DNA of 64,000 nucleotides from assembly GCA_032622095.1 (NCBI GenBank), contig CP136065.1, forward strand, positions 36,306,732 through 36,370,731, in the 5' to 3' direction. The first letter of the stretch is position 1. Each line of letters begins with the position of its first letter. This document shows, piece by piece, positions 1 to 64,000 of the stretch. The position numbers were made by a program, and so were the translations under genes. The notes beneath the pieces are model-generated. The model worked only from the letters and a program-made list of their open reading frames with translations. It was not told where the DNA came from and ran no database searches. This stretch comes from Siphonodentalium dalli (lineage: Eukaryota; Mollusca; Scaphopoda; Gadilida; Siphonodentaliidae).

Positions 1-207
1 GATCAGTCCCAAGTTTCATACGCATGATCAAGATGAGATGAAATGGGGGGGGGGTTGCGATGATGCAGAAATTATCCAGATTTTGTTATAAAAAACATGG
101 ATTGCAGAAACCGTCTCGGATTGATGATGATGATGATTGTTTATTTGTATAATATTTACAAGCTTATGACAATGGTGATAATAAACAGACAAAAATGATA
201 TTATACA

Positions 208-247
208 GGAGCGACATGGCCCAGATGGGCCGTCTTCCTGTCGCCCC
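208..247 (-). other. Conserved 3' UTR hairpin of LINE-A, copy 1
   Basis: On the minus strand, arms GGGGCGACA and TGTCGCTCC pair over nine positions (one G-U) around a 22-nt interior. The interior itself is 7 nt (GGAAGAC), a 4-bp stem GGCC/GGCC with a 6-nt loop, and one A. The same spacing is found in the other two LINE-A copies, with compensatory changes. The inferred role is recognition of element RNA by its own RT. Confidence 0.65.
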
Positions 248-665
248 TACGTATACAAACATGAAGTGGCAACTAATGAAGTGAAGTGATAATGAAAATG
301 ATAGAATGTAGTTCATAATAGACAAACAAGGTATCCAAACCACTTATGGGATGCATCTACATGCATGTGTTAATACATATGTATTGGTAATTTTCATGGG
401 CTTATAATAAATCTGTCATTAATGATGGGGTATGGCCGGGGCTGTTTTAATTCTTCATTGGTTAAGAAAATAATGGCTTCCGATTATCAAATGCATTGAA
501 TGATCGTTGTTGCTGAAATAGGTATTTGTTTCAGGTTATCGAGGAATTCATATATCGATATGTAGGAAACAGTTTATCGTTTCGTCCCGCCAACATGTTA
601 AGGTGAACATACCAGACTGCACTACAGTTACTACAATGATGAGGGGATTAGGGGTCAATGCTATA

Positions 666-3600
666 TTAAGCCACTTTACAGTCTTGACAAAATGAGTTGT
701 TGCATTTAACTTTTGTTGCATATTTCAATAAATATTTATTTTTCAATTCTTTTTTAAACCTATTTCGAAATCTGATATTTTTCAGATTTTTATCCCATAA
801 GTTCCATATGCACGGAAACGCGTGTTTGGGTAGTATAGAAGTAAATGTCGTTCTCGGGGTTAATGCTTTCAAATTGCCAGCTTGTCGAGTATTAGCAGTT
901 GTATATTCAAACGAATTATCAAATGATTTCGGAAGGTTTCCTTTTGTCCAATCAAACACAAAAGTGGCCGATTGTAACCGATACATGTCATAAAATTTTA
1001 GAATCTTTTCTTTGCGAAATATTGGCTCTGTGTGGCTTCTATACGTTCTGTTTGCCATGATACGGATGTCTTTTTTCTGTTGTTTGAAGAGAGTATTTCC
1101 AGTGTCAGCATGACCCCAAATTGGCAACCCATATATGAGATGACTGTGGATTAGAGAAAAGTATAAAGTTTTCAAACAGTTTTTGGGAAGTATACGTTTA
1201 ACCTTATTGATGCAGTACATTGCATTGGATATCCGTGTTTTTACCATTGATATGTGATATTTGAAGGTGAGATTTTCATCAATATTAATTCCGAGGAATT
1301 TCATACATTGTTCCGGTCTAACGTTTCCAATTCGTGTTAGTGGCCCGTTGTTCAGTTTTATTTTAAGAATATTCCATTTAAAGTCATTATTAGTTGGATG
1401 TAGTAACATGTACTTACTTTTTGTTATATTAATAACCAATTTATCGCTACAGCACCAATTGTGAACTTTTTTCAATTCTGAATTAACTTGTTTTTCAATT
1501 TGGCGGTGGTCATTTCCAGAAATATGGAGGGTTGTGTCGTCTGCAAATGAAAGTATGTTCAAACACGTGCTATTGTGTATATCGTTGACCTATATGAGAA
1601 AAAGTAGCGGCCCTAACATATATCCTTGAGGCACCCCACAGCTAATATTGAGCATATTTGATTTTTCATGTTCGATTTCAACATATTGCTGTCTTCCCTC
1701 TAAGTAACTCGTGAACCATTTCTTAGTTATGCCCCTGATACCATAATGGTCAAGCTTTTGTAGGAGTATTTCATGACTGATTGTGTCAAAAGCCTTTGAA
1801 AGGTCAATAAAGATTGCTAATGTAGAGTCTCGTGTCTTTGTGTCGTTATTTTCAGCAATATGATGTAATAAATGAAGTAATGGGTGGGTTGTTGTGTGGT
1901 TTGCTCTAAATCCAAGTTGGTTTTCGTGGAGGATATCAAATTTTGTCAAGAACGAGTTTAAACGTTTATGCATAAGTTTTTCCATAATTTTAGAGAAAGC
2001 GGGAAGAATACTTATTGGTCTATAATTTTCAATATTTTCACGGGCACTATTTTTGTATATTGGTACTACTCTGGAGATTTTCATTTTTTTAGGAACAACG
2101 CCTTGTTTGAAAGATAAATTTACTATGTACGAAAGCGCGTTTGCTGTTTCATTTATAGTACTTTTCATTAGCTTCGTTGATATATTAAAAAAGTCTACAC
2201 AGATTTTATTGGACATTTTGGTGCAAATATCTTCAATCTCCGACAATGATGTTTCTGAGAGAAAGAAGTTCTTTTGGTTTTTTTCAGACATATAATCAAG
2301 AGGTTGTATATCCTGAATTTTCTCTACGTTATTAACTGTATTCTGACCTATTGTTGCGAAATATTCGTTAAATGATTGCGCAATAGTTGCCGGATCTGAA
2401 ATTGTTCTGTTTCGAAATTATATATTTTTTGGAAGACTATGTGAACATGTTGATAATTTAAGAGCATCTTTTAATATGGTCCATGTTCGTCTCATGTTAT
2501 TTTTATTTTCTTCGAGAATTGAGTTATAGTACTGGTTTTTGCTCTTCCTCTTCAGTTGTTTGAATATTTTACAATATGCTTTATATTTATCTATATTGAT
2601 TGTCGATGGCTGTGCTATTTTTTTAGTGAATAGCTTACTTTTATTCAATGATGATTGCAATAAGCCGTTTGTAATCCAAGGTTCTCTTTTGATATATTTT
2701 TTCCTTTGTTTGGTGTATCTGAGAGGGAAGGCTTGCTCATATGCTGATATATACTGTTCTATAAATTTTTCATACGCTTGTTCTGCTGAATTGCAGCCGA
2801 AAACTGAGTCAAACGATAGACTGCCTAGGATTTCTTTAAATGAATTTATATTTTTTTCATTAATTATTCGAATGGGTTCTAGGGATTGTTGTGCTGAGTT
2901 AATATAATTTTTTATGCAATTCATTTTCAATGTAGTACGTTGCAAAATGATCAGAGACATCTGATAATATAATTCCGCAGTCATAGTTCCACTTCGAGTT
3001 CGTATGGATATGGTCAATTAATGTTGCTGAGTATTCCGTGACCCAAGTAGGTTTTGTAATCACAGGGAGGTAACCCCGCTCAAATATGTTATCTATAAAA
3101 TCTCCGGTTTTCGTATGATTATCAGAGTTTAGTAGGTCAATGTTGAAGTCCCCAATCTAATATGCTTTAGCGTGCGATTCATTGAGTTTGACCATTATGG
3201 CATCTATATAAGTCATGAATTCATCGATATCTGCTCGTGGGGCTGTGTTAGGTCTGTATATTACTCCTACCACATATGAGTTATTTTTGTTAGGATTAAT
3301 TTCAACAAATAGCGTTTCTGCGACGTGTGGTATAAATATAGATAAGTCATGTCTATTTCTAAATGTTATGCCATTTTTTATAAATAATCCAACCCCACCT
3401 CTACCATCGTCGTTATCTGGACGCGTTGCATATTCGAAAGGTTGATACCCCGGTAATATATATGTTTCCTTGATCCGGAATATTTCAGATAGGGCTATGA
3501 CATCGAAGATATTGTCGTTGTTTTGGATATTACATAATAAGTCTTTGAATGAATCCCAGTTCGCATTTAGACTTCGGCAGTTAAGGCCTAATAATGAGGT

Positions 3601-3777
3601 GCCTTTCTTTGATTGTTTTATATTGGCCCGGAATTGAGTGGGTGCATAATAATCACAAGAGTGGTTCATGAGTTCGTATGGGTCGATTTTTTCATCACAG
3701 TCATCTCTCCCATATCTGTTTGTGAAGTCATATGTTTTACCAGCCTGGAGTTCACCAAGATTTATTTCACCGATCAT
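666..3777 (-). pseudogene. LINE-A copy 1 ORF2: APE endonuclease + reverse transcriptase, frameshifted
   Basis: The protein is split into open pieces at 3777-3157, 3017-2418, 2291-1590 and 1562-666. The first piece is the endonuclease: LLGLNCRSLNAN, then IALSEIF, then VVGVIYRPN. After a stop near 3158 the frame continues with GDFNIDLLN and the SDVSDHF block. The RT follows, with NYRPISILPAFSK, FIDLSKAFDTISHEILL, CGVPQGYMLGPLLFLI and the catalytic FADDTTL box just after a frame change near 1562-1590. The C-terminus ends in KCNNSFCQDC. The protein copies element RNA into DNA at a nicked target. It opens with a plausible ATG at 3777. Several lesions make it non-functional. Confidence 0.88.
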
Positions 3778-3990
3778 GATATTTATTGTTTTCCTTTTTT
3801 GAGTTATTACTAAAGCCCAATTGGTGACATTCTAGAATTATGGAGAGGCGCTCGAGCATAATTAGACATAGGTGGTTTGGATATTCAATATCAAATACAT
3901 TCTGGATAAACATAAATATAATTTAGAAATATATTGGTGGGAAAGCGTTGCATTCGTTTGTTCCATTGTATTAAAATAAATAAAATATTT

Positions 3991-6420
3991 TGGATTTTAG
4001 CTACATTACTGGTGTCTATGTAATATAGTCCGCTCATATATATGTTTATAATGTATAGTTATTTACTATAATGACATGTGTGGGGAAGTATATCCTTATC
4101 ACATGGTTAAGTTTCTTTTGTTATTTATTTATTATGAATTTTGAGATTCATTTGATTACTATTTATTTTCGTAATGGGTTAAAATTTATCAAACGAATAG
4201 TATATTCCAGTATTCCAACTATAAACGTGTAAATCAAGGTAAACGTGTGTCCTGCCACAGCACCGCCATGTCAGTGACCCATATATAGAATATCGCCAAA
4301 ACACGCAGAATGAATATAAATACGAAGGAAGATTATACCATAATTCATGTATATATATAATGCCAATTCCAGTGTTTCAGATCGGAACATCGACATAACC
4401 ATTCTCTGACAGGACCACCTTTACCTGGTTTGAAGAATTAAAGATGGCCTATCTCTTCGCGGTGTTTCTTATTACATCTGTGAGACAGTTTTAGAACAGA
4501 AATTCGGGCGAAAATGTTCGGAGTACTCGAAGAGTGTAGTACGAAGGGTAACTCTATCTTGTTAGAATCCTCAATTATGGTTTTTTTATTTGAAAAAATT
4601 GTTGTTGTATTTGTGGCATGGAAGAGATAGACCATTCCTGCAATAAATTATTGTATATACTAAAAACAATAAAGGTATAATCAATACAATAACAATAATA
4701 GCAAAAGTCGAGAGGTTAGGGACGTCCATACTCCAGCAAGTCCGCATGCACGGCACGCCATCGCGGGCACTCCGCCACAGAAAACCGCATGGCGCCAGAA
4801 AAAGAACGGACGTACGCACACAAAATGCAAACCCACCAAAGTAAAAGACATTATAAGCAAACCCCATGTAGCTCCACCTGCTTTCGGCGCTACCGGAATT
4901 TGTCCTCAAACACATGCATGATTTATTCTTGCGAGATAATTGCACGCTATTTACAGGCAAATTCCGGAAGCATCACAACAGGCCGAACCACCGAGATGAC
5001 ACCTCACACACAGTTAGCCACGACACAGATGAATCCCGTGTGCATGCCCCCGCCCCAATCCCGACACCATACCGTTCTCCACGACAAAACTCCCGCAAGA
5101 CCATACCGCGCTAACCCTCCAGCGCATGAACGCACCCTTAGGCATAATTATGTGCAATCAAATGGTTGACACTATATCTAAAAAATTTCTCACACCTGTA
5201 TATGGACAATATTCCTTAAAGGTACTCAAACCGACCAGACGCCCCCAACCCACTATACCCCTCCGGTCCCGGAGGCAAAAAATATCCGATTCGAGCCGAG
5301 GAATCCACACATCAAAGCCCAGGACGACCAGACATCGACGCCCAAATCCCGCGACCCCACTGCCCGCGTAGCAGAACACGCCGGTCAAACGGACGGCCCC
5401 GCAGTCAAAGATGAATAACTCCAAAATCAAGTGGCTATTATTACCACCTGACTTGGAGCCATCCATCCCCATCCGCAAGACCGCCCGTCCGACAGGGAAG
5501 CTCCGCCCCACAAACAATATAGATCGCAAAACCCCAAACATCATCATCCAATCACTCCGAGGCCCGACGGACGGCCCCCGGCTCGAACCAAACGCTCTCT
5601 AAACGCGGGGCCAAAGAAACAGCAATCTAGGAGCGCCCGATCGGACCGAGCACCTTTAAAATAGACAGTGGACTGTTATGTGCTCCGCATGTATATTGTT
5701 CCTACATTCAGGTCGTTGTATCTTGTCGATCTGACGGATCCAAGTAGATTGACTGCTATATCCCGTCTTTATCTGCGTTATTTAGTGTAAGTGGGTCAAT
5801 TGGACGGGTATCAATTGAGGTAGCCTGACCTCTGTCCGAGTGTTCGACATTTTTATTGTGCCACACACAGCCGAGAATTTCGTGCGTTTTATGCGTATGG
5901 TATGAGTGTGTCTGTTTTTTGGCCATGCAGTGAATTCTCTGTATTTATTCAAAGGCGACAACTTCGAGGATAAATTTCACGAATGTTTGATGTTCTTATT
6001 TTGTTATTTTGCTGCCAGTTTTCACAGAAAGGGACACACGGAGAGTTATAGTTTTTATAGATTTTGTGTGCTGATTTGCAGTCGGATTAGTAAGTTCCTA
6101 TAGCGTTATACGTGTACATGTGCTGCATGTCCATGTGCCCCCTCCCCAACGTGCCTGATTGTTGTGGGCGGGGGGGGGGGGGGTCATACTTAGTACGGAT
6201 AGGCCTGGTTGGGTTATATTATCATTTGAGAGTAATATGGGGTTTCTGAATTTTATTATTTCTTATTAGTAGGTGGTACTTCTGTGGTTCATAAAGAATT
6301 AATTGCCTGGATATGTTTGATGGGGTGGGGGACTCATAATTGACTTTGATGATTATTGTACAGTAGGATCGGCCTGGTTGGGTTAATGATATTATTGAAG
6401 AATAATAAGGGGGTTCTTAA
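3991..6420. other. No recognised gene; AT-rich flank with a GC-rich island
   Basis: About 3990-4580 and 5640-6420 are AT-rich with no gene I recognise. A GC-rich block at about 4730-5640 stands out. It is open in several frames, but none matches a family I know. On the minus strand at 4586-4960 a short frame contains a hydrophobic run (FAIIVIVLIIPLLFLVY) that could be a membrane segment, without further support. A G-run lies at about 6168-6183. Confidence 0.4.
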
Positions 6421-6447
6421 AGGTACTTAAATATTTCTTTGCAAGTC

Positions 6448-6483
<36 letters not shown>

Positions 6484-6700
6484 ATATATATCTTTTTTAT
6501 AAATATATACAGCAGGTGTCATATAGTGTCACGAGTCTTAGTGTAGTTTGGCGGGGTGGGCACATGATGCATTTATTGTGACAGTTTAAAAGTTAAAGTT
6601 ACTTAAATATTTCTTTGCAAGTATTGTTTTTTTTTTTAGAAATATATATCTTTTTCATAAATATATACAGCAGGTGGCATATAGCAAGTAATATACTGAA
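6421..6700. repeat. Tandem duplication with poly-T, entry to the satellite array
   Basis: Two copies about 177 bp apart (from about 6425 and 6600) share a segment running from ACTTAAATATTTCTTTGCAA through a T-run to AAATATATACAGCAGGTG. The first copy has a long homopolymer T at about 6451-6479. The segment ends with the CAGCAGGTG word that heads each satellite monomer downstream. Confidence 0.75.
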
Positions 6701-6879
6701 TGTGTGTATATAAATAAGTATTACATTTCATATACTAGTTAGTAATTAGAGCCTATTGTAATGAAAAGGCAACTGCATTTAATTTAATTTGTTAAGTAAA
6801 CTTCAAATCACAAATAGTGTGGTATCTTTTAGATATAGTTTAATTTATTAAGTTATATGAATATATTAGTATGCCACTT

Positions 6880-8290
6880 GTTCCAGGCCAATATATGGAT
6901 TATAACAAGCAGCATACAATAATATTTTATATTTAGCCAGCAGGTGTCATATAACATATAATATACCATATATCTGCACATAAATAGCTAATAAATTTCA
7001 TATAATGTTCAGCAGTTATATGAATATACTAGTATGCCACTTGCTCCAAACCAGTATATGGATTATAGCAAGCAGCATACAATAATATTTTATATTTAGC
7101 CAGCAGGTGTCATATAACATATAATATACCATATATCTGCACATAAATAGCTAATAAATTTCATATAATGTTCAGCAGTTATATGAATATATTAGTATGC
7201 CACTTGTTCCAAGCCAATATATGGATTATAACAAGCAGCATACAATAATATTTATATTTAGTCAGCAGGTGTCACAGAACATATAATATACCAGATGTCT
7301 GCACATAAATAGCTATTAAATTTCATATAATGTCCAGCAGTTATATGAATATACTAGTATGCCACTTGCTCCAAGCCAATATATGGATTATAACAAGCAA
7401 AATACAATAATATTTTATATTTAGGTAGCAGGTGTCATATAACATACAATATACCAGATGTTTGCACATACATAGCTATTAAATTTCATATAATGTTCAG
7501 CAGTTATATGAATATACTAGTATGCCACTTGCTCCAAACCAGTATATGGATTATAGCAAGCAGCATACAATAATATTTTATATTTAGCCAGCAGGTGTCT
7601 TATAACATATAATATACCATATATCTGCACATAAATAGCTAATAAATTTCATATAATGTTCAGCAGTTATATGAATATACTAGTATGCCACTTGTTCCAA
7701 GCCAACATATGGATTATAACAAGCAGCATACAATAATATTGCATATTTGTCAACAGGTGTCATATAACATATAATATACCAGATGCTTGCACATAAATAG
7801 CTATTAAATTTCATATAATGTTCAGCAGTTATATGCATATACCAGTATGACACTTGTTCCAAGCCAATATATGGATTATAACAAGCAGTATACAATAATA
7901 TTTTATATTTAGTCAGCAGGTGTTGTATAACATATACTATAGCAGATGTTTGCACATAAATAGCTATTAAATTTCATATAATATTCAGCAGTTGTATGAA
8001 TATACTAGTATGACACTTGCTCCAAGCCAATATATGGATTATAACAAGCAACATACAATAATATTTTATATTTAGTCAGCAGGTGTCATATAATATATAA
8101 TATACCAGATGTTTAAATTTCATATAATGTTCAGCAGTTATATGCATATACGAGTATGCCACTTGTTCTAAACCAATATATGGATTATAACAAGAAGCAT
8201 ACAATAATATTTTATATTTAGTCAGCAGGTGACATATAACATATAATATACCAGATGTTTGCACATAAATAGCTATTGAATTTCATATAG
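6880..8290. repeat. Satellite array, 163-bp monomer
   Basis: The word CAGCAGGTGTCATA (or a near match) recurs at 6938, 7101, 7263, 7426, 7589, 7751, 7914, 8077 and 8223. Spacing is 162-163 bp apart from one short 146-bp unit. Each monomer carries the same order of words: ATAATATACCAG, GCACATAAATAGCTA, TTCATATAATGTTCAGCAG, TATGCCACTTG and ATATATGGATTATA. Short reading frames in the array are by-products of the repeat. Confidence 0.95.
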
Positions 8291-10230
8291 TGTACAAATC
8301 GTTTGTACATACATGTGTTATGTGTTATCATGTTATTTCAGCAAGCAGGTGGCATATGTATGTACATAATCATACATTAAGTACCATATAATGTATCAAT
8401 TGTTTCATATACCAGATGTTATGTGTAATCTTTTGAAAAGTGAAATAACATTGTATGTAGTTTAATTCAGTCAATAAGAATACTAGAATACTATTATTCA
8501 GTCATTAAATATACCAGTATAAAACTTGCTCCAAGCCAGTTTATGGATCAGGACAAGCAGCACGCAAATATATTTTATTTTTAGCCAGCAGGTGGCATAT
8601 AAAAAATAAGGTATCAAATGTATGTACATAGTCATTAGGTTCCATATAATGTACCAATTGTTTCATTGACCAGATGTTATGTGTAATCTTTTGAAAAGTG
8701 AAATAACATTGTATGTAGTTTAATTCAGTCAATAAGAATACTAGTATATTATTATTCAGTCAATAAATATACCAGTATACAACTTGCTCCAAGCCAGTTT
8801 ATGGATCAGGACAAGCAGCACACAAATATATTTTATTTTTAGCCAGCAGGGGGCATATAATAAACAATTTATAAATATGTCTATATAAATAAGCATTACA
8901 TTCCATATACCAATTAGTATGTTGAGCTTATGATAATGAAAAATATGTCTATATAAATAAGCATTACATTTCATACACCAATTAGTATGTTGAGCTTATG
9001 ATAATGAAAAGGCAACTGTATATAATTTAATTTATTCAGTAAATTTCAAATCACAAATAATGTGGTATCTTATGGAGATTGTTTAATGTATTCAGTTATG
9101 TGACTATATCAGTATGCCACCTGTTCCAAGCCAATATATGGATTACAACAGACAGTATACACTAATAATTACATTTAGCTAGTAGGTATCATATTACAAA
9201 TAGTATTCCAGATGTTTGATCACACATAGCTATTAAATTTTATATAATGTACAAATTGTTTGTACAGATAATGTATTATGTTATTTCAGCCAGCAGGTGG
9301 CATATAATGAAATAAGGTACCAACTGTATGTACACAGTCATTAAGTTCCATATAATGTACCAATTGTTTCATTGACCAGATGTTATATGGAATCTTTTGG
9401 AAAGTGAAATAACATTGTATATAGTTTTATTTATTCAGTCAATAAATATACTAGTATATTATTATTCAGTCAATAAATATACCAGTATACAACTTGCTCC
9501 AAGCCAGTTTATGGATCAGGACAAGCAGCACACAAATATATTTTATTTTTAGCCAGCAGGTGGCATATAATAAACAATTTACAAATATGTATATATAAAT
9601 AAGCATTACATTCCATATACCAATTAGTATGTTGAGCTTATGATAATGAAAAATATGTTTATATAAATAAACATTACATTTCATACACCAATTAGTATGT
9701 TGAGCTTATGATAATGAAAAGGCAACTGTATATAGTTTAATTTATTCAGTAAATTTCAAATCACAAATATATGCAGGTGGCATATAATGAAATAAGGTAC
9801 CAACTGTATGTACACAGTCATTAAGTTCCATATAATATACCATTTGTTTCATAGACCAGATGTTATGTGGAGTCTTTTTGATAGTGAAAAAAACATTGCG
9901 CATAGTTTAATTTGTTCAGTCAATAAATATAAAAGTATACTATTTTTCAGTCAATATATATACTAGTATACAACTTGTTCCAATCCAGTTTATAGATTAG
10001 GACAAGCAGCATACAAATATATTTTTTATTTAGCCAGCAGGTGACATATACTAAACAATATATCAAATGTGTGCATATAAATAAGCATTACCTTCCATAC
10101 AAATTAGTATGTATAGCCTATGATAATGAAAAGACAACTCTATGTAATTTAATTTGTTCAGTAAATTTCAAATAACAAATAATGTGGTATCTTTTGGATT
10201 CAGTTATATGAATTAAAGGACTACTCTTTT
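8291..10230. repeat. Diverged satellite with ~710-bp higher-order repeat
   Basis: Satellite words continue, but the monomers are diverged and arranged in longer units. The stretch near 8756-8974 is nearly repeated at 9466-9684, a 710-bp offset, and 8340-8760 is echoed by 9280-9480. In this part the head word is usually GCAGGTGGCATAT instead of GCAGGTGTCATAT. It appears near 8341, 8585, 8843 (a GGGGG variant), 9290, 9553 and 9773. The array ends near 10230. Confidence 0.85.
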
Positions 10231-10355
10231 TACAGTAGTTTGATATGTTGAGAATTTTACATGTCTTATTCAAGGATAACTATATATGTACACAAATAAT
10301 TATGCAAAGATGCAAAGATTGGCCATGCCATTGGCCTTCAATATGTATTTATTAT

Positions 10356-11286
10356 TTAGATGTCAGAAGAAGTATTAATAACTTTCTTCTGTTGATTGAC
10401 TGTATATTTTACAAAAAGTTTGCCATTGTAACTCCAAGAGTCTTCTACACTCGTTTCTTTTGCTTTCTTGATTAGCTTGCTGTTTAGTTCTGTGAGGTCC
10501 TCCTTTATAACAATTTTTTGTCCTTTTAGTTGCCTACTGGTCTGAATCACCAGATTCTTCACCCTCCTTGTCACAAATTGACATATGATGCCTCTGTTTT
10601 GGCTATTCACATATGGCCCGAGTCTGTGGGCAATACTTATGTTCTCTTTGTTTAGTTTTAACTTTAGGTTATTCTGCAGTATTTTAACAACTTCAGATTC
10701 ACATTCATCGGCTGTTTCCCCCTTCTTGTCGTTTCCAATACTATATATCCTTATGCTATCTTTGCGTGTTTGTTGCTCGAGTCTGTTTAGCTTTTCGTGT
10801 AGTTTGATGTTTTCTAGGGTAATATTGTTTATAGTTATATCTTTTTTTTACAGAATCATCTTTCAGTTCAGTAATTTTCTTGTCCATATTGTCCATTCTT
10901 GTTTCTGTGTCAAACATTTTTCCCTTGAATTCTTCGTTTACAATTTCTACTTTTTGTCAAGTCAATTTTCATTTTTTCCAACTTCTTGTCCAGATCTTCA
11001 GTCTTCACCAACGGCATTAATTGTTGATTTAGGTGATCTTTTGTTACTAATGCTTCCAATTTTGTGTTCATTGAGTTTATTTCCGCCAGTATTTTGTCAA
11101 GTTGGTTTCCATCATTTTTCACTTTTTCAGGACCGAATTGTACTGTTTTCTGAATTTGACCATTTCCATTTGTGATAATTTTCTGCTTTTTTAGTTTTTA
11201 GAAGCGCCCTTATCTTGCCCCGATGACAAGCTGTCATCCGCACTCGAAGTAGAGCTCATTGGAGTGCTGCGTGTTTTTCCTGACAT
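10356..11286 (-). pseudogene. Orphan L1-like ORF1 (coiled coil plus RNA-binding C-terminus), frameshifted
   Basis: On the minus strand an ATG at 11286 opens MSGKTRSTPMSSTSSADDS, a Ser/Thr-rich head. A helical, charged segment follows (11122-10910, with ILAEINSMNTKLEALV), consistent with a coiled coil. The last open piece (10610-10356) reads GQKIVIKEDLTELNSKLIKK and then SWSYNGKLFVKY. This layout resembles L1-type ORF1 RNA-binding proteins of invertebrate elements. Frame changes near 11180, 10900 and 10610-10860 break it. No endonuclease or RT follows, because satellite DNA begins at about 10230. The 5' flank to about 11520 may be element leader. Confidence 0.6.
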
Positions 11287-11289
11287 GTT

Positions 11290-13920
11290 CAATCGACAAT
11301 AGGTGACACCAATTTCGTCGCAGAAAATGATCTAATTGCTTGTTTTCTGTCAATGAAAACACTCACTATTTTCTTGTACGTATGTTATATCTTTTGCTTT
11401 TTAATTTTCTTTACATCTTTCTTGTTAAGGACTGCTCATAATACAATACAAGAGAAATTGAACTTTCCACCAAAAATTCCTTTATCTCTTCAAGCCGCCA
11501 TTTTGTAAGATCCATCTGCAATGCCCTTATCCCTCAGCTGAGTGCTTAATTTGTAAATAACACTGAAGCTATCGAATTTGAACTATTATCGATGAAAAAG
11601 ATGGCCACAGACAACTTTCTTGGCTTGATTTTTGTTGCTAATTAGTCATTTGGCATTCCCAAAATAACAGATGCATGTTTGTGTAACTTATCGCAACCAG
11701 AGAGGAAATAAAGACACCTTCAAGAAAACATGCAGTTCGATTTTAAATGTGTCTTTCAGTGTTGTCAAAATTAGTTCAACCACGCGTATCATCAATGTCT
11801 ATCTCACAGTAAACGATAAATAACCCAATACAAATTGAATATCATAATTATATCCTAATTAACAAAATACTCAAGTTCCGGTGTGGCCATCGATACAATT
11901 GCTCTAAGCTCTTACGTCACTGCGCGTGCCAGTAATATACGTGTGTCTTACTAATAATATGAGGCCGGATTTAGGGGTTAATTCTGTGATAAATATATAT
12001 ATTAAATTTATAATTCTTTCCAAATATACGTGATTAAATCTTGTAAAATAGTTCATGGGAGATCCTATCCATGCATCTTTTTTTCTAATTCGAGATAACG
12101 TTTACAAGACATATGATGGACTAGTTCGAGTTCACGAAACTGATAAGTTAGTACTCAAACTCTATGCCAACCTACAGAATGTAGCATTATATAAACATCG
12201 CCGAAAATTTCAAAGAAATCGAACACACCACTCCCAAGAAAATATCGTCTGAACTACGCTCAATTGTAAATATTAACATCACAATTCGGACGCAACTGTC
12301 GGCGATAAACTCACACAAATGATTTCGACACTGAGAGTCATTGTATTTAATTAGTATATAAGAATGGAAGTGTGTGTTGTCAATTTAGATTAAATTAATA
12401 CTCATAGAAATAACAACTTTGAGAAAGATCATTCTCAATTTCTATTTTATCACACAACTGGAGTGTTTCACATCACTCTAAACCACTTTTTTTACATACA
12501 TAATTCAAACATATATCTCATCTTGTGAGGGCAAACAGGCGTCTAATAATACTATAACATGCATTGGTACCATGCATTGGTTAAAAAGTATAATGATGTT
12601 TCAAGCTTTCATATGGTTGGTACATTGGTTAAAACGTATAATGATGTATCAAACTTTCATAAGCCAGTTCTCAGAAAATTTAACCGGGCAACTAAAACTG
12701 TCAATTACCACCAATGAGCACCATATAACCGATTTGCACGCTAATGTAATCAATCCAGTGCATATAGTCCCGATGGTAAATAGTCCCAAGGGTAAATAGT
12801 CCCAATGGTAAATAGACCCGAGGTAACAACACGTCATTGTTAATTAATGACATTCAGGCCTTTGTTGGAAATGAGAGATGCCAGTGGGTTATAACCCGCC
12901 CATTGTGGTCAAATCAGAGTAAACAGACAACTATCAGGCATGCTGTTTGTTGTGGGTAGTTATGGTCATTTCATATTTATGTGCACATACATGATATTTG
13001 TACATTACATGTCAATATGATACCCCACCGACTTATTCTTCTAAATAAAGACTGAGTTTACCACCCGCTGCGTTATTTGCCTGGAGTGAAAATGTACCAT
13101 TGCCAACTTTTCCTGGTGCATGGTTCTCAATTTCAATTTGTCGCGGATGTCATAAATCAGATTATTGTAATACTACCACCATGCAGGTATTTTACACGAT
13201 GACTTCTTGTGGCTAATTCAGTATTATGTTGTGCAATTGGTATTAAAATTGTGATTCTACAACATGTAATCCCCATGTTTGTTGGAAATGTCCATTCTTG
13301 TTCGCATGACCACGAAATGACCCTCTATTTAATAATGCTATAACACCATTGTAAAAACTATAGTATTAATCACCGCAGTGATGCACGATTAAATTTTACA
13401 TCAAATTAGTCAAAATGCCCAATAAGCTAATTTTCCGCTTTGTAGACGAATTAGCCATTCAAATTGCATGCAATCTAATAATATCCATCATGACCTGGGA
13501 TGTGTGATGAAAAAGTTTCACTCGACCAGTTGGATGCATATCTCTATTTTCATTATCGTCCACGAATTCGTCTGTATTATTGACTTGAAACGTGAAGCGC
13601 TGTCGTTGGTTGCCATTTTTTTAGTTTACACAAGGCATGCTGATGGCTCTTTGAATGTCCCGCATCAGACTGGTCCTTGTTCTAATTGAACTAGCCGACC
13701 GATTCATAGTAATCTAACCGTTTTTGCTGTAGTACAATGTAGTTTGTATTTATAAGTTTAATACCCCCAAACCTTACACTATTTAGCCACATCCCTGTAT
13801 ACGACGCATCTCCCCCTATTGAGGTACATGTACCGGTGAAGAAGTTAACAGAGAGAACACGGATTGGGAATCGAAAAAATAATAACCAGCATGGAGCCAT
13901 CAGGAGAGAACCTCTGGCAT
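11290..13920. other. Non-coding stretch, nothing recognised apart from a short tandem repeat
   Basis: I see no open frame of convincing length or similarity. 11290-11520 may be the 5' leader of the L1-like relic. A near duplication of about 35 bp lies at 12560-12600 and 12615-12650 (CATTGGTTAAAA..TATAATGATGT). Confidence 0.4.
12765..12820. repeat. Short tandem repeat, ~16-bp unit x 4
   Basis: TAGTCCCGATGGTAAA is repeated four times with small changes (TAGTCCCAAGGGTAAA, TAGTCCCAATGGTAAA, then a partial unit TAGACCCGAGGTAA). Confidence 0.8.
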
Positions 13921-14412
13921 TTCACACGAGAGTAGACGGGCGCGAAGCACCCGGGATCGTCGAAAAGATCGAGTGATCTTTTCCTTCACCCCACGGTTTG
14001 TTGTTGTTGTTGGAGATATTGTACACAGAAAATCGTCATGTCTGAACACGGCAAAGGTTGAGTTGAATTGAATTGAATGTTGTGTGAGGGAGGGCCCACG
14101 AGCTTTAATATGGGGTGTGATGGTGGAGTCCCGAGTTGTCCCTTTAATGATTCTGTTGTTGCTGAGCGAGTCCTATGGTGCGCTGGAATGAAGAACGGGG
14201 CCCGTGTTGTAATGATAAAGTTTGTTAGTTTTGTTAGTTGTTTAAAAGTATGCATATGTATAAACTCAAGCAAACGCAATCAGGAAGACAAGGGACCAGA
14301 TGGATGCGGTACACGCAGAGCGAGAGCGAGACATAGGGAGAATTGCATGTAGATAGGGCCCGGCAATTGCACTTAGAGTTTGCGTAGCTGTCGTATGTTG
14401 TTGAATTTACCT

Positions 14413-14906
14413 CCCCCATATTGTACGGGCGTACGTGAAAGCGTATTTTGACAATTTCATATAGTGTTAATTAAGATTTTTTATTTATTCACTGAAATAA
14501 ATCTGAATGACATTGAACAAGACATGATATACTCTCTATATATATGTATGACTATTGTATTGCACTGAAAGAGATTTTAATTCCAATAGCATGTTCGAAC
14601 ACTGTTGTATTGAATGGCATGTGATGGTGAGCAGAAGAGTAGAAGGGCGCGAACACCGGAGATGATCGATGTGATATATAGAGAGAGAGGTGAGGAGATT
14701 GGAGTTTGGCGAATTACCCGGAAGTGTTGATGCATTTTTCTATCTCACCCTTCTTCCTCATATCGTGCACGGGCGTAGGTGAAAGCATATTTTTAACAAT
14801 CATATACAGTGTTAATTCAGATTTGTATTCGCTGAAGTAATTTTGAACGATAATGAACAGGACATGATATACATCTATATATATATATATAAGTATTGTA
14901 CAGTGA
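14413..14906. repeat. Direct duplication of ~150 bp, 344 bp apart
   Basis: 14413-14568 and 14757-14906 share the order ACGGGCGTA.GTGAAAGC, ATATAGTGTTAATT, a GAACA.GACATGATATAC word, a TA-rich tract and a .TATTGTA end. Upstream of each copy is a weaker shared word, GTAGA.GGGCGCGAA, near 13932 and 14640, so the original duplication may be about 700 bp. It lies just beyond the presumed 3' end of LINE-B and may be part of it. Confidence 0.65.
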
Positions 14907-15244
14907 ACATATTGTTTTGGTTTATATGATTTTTTGGTTATTTTATTTTTGTTGGGTAAAATGATGTACATGTATGTACAAATTGATAATTACAATGTGT
15001 TCTTGATGGGCCGTTCCTGGCCTCCCGAAGAAAGTCGCAGAGCAGTAAGCGGCCAAACATATGAGGGTATATGTCCGGCCTTAACTCGATGAGAGCTTGG
15101 ATGACCATTTATGGGTCTGAAGTTTCGTTGCACCCCACCCCAAGCTTAGTGCTGGGTCGGTTTTTATGCCGGGCCCCGCTCGATAGGTGTTGTCGGGTGA
15201 GTGGAATGTGTTAGACACGAGCGCTAGTTTCTGTAAATGTTACA

Positions 15245-15605
15245 AGATAGGCAGTTAGTTAGTTGGTTTGGAGGAGATAATTATTCGATGGCTTATACTA
15301 CGGTCACCAAAAGGGTATCTACACCGCCCGGGGACATTCATCAGCGCCCAAGGAACCATCTAGGACCGGAGCCCGCTAGCCTATGTTTTAATTTTGGTGT
15401 TAGTCAATTTGTAATAATGGCTATGTTTTTCAGCATTATGGTGAGATAGGCAAAGTTTGTTAGTATTTTTATAGGAGATAATTAATCAACGGCTTATACT
15501 ACGGCCACGACATGCGTATCTACGCCGCCCGAGGACATTCATCAGCGCCCAAGGAGCCATCTAGGGCGTGAGCCCGCTAACCTAGGTTTTATGATTGGTG
15601 TTAGT
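15245..15605. repeat. Tandem duplication in the LINE-B 3' UTR, ~200-bp period
   Basis: 15245-15404 and 15445-15605 align along their length. They share GGAGATAATTA, GGCTTATACTACGG, ACATTCATCAGCGCCCAAGG, CCATCTAGG, GAGCCCGCTA and GGTGTTAGT. The copies sit immediately downstream, on the minus strand, of the ORF2 stop at 15675. Confidence 0.85.
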
Positions 15606-15674
15606 ATTGTTGTCGAATATTAATATAGCAGATGGTTTCCTCGTCGTTTGTTGGGGGTTATCTAAGCTTACAGA

Positions 15675-18380
15675 TTAACGTTTAGTGAGGATTGTCTTCC
15701 TGATGCCAAGTTCATTCATTAGGATCGTGCCATTTAATCTATTCAATGTTTCTTCAGCTAGATAGTTTAGTCTATCCTGTATAAGGGGGACGTCTGCCGT
15801 CAGATGGAGTGCCGTTATAGGGGTTCTAGATGACGCTTGAAGTGACGTTCTGATGGCCATATTCTGTGCGACTTGTAATTTATTAAGCAGGGTAGGTTTA
15901 CAAGATGCTCTGATGAATTGTTTGTATACTTTGATTAAAGTGGATTGATTGACCCCCCACCCAGTGCCCCGAAGTCTAGTTAAAAGGGTGGTTCTTTGTC
16001 TAGCTTTGGTGGAGATATTGGTTAGGTGCTTTTTAAATTTAAGGCGTGAGTCTAGAGTGAATCCCAGGAAAGTGGCTTCGTTAGATTGTTTGATGGGTGT
16101 GCCAAAAAGAGAGAGTTCATGTTTGGAGTAATTGCGTTTGTTGCCAAATACGATTAATTGCGTTTTCAGTGGATTTAATTTGATTCTCCATTTGGAACAC
16201 CATTTTTCTAGTCTATGGAGCTGGTTCTGAAGTCTATTTTCTATACATTTTACTGATTTTCCCGACGTCCACAGTCCAAGGTCGTCAGCAAATTGAGATA
16301 TTTGGACACTTGATGTAGGGTCATTGGGTATGTCATTAACGTATATTAAAAATAGCAGAGGGCTGAGTACTGATCCTTGGGGGGTTCCGGCCTTTAAAGG
16401 GATGCTTTCTGAAAGTTCATCATTTATTTTTACTTTTATAGTTCTATGTGTGAGAAATGATGATAGGAGTCTAACCATTTTTTGGGGGAGGTCGGTTGTC
16501 ATTCTTAGTTTATACCTTAGGCCATTGTGCCACACTGAATCAAACGTTTTTTTTACATCTAAGAATATAGCCCCGGTTTCCCATTCTCTATTCATTGCCG
16601 TTTTTATATCCTCTGTGAGTATATATACATGTTCAATGCCCTCTTTACCTTCCCGGTAAGCCCTTTGGTACTTATTGAAAAAGTTGGTACCCTCGAGATG
16701 GGATATGATTCTGCTGCTGATTACCCGTTCGAAAAGTGTGCCCTTACATTGTAATAGGCTGATTGGTCTATAGTTTGTGGGTATCGTGTGGTCTTTCCCA
16801 GGCTTAGGTATCATGGTTCCTATTGCATTTTTCCATATTTTGGGATAATAGCCTAGCCTCATGCATTTAGTATACAGTTTTGTAAGTCTATTAAATAGGA
16901 TTTCAGGGGCCTGCCTAAGTATTCCATAGGTGATTTCATCATCCCATGGGGCTTTGTTTGGCTTGCCTTTCTTGAGATTTTGACTCACTTCCTGATTAGT
17001 GATTTCGGCTACTAGAGGATCCCCATCTCCCGGCTCCTCTACCTCTTCCAGTAATGGTGAGAAAAAGTCAACGTTATCGTCGATGAAGTCATTGACTTTA
17101 TGTTTGAAACCCCTATTAAATATATCCCCTTCGTGCATTTTGTGGATATCCCTGAAGCTTTCGGCGAAGATTTGGGCTTTCTCAATATTATTTTCTGATT
17201 TTTTCCCCATTTTTGCCTTGAATCTGTTTTGAATTTTCCGCTTCTGATTTGCATTGGCCTGTTAAGGTTTTGAATGTTTGCCATAATTTTGTTATCCATT
17301 TCCCGTTCATTAAGAATGGATGTGATTTTTTCCCATGATTTGGCTTTTTCCTCTTTGATTTTTTGTTTTACTTGCCTATTAAGATTATTGTAGAGTGTTT
17401 TATATTCTGCATTGTCTGGGTTTTTAGCCGAAACCCTCATGGTTTTCCTTTTAAGTCTTATGAGTGCTAAAGTTTCGCTAGAGACCCTCCAGGTATGGGG
17501 TTTTACCTCCGTTTTGGGGCAAGCTTTATCTAGAGCGTTTGTTAGACATTGACATATATCTAGTGCAGCAGATTCTAGTTCCTTTGGTCTGGTAAGAGGG
17601 GAATTTGAAAGGTTGCTTATTATTTCTTGTTGAAAGAGATTCCAGTCTGCTTTGCCGAGATTTCTGCGAAGTATTGATTTAGTTGTTTTCGGTTTTACTT
17701 TTGTAATTGTTAGTTCGAGCGGGAGGTGATCGCTTCCAACATCGGTTTCGATTCCGAGTTTAGCAGCGGTCTCCGTAGCGAACGCGTGATCAAGAATGTC
17801 CCAGTTGCCAGTGGTTCCGCAGTGGTGTGTTGATTCTCCTGAATTATTTAAGTGGATAAGCTCTAGTTTTTCTTGAATATCAAAAAGAACATCACCGAAT
17901 TTATTTGTTTGCTTGCATTTAAAGAATTGATGTTTGGCATTAAAATCGCCGGTAAAGATGCAGCTTTTGATACGGGATGTGAATAATTTAAGGGTATCAA
18001 TGTTGGGAGGAGAATTGTTTTTTCCCGGCGGGTAGTACATGGATACTATGGTTGTTTTTATGTTATTTAATAACATGTCTATGGCTATGACTTCATCTGC
18101 AATTGTTCTAATGTCCACTACTCCGTTTTGCGTTTCTATGGTTTCTACTGGTTGGTATTTGATGCCGTGGCGGACTAGGATTGCCACCCCGCCTCCGTGG
18201 GCCGTACGATCTTTCCATAATAAATTGAATCCTGGGATTTTAATTTTTGATTTTTTGACTAGTTTAGTTTCATTTATGGTTATTACTTCCGGTTTAAAGT
18301 CGCTTAAGTATTCTATAAGTTCTTGTTTGTGGCCTCGTATGCCATTAATGTTAATGTGTATGATGTTGAATGTATGGTAG
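15675..18380 (-). pseudogene. LINE-B ORF2: endonuclease + reverse transcriptase, one main frameshift
   Basis: The endonuclease opens near 18380 with ININGIRGHKQELIEYL and EVITINETKL. It continues with HGGGVAILVRHGIKY, FTGDFNAKH and the VGSDHLPLEL histidine block. The frame changes near 17215, where the lysine-rich linker passes to MGKKSENNIEKAQIF. The RT follows in one 511-codon frame: NYRPISLLQCKG, FLDVKKTFDSVWH, TPQGSVLSPLLFLIYVND and the catalytic FADDLGLW. It ends TILTKR at 15675. About 900 residues in total is normal for EN-RT proteins of this group. No RNase H is visible. Confidence 0.88.
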
Positions 18381-18427
18381 TTGAGGTTGGCTTAAGGTTG
18401 TTAGCAGATTCTATATTGGCATTAAGT

Positions 18428-19953
18428 TTATTTCTTGAGGATATCTCTGCTGTAATTTCGAATGGAGGATACTGTAATATTAGTTCTGTAATGTTTATTT
18501 ACGTTGTTTGTAACACTATTCAAGATATTTATGTTATCATTCTGTTCCTTGAAGTCTCTAAGGATTGAGTTGATCGTAGCGGCCAATCGGACAGCGTCGG
18601 TGGCGTCCCCATGTGTTTTAGTTACTGCTGCATATGTCATTTTATTTGCCTTAGTTTCATCAATTGCAGTCCTGAGGTATGTGCAACCCTGGTAAGTGGC
18701 TGGGTGATCCCCCTGGCAGTTGGTACATTTTTGATTGTCTCTTTGCAATCTTTGTATGAGTGGTGTCCCGCACATTTTTTACATGTCTGAGTGGTGTTAG
18801 GGCAATTTTCGCTCTTATGGAAGAAGTCCAGGCAATTGAAACATTGAGTGGGCTGTATTGGTTGTTTGTATTCGACTACTCTGTGTCTAAATTTGCTAAT
18901 TCCCAATGTAATTCCCTGAAGTAAGCGATCTTTTGAATGCAAGTCTGGGCATGTAACTTTTATTTTCCTGGTAGGTGCATCCCCATTTTTAGCTGATTTC
19001 ATCCTTGTTGCGGTGTATTCAGGGCCCAAGGTTTTATTGACGTCTTCTACGGGGATCTCTGAATTAACCCCACATATTAAGACATTCAGGTTGGCTGTTT
19101 TTTCCGTTTCTCTTTTTCCCTTTGTTAGTCTGAAAGTGACTTTGGATAGTTGGGGTATTTCCCTCGATGCCTTGTTCATAAGATAGTGCATTGTACGTTC
19201 TGTGTGGGGGTATATTAAGAGATTGTTGCTTTTTGTAGTTTGCGCTTCGAAAGAGTGGTCTTTTATTAACTTTGAGAAGAAGTAGGGTTTTTTTTCATTT
19301 CATTTGTAGCATTTTCAACGAATAATGTTAGGGTCTTTCTGGGATGAGAACTTGTCGGTTTGGGTGAGGTGTTCTGATTTGCCCGCATTCGTTTCCCTTG
19401 ATTATCAAAGTCAGGTTCTAATTTTCGTTTTGCTGAGTGTTTTGGACTTGGTTCCAGGGTGAAATGGTGTTTCCGTCCATTTCTATATCAATTGAATTGG
19501 ATGAGTCCAGTGGAGACACTGGGTTTGGAACGGAAATGTGTTCAAAATGAGAAATATTTCTGGAGGTGTTGAGATCCCCTGTATTACTCATTGGTGATGA
19601 AGATCTGCTCGTTGATGATAGTGGGGTGTTGTTTGGCATGGTTCTTCCCTGTACGACTTTAGGTGAAGTCGGTTGAGAAGTTGATTTGTCGATAGTGCTG
19701 GAATTGGCTTTAAAGGAGACGCTGAGTTGGTTGGTGCCAGGTCGTGCAGAAGGGGTGGGGTTGTGCTTATTGTGGGTGCTTTTGATTTTATGCTTACCCT
19801 TGCCTTTGTTCTTTCTCGAAAAATTCTAAGTTCTTCGTCCTTTGCTGCGAGCATGTCGTAGAGTTTGGCGATCTGCTTATTCATATCGCTAATTTCGCTT
19901 ACTAGAGTATCTATTTTAGCCAACAGAGGCGCATCCTGGTTTGTAGATGTCAT
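18428..19953 (-). pseudogene. LINE-B ORF1: gag-like nucleic-acid-binding protein with CCHC knuckles, frameshifted
   Basis: Open pieces run 19953-19588, 19639-19418, 19191-18637 and 18775-18428. The N-terminal part has a heptad-like stretch (LVSEISDMNKQIAKLYDML), then a Ser/Thr/Pro-rich linker. The third piece carries CFNCLDFFHKSENC (CX2CX4HX4C) and CKKCAGHHSYKDC (CX2CX3HX4C). The fourth has CTNCQGDHPATYQGC (CX2CX3HX6C). Three knuckles after a linker are typical of ORF1 proteins of Jockey/I elements, which coat element RNA. At least three frame changes make this copy dead. Confidence 0.82.
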
Positions 19954-20698
19954 GTTTTGATTTTGGCTTTAGCTGTGCAAGTCTATATTCGATGACAACA
20001 GATGTATATGGTGTCGGTTTGCGCTTGTAATTATTACTCACTAGACAAAAGACCCTACTGCTACAGTGCTAATTAAGTCGAGCCGCAGTGTGCTGGCCAA
20101 CAGAAAACCAATTAATCACTGAGTAATGTCTCTTATCGGATTTGGATACAATGGTGGCTACTGTGTGTTGATTGACAAGTTGTTTAATAACCCGATGGTA
20201 TTTTCAATAAAACACTGTGAAAGTACGCTTATCGGACAGAAATTGTTCGCAAATAAGTATCTATTTCCGAAAGCAATTGAAATGAGAGCGGTGAGAAAAT
20301 TAATAGTACGATAGATCAGCGGAAGTCGAGTGATAACTTACTGTGCTGTATCGCTTTGGAGAGCTGGTTAATTGGACGTCCTGTCACGGCGACTGTCGGT
20401 CATACCGAACGTTTCGGTTATATATGCTCTCGGCCTGGTAAGATCACCACATATAGAACCATGCAGTTCGAATTACCGAACCACACCCCCTGAAATTGGG
20501 CCAAATGTAACCTCGTAATCAAAAACACGTAGATTTTCAAACGATTGATCGCGCGCGATGGTTCACAAACCCCCGTACAGTAGCAACCTGCTTGTCGCGT
20601 ATATATAATATATATGTAATATGATCGTACGTGACATGTAATGGAGCAACCACCAAGTTGATCATTAAGTTCAACGTTACAATAATTATATGATGTAC

Positions 20699-21226
20699 CA
20701 TACAGGGTACTGCATGAGCTACACCACTCGGAGAAATGTCTGTGTCGTCACACAAATACCATGCTAGAACTTGGATTAATATATTCGTAATCGTATATAG
20801 TCACCAATAGCCGGGTTACTACCGTAGTAACGGACATTGCCCATCTAGTGAACTATTCAAACCCAGCATTGAAATCATGGTTATGATCAGTCCAAACATA
20901 TGAGTAAAGTTCGAACATAAGATAATAATAGCTGAGAACCTGGTGCGAATTTAACTGTGGTGGGGCCTCAAGCATATCTACCCCTGCACGCCAGAAAAGA
21001 AAAGTAGCTTGAGGATGGAAGTGAACCATCATCCCACAGTGAAATCAACCAGGCCTGTTGGGTTTGAATAGTTCACTAGATAGGCAATGTCAGGTACTAC
21101 GTAGTAACCCGGCTATTGGTGACGATATACGATTACGAATATATCAATTCAAGTTCTAACATGGTATTTTAGTGTGATGACACATACATTTCTCTGAGTG
21201 GTGTAGCACATGTAGTACCCTGTATG
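20699..21226. mobile_element. Foldback element with ~167-bp inverted repeats
   Basis: The left arm 20699-20865 and right arm 21059-21226 are inverted copies with few differences. Both carry CATACAGGGTACT, GCTACACCACTC, TATATTCGTAATCGTATAT, CACCAATAGCCGGGTTACTA and CTAGTGAACTATTCAAACCC. The roughly 190-bp centre has no reading frame and contains a second short inverted segment. The shape fits a non-autonomous DNA transposon with long inverted repeats. No transposase or clear target duplication was seen, so the superfamily is unknown. Confidence 0.85.
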
Positions 21227-21309
21227 TATATATACTAGTATATATATATATATCACAGCAGAACTTTTCTTAGAATTAATGGATGGAAATGGAATGCCTC
21301 TAATATTTG

Positions 21310-21710
21310 TATTATTTGAGTCGGACATAGATTACCTTAGATCAGGCAATCAATGCAATACGTGTAAACTATGTAGAAAAAGAAATTATTGAATAAAGTG
21401 TAGTGAATATGATGCGTCACTTTAATATTTGAGTCGGACATAGCTTACCTTACCTGAAGGCAATCAATGCAATAAGTGATGTAGAAACAGAAATTATTGA
21501 ATGAAGTGTAATGAATATGAAGCGTCATTTTAATGCAATATCGATTGGGAGGAAGAGAAAGGTCACTTTAATAGTTAACAATGATATACATATATAATTA
21601 TAGATTATCCCCATTGAAGACGATCAATGCAATGACCAGTGTAAAAATGGAAAAAAAATGTTGCCTGAATGAATCTATGTGTGAACATAAAGTCTCACTT
21701 TAATGAAATG
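21310..21710. repeat. Three imperfect tandem units of 110-150 bp
   Basis: Each unit contains GATCAATGCAAT or CAATCAATGCAATA, then AGAAATTATTGAAT.AAGTG or a relative, and closes with a TCACTTTAAT word (near 21417, 21528 and 21706). The same closing word recurs at about 23714 beyond the next array, so both may belong to one composite element spanning 21.3-23.75 kb. Confidence 0.65.
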
Positions 21711-21929
21711 TTGAGATGATGGAATTTGCAATTTCTGTAATGATGAAATTGGTTCACATACCGGTATACATGTATATGCAGCTGAAAATGTGAATTGACT
21801 GAAATGTAATTATGAAAGTGTCAATGACACTGTAGCTCAATGAGGAAAGGGAATAATTTCATGTGTTACAGTTAATGGAGCGATTAGGAATGTGGAATGT
21901 TGAAAGGCCTAGTTATGCAAAGATTAAAA

Positions 21930-23660
21930 TCCAAGATGGCCGCGACAGCCATCGTTTTTTTGCCAAATGACACAAAAAAGACTCGTTCCTATTTACATGT
22001 CATTGTTAACATCCTTCACAAATTTCATGATGATCCGACAAAAGATACGACCTGTAGCCCGTGTCAAAGGATTTAGTCGTGTAAAGAGTAAAATACAAGA
22101 TGGCTGCTGGCGACCAGGTTTCTTGGTTGAATTCAAAATGAACCTTTTCCCATCTACATGTAATTGTTAACATCCATTACAAATCTCATGATGATTGGAC
22201 CAAAGATTCGACTTGTAGCCCTTGACAAAGAATTTAGTCATGCAAAGAGTATAATCCAAGATGGCTGCTGGCGGCCATGTTTTTGGCCGAACAACCCCAA
22301 AATTACTCATTTCCCATCTACATGTCCATTTTAACATCCAGGACAAATTTAATAATGATCCGACAAAAGATACGACCTGTGGCCCGTGCTAATGGATTGA
22401 ATTTTGAAATTCAAGATGACCGCTGCCGGCCATGTTTTCTGGCCAAATGACCCCAAAATGACTCACTCCCATCCACATGTCAACATCAACATTCATGACA
22501 AATTTCATAATGATCTGACCAAAGTAAGGACCTGTAGCCTGTGCCAAAGGATTTAGTCATGCAAAGAGTAAAATCCAAGATGGCTGCTGGTGGCCATGTT
22601 TTTTGGTCAAACTACCCCAAAATGACTCGTTCACATCTACATGTCAATGTCATCTACATGTCAATAGCGATGACAAATATCATAATGATATGACCAAATG
22701 TACAACCTAGAGCCTGTGCTGAAGGATTTAGTCAAGCAAAGAGTAAAATCCAAGATGTATTTTGGCCGAATGACCACAAAACAGCTCGTTCCCATCTACA
22801 TGTCATTGTTAACACCAATGACAAATTTCATGAAGATCCGACCAAAGCTACGACCTGTAGCCCGCGCCAGAGGATTTAGTCATGCAAAGAGTAAAATCCA
22901 AGATGGCTGCTGGCGGCCATGTTTTTTGCCTGAACGACCCCAAAATGGCTCGTTCCCATCTGCCTGTCATTATTAACATCCATGACAAATTTCATGATAA
23001 TCAGACGAACAGTAGGACCTGTAGACCACGCGAATCGATTTAATTTTGAAATTCAAGATGGCTGCCAGCGGCCATGTTTTTTGGCCGAATGACCCCAAAA
23101 TGACTCGTTCCCATCTACATGTCAATGTCAACATTCATGACAAATTTCATAATGATCTGACCAAAGGTACGACCTGTAGCCTGTGCCAAAGGATTTAGTC
23201 ATGCAAAGAGTGAAATCCAAGATGGCTGCTGGCGGCCATGGTTTTTGGCTGAATGACCCCAAAAGGATTCTTTCCAATCTACATGTCATTGTTAACATCC
23301 ATGACAAATTTCATGAAGATCCTACCAAAGCTACGACCTGTAGCCCGCGCCAAAGGATTTAGTCATGCAAAGAGTAAAATCAAAGATGGCTGCTGGCGGC
23401 CATGTTTTTTGGTGGAACAACCACAAAATGACTCGTTAACATCCATGATAAATTTCATGATGATCAGACAAACAGTAAGACATGTAGACCGCGCCAATCG
23501 ATTTAATTTTGACAAGATGGCTGTCAGCCGCCATGTTTTTTGGCCAATGACCCAAAATGACATGTTCCCATCTACATGTCAATGTCAACATTCATGACAA
23601 ATTTGATAAAGATCAGACCAAAGGTACGACCTGTAGCCCGCGCCAAAGGAAATTGTTGAC
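21930..23660. repeat. Tandem array, ~160-bp unit with AAGATGGCTGC core
   Basis: About eleven units recur every 150-170 bp, with cores near 21940, 22106, 22258, 22412, 22578, 22753 (damaged), 22901, 23059, 23218, 23383 and 23517. Each has AAATCCAAGATGGC, GGCCATGTTTT, CCCAAAATGACTCGTTCCCA, TCTACATGTCA, GACAAATTTCAT.ATGATC, CGACCTGTAGCC and GGATTTAGTCATGCAAAGAG. Reading frames in the array are repeat artefacts. It ends in a short CA-rich tract at about 23660. Confidence 0.92.
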
Positions 23661-25480
23661 GGACACACACACGCACACATGGACGTCGTTGAGCTAATAA
23701 TGAATATGTGATGTGTCGCTTTTAATGAATTGGCAATGACAGCAGTATGGAAACGGTCACTGCGGTGGAGTTACGATACATGCTGTTAGGTTGTGATACA
23801 CGGTCTTCAGCCCTACAGGTATTAGCGGGTTGTCACACCAGACGTTGAAGAAAATTATGATATATGTCCATGAGGATCTTTTTAAAGATTGGGTAAGTGT
23901 TGGCGCTGTGTATAGCTGTTAAAAGAGTCACATCCGTTAAAACCGCCATAAACATAATTAATATTATAAACAAACCTTGTTCTTATACCAATCATAAATA
24001 CATGTATCACATTAATTTCAGCATGTTGTTATGTTAGTACTTTGTGTTACATTGTATGTAAGCAAACGTCATCTTATGTAAACAAACAGTACATCTACAT
24101 GTATGTAAAGAGTATGCGATAAGCAAAACACTCAACACCGAGTAGACCCCCACTGCATATACATGTATATGAAATTTTGTTAGAAATACCACCGTTATTT
24201 CACGCCTTTAGATTAGGCTAATTTGGGGACATTTTGGGGGACAGAGGTCATAGGTTTGAGTGAGGGGGGGGGGGGGTACCCCCTTGTGACTATTGGGGGT
24301 ACTTTTTAAAGTAAACCTAAAATGGGGGCTGTCTGGTTGTTCTGAAGCATATGAAAGGTGAAAGAAATGAACCAATGGCCCCCATATCATTTCCTGGCAA
24401 CTTTGGCTTATATCAGCATTCAGCAAGTTATGTTACATGTACCCTTATATTTTCAAGTTTTGTAGGTCACAATTTATTGAATATTGGGAATATTGGATCA
24501 TTTGACATCAACAAAGCCATTTTATAGATGTACGGTGCTTGAAAGTTCACCAAGCAGTTCACCAACACACTGATCATGGGTATTTCCAATTAAAATTTAA
24601 TTTAATCCAAGTTAAATCGCATAATCAAAGTAATTAATGGCTGAACATCACCAACTTCAACTGTGGAATCTGACCCAATGCCTCCCATACAGAGAGGCCT
24701 AAGCTGAATGAGGTTCCCAGAGGGTGAATTTGGTGATGCTAGCCCTCTGGGGACCTCATTCCGCAAATGTCAGCCACACTAAATTCAGGCTTGGGGACCG
24801 CCCACCTCTAGTTCTATTGAGAATCATATATTAACCCTTCATTTACTAAATGATTATTGACAAGTAGATGTTGTGGGAAGTGTTCAGATAAAGTCGTTTG
24901 TTGAACTTTTCTGAACATTTCCAACCAATTAATATATATCCTTCTACACATGTACATGTACAATGTATGTATTATCTGTTAGTCTGTTGTCATCTGCTTG
25001 CATTTCCTGAACACCCCTCTGAATGAATAATAGATCATTCAAATAAATTCTTTTTTACTTGGTGGGAGAATCCATTTAGTAAAGAAAGGGTTATATCAAA
25101 TTTTCGCTACGATAAGGCAGCAATGATTCATAGCCCCTACAATTCAGTGGAATCATGAACTTATTTACAACATACCGCATTACCGGTATAGCCATTTAAT
25201 AAGCTAAATCTCCGATTTTGGTGTTGAATGAGTCACCATGAATCACTCTCAACCTAATCAATCGCCACGGTGTTTTGCTTATCGCTCACTATTTACATGC
25301 TGTATATATACAAACGCTCCGCTCACACAAAGTGTTTTGCGGAAAATAACGCATTCTTAATATGATCATTATTCTACATGTATACTATTAGGATATTATT
25401 GAAGAAACTTTCATAATTTGGTAACTGTTATTTCTAAATTATTACTTATTACATGTACATATGTACATGTACACATACAT
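23661..25480. other. Non-coding; distant inverted words and a G-run
   Basis: No gene recognised. A pair of inverted segments lies at about 24103-24145 and 25255-25305, sharing GCGATAAGCAAAACAC next to a CATGTAAA-type word. They may mark the ends of a 1.2-kb non-autonomous element, but similarity fades quickly inside. A G-run lies at about 24265-24278. Confidence 0.4.
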
Positions 25481-25689
25481 GTATACCGGCAGACTTTCAT
25501 TTTTAGAAAATGTAGGCGCGCAGAGTCCCGCTCGCTGGGTTTTGGCCAGGCGCGCGGTATCTATCAAGATAAAATAAACAGCGGAAATACATTCATAAAT
25601 GCCGCGTAAATTGAATTTGTTTACTCACGATCGATGTCCAGTGAATCTCTTTGATGGTTTAACACTGCTTAATCCACTATCCATAAGCA

Positions 25690-26666
25690 CAGAGGCGGAC
25701 TGGGCCAAGAAACCGGCCCGGGAAATTAATATAATACCGGCCCATCTGTTTGGGGGGGGGGCGTCCACAGTCCACCTTGGAAAATTCCAACTGCACCCCC
25801 CCCCCCTTGAATCAGAATCAGACCAAATACATATTTTTGCATAATTCCATTTGCACCCCCCCCTTGAATCAGATGCAGACCAAGTACATGTTTTTGCATA
25901 ATTCCATTTGCACCTCTGGTCTAATATCCTATATATTCATAAACCATGGTTCTATATATTCCCGGTATGAGACCATTCAGTATTTTTACCAGAAAAATTG
26001 CATAAAATCTAACATCTAGCGGTCTAACTCCAGACAAATGCACACGGCTACGGACAAGAGACCAGGACACACCGGGCTGTTCATGGTTGTTCGGCCCGGG
26101 GTGAGAACATTTTGAAAACTATACAAGAAAATCTTGAATCCGATAAACTAGACTGGCATCAACTGAAGTGTTCCTATTTTCTTGTAAATTTCAATTGGGG
26201 GAGGGGTGCGTAAGAATTGTTTTGGGATTTACAGCTGGGAGTTACCGTTAAAATCTCGAGATTAATGGGTCTTTACGTGGTGTTATATGATGCCGACAAG
26301 TTCATTTAATGTCAAAATTGCGATTAGCCAATTCGGCTGGTTAAACAACACATGTGGCGGCCCACGTCCGGAATTTTCCCGGTCTCCCGATCGGCCATGC
26401 AGTCCGCCTCTGCCCTCATGAATTTATGTGAGAAGAGTACCATCTTATTGGATACACGGCTGGTTAAACAACACATGTAGCGGCCCACGTCGGTTTCATT
26501 TGCGCCCCAAGTTGTGGTTGGGCGGCCCAACCACATATACCCCCCCCCAAACCGTAAAAAAACCCTCGGATTCTCGCTTGATAGAAAATCACGTGGAATC
26601 AGAATTTTTCCGGCCTCCGGCCCATCGGGAAATTTCCCGGTCTCCCGATCGTCCAGTCCGCCTCTG
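25690..26666. mobile_element. Non-autonomous hAT-like element with exact 8-bp target duplication
   Basis: It starts CAGAGGCGGACTGG and ends CCAGTCCGCCTCTG, and is flanked on both sides by CATAAGCA (25682-25689 and 26667-26674). An 8-bp duplication with a CAGRGGCGGA-type terminus is characteristic of hAT elements. A third, internal terminus (AGTCCGCCTCTG ending at 26412) and a repeated segment (GGCTGGTTAAACAACACATG at about 26336 and 26459) show that the interior was duplicated or is a nested pair. No transposase is present in the 977 bp. Confidence 0.85.
25785..25915. repeat. Short tandem repeat with C-runs, ~60-bp unit
   Basis: CTTGAATCAGA, CAGACCAA.TACAT and TTTTTGCATAATTCCATTTG recur twice after C-runs, giving two and a half units inside the hAT-like element. 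Confidence 0.7.
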
Positions 26667-27164
26667 CATAAGCACAAGTGAATGTTACACACTATGTTTT
26701 ATATTCTACATGCTCCTATATTAAATGTAATTCATAATAATTAATAAGGAATCAATTTAATACTCAGATTCCAAGCTGACAGAATAAATATCAACATCTC
26801 CCGGCCACGTGGTCTCGATTTGATTTTCGAGGAATTTATGTGACGTCATAAGCCATACCGGTACATAGAAATGTATTTTTAGCTTCGAATCATTCAGTCT
26901 CAGACAGATAGTGCATTTGACACGTCACACCGTGTGACCTCGTCTGGGTAGACACTGATAATAGCGTTATCAGGTTCGCTCTCTGTATTTGGCCTAGGTG
27001 CGCAATCGATCGCTCGCTGGTTTTCAGTTTTAGCCGTGCGATGGTGCGCAAGAGCGATCGCGCGCCTCAAAAATGAAAGTCTGTACCGGTACACTTAGCC
27101 GATGTGCCTGACTTCATCCGGGCTCTTTAGGGAACAACGTTGCCAACCGGTATACATGTACAAT

Positions 27165-27430
27165 GTATGAGTATATATCGAAGTCGCAGTCAAGGACACA
27201 GTCGCATATGAAATTGGACCCACCCATATAGTTCCCGGGATCAAAGTAGGCCTTTGGTACATTAATACCAAATTTTAGTCCGATCAGTCGTGCAGTTTTC
27301 AAGTCTATAACACACAGAGACAGAAGTTCTATGTACCTACATGTATATGAGCGAGGTCATGGTCAAGGACATGGTCACTCATGAAATTGGACCCGCCCAT
27401 TTCCGGGATCAAAGTAGACATACAATACAT
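27165..27430. repeat. Direct repeat pair around GTCAAGGACA..GTC
   Basis: About 27175-27260 and 27350-27425 share GTCAAGGACA, ATGAAATTGGACCC.CCCAT and CCGGGATCAAAGTAG. The function is unknown. Confidence 0.65.
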
Positions 27431-28500
27431 GTACCCCGCTGGACAAAACAAGTATCCATTGGCACCGCAGTGTATTTGCTGTTCGGCTGCGGTGTCAGAG
27501 TTTGTAACTGCAGTTGAGCACCGCAGCCGAACGGCAAGTACATTGCGGCCAAACGGCAAGTTCACTGCGGCCGAAAGGCAACTACCCTCACGGTCGAATG
27601 GCATGTACACCGTGGTTAGATTTCTGGTTTGTATTGTCTTTTTTCAGTTTGATGAAAGTACACCGTGGCAAATACACCATGCCGAATGGTAATTACATCA
27701 CGACCCAACTGTTAGCCGGTGGCGCCGCGGTGTAGTTGCATTTCAGCTGCGGTGGCAATGCTAACCACACCGCAGTTAAGTGGTCCCACACAGACAGAAT
27801 TTCCGAAAAACAACCGATGAACAAATGACCGATGATGAAAAACAACTAACGAAAAAAACACACCGGCTGACGAATGGTGGCAAATGGCAGATAAATGGCG
27901 AGGATGACGATGGCTAATGGCAACAAACAACAACGAAGAAAAATACCGACTGATGACAAAAAATGACTGATGACGAAAAACAAATGGCCAACGACTAACA
28001 CGATGTCGAACAATCGATGACGAAAAACAAACAGCCAAAGATGAACACGATGTCGAATGATCGATGACGAAAAATGTCTTGATGACAAACACATCGACCC
28101 AGGCCTGCAGGTTTCAAAATTATGTGTAACCTACGGTACATGTATTTTTTTTTTCGCCTGGTTTGTGCTAAAGTAGGTAATCCTAGTCCAAATCTACGGG
28201 ATATAATGTACCCTGCTGGACAAAACAAGTTTCCAGTTGACCACGGTGCAGTTAGCATTGCCACTGCGGCCGAAATGCACTACATTGTACACCGCGGCTC
28301 CACTGGCTAACTACATTTGGGCTGCGGTGTACTTGCCACAAAAACCACGACTGATCACAAATGAACAAAGGATGAAAACAAACGACCAACAATAAACACG
28401 ACGACAAACTACCAAGGACGAAAAACGACAGACGACAACCAAACACGAATGACGACAAACACACTGACTGTGACACTGATGACCAACGAATGACCACGAC
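27430..28500. repeat. Degenerate short repeats (CTGCGGCCGAA.GGCA and GACGAAAAACAAA types)
   Basis: 27480-27620 repeats GCGGCC.AA.GGCAA. 27800-28100 and 28330-28510 are runs of GATGACGAAAAACAAA-like words. The word CTGGACAAAACAAGT. appears at 27440 and 28217, so the whole about 780-bp block looks duplicated. Long open frames on both strands here come from stop-poor repeats and have no recognisable domains. Confidence 0.6.
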
Positions 28501-29911
28501 AAATTGTCAAATGATCAAAAATGATTAAATGAAATAATAATCAAAATTTAATTTTTAATTTAAAGCAAACAGACCTACCTTTAAAAAAATCTTGGATTTG
28601 GAGAAAAATGCCTCCAGGAGCACGCATTGTGCTGTCGTGTTCACAACTCCACAAGAATCCTCATCAGATATCAATTCCTTGAACTTAAGTTGAAGTTGAA
28701 GATGGTAACTAGGAAACATACTACAATTTTAGTATCACCTGTTTACACGTAACACAGAATTCGTTCTTTCATTTTGTTTATCTTTCTTTGAACTTCGAAC
28801 TTTTTGGTTGATTGAATGATTCTGGAATCTTGATCATTGTTGTCTGTAACAGTTTACAGTGAAGCCTAACGCAGTAACTGTCGATTGTCACGAAATCAAG
28901 CGATTAATTAATCTACGTACACTCGTACATTTGTGAAAATTGTTTGCCATGAAGCGAAGGTGAAGGCCTTATCGGTCTATGGGATATACGGAAGTAATTT
29001 CCGATCAAGTAACTGCCGTAAGCCGGATGACACTGACAGGACGGTCGCTTGACGGGGGTAATTAATTATTATGCTAATGATATACCAATGATTTTTATCA
29101 GATGAAAAGGCTGTAATTAATCCTCAGAAAGAACTGAATAGGCTAAACTTGAAAGTCGGGTACATTCTAGAATCTGGGAATGAATTTGATCAGTTGTTGT
29201 TGTTGTTTGCATATTCCTCCGTTATATCGGAGCACCCTGTAGTTTCTGCTGGATTCTGCGCAGTCACCACCCGGAAGTCACGTGTTAAATTCACAAATAA
29301 ACGTACCCGGTAATTTCTCTCATGGTATATAGAAATATATAAAAATTATATAAAAATTAATAAAAATTATATGACGTCATAATTCACATGCATTTAGGTA
29401 TAAACACCCACTGGGGTGGTTGCTATTAAAGTAGATAATTGTTTTTTACGATAAGTTCTCATGGATAGCAATAAATAAATAGGTCGAGCATAGATCAAGT
29501 TGACGTTAATTATGAATCGAGCTGTAAAGTAGAATGAAATAAAACTACTTTAATATGTTGATATGCATGGTCTAATTGTTATTCAATGCAGGGTGGCGAA
29601 TAGGTAGCCACTGTACTTATAAAGAAGCACAACACGGTATAAATGTATACAGCCAAAATGGAACCGACTTTGTCCTTTGGTGAACATTTTCAACAGTTGG
29701 AAACACAACAGTAGTTGGAAATTTCAGGCCAACAATAGGTTGAAAGTGTTTTCATAGTTGATTTTCCAAAGTATTATTAGTGGGGACTTTGTTGTGTTCA
29801 CACCAACAGTGATATATATTTCAAAATCTTAGACTGAAATGGCCATCGGTCGTAAATATTTCAACCTTAGCGGGGTATCAAAATTCTAAGACTTGGAGAG
29901 CAAGTCTAGGT
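28501..29911. other. Non-coding stretch, nothing recognised
   Basis: AT-rich DNA with no supported reading frame, repeat family or RNA gene that I can identify. Confidence 0.4.
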
Positions 29912-30215
29912 GCTAAGATTTCGCAGTTTTCAGGTTCAGATTTCAACAGTTCTCCCACTGGTTATGAGGGGTTCTGGTTCCTCCCCGATGACCAGTCATA
30001 AACTGTTAACCACACAAATTGATAACTGAATTTGCCCGAAGTTAGACCTCTAGATGCTAGGATTTTGCAGTTTTCGGGTTCAGATTTAAAAATGTTCTCC
30101 CATTGTGGCCAATTAAAAACTGCTGATCAATTAAAAAAATCGAGACCTGAATTTGCCTGGAGTTAGACTTCCAGTTGCATGGATTTTGCAGTTTTCATGA
30201 TCAGATTAATAAGTT
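29912..30215. repeat. Three tandem units of ~130 bp
   Basis: GATTT.GCAGTTTTC followed by TCAGATT and a TTCTCCCA or TTTTCACCCA word occurs three times (near 29918, 30060 and 30180). Between them are GAATTTGCC..GAGTTAGAC or its relative. The units are diverged. Confidence 0.75.
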
Positions 30216-31196
30216 TTCACCCACTGGGCTTAACTATGGTCGGCCCAGTTGGTCCTCTTCCATCGACAGTCAGTAAAAGACTAATATTTATAAACATAAA
30301 CTGAAATCAAGGCTGTGATATGCCAGTTCTAAAATGTCAAGCCCAGGGGGTGCATTTGGTATTAGACGAAATTAAGTTCGTTTAGCCTGGTCCTGACGGG
30401 TGCAGTTGGAAATGCCAAGGTAGACACACCAACGCAGACCTTCTAGCTACGTCCATGCGTGGAAGAATTTGTTGTACTGAAACAAAGTAGACCAACAAGA
30501 CGTCCGCGCACTTAACACACCAGAATAATTCAGAAACATGCATATTTTCAGTAGCTGCCGGCGCCGCCCATTAATATCGCCCGTCCTATCATACCACAAT
30601 CATGCTCTCTATAGTTATTCAAAACAAAGGTACAACGTAATACTTTTGAGTCAGAGAAACCAGTCGACTAGAGCTTCTAACACTATTCTAGGAATCTGTT
30701 TTCATAATTATGCAGTTACTATTTTTGTAGAACAATACAACTTACATTGATTGAAATCCTGAGGTTGTTATCGCTTTTGTTAACCGAGGTCCGGTTCCGG
30801 TGCTATTCAGGCCCATACACAGGTTGAATGGTCTTACACGGACTCCATAAGTCATAGAATGTCGTAAAAAAGATCCCAATGTTTCATCTGCATGCAGTGA
30901 TATTATTAGTATATTCCTGATATATTAAAATATAGAGTTTTTATCCCAGAAGTATAAATTTGCTATTGCTTTGTAATGTGTTTCACAGTATATAAGCATG
31001 TAATTCGTGTATTTATCGACTTATCTCATCCCGCCCCCAAAATAGCCTTGGAGTTTCAAATGAGAATGTGCTTAAATCCTTCCACGACTGCATTTTTCGC
31101 AAACCTTGCGCCATTTCATTGGTGGAAAATGTTCAGATAATAAGTTCAACAAAATACCGGAACATATTAACTGAACATTACGTAAGGGAACTGCCC

Positions 31197-31323
31197 ATAA
31201 ATAGAGGATCTACAGCGAGTTCCCAGCTTATAGCGGAATTTACAAAACGAGTCCAGACCTAATATACTGGACGAGTTTTGTAAATTCCGCTTTAAACTGG
31301 GATGAGTTGTAGATTCTATTTAT
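31197..31323. mobile_element. Palindromic MITE, family P1 copy 1
   Basis: The two arms (about 58 bp each) are inverted copies beginning ATAAATAGA and containing ATCTACA, CCCAG.TTA.AGCGGAATTT and ACAAAAC..GTCCAG. Only about 10 bp separate them. Short palindromes of this form are typical of non-autonomous DNA transposons. A second copy is at 35473-35630. Confidence 0.85.
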
Positions 31324-31719
31324 TACATGACCCAAAACCTCGACAAAATATACTTAAATCAACAAATGGGACAAGAAACTAACATCGGCTTCTGTAAGGC
31401 CTGCGATGACGTTTCACGTAACTACGAGTTGTTTGCCTGCGTAAAGAAATAGTCCCAGACAAATAAAGACTCTTTGGCATATTTAATGGCGTATATTTAA
31501 TGACATAACTTTTCAAACTCTTCATTCATTATAGTTTATTGGAAAAATATTGGAAGCCATATCATTTTGAGACGTAGTGTACGGAATGTAAACAGACGAC
31601 AAACCGGAAGTTAAAGGTCACCTGGCACTACTTCCTGTTATTAAACGAACGTTTAATATCACAATTTACAGAATGGGTTTATTGATTGGAATAAAGGTAG
31701 GATCATGTAATAAATATAG

Positions 31720-31861
31720 AATACACCCACAGTAGCCGAGAATACCAAATGTTCACCACGAGTGGAATTGTGGCTTTAACCACAAGCCTTTTTGGGAGTG
31801 GTTAAAACCACAATATCACGAGTGGTGAACAGTTTGTACTCTCGGCTACTATGCGTGTATT
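31720..31861. mobile_element. Palindromic MITE P2
   Basis: Arms of about 64 bp are inverted copies: AATACAC.C..AGTAGCCGAGA, then TGTTCACCAC, ATTGTGG.TTTAACCAC. A loop of about 12 bp separates them. No coding capacity. Confidence 0.85.
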
Positions 31862-32382
31862 TTATTTGTGGTATAATTTTTATTTTTGTAATTTTGTTTG
31901 CGAATTCAACTACCCCGCTGTTTACTTTGAATGTGTATCATCACCAGAGACACAAACACGACGCTATAAGGAATGGGCGTCACGCGTAGTGATGCTCACA
32001 TTAACGTCATGACGTCATCCTCTTTCAGAGCGATCAGTCACTTGGGATTATCATTCATATGTTTCCTAGTTAATATATAGCGCTAGCAAGCTACATTTGA
32101 TTGAAATTCAGGCAATTTTCCTCATTTCTAATTGATATCATGACAACTTTTAAATGTTAAACGAATGTGACATAGGAACTATTTTGGTAACTACGATGTA
32201 GTTCTACTATGGGTTTATCACATGAAATTACGTTTGAACATTTACACCCACAGTAGAAATTTATACCCACAATAGGAAGCTTTATACCAACAGTAGGGTG
32301 TAACGATGAAGTTTACAAAATGGTGTTATACACATAGTAGGACAGACAATTATGGTATAAATGAGTATCTAGTATAGACAGG

Positions 32383-33003
32383 GTTAACCCTTCCAAGACT
32401 GGAGCTTCCTGTGAATGTTTTGAAAACCCTGTGCCAATGCATGCTTTTATAAATGCGAGTCTCCTATATGGACCCTCGCATATACACGAGCACACATTGA
32501 CTTAACAATATTTACCTTGACCGTGTAAGCCATTCTCTTACATGTAGATGGCTCACCATTTTCAGGTCTCTCTAGTTTATTTTTTACCGAACGGCTCCAA
32601 TAAATCGTTGATATGTTACAATTTGTACCGTTTGTTATTGTTGTAAGTAAATCCGGAGATCCGCATGTTGTTTATCCTTTCCCAATGTCTACGGGGACTA
32701 TCAGACTGTCTTCGTAACAATTATTTGTTATTTTGCGACAATGTTTTAAAACATTTATAGCCAGGTTCACTTGCCATTTGAGAGGGGCACATTAATAGCC
32801 ATGTCAGTGATCAACACTTACATAAGTATTTGTATCCCTATTCTGTCAATCTTAACCCTTCCATGACTGGGGATTTTTGCGAAAACCCTGCACCAATACT
32901 TTCTCTGATATATGATAGTCTATATTGAGAGCCTCGCATATACAAGAGAATACATCGGCCTAATATTATTTACATTGACATTGTAAGCCAGTACATTCTC
33001 TTA
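32383..33003. repeat. Direct repeat pair ~150 bp long, ~470 bp apart
   Basis: 32383-32540 and 32851-33003 share TTAACCCTTCCA.GACTGG, AAAACCCTG..CCAAT, CCTCGCATATACA.GAG, TTGAC.TTGTAAGCCA and CATTCTCTTA. A more distant relative of the head (CCTTCCACGACTG) lies at 31078. They may be parts of one non-autonomous element family. Confidence 0.7.
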
Positions 33004-33433
33004 TATATGCGATGCTGCCTATGGGGAAATCGCATATATACCAGAATGCACTGGAACATGATCTTTAACGCAACAATAGCACAGCTCCCGTCTGAAAGGG
33101 TCAAGAACAAATTTACATTTAAATATCTTAATTTGTCAGTGTATTTGTCTCGAATACACTTTAATTGATTGATTGCATTTGCCTAATAAATGGGAAAAGG
33201 TCTGGTGAAATTTCGTCATGATACAGAATGAAGACGATATCGATGCCAAGGAAATACCGAATTATATGCCGTGTTAAAAGGGATTGAGCAGGATATAAGC
33301 AACAACACTGTATTGTGTGTTGCCAACGTTCGTTGCCTATCAGCAGGGACGCTCGGTGGCGAGGTATTCTGATATATCTTTTATTGCCGAGGGAACTGAT
33401 GCTGAATCAGCTTCGACGCCTATCTACGAACTA

Positions 33434-33645
33434 CAGTAATGCCCTAAATAATCGACTCCTTAACTACAGCAGAATTATGGGTAACTTTTCAGGATATAGT
33501 CGGAAATATGGCTGTTGTCATTCATTGGAAAGCTATCACTGAGAGCTTTCCGATGAATGTCAACAAGCCATATTTCCGACTGAATCCTGAAAAGTTACCC
33601 ATAATTCTGCTGTAGTTAAGGAGTTGATTATTTTGGGCATTACTG
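33434..33645. mobile_element. Palindromic MITE P3, near-perfect arms of ~100 bp
   Basis: CAGTAATGCCC at 33434 pairs with GGGCATTACTG ending at 33645. The arms match almost throughout, including TTAACTACAGCAGAATTATG and GGTAACTTTTCAGGAT. The central loop is only about 7 bp. This is the longest near-perfect palindrome in the window. Confidence 0.9.
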
Positions 33646-34116
33646 CATGTCTCAAGACTGTCGAGTAAGGCGTTCTAGGTGTATGGTGATAACACTGAAT
33701 ATACATTATTCATAATAGGGAATATTTCGGGGGAGCTAACCCCGGGCTGCTCGATAGGGTCAAATCATTTTGTTTTTACACTCTTCTTTTATTGATTCCG
33801 TCACTGGAATCCAGTCGACGGGGTGTTTAGCCCACAGGCACACTGTAGGCTGATGGTAGCTTCAGTGCCCCAGCAGATGTTGTTGGCTCGTCGGTGGCGG
33901 TAGCAGTGGTGGTGAACTCCAACAAGGTGGTATCCGGAGTCTTGTTTGCTCCAAAGGGACGGCTGACATTATTCATAAACAACGTTGAGTTGTTTATATA
34001 TCAACCAGGTAACATATCTCATTTGGGGTTATGCATAATTATTTATGCATGACTGGTATTATGATCGTCTGCCTGAATCTGTTAACACGATGTTCACACA
34101 TGATGTTCATGAGTAG

Positions 34117-34814
34117 CGAACTAATACAAATACAAGACAACCAAACCCCATAGCCCTAGAAACACCAAGAACTGTTTGGTGTGGAAATCTACCCCATCAT
34201 GCCTTCGCAACCATATGGAACAATCTAAAAGATGAATACACTTCGGGCCAAACAAGACATTCATTTAGGAAGTGCTTAAAAACAAACTTGGTAAAGACAT
34301 ATTCTGAAAATGTGAAATGTAAAAATTTTGGATGTCCGGACTGCACTGTTTAAGATACTGCAATCATATCGATTGTGCACCTATTGTAAATTGTATACGT
34401 ATATTAACAAAACACTCGCAATAATGCAATTAATGAATCCCAGACACGTGATATTTCCCCCAATACCTCACTCACAAACTACCTCCCCGGTGAACCACGC
34501 AAACATATTTTAGTTATTGTTATGAACAATGGTCAGGGTTGGTCCCCAGAAAACTCAACATGTCTGTAACACGCCCTTGATACTATTTCCACATGCGACG
34601 ATATAGTCTGTGCGCTCACGCGGAGATGAACGCTCATATACGCCATCATTAAACAATCATAACGATTCCTATACCACCGAGAATGGCAGGAAGACAGCCT
34701 GGCAGGGCTATGCTATCCCCGAGCAATATACAACATACCTGAATTTATTGTTGATAATATGATTGCTATACGTGTGTGTATGTTGTGAATAAAGTTATCA
34801 TATCCTATCCTATA
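34117..34814 (+). mobile_element. LINE-A copy 2: 5'-truncated 3' end
   Basis: It begins inside the last part of ORF2: NTNTRQPN, then FATIWNNL, then TRHSFRKCLK, ending KCKNFGCPDCTV and a stop at about 34352. The 3' UTR carries the family hairpin and ends in TATCCTATCCTAT, as in copy 3. Severe 5' truncation is normal for target-primed reverse transcription. Confidence 0.88.
34680..34719 (+). other. Conserved 3' UTR hairpin of LINE-A, copy 2
   Basis: Arms AGAATGGCA and TGCTATCCC pair at seven of nine positions around 22 nt. Inside are GGAAGAC, a 4-bp stem AGCC/GGCT with a 6-nt loop, and one A, the same arrangement as copies 1 and 3. Confidence 0.65.
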
Positions 34815-35472
34815 TAAGTGGATCAAACTTGTCCTCCAATCCCAATGCCAATTTGTATTGTAATATACTTGTTGGTAATAAATATGTTTAAACCAACTGA
34901 CGAGTAAAATTATCGAACGTTGGAACGCTGATCGGGACTAATCTTTGCGATCAGTTTATCAATAATTGATCTGCATATAAAGCTTTGATGTTTCAAGCGG
35001 TATATTAGCAGCCAGGGAATTAGAATGTCTGATATACATTTTGATACCTAAACTAGGCCTGTTGAGCCAATCAACCCGAAAACTTCATTTGATTACATGA
35101 ACCTACACTTGTTCTATTCATTAATCCCATTCTATGATAACGATATGCAACGGTCATTCGATAACATGAAATAGTGCCAGGTGTACCCACATGTATTATT
35201 GTTGCGTAAACGTGATTCGGAATCGGGGGACGAGGAATGAAGATGAATCGGTGTCTGTGACTGATATTGATAGAGTTTGAAAATTTATTTAATTAAATTT
35301 ACACCAATAAATAAGTCAAAGAGTCTTAGTTATCGATGGAAAATTTCTTTGCGGGTGCAAACAACGCATAGTTACAAGGAACGTCGTCGCACGTCTTATA
35401 GAAGCCGATATTAGTTTCACTTCTCATTTATTGATTAAAGTATGTGTTATGGAGGTTTTGGATCAAGTAATG

Positions 35473-35630
35473 CATATAATATACAATTCGTCACCAGTTT
35501 ATAGCAAAATTAAAACTCGTCCAGTAAATTAGGACTGGATGTCACCGAAGGCTTGGTCCAGACCCAATTCACTGGACTCGTTTTGTAAATTTGGCTGTAA
35601 ACTGGGAACGAATTGTAGATTCTCTATATA
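35473..35630. mobile_element. Palindromic MITE, family P1 copy 2
   Basis: Inverted arms contain ACAATTCGT..CCAGTTTA.AGC, AATTTACAAAACGAGTCCAG (right arm, reversed; the left arm has small deletions), and a further CCAGT.AATT..G..TGG pair near the centre. It matches the copy at 31197-31323 in its outer about 55 bp, but has a longer centre. Confidence 0.8.
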
Positions 35631-36690
35631 TTGCCTAGCGACTAAAACCACACATATTGTTTTCAAACGTTCGTATGATCACTTCCAATACATTTCCCGA
35701 TTGCACACTTCATTTCTCGAACATTGACGCCCTTTATGACCTGGGATTATAATCAGTTCAATTCCTCTCAATAAAATGTCAGCTTTCACACCTGCTCCAA
35801 CTCAATATAGCATTTACCATGAAAGTGCAAGTAGTAAAGCAGCAAAGTAGAAATCTAAACATTATGGTCCGATTCGTCACCTAGAATTTAAACCACAGGG
35901 ATCAATCAAATTGTTGCCCAAGTGGTACAACAAGCTACTTCGAATCTCGGCGGCAAAAAGAAGGACTTTCTGGAGGTTTATGCTTCTGGTGTGAATTCCA
36001 CTCATTGTACCCAAGATTGAACAGAGGGGAAGGTGTCGTCGACTGTCTACCCGGGCCTGATAATCAGTAGGCAGATGAGGATACAGATGAAGATTAATTC
36101 ACTATAAAATATTGTGTATTATATTGTACATGATTTATATAACTACGATTATGTCATATTAGTGGACTTGTTTAGGAGACAAGTGGTTTGTGATTTCCTA
36201 GGAATGTGCTAAGAATGTGAGTATACCATATAGTCATATACTGCGTTGTCGTGTTGCCTATATAAATGTGCTTTAAACCATCAATTGTCTGGTAACAGGA
36301 ATGCAATAAACCAGCAAAATAAGACCATGGGTCTTGTTACAGCAGAAACACATTTCAAGCTGACTACTTAACATTGTAGAATCTATCATTACCAGATAAG
36401 ACCTTCTATTAGAACACCTGCTAGCAATATAATACCTCTCGGTGGCAGTAAACACCATTATTAAACGCTGAGTATTCTTCCAAGCGGTTGTCACAAATGT
36501 GCTTTACTGCTGTGCTGGTAAAAGCACTTATCTGACATTAATAGCTTCTTAATTAGTATTGATATCAGCTTGGGGCCAACATAATTTAGGGGTTTTATAG
36601 CGCATATATTGATGTCTCTAATGCAACTAATATATATATTTATGTGTCACTGATTGGCATAATAAATTAGACTAAAGTTAGTTTTATCTC

Positions 36691-36783
36691 GCCCGTAAAA
36701 TTTAGGAATATGGATATACAGGGTTTTAGCTCTAAACTTTAGAGCTAAAACCCGGTATATCCATTTTCCGAAATTTTACGGGC
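36691..36783. mobile_element. Palindromic MITE P4
   Basis: GCCCGTAAAATTT at 36691 pairs with AAATTTTACGGGC ending at 36783. The centre GGTTTTAGCTCTAAA / TTTAGAGCTAAAACC is a perfect pair with a single base between. It lies directly against the receptor-exon relic. Confidence 0.85.
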
Positions 36784-36908
36784 CATCGGTTTGTGTTTGT
36801 CCAGCTTGGTATCATGGTAGTCGACTTGACGTATAACCTAATGACGGTGACGGTCAATAAATATGAAGCCGCAATCAACACCATGCAGAGTAAATGTGAA
36901 GTACAAAG
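36784..36908 (-). pseudogene. Nicotinic receptor TM3-exon relic, opposite strand
   Basis: Read on the minus strand, CTTCCAG is followed by CTTTGTACTTCACATTTACT, which matches the start of the functional TM3 exon at 59697, including its splice acceptor. The peptide VLIAASYLLTVTVI, then LYVKSTTMIPSW, parallels VLIAASCLMTVVVI and LHFKSTTRVPGW of that exon. A net 4-nt insertion near the start shifts the frame. The similarity stops where palindrome P4 begins. It is a duplicated, inverted and truncated exon of the same receptor family, not an active exon. Confidence 0.85.
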
Positions 36909-39027
36909 CTGGAAGACCAATTAACCAGCACCAGGCACTCGGTGCGTGGCATAACACACACAGCAAAGAACGGTTCGTCATCATCACGGACGGTACCTCC
37001 GTGAGGTGCATAGTACATTGGGTTCAGCATTCGATGTACAAAATAAGCAGAACACAGTTTTCATTGGGAACCAATTACAGTTGTTCAAAATAACTTAGGA
37101 GCGACAATTAAAGTATATATGTGTTGGCAAGTCATATTTAAAGACACATACTCAGTATTTGCATTAATTCTGCGACATGCATATTAGTAACTTCAGTGTC
37201 AATTTCGGCAGTGTTTGCAAGTTTTGATAGACCTTACTTTTTCCGAGCAGTTTACTGTATATCTACACTATCCTGGTTGATCCTATGGATCTAGTTGTGA
37301 CCAAATATGCTGTTAATAAAAAGAACCGGAATTTTTCTCACAAATGTCATTTTCGATGTTTTCATAATGTATGGCAAGTCTAAATGGTTCACGACGAGGT
37401 CATCGGCTGTTAGTGATATTTTGTACTCTCTCCAATATTTCCCAATAAATGCTTGGACAAGCCCTAGCAATGACCTATAACCGACGATAAGATATTTCGT
37501 GGCTCACTCTTTTTGCTTCGGAAATGTCGTATGATACCCTAACATAAATTTTCGCATCAGTAACGAGATATATCAATACTATCGTTTTTTCTTACATATC
37601 AGATGCGGTCTAAACGATGTTCAAGTTAAGATGTCAGTAGACACCAATCTTATTTCAAAATAAAAATAGTTATTTGTATATCCTGTTTATGACTAAGAAA
37701 ACCACAAAGAAAATACCTGGCTATGTAGTATGTACGTCATGTACTTTGAACAACAGTCCATCAGACACACTATCAATATTTACTTTTACCGTGATGAAAC
37801 AACTTGTAGTTTCCTTGGCGACGCATATAATGGCGTTGTAAGATTAGTTGATGGACTACTTATCGCCAACCATGCATCATTAGCGCCAATTATTCATACA
37901 TTAATCATTGTGATCAATGGATTGCAGTACACGACAATTAACATCTCATATTTAAATCATGATCTGCGTTACTGGATAACAAACGAAACGCAACATTGGA
38001 CGGCGCTGTATGTGCAAGCATGGACCCCACATGGCGAATAGATCAAATAGCCACCGCTGACGATGCTATCTCGTGATGTTATACCAATTTTGAAGGCCAA
38101 AATAAATTTTAATTTATCAGCGCCGATAATATCTGTATGTATATGATCGGATCAATACATGGATTACAGCGACAATGAACATGAGATAACATAACTCAGT
38201 GGACCCAGTATCGCATTCGACAGGCGTCAGTTCACAGTGAAATATTGACTTTTTCGAAGATTGCGGATTGTATACATCACTTATAGTTACATAAGTATCA
38301 ACCACCAATGTATGACGATTGGCTGATATATGATATCATAAGGTTTCTCCATAAAAAAACAGTTTTGGTGGACGGCGCACGGATTTATAGCCGTCATGAA
38401 ATTAGGATTATATTTTCAGTCCATATTCATCGGTTGGTATATAATCATTGGTTTTCCTGTGATATAATTGTTCTGCTCTTGTAACATGGGCTAATATGCT
38501 ATTATGGTCGGTGCAAATACGTAAGTCTGGTATGTTATACCCACGTTTAAAGAATAGTTAATATTTTATTGAGTTATTCCAACAATATATTGATGTCCGT
38601 TACCAATATGTTTTCATCCGATAACTTGAGTTTACGTAGACGCTTCTTTTCCATATCGCAACATTTGGCAATGCATTGCACACTACGATTCCAACCACGG
38701 CCGCCCATTTTCAGAGTTATTGTAGAGTGCTAATTTATGTAATTATTGGTAGCCATTCCACAGATTAGATTAATTTATGTGGGAATATCCTTAACAGATA
38801 CGGTGCGTATAAATATAGTATATGCATTGTTAACGATAAGGGGCTCTGATAAAATGTGGTTGGGTTGAGGGTCACACCATCAAAGTTGGTCACAAGTTTC
38901 AAAAGTAGGACTTTTCGTAACACAACACCAATTGTAAATTTTCGACTGGGAATAAGTTCAAATTTATACCTAGTAATCTCATAATCGACCCATTATTTTG
39001 TGCGATATATGTTGAGTGTTTAAAGGA
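36909..39027. other. Non-coding stretch; no other receptor exons recognised
   Basis: I looked on both strands for more receptor exons around the relic and found none. A 103-codon frame at 37730-38041 (+) matches no family I recognise. The rest is AT-rich DNA without clear repeats. Confidence 0.4.
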
Positions 39028-39260
39028 TTAAAGGGCTACTGTACACGATATCCGGTAATTAATGTGACCATCTCCTGTTATACTCAACAGAATATTTTAT
39101 TTAGAATATATTGATAAGTACCATGCTGTTTGCATCGTTCATAGAGAAAATGCGTGTATTTTGCTCTAATCCATGGCTCCAATGCATTCACGTGTTGCAT
39201 ATACTATATTGAGTATAACAGAACATAGATGGACGGATTTAGTGTAGTGTAGCCCTTTAA
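39028..39260. mobile_element. Short TTAA-flanked MITE
   Basis: TTAAAGGGCTAC at the left is matched by GTAGCCCTTTAA at the right. Inside, CTGTTATACTCAA pairs with TTGAGTATAACAGAA. A TTAA target is typical of piggyBac-like insertions, but with only 233 bp and no transposase the superfamily is a guess. Confidence 0.6.
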
Positions 39261-39631
39261 GTCAGGTTTTAGTACAAAACTGTACTGCCTACATTCAAGT
39301 GTTTCGAATCAAATCAGTTGGTATATTTCCAATCATATTCCCATATGGAGATGGAGGCGTCAGGTTGAAACTGTCTAACAGGTGGATATTTTGAGGCGTT
39401 AAGGTACCAGTTAGAATTCCACAACAAACAGGGTGAGAATAGAATGTCCAGAACTTGGGAAATTTCGTTTGGTTCCTACCGGTGCAGTAGTTGGCACTTC
39501 TACGTTTGACACCCACAACCAGACACCTACAAATTGGAAGCATCTAGCCACACCCGTTAAACGACGCATGTTTTCCTGTTGAGATACTTTTTTCATATTT
39601 TCCTATTAAGGTACGTGCGTCGCCGCCACAG

Positions 39632-39774
39632 AAATGAACACATGGAACACGGACCGCCGGGCGTTACGGGAACATCTGTTGGTGAACTACGATCGTAATC
39701 TGAAGCCGCACTGTAACCCGAAAGGTTTAGTCAACATCACATTGGACATCGCAATACGGCAGATTGTAACGCTG
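39632..39774 (+). CDS. Nicotinic acetylcholine receptor subunit, N-terminal exon
   Basis: This encodes the start of the extracellular ligand-binding domain. The peptide DRRALREHLLVNYDRNLKP matches the first helix and following loop of nicotinic subunits, and GLVNITLDIAIRQIVTL matches beta strand 1 (family pattern: V...L.L.QI). The exon follows CCGCCACAG and ends at a GTAAGC donor in phase 0. It starts in phase 2, two bases before the ATG at 39634, so that ATG is probably internal and a signal-peptide exon should lie upstream; I did not find it. The 143-bp length is close to the usual second exon of this family. The next exon is 7.6 kb away. Confidence 0.85.
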
Positions 39775-40430
39775 GTAAGCTTGATGATGTTTACATATGT
39801 TCAGCCTCTAGTCGGTGTTTACAATTTTAGTTCTTGAGGAAAATCGTGCAATTCATTATCAAACTTACTGACTTGGGTTCAAAGTGGTTTACATATTTTA
39901 ATACACGAAACATCAGTTATTTAGACCAAGATGCTCCAAACAGACACAATATGAGTTGGTGTGTCATCTTCAGATTCCTTATAGTTGATTTAACCCTTTC
40001 TTCACTTAATTTGATCTCTCATCCATTGTTGTTGAAGTTTCTATCTGAAGATTTCACAGGGGAACTAATCGTCAACGAGTAGCTAGTAACAATGGGGTTA
40101 TAGTGGAATGGAACAATCCGATGTGATTGAATTGGAATTAAAACTAAAGGCATTATTTTCATGAATTCTACATACAAATTAACATACAATTCCATCCTTA
40201 CCTAGAATTATATACATGTATATTTAAAATGTTGATCGGACGAGTACATTTCACGTGGTTATCTATATAAAACAAGAGTAGGATATATCTGTCTAGCCAT
40301 CTGTCCATCTGTCCGTGTGTCTGTTATGGGCTTATTCCCGAACCAAATAAGTCCAATATGAACCAATATGTCATATTTAGGTCCAATGTGAACCTATATG
40401 CACAAGGATATATTGAAGTAGCATAATAAG

Positions 40431-40484
<54 letters not shown>

Positions 40485-40584
40485 GTAGGCTTTCTTTGTC
40501 ATGTGCGCGAAGAGCACACAGAAGCCGCAGGCCCTAACGCTCCGACGCTGAATAAAGGCTCTGTTTCAGATAGTAATAAATACA
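39775..40584 (+). other. Receptor intron, non-coding, with TA microsatellite
   Basis: Start of the intron after the N-terminal exon. It contains a perfect TA-dinucleotide run at about 40437-40478 and short TCTGTC-rich words near 40290-40325. No gene. Confidence 0.6.
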
Positions 40585-41601
40585 TCTCATATATATTTTG
40601 AAGACCTCTGTCTGTCTGTTTGTCTGTTTGTCATTAATACAAATCTACGATTCTCGACCGATCGAGACGAAACTTGGTATGTGTGTGTAGTTTGACCAGG
40701 CGGTCGTCGTTGTCGTATTGGCGAGCCCGTGCGACGCCCGCTTCGCGCATGCGCAGACGAGATCTCGGAATCGGGTGGAGCTATCGATGTATCTTGCCCC
40801 GGATACGAATTTTATCGGGTCGCCGAGCCCGTGCGACGCCAGCTTTGCGCATGCGCAGACGAGATCTCGGAAACGGGAGGAGCTATCGACTTGAAATTTG
40901 CTATGTGAATGTATCTTGCCCCGGATACGAATTTTATCGGGTCGCCGAGCCCGTGCGACGCCAGCTTCGCGCATGCGCAGACGAGATCTCGAAAACGGGT
41001 GGAGCTATCGACTTGAAATTTGGTTTTTGAATAGCCCGGACAACGAAATTTGGTATTTGAATAGCCCGGACAACGTCGGGCTCATCGGCTAGTCTCATAT
41101 ATATTTTGAAGACCTCTGTCTGTCTGTTTGTTTGTCATTTATACAAATCTACGATTCTCGACCGATCGGTACGAAACTTGGTACGTGTGTGTAGTTTGTC
41201 CAGGCGGTGGACGCTGTCGTAATGGCGAGCCCGTGCGACGCCCGCTTCGCGCATGCGCAGACGAGATCTCGGAAACGGGTGGAGCTATCGACTTGAAATT
41301 TGGAATGTGAATATATCTTGCCCCGGATACGAATTTTATCGGGTCGCCGAGCCCGTGCGACACCAGCTTCGCGCATTCGCAGACGAGATCTCGGAAACGG
41401 GTGGCGCTATCGACTTGAAATTTGGAATGTGAATGTATCTTGCCCCGGATACGAATTTTATCGGGTCGCCGAGCCCGTGCTACGCCAGCTTCGCGCATGC
41501 GCAGACCAGATATCGGAAACGGGTAGAGCTATCGACTTCAAATTTGGTTTTTGAATAGCCCGGACAACGTCGGGCTGGACAACGTCGGGCTCATCGGCTA
41601 G
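40585..41601 (+). mobile_element. Helentron-like units a and b (122-bp core type)
   Basis: Two units (40585-41092 and 41093-41601) each carry AAGACCTCTGTCTG, then TACAAATCTACGATTCTCGA and ACGAAACTTGGTA, then two to three copies of a 122-bp repeat. They end in AGCCCGGACAACGTCGGGCT (6-bp stem) and CATCGGCTAG. Each 122-bp repeat contains CGCGCATGCGCA or a close variant. Confidence 0.75.
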
Positions 41602-42794
41602 TCTATACTATATATTTTGAGACTTCGTATATATATGTGTGTGTATATATGTGTGTACTTCATAGAATCCAAAACGCGTGTACAGATTGAGATCAAATTT
41701 CGTATGTAAGTGTAAAATCCCACCGACACCGCCGTAATCGTGTTTTCGAGAAGCTCTGAGCACCCTTTATCCACTCCCAGTCATCGAAATCAGCTCAAAC
41801 GGCACGGCCGGGGTTAATAACGTCATTATATATATATATGAAGTCAGAGTCTCCAAAGTTGTACCGGAACAAACACGTGTTTACGTCGTCTTGGGGGTCC
41901 ACGATGGGAGTCTGACTTCAATGCAATGTTATCGCTCGAAACACGTGTTTACTTCGTGTTGAGGTTCACGATGGGAGTCTGACAATTGTTATCGCTCGAA
42001 ATAGTACATTAGGACGGGAACGGCTGGACAGATTGAGCTCAAACTTCCTATCTAAAGGTAAAATACCACGTACGATGTCGTCCACGCGTTTTCCAGAAGC
42101 TCCGAGCACCCGTACTCCACTCCCAGTCATAAAAATCAGCTCAAACGGCACGGTCGGGGTTAATAACGTCATTATATATATATATACGAAGTCAACGTTA
42201 TTAGCATCTGCATTGAGTGCATTTCCTAGAACGCAACACGTGTTTTACGTCGTCTTGAGGTTCACGATGGGAGTCATTTCAATGCAATGTTATCGCTCGA
42301 AACACGTGTTTTACTTCGTGTTGAGGTTCACGATGGGAGTCTGACATTTCAATGCAATGTTATCGCTCGAAATATTATGCAGAAAGGCAGATCTCGGAAA
42401 CGGGTGGAGCTATCGACCTGAAATTTGCTATGTGAATGTATCTTGCACCGGGTACAAATTTTATCGGGTCGCCGAGCCCATGCGACGCCCGTGCAGCGCA
42501 TGCGCAGACGAGATCTCGGAAACGGGTGGAGCTATCGACTTGAAATTTGCTATGTGAATGTATCTTGGGCCGGGTACAAATTTGATCGGGTCGCCGAGCC
42601 CGTGCGACGCCAGCTTCGCGCATGCGCAGACCAGATCTCGGAAACGGGTGGAGCTACTGGGTACAATTTTTTCTTATTGAAACGCGTGGAGCTAAAAATT
42701 AAAAAAAAATATAAACAAATGTCACAATTAACTCATTGAAAAACAAAAAATGTCATGTTTCGGACAAGCCGCCGGTGGCGGGCTACCCTGCTAG
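41602..42794 (+). mobile_element. Helentron-like unit c (different core) with an embedded 122-bp fragment
   Basis: It starts TCTATACTATATATTTTGAG. A roughly 175-bp module (GATTGAG.TCAAA to GGTTAATAACGTCATTATAT) occurs at about 41685-41850 and 42030-42190. A roughly 77-bp unit (AATGCAATGTTATCGCTCGA, GAGGTTCACGATGGGAGTC) recurs several times. From about 42385 it passes into 122-bp repeats, then a new 3' end with an imperfect GCCGCC..GGCGGGC hairpin before CTAG at 42791-42794. It looks like a fusion of two elements. Confidence 0.6.
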
Positions 42795-45417
42795 TCTCAT
42801 ATATATTTTGAAGACCTCTGTCTGTCTGTCTGTTTGTCTGTTTGTCATTAATACAAATCTACGATTCTCGACCGATCTGGACGAAACTTGGTAAGTGTAT
42901 GTAGTTTGACCAGGCGGTGGTCGTTGTCGTATTGGCGAGCCCGTGCGACGCCCGTGCAGCGCATGCGCAGATGAGATCTCGGACACGGGTAGAGCTATCG
43001 ACTTGAAATTTGGTATGTGAATGTATCTTGCCCCGAATACGAATTGTATCGGGTCGCCAAGCCCGTGCGACGCCAGCTTCGCGCATGCGCAGACGAGATC
43101 TCGGAAACGGGTGGAGCTATCGACTTGAAATTTGGTATGTGAATGTATCTTGCCCCGGATACGAATTTTATCGGGTCGCCGAGCCCGTGCGACGCCAGCT
43201 TCGCGCATGCGCAGACGAGATCTCAGAAACGGGTGGAGATATCGACTTGAAATTTGGTATGTGAATGTATCTTGCCCCGGATACGAATTTTATCGGGTCG
43301 CCGAGCCCGTGCGACGCCAGCTTCGCGCATGCGCAGACCAGATCTCAGAAACGGGTGGAGCTATCGACTTGAAATTTGGTTTTTGAATAGCCCGGACAAC
43401 GTCGGGCTCATCGGCTAGTCTCATATATATTTTGAAGACCTCTGTCTGTCTGTTTGTCTGTCTGTTTGTCATTTATACAAATCTACGATTCTCGACCGAT
43501 CGGGACGAAACTTGGTTCGTGTGTGTAATTTGACCAGGCGGTGGACGTTGTCGTATTGGCGAGCCCGTGCGACGCCAGCTTCGAGCATGCGCAGACGAGA
43601 TCTCGGAAACGGGGGGAGCTATCGACTTGAAATTTGGTATGTGAATGTATCTTGTCCCGGATACGAATTTTATCGGGTCGCCGAGCCCGTGCGACGCCAG
43701 CTTCGCGCATGCGCAGACGAGATCTCAGAAACGGGTGGAGCTATCGACTTGAAATTTGGTATGTGAATGTATCTTGCCCAGATACGAATTTTATCGGGTC
43801 GCCGAGCACGTGCGACGCCAGCTTCGCGCATGCACAGACCAGATCTCAGAAACGGGTGGAGCTATCGACTTGAAATTTGGTTTTTGAATAGCCCGGACAA
43901 CGTCGGGCTCATCGGCTAGTCTCATATATACTTTGAAGACCTCTGTATGTTTGTTTGTTTGTTTGTTTGTCATTTATACAAATCTACGATTCTCGACCGA
44001 TCGGGACGAAACTTGGTTCGTGTGTGTAATTTGACCAGGCGGTGGAAGTTGTCATATTGACGAGCCCGTGCGACGCCAGTTTCGCGCATGCGCAGACGAG
44101 ATCTCGGAAACGGGTGGAGCTATCGACTTGAAATTTGCTATGTGAATGTACCTTGCCCCGGATACGAATTTTATCGGGTCGCCAAGCCCGTGCGACGTCA
44201 GCTTCGCGCATGCGCAGACGAGATCTCGGAAACGGGTGGAGCTATTGACTTGAAATTTGGTATGTGAATGTATCTTGCACCGGATACGATTTTTATCGGG
44301 TCGCCGAGCCCGTGTGACGCAAGCTTGCGCATGCGCAGACCAGATCTCGGAGCTATCGACTTGAAATTTGGTTTTTGAATAGCCCGGACAACGTCGGGCT
44401 GGTTTTGAAATTGGTATGTGAATGTATCTTGCCCCGGATACGAATTTTATCGGGTCTCCGAGCCCGTGCGACGTAAGCTTCGCGCATGCGCAGACCAGAT
44501 CTCGGAAACGGGTAGAGCTATCGACTTGAAATTTCGTTTTTGAATAGCCCGGGCAACGTCGGGCTGGTTTTGAATAGCCCGGACAACGTCGGGCTCGTCA
44601 GCCCGTGCGACGCCAGCTTCGCGCATGCGCAGACGAGATCTCAGAAACGGGTGGAGCTATCGACTTGAAATTTGGTATGTGAATGTATCTTGCCCCGGAT
44701 ACGAATTTTATCGGGTCGCCGAACCCGTGCGACGCCAGCTTCGCGCATGCGCAGATCAGATCTCGGAAACGGGTAGAGCTATCGACTTGAAATTTCGGGT
44801 TGGGTAGAGCTATCGATTTGAAATTTGGTTTTTGAGTAGCCCGGACAACGTCGGGCTCATCGGCTAGACGAGATCTCGGAAACGGGTGGAGCTATCGACT
44901 TGAAATTTGCTATGTGAATGTATCTTGCCGCGGATACGAATGTTATCGGGTCGCCGAACCCGTGCGATGACGAGATCTCGAAAACGGGTGGAGCTATCGA
45001 CTTGAAATTTGCTAAGTGAATGTATCTTGCCCCGGATACAAATTTTATCGGGTCGGCGAGCCCGTGCGACGCCAGCTTCGCGCATGCGCTGACGAGATCT
45101 CGGAAACGGGTGGAGCTATCGACTTGAAATTTGCTATGTGAATGTATCTTGCCCCGGATACGAATTTTATCGGGTCGACGAGCCCGCGCGACGCAAGCTT
45201 CGCGCATGCGCAGACCAGATCTCGGAAACGGGTGGAGCTATCGACTTGAAATTTGGTATGTGAATGTATCTTGCCCCGGATACGAATTCTATCGGGTCGC
45301 CGAGCCCGTGCGACGCCAGCTTCGCGAATGCGCAGACCAGATCTCGGAAACGGGTAGAGCTATCGACTTGAAATTTGGTTTTTGATTAGCCCGGACAACG
45401 TCGGGCTCATCGGCTAG
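42795..45417 (+). mobile_element. Helentron-like units d, e and f (122-bp core type)
   Basis: Units 42795-43418, 43419-43919 and 43920-45417 repeat the a/b plan. The 122-bp period is exact between matching words at 43010 and 43132, and at 43512 and 43634. Unit f is long and contains internal partial 3' ends (near 44399, 44595 and 44866), which suggests recombination or repeated capture of terminal sequence. Confidence 0.75.
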
Positions 45418-47174
45418 TCTATTATATATTTTGGAAGATCTGTCTGTGTGTGTGTGTGTTCGCGATGAACTCGAAAAAGGCAGAGCCGATTTCGATAAAA
45501 CTTGGAATGTGGGGGTATTTTCGGCCGGGGGTGGCATGGGCCTATTAACTTATCCGTGCGACGTGACCTTGACCTTGAAATCGGGTCATTTCAAGGTCAA
45601 ACGCCAGAATATCACGGGATTTCGATGAAACTTGGTATGTGGGGGTACTTTCGTATGGGGAGTCCCATAAGCATTTTCATTTGCCTGAGCGACGTGACCT
45701 TGACCTTGAATGGGGTAACTTCAAGGTCAAATCGCCAATTTTGATGGGATTTCGACGAAATTTGATACGTGGGGTTACTTTTGTCCACTGATTGTTTTGG
45801 ACGGGTCAAATCGTGACCTCGACCTGACCTTGACCTTCAAAATGATCAATTCAAGGTCAAATCTGGTAAACCGGATGGATTTCGACGGGCACGTTTGTCG
45901 GGTACATTTGTCCGGGCAGTGTTTTGGACTGGTCAAATGGTGACCCCACTTGACATTGACCCTCAAAATGGACAATTCAAGGTCAAAGCCCGGACGAAGT
46001 CGGGTCACCTTCTAGTCTATTATATATTTTGGAAGATCTGTTTGTGTGTGTGTGTAAAACTTGGTATGTGGGCGTACTTTCGTATGGGGAGTCTCATAGG
46101 CATATTCCTTTGCCCGTGCGACGTGACCTTGACCTTGAAATCGGGTCAATTCAAGGTCAAATCGCCAATTTTGATGCGATTTCGACGAAATTTTATACAT
46201 AGGGTTACTTTTGTCCACTGGGTGTTTTGGACGGGTCAAATCTTGACCACGATCTGACGTTGACCTTCAAAATGAACAATTCAAGGTCAAATCGGGTAAA
46301 ACCGGATGGATTTCGACGGGTACTTTTGTCCGGCACTTTTGTTCGTGCAGTGTTTGGACGGGTCAAATCGTGACCCACTTGACCTTGGCCTTCAAAATAG
46401 ACAATTCAAGGTCAAAGCCCGGACGAAGTCGGGTCACCTTCTAGTCTATTATATATTTTGGAAGATCTGTCTGTGTGTGTGTGTGTTCGCGATGAACTCG
46501 AAAACGGCCCAGCCGATTTCGATGAAACTTGGTGTGTGGGGGTATTTTCGGCCGGGGGTGGCATGGGCCTATTAATTTGTCCGTGCAACGTAACCTTGAC
46601 CTTGAAATCGGGTCATTTCAAGGTCAAACGCCCGAATATCACGGGATTTCGATGAAACTTGGTATGTGGGGGTATTTTCGGCCGGGGGTGGCATGGGCAT
46701 ATTAATTTGCCCGTGCGACGTGACCTGGACCTTGAAATCGGGTCATTCCAAGGTCAAACGCCCGAATATCACGGGATTTCGATGAAACTTGGTATGTGGG
46801 GGTACCTTCGTATGGGGAGTCTAATAAGCATATTCATTTGCCCGTACGACGTGACCTTGACCTTGATATCTGGTCAATTCAAGGTCAAATCGACAATTTT
46901 GATGGGATTTCGACGAAATTTTATACATAGGGTTACTTTTGTCCACTGAGTGCTTTGGACGGGTCAAATCGTGACCCCGACATGACCTTCACCTTCAAAA
47001 TGATCAATTCAAGGTCAAATCGGGTAAAACCGGATGGATTTCGACGGACCCGTTTGTCGGGTACTTTTGTCCGGGCAGTGTTTTGGACTGGTCAAATCGT
47101 GTCCCCACTTGACCTTGACCTTCAAAATGGACAATTCAAGGTCAAAGTCCGGACGAAGTCGGGTCACCTTCTAG
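45418..47174 (+). mobile_element. Helentron-like units g, h and i (AGGTCA-rich core)
   Basis: Units 45418-46015, 46016-46444 and 46445-47174 start TCTATTATATATTTTGGAAG plus a TG-rich tract. They end in CCCGGACGAAGTCGGG (4-bp stem) and TCACCTTCTAG. The core repeats alternate GATTTCGA.GAAACTTGGTA with TGACCTTGACCTTGA and TCAAGGTCAAA. These three units share the termini plan but not the core of units a-f. Confidence 0.75.
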
Positions 47175-47381
47175 TATATATATATAGCTCTCGTTGGCGC
47201 ACTCCGTCTCGCCTAAACAATGGTTGATTTTTATGGATTTGATAACTCTCCAGGTTATCTCATGGAAATATTGTCGCACGGACATTTTCACAATGTTGGT
47301 CCGCGGCCGTGAAATGAATGGGAAATCTCTATTATTATCAATATTGATGGTATAATTATTGTGCCCATTTTATATTTGCAG

Positions 47382-47426
47382 CATGAACCGACGCAACAAA
47401 TTAAACAGACTGTCTGGATGAGACTG
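47382..47426 (+). CDS. Nicotinic acetylcholine receptor subunit, 45-bp exon (loop D, first part)
   Basis: The exon is preceded by TATATTTGCAG and followed by GTAAGT. It encodes HEPTQQIKQTVWMRL, exactly 15 codons in phase 0. A 45-bp exon at this place is a well-known conserved feature of nicotinic receptor genes, and the sequence matches the beta strand leading to the VW.R.W binding-site motif. It joins in frame to the exon at 39632-39774 upstream and to the one at 52053 downstream. It lies about 200 bp past the Helentron-like array. Confidence 0.9.
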
Positions 47427-48559
47427 GTAAGTCTCCAGAATATCGAACCACTAACTCCCAGGCCCATTTTCCGATACCAATACCCGAAATCAATTACGGC
47501 CCAACACAACCGGATGATGTCGAACCCGTCACTTGGACTATCGACAATGGGTTTAGACTATGGTTTTCGTTGTCAAAAATCGGTTTAAACCGAGGGGTTT
47601 AGATTCGCCAAGTTTAAACGGGACATGACAATTTTAACTCCCGATCCCGTTAACTTCAGTACCGACTAACAAAGGAACACAATAAATACCCACAATAAAG
47701 CAACATTTCGTTCCATGTCGTTAGATTTCCGGACGAATTAAACCCGTTGGCCGGATTCGTAATCTCCTGTTTAAACCTCCGAGTTTAGCCATGCAGTCAA
47801 ACTACCATCTTACCAATCGGACCAAAAGATAGGCCGATATAATAGTTATTGACACATCATAAATTATCGCGAACGCGTGCACGCTCAATGGATTTATTTA
47901 TTGAGAAACAATTATCGCTCATGGACCATTAATCCGATCTCATTCTGGGTTTAAATTAATCTAACAAATGGCATGTCTCTCAACACGAGTTTCACGCGCT
48001 GTTCATCACTTTGTCTGTGATAGATTTTCTGCAAGACGCTTTACCCACAAAGATAAAATTTTGTGTATTTACATGTATATCTGTATGTATTAAAGGATAT
48101 AGGAGCTATCTATCTGTATGCCCGTCCGCAACTGTTCGCCCATACACCTGGACCGATTTCAACCAAATTAGGTGTGGTGTCTCGGATGGTATAACGGCGT
48201 TAGGTTTTAAATTGTTTTTATTTAAAATAAGAAAAATTTAATTAAAAAAAAAAATTAAAAAATTGTGTTGTTAAATTGAATAAGGAGTTTAATCGTGTTG
48301 AATAAAATATTACATGCGTTGCTTTTTTTCAGTGTCATAAATTTCCCAGGTTTTGAACTGGTGGAATATTATGGGAATTTATGGGCGTAGCCAGAGTAGA
48401 GATTCGTCGCATGATCTACATCAAAATAAGTGATCAAATTCGACTCATATAGCAATATAAGTTTAGGATTACAAACTATGTGTATAGCATATCTGGTATT
48501 GTAGTAGCATCGTTTTGGTGTCAAAATTAAAACGTTGAACCCTTAGTCGGCGCTTAGAT
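47427..48559 (+). other. Receptor intron, GTTTAAAC-rich sequence
   Basis: The intron here is rich in GGTTTAAACC-type words. GGCCGGATTCGTAATCTC at about 47750 is matched in inverse orientation near 51980, beyond the LINE-A insertion. A possible Helentron-like head (GTCCGCAACTGTTCGCCCAT) is near 48125. No gene. Confidence 0.5.
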
Positions 48560-51202
48560 ACGCACTCACTCGAGATTATTATAATCGGCTGCGTTTACAG
48601 ACCAAATACCGCACCAAAGGCCAACATTGATAAATTTTTGAAAAAATTCGACGATATTTTAGAAAAAATTTGTAACCACAAATCATATATATCAGGAAAC
48701 TTTAATATTGACCTACTCAATTTCAACTCGCATACAAAAACGAATGATTTCATAAATAACATTTTCACAAGAGGATTCGTGCCAAGGATTACTAAACCTA
48801 CCCGAATGACTGATCATTCAGCAACTCTCATCGATAATATATATACCAATAACCTACAAGGCGACTGTAAATCTGGCATAATCACATGCGATGTTTCCGA
48901 TCACTTCGGCATATTTTATTCAGAATCTAACCAAAAGAGACAAAACAGCACCAATAATAACGAAGCAACCACTAATCAAAGAAGTTTTAGTCCTGATAAC
49001 ATAATTATATTCAAAAATCTTTTAAAATCGTGTACCTTTGACTCCGTCACATCTTGTAGAAGTGTCGACCAAGCATATGAAATCTTCTTAGATATCTATA
49101 TGAATGCATATGAACTAGCTTTCCCTATCAAAAGCCGACATATACCCAAAAAATTCATAAAACGCAATCCTTGGATGACATCCGGATTGATTAAGTCAAG
49201 TATTGTTAAGAACCAGCTATATCTACGCAAATTAAATAAACCCACGGAAACGAACGTAAATAAATATTTGAGTTATCGTACCTTATATAATAAACTAATC
49301 AGAAAGAGTAAAAATATATACTATACAAATATTCTAGAAGTAAATAAAAATAACTTAAAGAAAACATGGGAAATACTTAAGGGTGCATTGAAGATGAATG
49401 GAAACACAAATAATAACCCCAAGACATTTACCGAAAACGGAATAGAACTTGAAAATTCCAAACTCATATCGGAAAAGTTCAATGACTTTTTCTCAAAAAT
49501 TGGGCGGGAAACTAGCCAACTCCATGAACATGAAAATGACTCTCATTTTACAGATTTTCTCCATAACCGCAGACCAGACGACATCAATTTCAAAATAATT
49601 CCGACCTCTATGCAGGAAATCATCCTCACATGTTTCTCTATGACAGGGAAAGTATCAAGGGATTTCAATGGTATATCAACTAAACTTATCAAGGAAACAA
49701 TTGAGGAAATAGCCCCAGCATTATTGCATATTTTTAACTTGTCCTTAGAGCATGGAATAGTCCCTGACAAAATGAAAATTTCTAAAGTAGTTCCGATCCC
49801 AAAAAATAATACCACTCATGAAATTTCCAACTACAGACCTATCAGCATTCTTCCAGCTATCTCTAAACTTCTCGAAAAAATAATGCATAAACGATTACTA
49901 GACTTCTTAAATGAACAAAACATACTTTATAAACACCAATACGGCTTCCGCCCTAATCATTCAACCTTCCATCCTGTATTACACCTCCTCGATCAAGTTG
50001 TCTCAAATAATGACAAAATGACAAGAGATTCCACTTTAGCTCTATTTCTCGACCTCTCAAAAGCATTTGACACGATAAATCACGATATTTTACTTCATAA
50101 ACTAGATCACTATGGTATACGAGGCACAGCATACTCATGGTTTCAGAGCTACCTGAAAAATAGAAGGCAATATGTTGAACTCAATGGTATCAAATCTGAA
50201 TTGACGGAAGTGACGTGTGGAGTGCCCCAGGGATCAATTCTGGGACCGATAATTTTCTTAATTTACGTTAACGATATGTCAAATTCGACAACAATGGATA
50301 TCTTATCATACGCGGACGATACGACTCTAGTAACTGGTGGAAAAAATGGCATCCTTGTAGAAAGTTATGTGAATAATGAGTTACGCAACATATTTGCTTG
50401 GTGCTGTAGCAATAAGTTAGTGATCAATACTAAAAAAAGCAACTATATGCTGATACACCCAGAGAACAATGATGACAAATGGAACTTTATAAAGGTTTAC
50501 TTAAATAATACGGAACTAAACAAGATAGGAAATCTTGAGCACGAATCCTCCACAAAATTCCTAGGAATCCATATAGATGAAAACCTGACTTTCAAAAAAC
50601 ACGTGTCCTCTGTTTGTTCAAAAATGGTGAATGCCATATACCACATCAATAAAGTTAAACACTTCTTTCCTGGTAGCGCACTTAAAACATTATATTATGC
50701 TCTAATACAAAGCCATTTAGTCTACGCTGTTCAAATATGGGGACACGTCCCTGCGGTCAAAAAAATGTTCATGCTTCAAAAACGCGCAATACGAGTTATA
50801 TGTAATAAGAAATATAGAAGCCACACAGAACCTCTCTTTAAAAAAGAAAATATACTCAAAATCTACGACATCCACAAAGTACAAGCGGCTGTTTTCATGC
50901 ATGATTGGTATCATATGCGTTTAATAGAATCATTTACCGACATATTTTCCAAACGGAAAACAGGACCAGCCACCCGACAAAAGCACCCACTATTTTAAAA
51001 AAAACCAAGAACATCTTGGTCCCAACAACTACCATTTCATTCCTTTCCAACCATATGGAACAACTTAGATAACGAATTTACATCATACCAATCCAGACAC
51101 ACATTTAAACGACGTTTACATGCCGATTGCATAAAAAAATATGCTACAACAATTAAATGCAACAATCAAAGATGTCCCGACTGTGTAGTAGCTCCTCAAT
51201 AA
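48560..51202 (+). pseudogene. LINE-A copy 3 ORF2: endonuclease (partial) + reverse transcriptase
   Basis: The frame is open from about 48560 to 50998. It contains the end of the endonuclease (SGNFNIDLLN, then CDVSDHFGIFYS) and a full RT: NYRPISILPAISKLLEKIMH, LFLDLSKAFDTINHDILLHK, CGVPQGSILGPIIFLIYVND and the catalytic YADDTTLV. At about 50994 a T and A run (TTTTAAAAAAAACC) brings a stop. In another frame the protein continues PRTSWSQQLPFHSFPTIWNN to KCNNQRCPDCVVAPQ and a stop at 51202. One indel therefore separates it from a full C-terminus; the missing 5' part also makes it incomplete. Confidence 0.9.
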
Positions 51203-51433
51203 GTGACTTCCCCTATACCGCAATCCTCAACCTCACTCAGTACATTCCTACTCGACTTTCAAGGAACAACCCACTGACAAGAAAGAGACAAACCATCGAG
51301 TAACCAATAAACAATTTATCTAGACGTATACCCTCCATGTATATAATACAACCATTTTGTGATACATAATTATATAGCCGTGCATTGTACAAGAAATCAT
51401 GACCGCCTATCATAACATCTTTTCATTTTTAAG

Positions 51434-51473
51434 GGGGTGGCAGTAAGACAGTCTAGCCTGACTATGCCACCCC
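51434..51473 (+). other. Conserved 3' UTR hairpin of LINE-A, copy 3
   Basis: Arms GGGGTGGCA and TGCCACCCC form nine perfect pairs around 22 nt. Inside are GTAAGAC, a 4-bp stem AGTC/GACT with the 6-nt loop TAGCCT, and one A. It sits about 67 nt before the TATCC tail. Confidence 0.7.
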
Positions 51474-51639
51474 TCGAATATACAACATAATATTTGTCAA
51501 ATGTATTATGCATTAATATGTGTATATTTAAATAAAATATCCTATCCTATCCTATCCTATCCTTATGTACAGCTCCACACTTTGACTGATTGTTTGACAA
51601 TTCTAAACAGCAATTAAGAAAAGACGTATTCGTCATCTC

Positions 51640-52000
51640 AAGTTTAGCCTCGGTAAAGCTGGTTTAGCTGGACCGCCGAATTAGGTGGTTTAGTTGCCGG
51701 TTTAAGCTTATAAAACTCAAAACAAAATATCGAAATTGACAAAAACTTGTCCCCACACGATTTATATGTGCGAGCGGTTCTCGCTTATAAATTTCCAATC
51801 AAAATATGCTCGATGTCGTAATTACTGCTAAACCACTGGTCTGGCTGGACCAGGTTTAAACCAGAGACGACGAATGCGTCACTTATACCTGCGGTCTCTG
51901 GTTTAAACCACGGAATTAACTGACTCACGGCGGTTTAGACCTAGATGTTTACATAGACCAGGTTTAAACCTGAGATGACGAATCCGGCCACTAACTTTGT
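51640..52000. repeat. GGTTTAAACC-rich block with an inner perfect inverted repeat
   Basis: GGTTTAAACCAGAGAC at 51853-51868 is perfectly inverted at 51894-51909. GACGAATCCGGCC near 51980 is the reverse complement of the word near 47750. Together they suggest an inverted-repeat element into which LINE-A copy 3 inserted. Confidence 0.6.
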
Positions 52001-52052
52001 CACTTCATCGTGTACTTGTATTGCTGATTTTGTCTATGATTTGTCTTTGTAG

Positions 52053-52159
52053 TACTGGAACGATTGCCGTCTAAAATGGAACACCAGTGAATTTGCCATA
52101 GATAAGCTAGAGTTGCCTTCATCTGACGTGTGGATTCCAGACATCACTCTATATGATAG
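52053..52159 (+). CDS. Nicotinic acetylcholine receptor subunit, exon with loops D and A
   Basis: It is preceded by TTTGTCTTTGTAG and followed by GTGAGA. It encodes 35 codons plus two bases: YWNDCRLKWN (loop D with the conserved Trp) and LPSSDVWIPDITLYD (loop A, family pattern P...W.PD..LYN). It begins in phase 0, matching the 45-bp exon, and ends in phase 2, matching the next exon, where AG+T gives Ser. The length of 107 bp is close to the 110 bp usual for this exon in the family. Confidence 0.93.
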
Positions 52160-52189
52160 GTGAGATAATATAATGGGATGCACATTACG

Positions 52190-52620
52190 CCCGCTCACCT
52201 TAAATTTTTTCCGAAATTAGTTGAAAAACATGGCCATTTATGATTTTACTCTTTGTATGACTAAATTCTTTGGCACACTCTACCGACCACACCTTTCAAA
52301 CGATTGTGTCACCAAACTTCATATCGATCTTCTGGATGACTAAATGGGACTCATGGGAGCCATCAACTGTTTACAATTTCGTTGAAAAACTTGGCCGCCA
52401 TCGGTTATCTTGTATATTTCTCTGTTCTTGACAAACTCCTTCGGCACGCCATACACGCAGCATCCCTCTTCCGATCGTCACCAAACTTCATATGATCCTT
52501 CGGGTGAGAGCTATCCAACATATTTTGCGAAATTCGTTAAAAAAAACATAGCCGACAGCAGCCATCTTGAATTTCACACGTGACTCCATCAGTACACCCT
52601 GCAGCCCACATTTATTGGTG
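52190..52620 (-). repeat. Inverted, diverged relative of the AAGATGGCTGC repeat
   Basis: On the minus strand, GAAATTCAAGATGGCTGCTG near 52575 is followed by GGCTATGTTTTTT. A second diverged unit near 52400 (CAAGATAACCGATGGCGGCC) and a third near 52235 carry CATGTTTTTC-like words. Spacing is about 160-170 bp, as in the array at 21930-23660. It lies in the receptor intron before exon 53305. Confidence 0.7.
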
Positions 52621-53304
52621 AAATGTTTGAAATGTAAATAATTTCATCTACACAATACAAGCCCTTTATTGAAACATTTGACTTTCCTTCTTCTTTATCA
52701 TTCTATTCATTGCTCAGCAAAACAAAAGATAACTCCACCCGAAGTTTGGCTACAGCGTCATTGGCACTTTCATTTGTTTTGGATAGGGTTACTAAATTAT
52801 GGATGACTTTGCGAATAATAGATTTATTTTTACAATTGTTTCGGCATGTTCATGTACGATGTCAGTAGATTCTTTCATATTTAAGATTTTAGTTATCTAT
52901 TCGCGAATGAAAGGTGAAATCGTTGAAAACAGTATGGTTTTCTGGCAAAATCTACTCGATTGCACACCACACATCCATGTTTCTTACATATATAAGTCCA
53001 GTTTCTACTTATAACACAAATTATCAAAAAATTATTCAGTAGGCACTTTTTTATTTTGGTTATTTTAGAGGGTAGCCCCATAAAATCACATAAACAACCG
53101 GTCTCTACCAAAAATTCAGACTGGAAACAAGTATATTATTAAAGTACATTTGGACATATTTTACATTTAGAAACCGCTCTCAGAATGCTTTTACTTACAG
53201 AGCGATTCGATTTTTTGACATATGGAAGTTTACTATATTTTTTGTTAGTGTGTGAGCGTTCAACGTGCCTGGAAGCATAACTGAGCACAGCAACTATTTT
53301 TCAG

Positions 53305-53852
53305 TACAACAGGTTATGGTGTCCCAGGATTGAACAGAAACATAGTGCGACTAGTAGACGCGAGCGGAAACTTGAAACACTCTTGGCCATCAGTATTAGA
53401 GAGTTCCTGCAATCTAGACGTTCAATATTTTCCATTTGACACGCAAATATGTGAATGTGTGTTCGGCTCCTGGGTGCACGACGGAGGTTCCTTAGATCTG
53501 TACCCAGAAAGTAGGAATGCAGACGACTCTATTGACTATTTCAAGCAGAACGCAGCATGGGAACTTGTGAAATACGAAGGCAAGAGGCATGCAGTAATGT
53601 ACCCTTGTTGCCCGCACCCGTTCGTCGACGTGACGTATTATATACATATTCGTCGGAAGCCGCTTCAGTTTGTGATGACGTTAATCATACCGAGTGTTCT
53701 TATCAGCGCAATTACTGTGCTCGGATTTTTGCTACGGGTTGAGTCAGGCGAGAAGATATCTCTCCAGGTGACAGTAATGCTCTCTCTGACAGTGTTGCTG
53801 ATGATGATAACTGAAAACCTTCCGCCTTCATCCGACTCAATACCGCTTCTAG
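53305..53852 (+). CDS. Nicotinic acetylcholine receptor subunit, exon with Cys-loop, loops B and C, TM1 and TM2
   Basis: The exon follows CTATTTTTCAG and ends at a GTAGGT donor in phase 1. The Cys-loop reads C-NLDVQYFPFDTQI-C, the canonical 13-residue spacing with the FPFD motif. Loop B is FGSWVHDGGSLDL. Loop C carries the vicinal pair (YPCCPHPFVDVTYY), the mark of alpha-type, agonist-binding subunits. TM1 is about FVMTLIIPSVLISAITVLGF. TM2 follows GEK: ISLQVTVMLSLTVLLMMITE, with the Glu at the inner mouth typical of cation-selective channels. The product is a pentameric ligand-gated ion channel subunit of the plasma membrane. The exon joins 182 codons usually split over more exons. Confidence 0.96.
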
Positions 53853-54139
53853 GTAGGTGCGCCTCTGGTTAAGGATGAGATTTGTTGATCTCGTGCATTC
53901 ATTGTTCTAATATTTTGATAAATGTATGTCTCCTCGCATACGATCACTTATATATATCATATATAGACATCGAAAACAAAAATAACGGTACTTGTTCTTA
54001 TAAAATATATATATCTTCGCCCGTGCACCATAGCCATAGCCGCGTGTATATGTAACGTAATAATTCAACAAATATGATATTTATATGATTGGCCTCTCCA
54101 AAACTGTTTGGAACTACAGGTATTCACCAACTGTGTTTA

Positions 54140-54270
54140 TATATAGTCCAGGTAGTTTTAACATGGCGAAGCGTTATGCGAAGCTGTCCGTGGCCGTTGA
54201 TGCACGGGACGAGATCGCCGCGGCATAGAATTATCCAATCAAGAGATTTGACCGCGCTCATAGGTGGACC
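54140..54270 (+). repeat. Dispersed repeat, copy 1 (AGTCCAGGTAGTTTTA..)
   Basis: It shares TATAGTCCAGGTAGTTTTA, GCGAAGC.., GATTATCCAATCAAG-like and TGACC.C words in order with 56406-56535. The direction is the same. It is probably a terminal fragment of a transposon family. Confidence 0.65.
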
Positions 54271-57200
54271 AGTGTGGGGTTTACATGCGCCCATTGCATT
54301 TTTCAGAAAACATTTATATGAACGCATTGAGCTAAAAAGTTTAGTCGTAGTCGTCAAATCAAGTATTGGGTTACCACAAACTGTTTTTTTCATTATTGAG
54401 AAAGAGGTAACTGACGTTACCGTTATGTCATTGGACTGGAGTCGTGTTGCAAATGATAATTTATTGCTAATGTTTATTTTTGTTGAAAATGCCCAATACG
54501 TACGCATATGTATAAACATGGATGTGCCGACAGGGATTGGGTGCTTCACCATCTCAACTGTGGTAATCAATTTCTACAATGACCAAATACAGGTTGAAAT
54601 GATTCTAAAGGTGATTTTCTACAGCCATTGTTTGATGTGATAATTGGTTTCTAATCAAAAGTCAAATATGTTCAAATATTGGCACTAATAAAATGCCTTT
54701 CATGATCATTGTTATTCTTAAACTGTGTTAGTAAAGCAATTTCCAACAGCTGAACATTTTCTGTACAAGTTTGAAGATATCAACCGGGATGTAAGTGTAT
54801 TGCCAGGGACTTGGTTCTGTCTCTCTGGTTTAATAGGGTGCAGTTGGAAATTCAAAGGAGAACACCAACCATACAACAGACCGCGTAGCCACGCCCATGT
54901 TGGTTTAAACATGTTTATTCCAGTAAAAGTTACATGGAATTGAGTCACAAGTTATATCAACATAATGTAGCCCATCTCCCAACAATTTATATACACACAC
55001 GTTTAACCAAGACGCTATAAATATAATGTACATGTGATGCGAATATCGGTGAAGACTGAGGATCATGATGATTTGTGATTTGTGATTACTGGTTTCGTGA
55101 TCTCCGATATAGATATCATGCCATTCTGTAAATAATTATGAATGATTATCGTCTAAGTGAACCGTTTGGTATCTGAAATATATATTTGTTAACAATGTTA
55201 AAAGTTTATTACGACGTGTTCACAACTTGTGGGATATCTCTTACTCTCCCCTTTTCATAAGATTGTTTGGTTTCTTTTATACCATTGTTATCATTGAAGT
55301 GCTCACGGTGGGGGTATTATCAAATACAGATTGAAAATTTTCTGATTTTATTTTATTGTGAAATCTGTTGTTTGTCTTTAACCAAATTCAAATAGGTTCC
55401 GACTTTCTATTACAGTTTTGGACCGAAGCGCTATCAAGTCGGCTTGGTGTGCCTGACTATAAATATCCAACAGTTAATTTAAGAAGTTTGCATGCGGTAG
55501 TTTAGACAATTCCGTCCCAATGAGGTACGGATGACATTTCCAGTAAATTGCGTCTCTTCGATATAAGTTAAGGTTGAGAGAGATAGTTACCAATTATTGT
55601 CTCTTATAAATGGGTATATGAAAGGTTTTATGGTGGCTCATGTGTGTTTTATCCCTATGAAGAGTTTAAAATTATAATGTCTAAACCATGAACCACGACG
55701 TTACCAACAATTATGATACTAACACAGATTGAATGATCATAGTGATGTTAATTTAATTCACTAAAATATGAAATGTTAAAGTTTCAATACGGGGGAAAAC
55801 AAATAGCTAGATATTACCGCAGTCAATTATCATTGCTGTAATTTTGTTTTTTCCGTATATGTATATAATGCCACCCCATCCGGACCCTCGGATCATGTGA
55901 TGTGGCAACGGGAGCTGTTTGTCGCGATATTAGCTCTAATGGTTTAGTGCTGAAGCTCTTAATCTCGAGGATTACAATGGGCTCATTCTTGGAATCAGTA
56001 ACGGCGTAAAACCACCTTCTTGTCGAAATTACAATTAGCAGGAACATACTGATAAACCCAAAAATCGGCAAAACTCATGTATGCATATAGCGTATAGGCG
56101 CCTATAGTCAAGGGTGATTGCGATTCATTTATCCGTCCATTACCATGGTTGTACTAACTCGGACATTTCAGCGAGAACATACATGTTTATATTGACGGGA
56201 CCATGTGCAAATTCCGAGTTCAGTTCCACGCTAATATTCGAACGAATAATGCATGTGCATGAACATATCTGAAATCTTGTTCATAATAAATTCATCGCGC
56301 GCATGTAAACGGGGTCCAAAATCACAATGAATGAGTGGCGTAATCGCTAGCATTCAGCCGTTATCAAATAAACCCCTGGGGTGCTATTCACCGGCTGGGT
56401 TTATAATATAGTCCAGGTAGTTTTACGAGGCGACGCTCAATGCGAAGCGATCGGTGGACATATCGATGGGAAGACATCGCCACGCCATATAGGATTATCC
56501 AATCAAGGTGATTGGCGTCAATCATAGATTGACCACCGGTCACATAAACATGCTGCGTTTAACAGTACACGTGTGTACACATTTCAACAATGAGCAACCG
56601 AGGAAAAGGACGTGGGGCAAAATATACCACCGACGACATGGGGGGGGTCTACAAATAAAATCCGTATATAGGGCCGGGGTGGGTGGGTGGTCCAGAGGCC
56701 GAAACAATCGTGCTTGTAATTTTTTTTCCAAAATGGGTTTTTTTCTCAAACAATTTACAAGTACTGACCATGTAATGTTATTTGTAAGCATGTTAGTATC
56801 ATGTTTGTTGGCATATGGCTATATAGACAGCTATAGTGACTATTTAGCCTCAGATTTAGCAACATTCTGGATTTCACAGGATCCCGTCCCACTTCTCAGT
56901 GGAAAACCGTAATTTAGTAAAAAAAAAAAAATGTATTACTCAGTTGTATTACCCGAATAAAAGTAATACAATAACAAAAACTGTATCACAAATACTACAT
57001 GGTGAATACTCAATGATGACTAGATATCATTGACCCGATTGTTGCATAACATGAAATTGAAAAGGGTATCTCATAAATTTCTAATGTCTGAAATACTGTC
57101 TTGTTCTGGCATGCAATCAAATTCATTCCTTCTGGTTATTTCTCATCTTGAATGATTGCAAGTAATGTTAATTTGCAGCACTTATCCAAATAAAACTGAA

Positions 57201-57639
57201 TTGGTTATGATGAATGACCGTTACTGTTTATTGTTCAGACAATCCCAACTGAAGGTGACGCTATTCTTCTTGAATTTACGAACTTCATCTTGAAGCTTAA
57301 ATACTTGTTATGGTATCTTATGTTGTCTTACGGACGGTGTTGATGTGATCCATAGTCTGTTATTGTAATTGTATGTCGTTGATGATTTGTACTTCCGGTT
57401 TGAGAACACATGTTCCATAATAAATAATTAGAAGAAACAATATATCTATTCTCATCTAACTCCACACTGCTGAACAAGACTAAACTACAATACTAATTGT
57501 ATAATGTTATCGATTACAAATAGATTAACTGAAATAATGTGATGCATTCAGATGCTTTGAGAAATGACATTCTTCAATGTCTTCAAAGTTCAAACTAAAA
57601 TCAAGAATAAAATCTGACTGAGACTATACTGCAGACTCT

Positions 57640-58060
57640 AGTGCACAAATATACATACAAATGGTTGAATTATAATAATGCAAAATGTGTTTACGGGTGG
57701 AACCTAGTTGGTAGCTCTGGTATGCATCGACAGGCCGAACCTGTGATATGCAGTAATATCTGCATACATCCTTCCCGTAATATTCAGGTCTATCACCATA
57801 CCAAACCACTTCAAAATTCGACAACTCTTATATGGCAAAAACTTTGTACGGATTGAATTTCATGAACAGGGCCAATGGATAACTCTGGTAGGCATTGGTA
57901 CTCACAGTCCGTGATATTATGCATATTCGTTCCCCATTTCTGGTCCGTCACATGTCATAGAGGATCAAAATATGACAACCGACTCTTGAGTTATGATGCA
58001 AAATGTTTGTACGGACGGACGCATGGACGGCTCGAGACGTCAACGATATATATATACAAA
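57640..58060. repeat. Two diverged copies of a ~200-bp repeat
   Basis: About 57680-57850 and 57885-58030 share ATGCAAAATGT.T..ACGG, TAGCTCTGGTA.GCAT, ACC.GTGATAT.. and a GACAAC..CTCTT word. The second ends in GACGGACGCATGGACGG. Confidence 0.5.
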
Positions 58061-58559
58061 TAATTGTAGAACCCCTGACCTGTTTACCACTATTTACACT
58101 GGCCAGTGTTCTCTGTCAGACTAAACACGCTCGATATATTAAGGCTATAATGCGGTCTAGGGCAATTTGTGACATACAGTGTACCTACACAATGCTTTAT
58201 TATTGTTGTTAGATACTGGAAACACCAGGAAACACCTGGAAATACAGTTTATTTTTCGTTTTTATGACCTGTGCTTTACCGATTAAGGATGTTATTGCTT
58301 GAGTCTTAATTTTACACACATTGCACCGAAAAAAGGATAGTGGAATGTGTTGAAAGGCAGTTAACACAGTTATTGAAGAACGGCTAAAAAACTCTGAAAT
58401 TTTGATAAAAACATGAGAAAGGGGGTGGGGTCACTAACATTTGGAGGAACAAATTTGCACAAATGGGGTGGTGGGTCCCTCGGGGTCGGAAAAAACTTTT
58501 TGGGCCCTATATGTGCAATTGTTTTCCATACCCCCCCCCCCCCACTGCCGACGAGCATA

Positions 58560-58720
58560 AAACATTTTTGGGCATTGTGGAGAGGAGAATCAAAATATTA
58601 AAGAACAAAGAAACCGGCACCATTCACCAGCGACGGAAAAATGATGCATGGAAAGAAATTTCTTTGGAAATAGCAGGGAAATATCCAAACAGAACCATAA
58701 CACAAACAAAATTCTTCTGA
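58560..58720 (+). pseudogene. Myb/SANT-like (zeste-type) DNA-binding fragment
   Basis: The peptide FLGIVERRIKILKNKETGTI, then KNDAWKEISLEIAGKYPN, then RTITQTKFF resembles the Myb/SANT-like domains of zeste-type regulators and of transposon accessory proteins (pattern: I..K.TD...K..AW..I...FN.....R...QL). The frame stops just where the family usually has the third helix (QLK..W), so this is at best a truncated relic. Assignment rests on pattern memory only. Confidence 0.4.
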
Positions 58721-59696
58721 GACGTTATCTTCTTGGCTCTTCATTTTCACACTGTGCTAATTAAAAAACCTCATTAATATCATTGAAACTCATTCTGCAG
58801 ATATATAAACGCAAGCATGAGTCTCCACACAATTGTACCCAAAAATTATACCGCTATACATGCCGATTGTGGCCGTTGAGTGTTCATGAATTAGTCGTAA
58901 GACGGCGTCAATTGACAAGTGACAAATCTGATAGATTGGATCAATCACACCATCGACAGCGTGTGTCGTTTGCGCTAAAGCAAAGATACCTTTGCGTTCA
59001 GCCGCTACCATATAAACTACCTGGTTTATAAAATAGTCTCGCTTGGTGAATAGCACCCCTGAGGTTCTTCGGTGCTGGAGTCGGTGTCGCGCTCTCCTAC
59101 ATAGTATGCATTGTCAATTGCGATTCTGCGCCTGGAAGTATCGGCACCCGATTTGTTGGCACTTCGGATGTTTCGGTACCTGGCAATTTTTTGATCAACG
59201 AACTGTCAGTGATGACAAGAAATTATTTTTATTTTCTTTCTTTATTTCAATGAAATGTGATAAAACATAAACTGGTGATAAAAAAATCAAAGCAGGGTGG
59301 AACAAATGATAACGATGGCGGTTAATATATAAATACCGCGAGGCATACGCAATAAGACACGAACATCTGGGGCCCGAAGTGCCCACTAAGCGATAGCAAA
59401 TTGTCACGGTAAACTTCATGCAGCCAGCCTGTTGAACGACATTTGAAAATCTTTACCAATTTAAAAAAAATATATTTTTATTGTGACAATAGAAACGGTC
59501 ATAAACACATAACATTGACATTACACATGAGAGATTTGTATCAATTTAAGTTCAGGAATATGGTATAGTGTAATATTATTTAACTTGTCATTTTCCCCTA
59601 TAACTTTGGGCCCGGGAAGAGGAGGGGACTGAGCGACTTTTGGGAAGAGTTCTTTGGGACTATAGTGTTATAACACGTGTACTCAATATTTTTCAG

Positions 59697-59866
59697 CTTT
59701 GTACTTCACATTCACCCTCGTCTTGATTGCGGCTTCTTGTTTAATGACCGTCGTCGTCATCAGCTTACATTTCAAGTCTACAACCAGAGTACCGGGGTGG
59801 GCAAGAACCTACTTGATTGGTATTATTGGGCCAATATTGTTCGTGCAATCACCAGCTCTGATCCAG
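59697..59866 (+). CDS. Nicotinic acetylcholine receptor subunit, TM3 exon
   Basis: It is preceded by ATATTTTTCAG and followed by GTATGT. The first two bases complete the codon begun by the last base of exon 53852, giving IPLLA|LYFTFT across the junction, as expected between TM2 and TM3. TM3 is about FTFTLVLIAASCLMTVVVIS. It is followed by the start of the cytoplasmic loop, LHFKSTTRVPGWARTYLIG. It ends in phase 0. No downstream exon for the rest of the loop or TM4 was recognised before 64000. A broken copy of this exon is on the opposite strand at 36784-36908. Confidence 0.93.
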
Positions 59867-61785
59867 GTATGTTCAACACTTAAACTGATTCATAAAAGCG
59901 TATTTGTAAAGTCGTGGCATAGACTAGACGTGTTTTCAATAAAAGAAAAGGCATACCAAGGTATTAACAGCATTTGTGCGGAAAAACAGGAAAAATTATT
60001 TCTAACATAATTCAAGTATGCTGAACAAAACCTTGAAAATCGCGAAACAAATGGTAGCAGAATGAATCAAAATGTCACAAGTATGTAGAGGATATCCAAC
60101 GAGTTATGTTGTGATATAAGATTTTATGAAACGAGTTCGATAAATTTGATTCATAACGAGTCGTAGACGAGTTGTGAATCAAATTTATGAAACGAGTTTT
60201 ATCTTGTTCATCTTGTTCTCATGCAATCAATTGTCCAATGTAAGTTTCCATCATTCCCATAACTGTATTTCAAGGATACATTATTGGCGTCCTGGTTTTG
60301 ACAGAAAACGACGCGGAACTATCTGCAGATGTGGGAGAAACACACACTGTTGTAATTAACAAGCATGCAGGTGTGTCCTAAATAAGGCGATTATGTCGGA
60401 AATTATGGATAATTCGCACAACCATCATAAGTGTTTGTAATTTACAAGTAGTTTTAAATTCTGAAAGTTTGCAATTAGTTTTGGTGGTGATTGTCAGTTT
60501 ATACCTTTGGTATATGCATGTACCTAACATCACATCGACAAACCATGTTCAGATTTAACGCGAATCCATTCGTCCAAACCGTATTTTTTGTACACGGTAC
60601 GAAAACTAGGTATTTCCTATTGGTTAGAAATATTAACATAGTAAATACGTTAAAATGTCTGCAATTGTATCGTATATCGTGATTCAACGCTCGGCGGGAC
60701 CAATAACACCAGCAGCTTCGGGTCGTGTGCTATTGGACCCACCTCGCATTGTATCACTCTATACCACACAACTGTAGACATTATAACTTATAATACAATG
60801 TCATTGGACTCTAAATGCAGATATATCGGCTGATTATTTATTTATACTTACAACCCAACACATCGTTATAAAGTGTTATAGCGAAGATATTTCGACCTTC
60901 ATTCGAGACCTCATTAACATAATTATTCAACATAAACCGACCCGGATTATGCGCTGATTGGCTTTAGTAGTCGTGCATATCGGAATGTGTTGTGACTTAT
61001 TTTATGTGCTACATGTACGATGCTCCGCTCTGTGACCATAGCAATAACAACCTATACCGAGCGTCGGCAGGTTTTATAGTCCAGTTACCATGCAGTGAAT
61101 GTCAAAGTGTAATACAACACTGCCTAAAGATGCTTAAAAGTCTTGTCCTGATTGGTCAGTATCTCGAGTTACCATGGATATACCGATTCAGTTTTGTGGT
61201 GCAATTCTACTTTATCAGATTGTACCACAAGAAAAAATATCGGTTTATTGGGATCGCCGTACACGGTCTTTTCCTGTTTTTTCTAACTCCGCGCACACGA
61301 TGTACCAATTGAGTACAACAGTAACCCATTTTCTAATGTTTCGTCGTTCGAACGAAGCATGATTGCAAATGGATCTGGACCAGATGATATTATGCGTGTG
61401 ATGTTGATATATGCTACGACGAAATAAAGTTACTTAATAAGTGTATCCAACAATAAAACAAATGTAATTTTCCATCCCCGCAAACGTGTCGATCGCCATT
61501 CGTCTCCGGTATTTCGGAATCAATTTAAAAACAAAAACAAATAAAGTCTGTTCGTTTGTTCTGCTCCCAAGCGGGCGAATAAGATGAATGTATAGCAACT
61601 ATATCATTTAGATCGAATTTTTAACTGGACATTGTCCATAATTACATCCTCCCATCTCCGAACTAGGGCATGAGGTCGAGGGGTTCCCTATGTCAAATGT
61701 CGGAATAGCTTAGTGGTGTAATTATAGTCGAAACTGCTGCAGAAATGTACTTAATTTATTAAGGCATATTTTCAGATTGTATACG
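59867..61785. other. Presumed receptor intron or 3' region, no supported exon
   Basis: I searched for the cytoplasmic loop and TM4 and found no candidate with matching phase. A palindrome lies at 60142-60186. The remainder is AT-rich and unrecognised. Confidence 0.4.
60142..60186. repeat. Palindrome with AAATTTGATTCA arms
   Basis: AAATTTGATTCATAACGAG pairs with CGAGTTGTGAATCAAATTT around a few bases. ATGAAACGAGTT also occurs just outside on both sides in direct orientation. It is probably the core of another small MITE. Confidence 0.65.
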
Positions 61786-62329
61786 TTACCCATGCATACC
61801 ACACCACTCGCATACCGCAGTCACACCTACACAATAACTTAGAAGCAAACATGCAAACAGAATGTGAACACACAAATAACAAAATGATAAATTAAAAGAC
61901 ATAACATCACAAGGCATGCAATGGAGAAAATATATAGGATGACGTAAGTTTGGCACCGATGAGGGAACAGTAAAACTGGCGCACCCCAAGCATGCTGAAA
62001 TCTCTGTGTGCGTCGACAATGAGTAAAGTTTAAGGGAATTAGCCCCCAAGCCGAAGGCCCGCCAAACGGAACGTTAGAGAGTGAACCAAGGCCGAAGTTA
62101 GCAGATGATGCGTTAAAATCTGATGGAGGCAGCTAGGTAGGTAGAAACTCACCAACGGAGAGAAAGAGGAAAAAAATAATGGACTTGCAGCCTCACAGCA
62201 GTAGTGACACAACACAAATCCGTTCCTATGGCAATAGAAACGATATCAATCACCAGCAAAGAAACAAAATCCCCCACCGACGTAACAAGAACATCGGTGA
62301 CAGGGCGACTCTTCTATGAAAATTAGGAT

Positions 62330-62801
62330 GCCAGTTTTTCTGTCCCGGCGTGATTGAGGTGTAACCCACCGTCATTGTAGGCATACACCTCCCTCAATGG
62401 TGCCCCTGCATGTACCATGTACCTATAGGATTGAAAGAACAATATATCATATTTTGTACAAAGTGATTGTAATTCAGAATTTACATCCCGAATAATGGAG
62501 TCTGGTCGACAGGTCTAGGTATTATGGCTGACATGCAAATATTGGCATGCTTGAATGTTTTCTTACACAACGAAATCAGATTACAGTAGGCGGATTTAAA
62601 TTTCTTAATGTCCAGATTGAAAACATCGTTGGTGCCCACGTGAATAATAATATTTCGGAATATTCCGATATACTTCGCCTTCTTCCCGACCTGCCAGGTT
62701 ATATCTCCAATGCTTGCCCCTCGAAACACTAACATTTCGGTCCTTGCTATCTGGACGTATTTGGTAATGGAGTCGGAAATGATAACTGTATCACTGTCTG
62801 G
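62330..62801 (-). pseudogene. SGNH hydrolase domain of the Ngaro-like element, one frameshift
   Basis: Blocks of the SGNH/GDSL fold appear in order: DTVIISDSITKYV (the catalytic Ser block), FRGASIGDITW (block II Gly), IIIHVGTNDV (block III Asn) and, after a frame change near 62490, GGLHLNHAGTEKL (the final block with the catalytic His). These enzymes hydrolyse esters; their role in retroelements is not established. The middle stretch CMSAIIPRPVDQTP fits the beta strand before block V. It lies directly behind the recombinase. Confidence 0.78.
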
Positions 62802-62885
62802 AAAATGAGAAAAAAGGGCGTATATTACTTAAGGGACTAACCCACTAATGGTACCGTGACGCATAGCTAACGCGACTCGCATTTT

Positions 62886-63855
62886 TTACTCGGTGGAGAA
62901 ATTTTGATATTCCTTATACGCGTCACTACGCCAATCGCCGTGAGTTTGGATTAGTTGCGATGGGACTTGACAGTGAAAGGCATAGGTTGCGCCCCCTCGT
63001 CTAAAACTATGAGAAGAGTAAAGGGCCGGATTTCTTCCGGACTGAGCAATAACTGCTTTCAGATTGTTTTGAAATTGTCTATAAGTGATTGGGATGAATG
63101 TGCCCAGCCGATAGTGTGCACATAATGGCATAGAGTTAGGTCCTGTGTTTATTTCACGCATGTGCTTAAAGGCAGTGGCTGGACACAGCGTGCTGTTGGG
63201 GATTTCAACTAGGGGAATTGTATGCACTCTTTCGCCGAATTGGTTGGTTTTAGACCACCTCATAGCCACGAGTAATAACCCTTGTGCTTCGAAAATGTCG
63301 CTCCTATGGAGTATTTTGGACATATCTGATTTTGTGGATTCTGGTACTAGGTTAGATTTCCTGCTCATCAGAAAGAAGGCGAATAGAAATAGGCACCAAA
63401 GGGTTCCATCAATGGGGTCGTTGCGGTTAAAACAAGTGTGTAGTTCAGCTATAATAAGGCAGGTGTCATGGACGCCGCTTTGGCAGATATTGTGCATTTC
63501 CAGTGATGGCTCTGAGAAGAAGCTTGAATCGAAAATTGGAATCAAATTCAAAGGGTAGATTTTGATATAAATGCATGACTTTAACCCCGTTCACGTAATT
63601 TCTGATGGAGTCGACTGGCTTAAGCGATCGGCTTAAAAATTGACAATATAGGCATATTGTTTCCAAGCAAGTCGGGGTGGGGTTAAAGGAGAAGTAAAAA
63701 CAAAATAATAAATGGGTCCGCCATTGAACTGTGAGGTTCTTGTTAGTGCCGCTCGTATATGCGGAGCTGATTGATGTCAAGTGTTCTGCATGCAACGCGT
63801 GAACCTCGGCGTCTGGAATTAAGGATAGTATATCACCAATAGTGCGAGAATTCAA
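62886..63855 (-). pseudogene. Tyrosine recombinase of the Ngaro-like element, one frameshift
   Basis: Two open pieces overlap: 63855-63466 is the N-terminal core-binding part (TSGTNKNLTVQWRTHLLF, then LPFEFDSNFRFKLLLRAITG) and 63551-62886 the catalytic part. The catalytic part shows LMSRKSNLV (first Arg), HSFRRGGATYAF (HxxR), HGDWRSDAY (His/Trp and Tyr) and a YKEYQNF end. The two pieces join near 63530-63550 by a frame change. The enzyme integrates the circular DNA copy of the element by site-specific strand exchange without target duplication. Confidence 0.85.
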
Positions 63856-64000
63856 ACATACTCTCCGGAGAGAAAATGTATTTGCAACCGGGGCAGATCT
63901 CTTTGAATTGTGTCAAGTATTTGTTGTCGGTATGGCTTCTACTGAGGTAATCGACCCTCCGATTCTTTACTCCTTCTATGTGAACAGCCCAGATCTCAAA
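63833..64000 (-). pseudogene. RNase H domain C-terminus of the Ngaro-like element (cut by window end)
   Basis: The minus-strand frame entering from 64000 reads FEIWAVHIEGVKNRRVDYLS, close to the ..H..G..N..AD.LSR pattern that ends the RNase H domain of LTR and DIRS-type elements. It then continues HTDNKYLTQFKEICPG to a stop at 63833. It overlaps the recombinase frame by about 20 bases. Only this end of the RT/RNase H protein is in the window. Confidence 0.72.

Follow-up and report, generated by a model that had tools for sequence, protein, structure and literature searches.

The stretch of Siphonodentalium dalli DNA analysed here (64,000 nucleotides, referred to as the window) contains the 3' parts of three LINEs, each with a two-tier hairpin (hairpin I) in the 3' UTR behind an ORF2 (Table 1). 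ORF2 combines an endonuclease with a reverse transcriptase (RT) domain (RVT_1 in Pfam), its PDB matches include L1 and R2, and in most copies that retain the ORF end it is closed by a C-x4-C-x2-C cysteine motif. The ORF2 of the third copy has an in-frame stop at 50996-50998 (+). The sequence-only reading had taken the three LINEs for copies of one element; they rather represent three multi-copy families of one LINE clade, named fam1, fam2 and fam3 in the following.

At all three sites hairpin I was found with the parts ascribed to it. Its interior measures 22 nt in each case, the inner stems read GGCC/GGCC, AGCC/GGCT and AGTC/GACT, and the 9-bp outer stem is perfect in fam3, contains one G-U pair in fam1 and two mismatches in fam2. 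When folded alone, the hairpins of fam1 (z -4.6) and fam3 (z -3.2) were better than dinucleotide shuffles, while that of fam2 was no better (z +0.2); hairpin I was also missing from the minimum-energy folds of the fam2 window copy and of a further copy, L152. An alignment of 20 fam2 copies showed that the common outer stem of this family is GGGGATGGCA/TGCTATCCCC, 10 bp with one G-U, and the two mismatches are private decay of the window copy. Against R1, a model trained on seven sequences drawn from these three families, the fam3 hairpin scored 105.9 bits, this copy being itself part of the training set.

Table 1. Positions of the LINE features in the window.
Feature	Family	Position	Strand	Remarks
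ORF2, 5'-truncated	fam3	48539..51202	+	partial endonuclease, RVT_1, C-terminal C-x4-C-x2-C end
Hairpin I	fam3	51434..51473	+	outer stem GGGGTGGCA/TGCCACCCC, bulge GTAAGAC, inner stem AGTC/GACT
Stem II	fam3	51477..51528	+	arms 51477-51484 / 51521-51528, 8 bp
AATAAA	fam3	51531..51536	+	directly after stem II
(TATCC)n microsatellite tail	fam3	51538..51563	+	
ORF2, 3' end	fam2	34300..34353	+	reads YSENVKCKNFGCPDCTV, then stop
Hairpin I	fam2	34680..34719	+	outer stem with two private mismatches
Stem II	fam2	34730..34786	+	arms 34730-34738 / 34778-34786, 9 bp
AATAAA	fam2	34788..34793	+	after stem II
(TATCC)n tail	fam2	34800..34815	+	
ORF2, endonuclease part	fam1	3157..3831	-	19.9 bits, under the Pfam cut-off of 24.5
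ORF2, RT and C-terminal part	fam1	666..2417	-	in-frame stop at frame junction 1589/1590
Hairpin I	fam1	208..247	-	outer stem GGGGCGACA/TGTCGCTCC, bulge GGAAGAC, inner stem GGCC/GGCC
Stem II	fam1	146..207	-	arms 198-207 / 146-155, 10 bp, perfect, abuts hairpin I
AATAAA	fam1	140..145	-	after stem II
(CAT)n tail	fam1	120..137	-	

The architecture of hairpin I thus stands as first described, but a second helix directly 3' of it had been overlooked. In all three window families the bases that follow hairpin I pair with the bases just before an AATAAA (stem II); in fam3, five further base pairs (ACATA/TATGT) form inside this helix beyond a bulged A. The minimum-energy fold lacked stem II in L146 and, for fam1, in one of the two stretches folded. 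In most fetched families the 3' arm of stem II is followed by an AATAAA-like site, and tails of other families consist of (TAC)n, (CATT)n, (CTAT)n, (CATAGT)n or (CAAT)n. Across the clade, hairpin I comprises an outer stem of about 8-12 bp, a 7-nt bulge on the 5' side, an inner stem of 4-5 bp, a loop of 5-7 nt and one A on the 3' side. Together, hairpin I and stem II form a module of about 110 nt that closes the 3' UTR and is followed by a family-specific microsatellite tail.

The three families were then traced in the genome (2.23 Gb in 9 contigs). Counting the copy in the window itself, 24 of the 40 scored fam3 matches were free of mismatches over 271 bases, and fam3 is a very young family. 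The other listed genome matches were 95-100% identical for fam1 and 76-94% for fam2. In the aligned copies of fam1 (n = 10) and fam3 (n = 6) the hairpin was intact or nearly so, the young fam1 copies displaying at most scattered single changes in the stems; disruption of the stems in young copies, named beforehand as an outcome that would speak against a selected structure, was absent from these 16 fetched copies. Among the 20 aligned fam2 copies the hairpin was partially deleted in L008, L014 and L017, and the others carried scattered changes. Two local clusters were observed. On contig C1 (112620869-112641088), five fam3 3' ends of 100% identity are spaced by 915, 916 and, in a second group, 1831 bp, as if a LINE 3' end had joined a tandem repeat. 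Four clustered fam2 3' ends on contig C3 (216386995-216393977), with neighbour spacings of 1156, 2775 and 2777 bp, are a local tandem duplication.

To the core pattern CAGKAAGAC-N14-ATG the genome yielded 3466 matches, compared with 491 for the same pattern read backwards as a control; an N15 variant with CAGGAAGAC yielded 213 against 120. The first 100 listed N14 matches comprised 40 distinct 14-nt cores, of which 28 form all four inner pairs and 8 form three of the four. Summed over these cores, 141 of 160 inner pairs are formed, compared with 116.2 (sd 3.2) when the 3' arms were shuffled (0 of 10000 shuffles as high). R1 was applied to fetched stretches only, the genome itself being searched by DNA, patterns and families. 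The model matched 33 of 40 fetched pattern flanks at E<0.001 on the expected strand; these flanks represented 27 hairpin-like N14 cores, two that are not hairpin-like (L064, L065) and 11 N15 matches. A core pattern was without a match in IMG/VR (0), where no relative of the RT was found either.

Several matches proved to be of other origin. The core AGTCTTGCCAGATT, which accounts for 14 of the 100 listed matches, belongs to another repeat: four copies with this core agree over nearly their entire length, and L037 is without an outer stem, while in the LINE copy L153, whose core is one base off AGTCTTGCCAGATT, the outer stem is intact. Cores such as ATATGCAATTGATG and TTATTAAAGATATA (L064, L065) were non-members, GATGTTAGCCGAGA and ACGGGACCAGGCGG were rejected for lack of pairing, and L114 and L115 are copies of another repeat. 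L101, considered as a long target-site duplication, was rejected as it sits in a tandem repeat. L068, L069 and L070 are copies related to each other, with a 7-nt loop, a different 3' end and an outer stem of up to 12 paired positions (L069); for L068 and L069 the upstream part gave no ORF2 match.

Conservation of the bulge cannot be demonstrated with a pattern in which the bulge letters are fixed, and copies were therefore also collected via ORF2. From 150 listed copies found with RVT_1, we fetched 20 chosen for distinct scores or distinct matched letters. The module was present in L131 (E 1.4e-14) and L136 (E 6.7e-19), the only two of this sample that group with the window RTs of fam1 and fam3; weak antisense matches to R1 in L118, L117 and L127 (E 0.005-0.02) were left uncounted. 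Two RT motifs searched as DNA, DHYGIRG (719 genome matches, 0 in the control) and a CGVPQG[ST]ILG-like motif (890 genome matches, 0 in the control), each provided 20 further copies with distinct scores or letters from among the first listed. In the DHYGIRG sample the module was present in 14 of 20 copies at E<=4.6e-11. As to the six misses, L145, L148 and L155 lose the ORF early, the stretch fetched for L139 stops within the ORF, the similarity of L143 to its relative L144 fades before the expected place of the module, and L138, a member of the nearest sister lineage, gave no module match in the approximately 600 nt after its ORF. The CGVPQG[ST]ILG-like pool includes distant lineages, and here 5 of 20 copies carried the module at E<=2.3e-7. 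L166 has a decayed version as judged by eye; of the remaining 14, six (L167, L168, L170, L175, L177, L180) extend beyond the 90% point of the ORF2 query, which the other eight do not reach.

Across the copies found by their RT, the bulge departs little from G[G/T][A/T]AGAC, and the apical loop is variable (for example TAGCCT, CATCTG, TGGCAG, AATCCT). In ten families from the RVT_1, DHYGIRG and window sets, with fam2 represented by L003, six of the seven bulge columns are invariant (mean 0.07 bits), compared with none of the six filled columns of the loop (approximately 1.37 bits). R1, which decided on presence, itself contains the bulge letters, so that very different bulges could be missed in this comparison. 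The base pairs of the ten representatives are predominantly canonical, with 124 Watson-Crick, 9 G-U, 3 A-C and 4 other combinations in 140. Variation of the bulge is exemplified by L147 (GGAAGGC), by L181 (GGTAGAC, with inner stem AACC/GGTT and a 5-nt loop) and by L174, where GGTAGAC is accompanied by a G-C closing pair in place of the A-U of the others, a compensatory change. The best reading of these data is that the conserved information lies in the bulge rather than in the loop, unlike in the eel and zebrafish elements UnaL2 and ZfL2.

The module follows the phylogeny of the RT. In a tree of ORF2 (39 rows, after six of 45 with fewer than 170 aligned residues were dropped: L145, L148, L155, L173, L179 and the other window LINE), the copies bearing the module fall into one clade with a support of 1.00, adjoining L138 and L139. 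L143 and L175 lie inside this clade, and no module was found in them; repeats fill the downstream part of L175. Comparison of 37 copies by blastn showed that different families often align over their last 110-130 bp only, from the hairpin on. Examples of such module-only alignments are L041 with L047, L053 with L116 and L043 with L051, in which the upstream 3' UTRs are unalignable; closer pairs such as L039 with L044, which match in ORF2 as well, and L043 with L058 are exceptions. In neighbouring lineages (L167, L168, L177, L180; L170, L178) the corresponding place, ahead of AATAAA and a repeat tail, is occupied by other hairpins, several of which look two-tiered by eye in single folds. Out of 200 shuffles each, 24 folded as well for L167, 7 for L168, 0 for L170, 21 for L177, 93 for L178 and 15 for L180, the fold of L178 thus being no better than shuffles.

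The window harbours a second, different LINE with endonuclease and RVT_1 at 15675-19299 (-). It is preceded by an ORF with a cysteine-rich stretch, recognised by eye and without a Pfam match, and in the RT tree its long branch joins outside the group formed by fam1 and fam3. No significant module match was found near it within the window.

That the stems change while pairing is kept had been read, from three copies, as a sign of selection on RNA structure. Paired changes were indeed found in both hairpin I and stem II, in pattern-found as well as RT-found copies, and covariation persisted in the larger sets. In alignment A3 (18 distinct rows: window, RVT_1-found and DHYGIRG-found copies), 90.1% of cells are paired, a value that shuffling lowers to 83.0% and sliding to 32-50%. 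Double-sided changes occur in 14 of 26 pairs (7.7 after shuffling) and in 36 cells (12.6 after shuffling). Further pair types were not in excess in A3 (27 against 24.6 shuffled; 71 of 500 shuffles as high). Alignment A4 (35 pattern-found rows, two being reverse-strand matches) gave 88.3% paired cells against 72.6% shuffled, 22 of 26 pairs changing on both sides (16.8 shuffled) and 151 double-change cells against 51.1. Both alignments were fitted to the model, which favours the model's structure. An alignment-free test was performed by swapping stem arms between families, with non-members kept in. For 34 representatives, pairing of the outer stem fell from 8.12 to 6.92 of 10 pairs, and for the 26 of them with an AATAAA-like site (the 8 others were excluded from this part) stem II weakened from -11.1 to -7.35 kcal/mol. 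The corresponding values for the RT-found and window subset (n = 10) were 9.4 to 8.49 pairs and -12.2 to -8.8 kcal/mol, and in none of the four comparisons was any of 20000 permutations as extreme.

The strictest test took account of the tree. Changes in hairpin I were re-placed on a tree of 46 sequences in 400 simulations, leaving out L037, L052, L064, L065, L074, L075, L076, L153, W2 and copies without an AATAAA-like site. The top four of 946 column pairs were all proposed pairs, with E values of <0.0025, 0.075, 0.15 and 0.3, and non-proposed pairs followed from 0.5 on; one pair alone reached E<0.05. Selection on the RNA structure is supported, yet under this test single-pair significance is limited to one pair. 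Together, these data indicate that the hairpin is a real, selected RNA structure belonging to one LINE clade.

We further compared the module with known 3' signals. Its likeness to the hairpin of eel UnaL2, to which it had been compared from the sequence, extends to the design, in which a microsatellite tail follows a 3' stem-loop whose asymmetric bulge lies 4 bp from the loop, but not to the details: conservation resides in the bulge and not in the apical loop, and there was no Rfam match in the 64-kb window at gathering score, nor any at E<=5 for 51200-51620. According to PMC5135761, the 3' end of UnaL2 and UnaSINE1 (L2 clade) forms a stem-loop, whose stem is interrupted by an internal loop, and continues in a short tandem-repeat tail. 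The apical loop of UnaL2 is GGAUA, a sequence absent from the loops found here, and its internal loop is small, consisting of a U-U mismatch and one unpaired C. The module differs by its conserved bulge of seven bases, its variable loop, its second helix with AAUAAA and the lack of a recognised SINE partner.

PMC5135761 also gives a consensus for stringent LINEs, with a 3' stem-loop and an asymmetric bulge 4-6 bp from a loop of 5-7 nt, and proposes an asymmetric-bulge stem-loop for stringent LINEs and human L1/Alu. The 7-nt bulge, 4-bp inner stem and 5-7-nt loop of the module agree with this consensus, and its structure is likewise kept by compensatory change, with weaker support from the tree-aware test. 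As compared with that description, the module stands out by a bulge sequence specific to the clade, by its second helix and by stems that covary across many families. For plant L1, PMC3747384 describes a 3' hairpin with compensatory changes, which resembles the module in having a variable stem and few fixed nucleotides common to related elements, but in which the fixed bases are a UCU in the loop and a CGAG flanking the stem on its 3' side, instead of a bulge. Stem-loops have also been predicted at invertebrate CR1-type 3' ends, in CR1-clade LINEs and the Vhc SINEs of bivalves (Matetovici et al. 2016, cited after PMC5135761); these are similar to the module by description and may overlap with it. 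We recognised no published description of a fixed long bulge with a free loop, a second helix and a lineage-wise change of the hairpin, the mollusc SINE/LINE study with the greatest likelihood of overlap standing outside this comparison.

Experiments have established for few elements how a LINE RT chooses its own RNA. The two zebrafish elements ZfL2-1 and ZfL2-2 (L2 clade), as described in PMC4176376, share with the LINEs studied here a 3' stem-loop, an ORF2 with endonuclease and RT, and a basic EN-RT linker with a PW pair. Their ORF2 protein binds its own 3' stem-loop via the EN-RT region, of which a conserved part contacts the stem and a variable part the loop; the stems are exchangeable, in one direction at about half the rate, and the two elements are distinguished by their loops (PMC4176376). 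Loop-based specificity of this kind sets ZfL2 apart from the module, in which the conserved part is the bulge. Five families here have in common a basic EN-RT linker, RE[PS]W[MI]TxG[LI][IL]xSSxxKxxL[YF]. The tail-binding region of the L2 clade (cTBR) is marked by conserved P, W, E, W and basic residues between EN and RT. By eye, these five linkers contain PW (SW in one family) and many basic residues; the later E and W of the L2 cTBR were not seen in them at the published spacing.

We favour the reading that the module is probably the 3' tag by which one non-LTR retrotransposon clade recognises its template in target-primed reverse transcription. A role in RT recognition, as proposed in the sequence-only reading, is likely though inferred; it agrees with the module's position, its restriction to a clade and the analogy to UnaL2 and ZfL2. 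In such a mechanism, the element's own ORF2 protein would grip hairpin I, perhaps by the basic EN-RT linker, and the bulge would provide the conserved contact. Stem II may close the RNA end and so bring the microsatellite tail to the RT active site, and reverse transcription would begin in the tail on nicked target DNA. More tentatively, since we would put this somewhat below even chances, the address read by the RT may be the clade-specific bulge G[G/T][A/T]AGAC and not the loop, acting jointly with stem II, whereas neighbouring lineages would keep the scaffold with other bulges and so diverge by a 'bulge code'.

A variant compatible with the template tag, though rather unlikely in our view, places the family address in the loop as in zebrafish L2, the bulge only shaping the stem or giving a general contact. 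The variation among loops would then reflect a separate preference of the protein of each family. Loops distinguish ZfL2-1 from ZfL2-2 in this manner (PMC4176376), and by eye the loops of one branch of the clade are more similar to each other than to those of other branches; however, loop length (5, 6 or 7 nt) and sequence shift among families while the bulge stays. It is improbable that the module instead serves a host factor, as a structured 3' UTR driving cleavage/polyadenylation, export or stability of the LINE RNA, in which a host protein binds the bulge and stem II presents AAUAAA. The purine-rich, nearly fixed bulge and the AATAAA-like site behind stem II in most fetched families would suit this role. 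However, the module tracks one RT clade (the two strong matches among 20 RVT_1-found copies both belong to it), neighbouring lineages carry other hairpins at the same place, neither of which facts a host factor would obviously require, and the copies examined end in microsatellite repeats, not poly(A). Mere common descent of the 3' ends, with pairing inherited in the absence of selection, is very improbable: the carriers are related and the tree-aware test is strong for one pair only, but double-sided changes affect many pairs in each of the two helices, and the module is alignable between families where the adjacent 3' UTR mostly is not.

This clade constitutes a natural mutagenesis set, in which many young and old families of one genome present the same scaffold with paired stem changes, a near-invariant bulge and free loops. 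If the bulge is the address, it would offer an alternative to recognition by the loop, and LINE-based target-primed insertion would gain a compact RNA tag.

A SINE sharing the tag was not recognised among the 37 copies compared, and no tRNA genes were detected in 20 stretches upstream of the tag. A B-box-like match in L058 was rejected as a SINE head as it sits downstream of the tag. No ORF2 match was found upstream in 28 of 40 fetched copies; 5' truncation would explain these, and non-autonomous elements are also possible. L058 and L109, which are 99.1% alike over 778 bp, combine the tag with internal repeats of approximately 93 bp, with no ORF2 match in the fetched part, and are either non-autonomous derivatives or copies with a long 3' UTR rich in repeats.

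Elsewhere in the window, an ORF of 234 aa at 62886-63590 (-) has no Pfam match and contains a stretch HSFRRGGAT...HGDWRSDAY, which we take to resemble a tyrosine recombinase. Related repeats that contain GACCTTGACCTT and AAGGTCAAATCGGG-like words form an array at 46000-47170.
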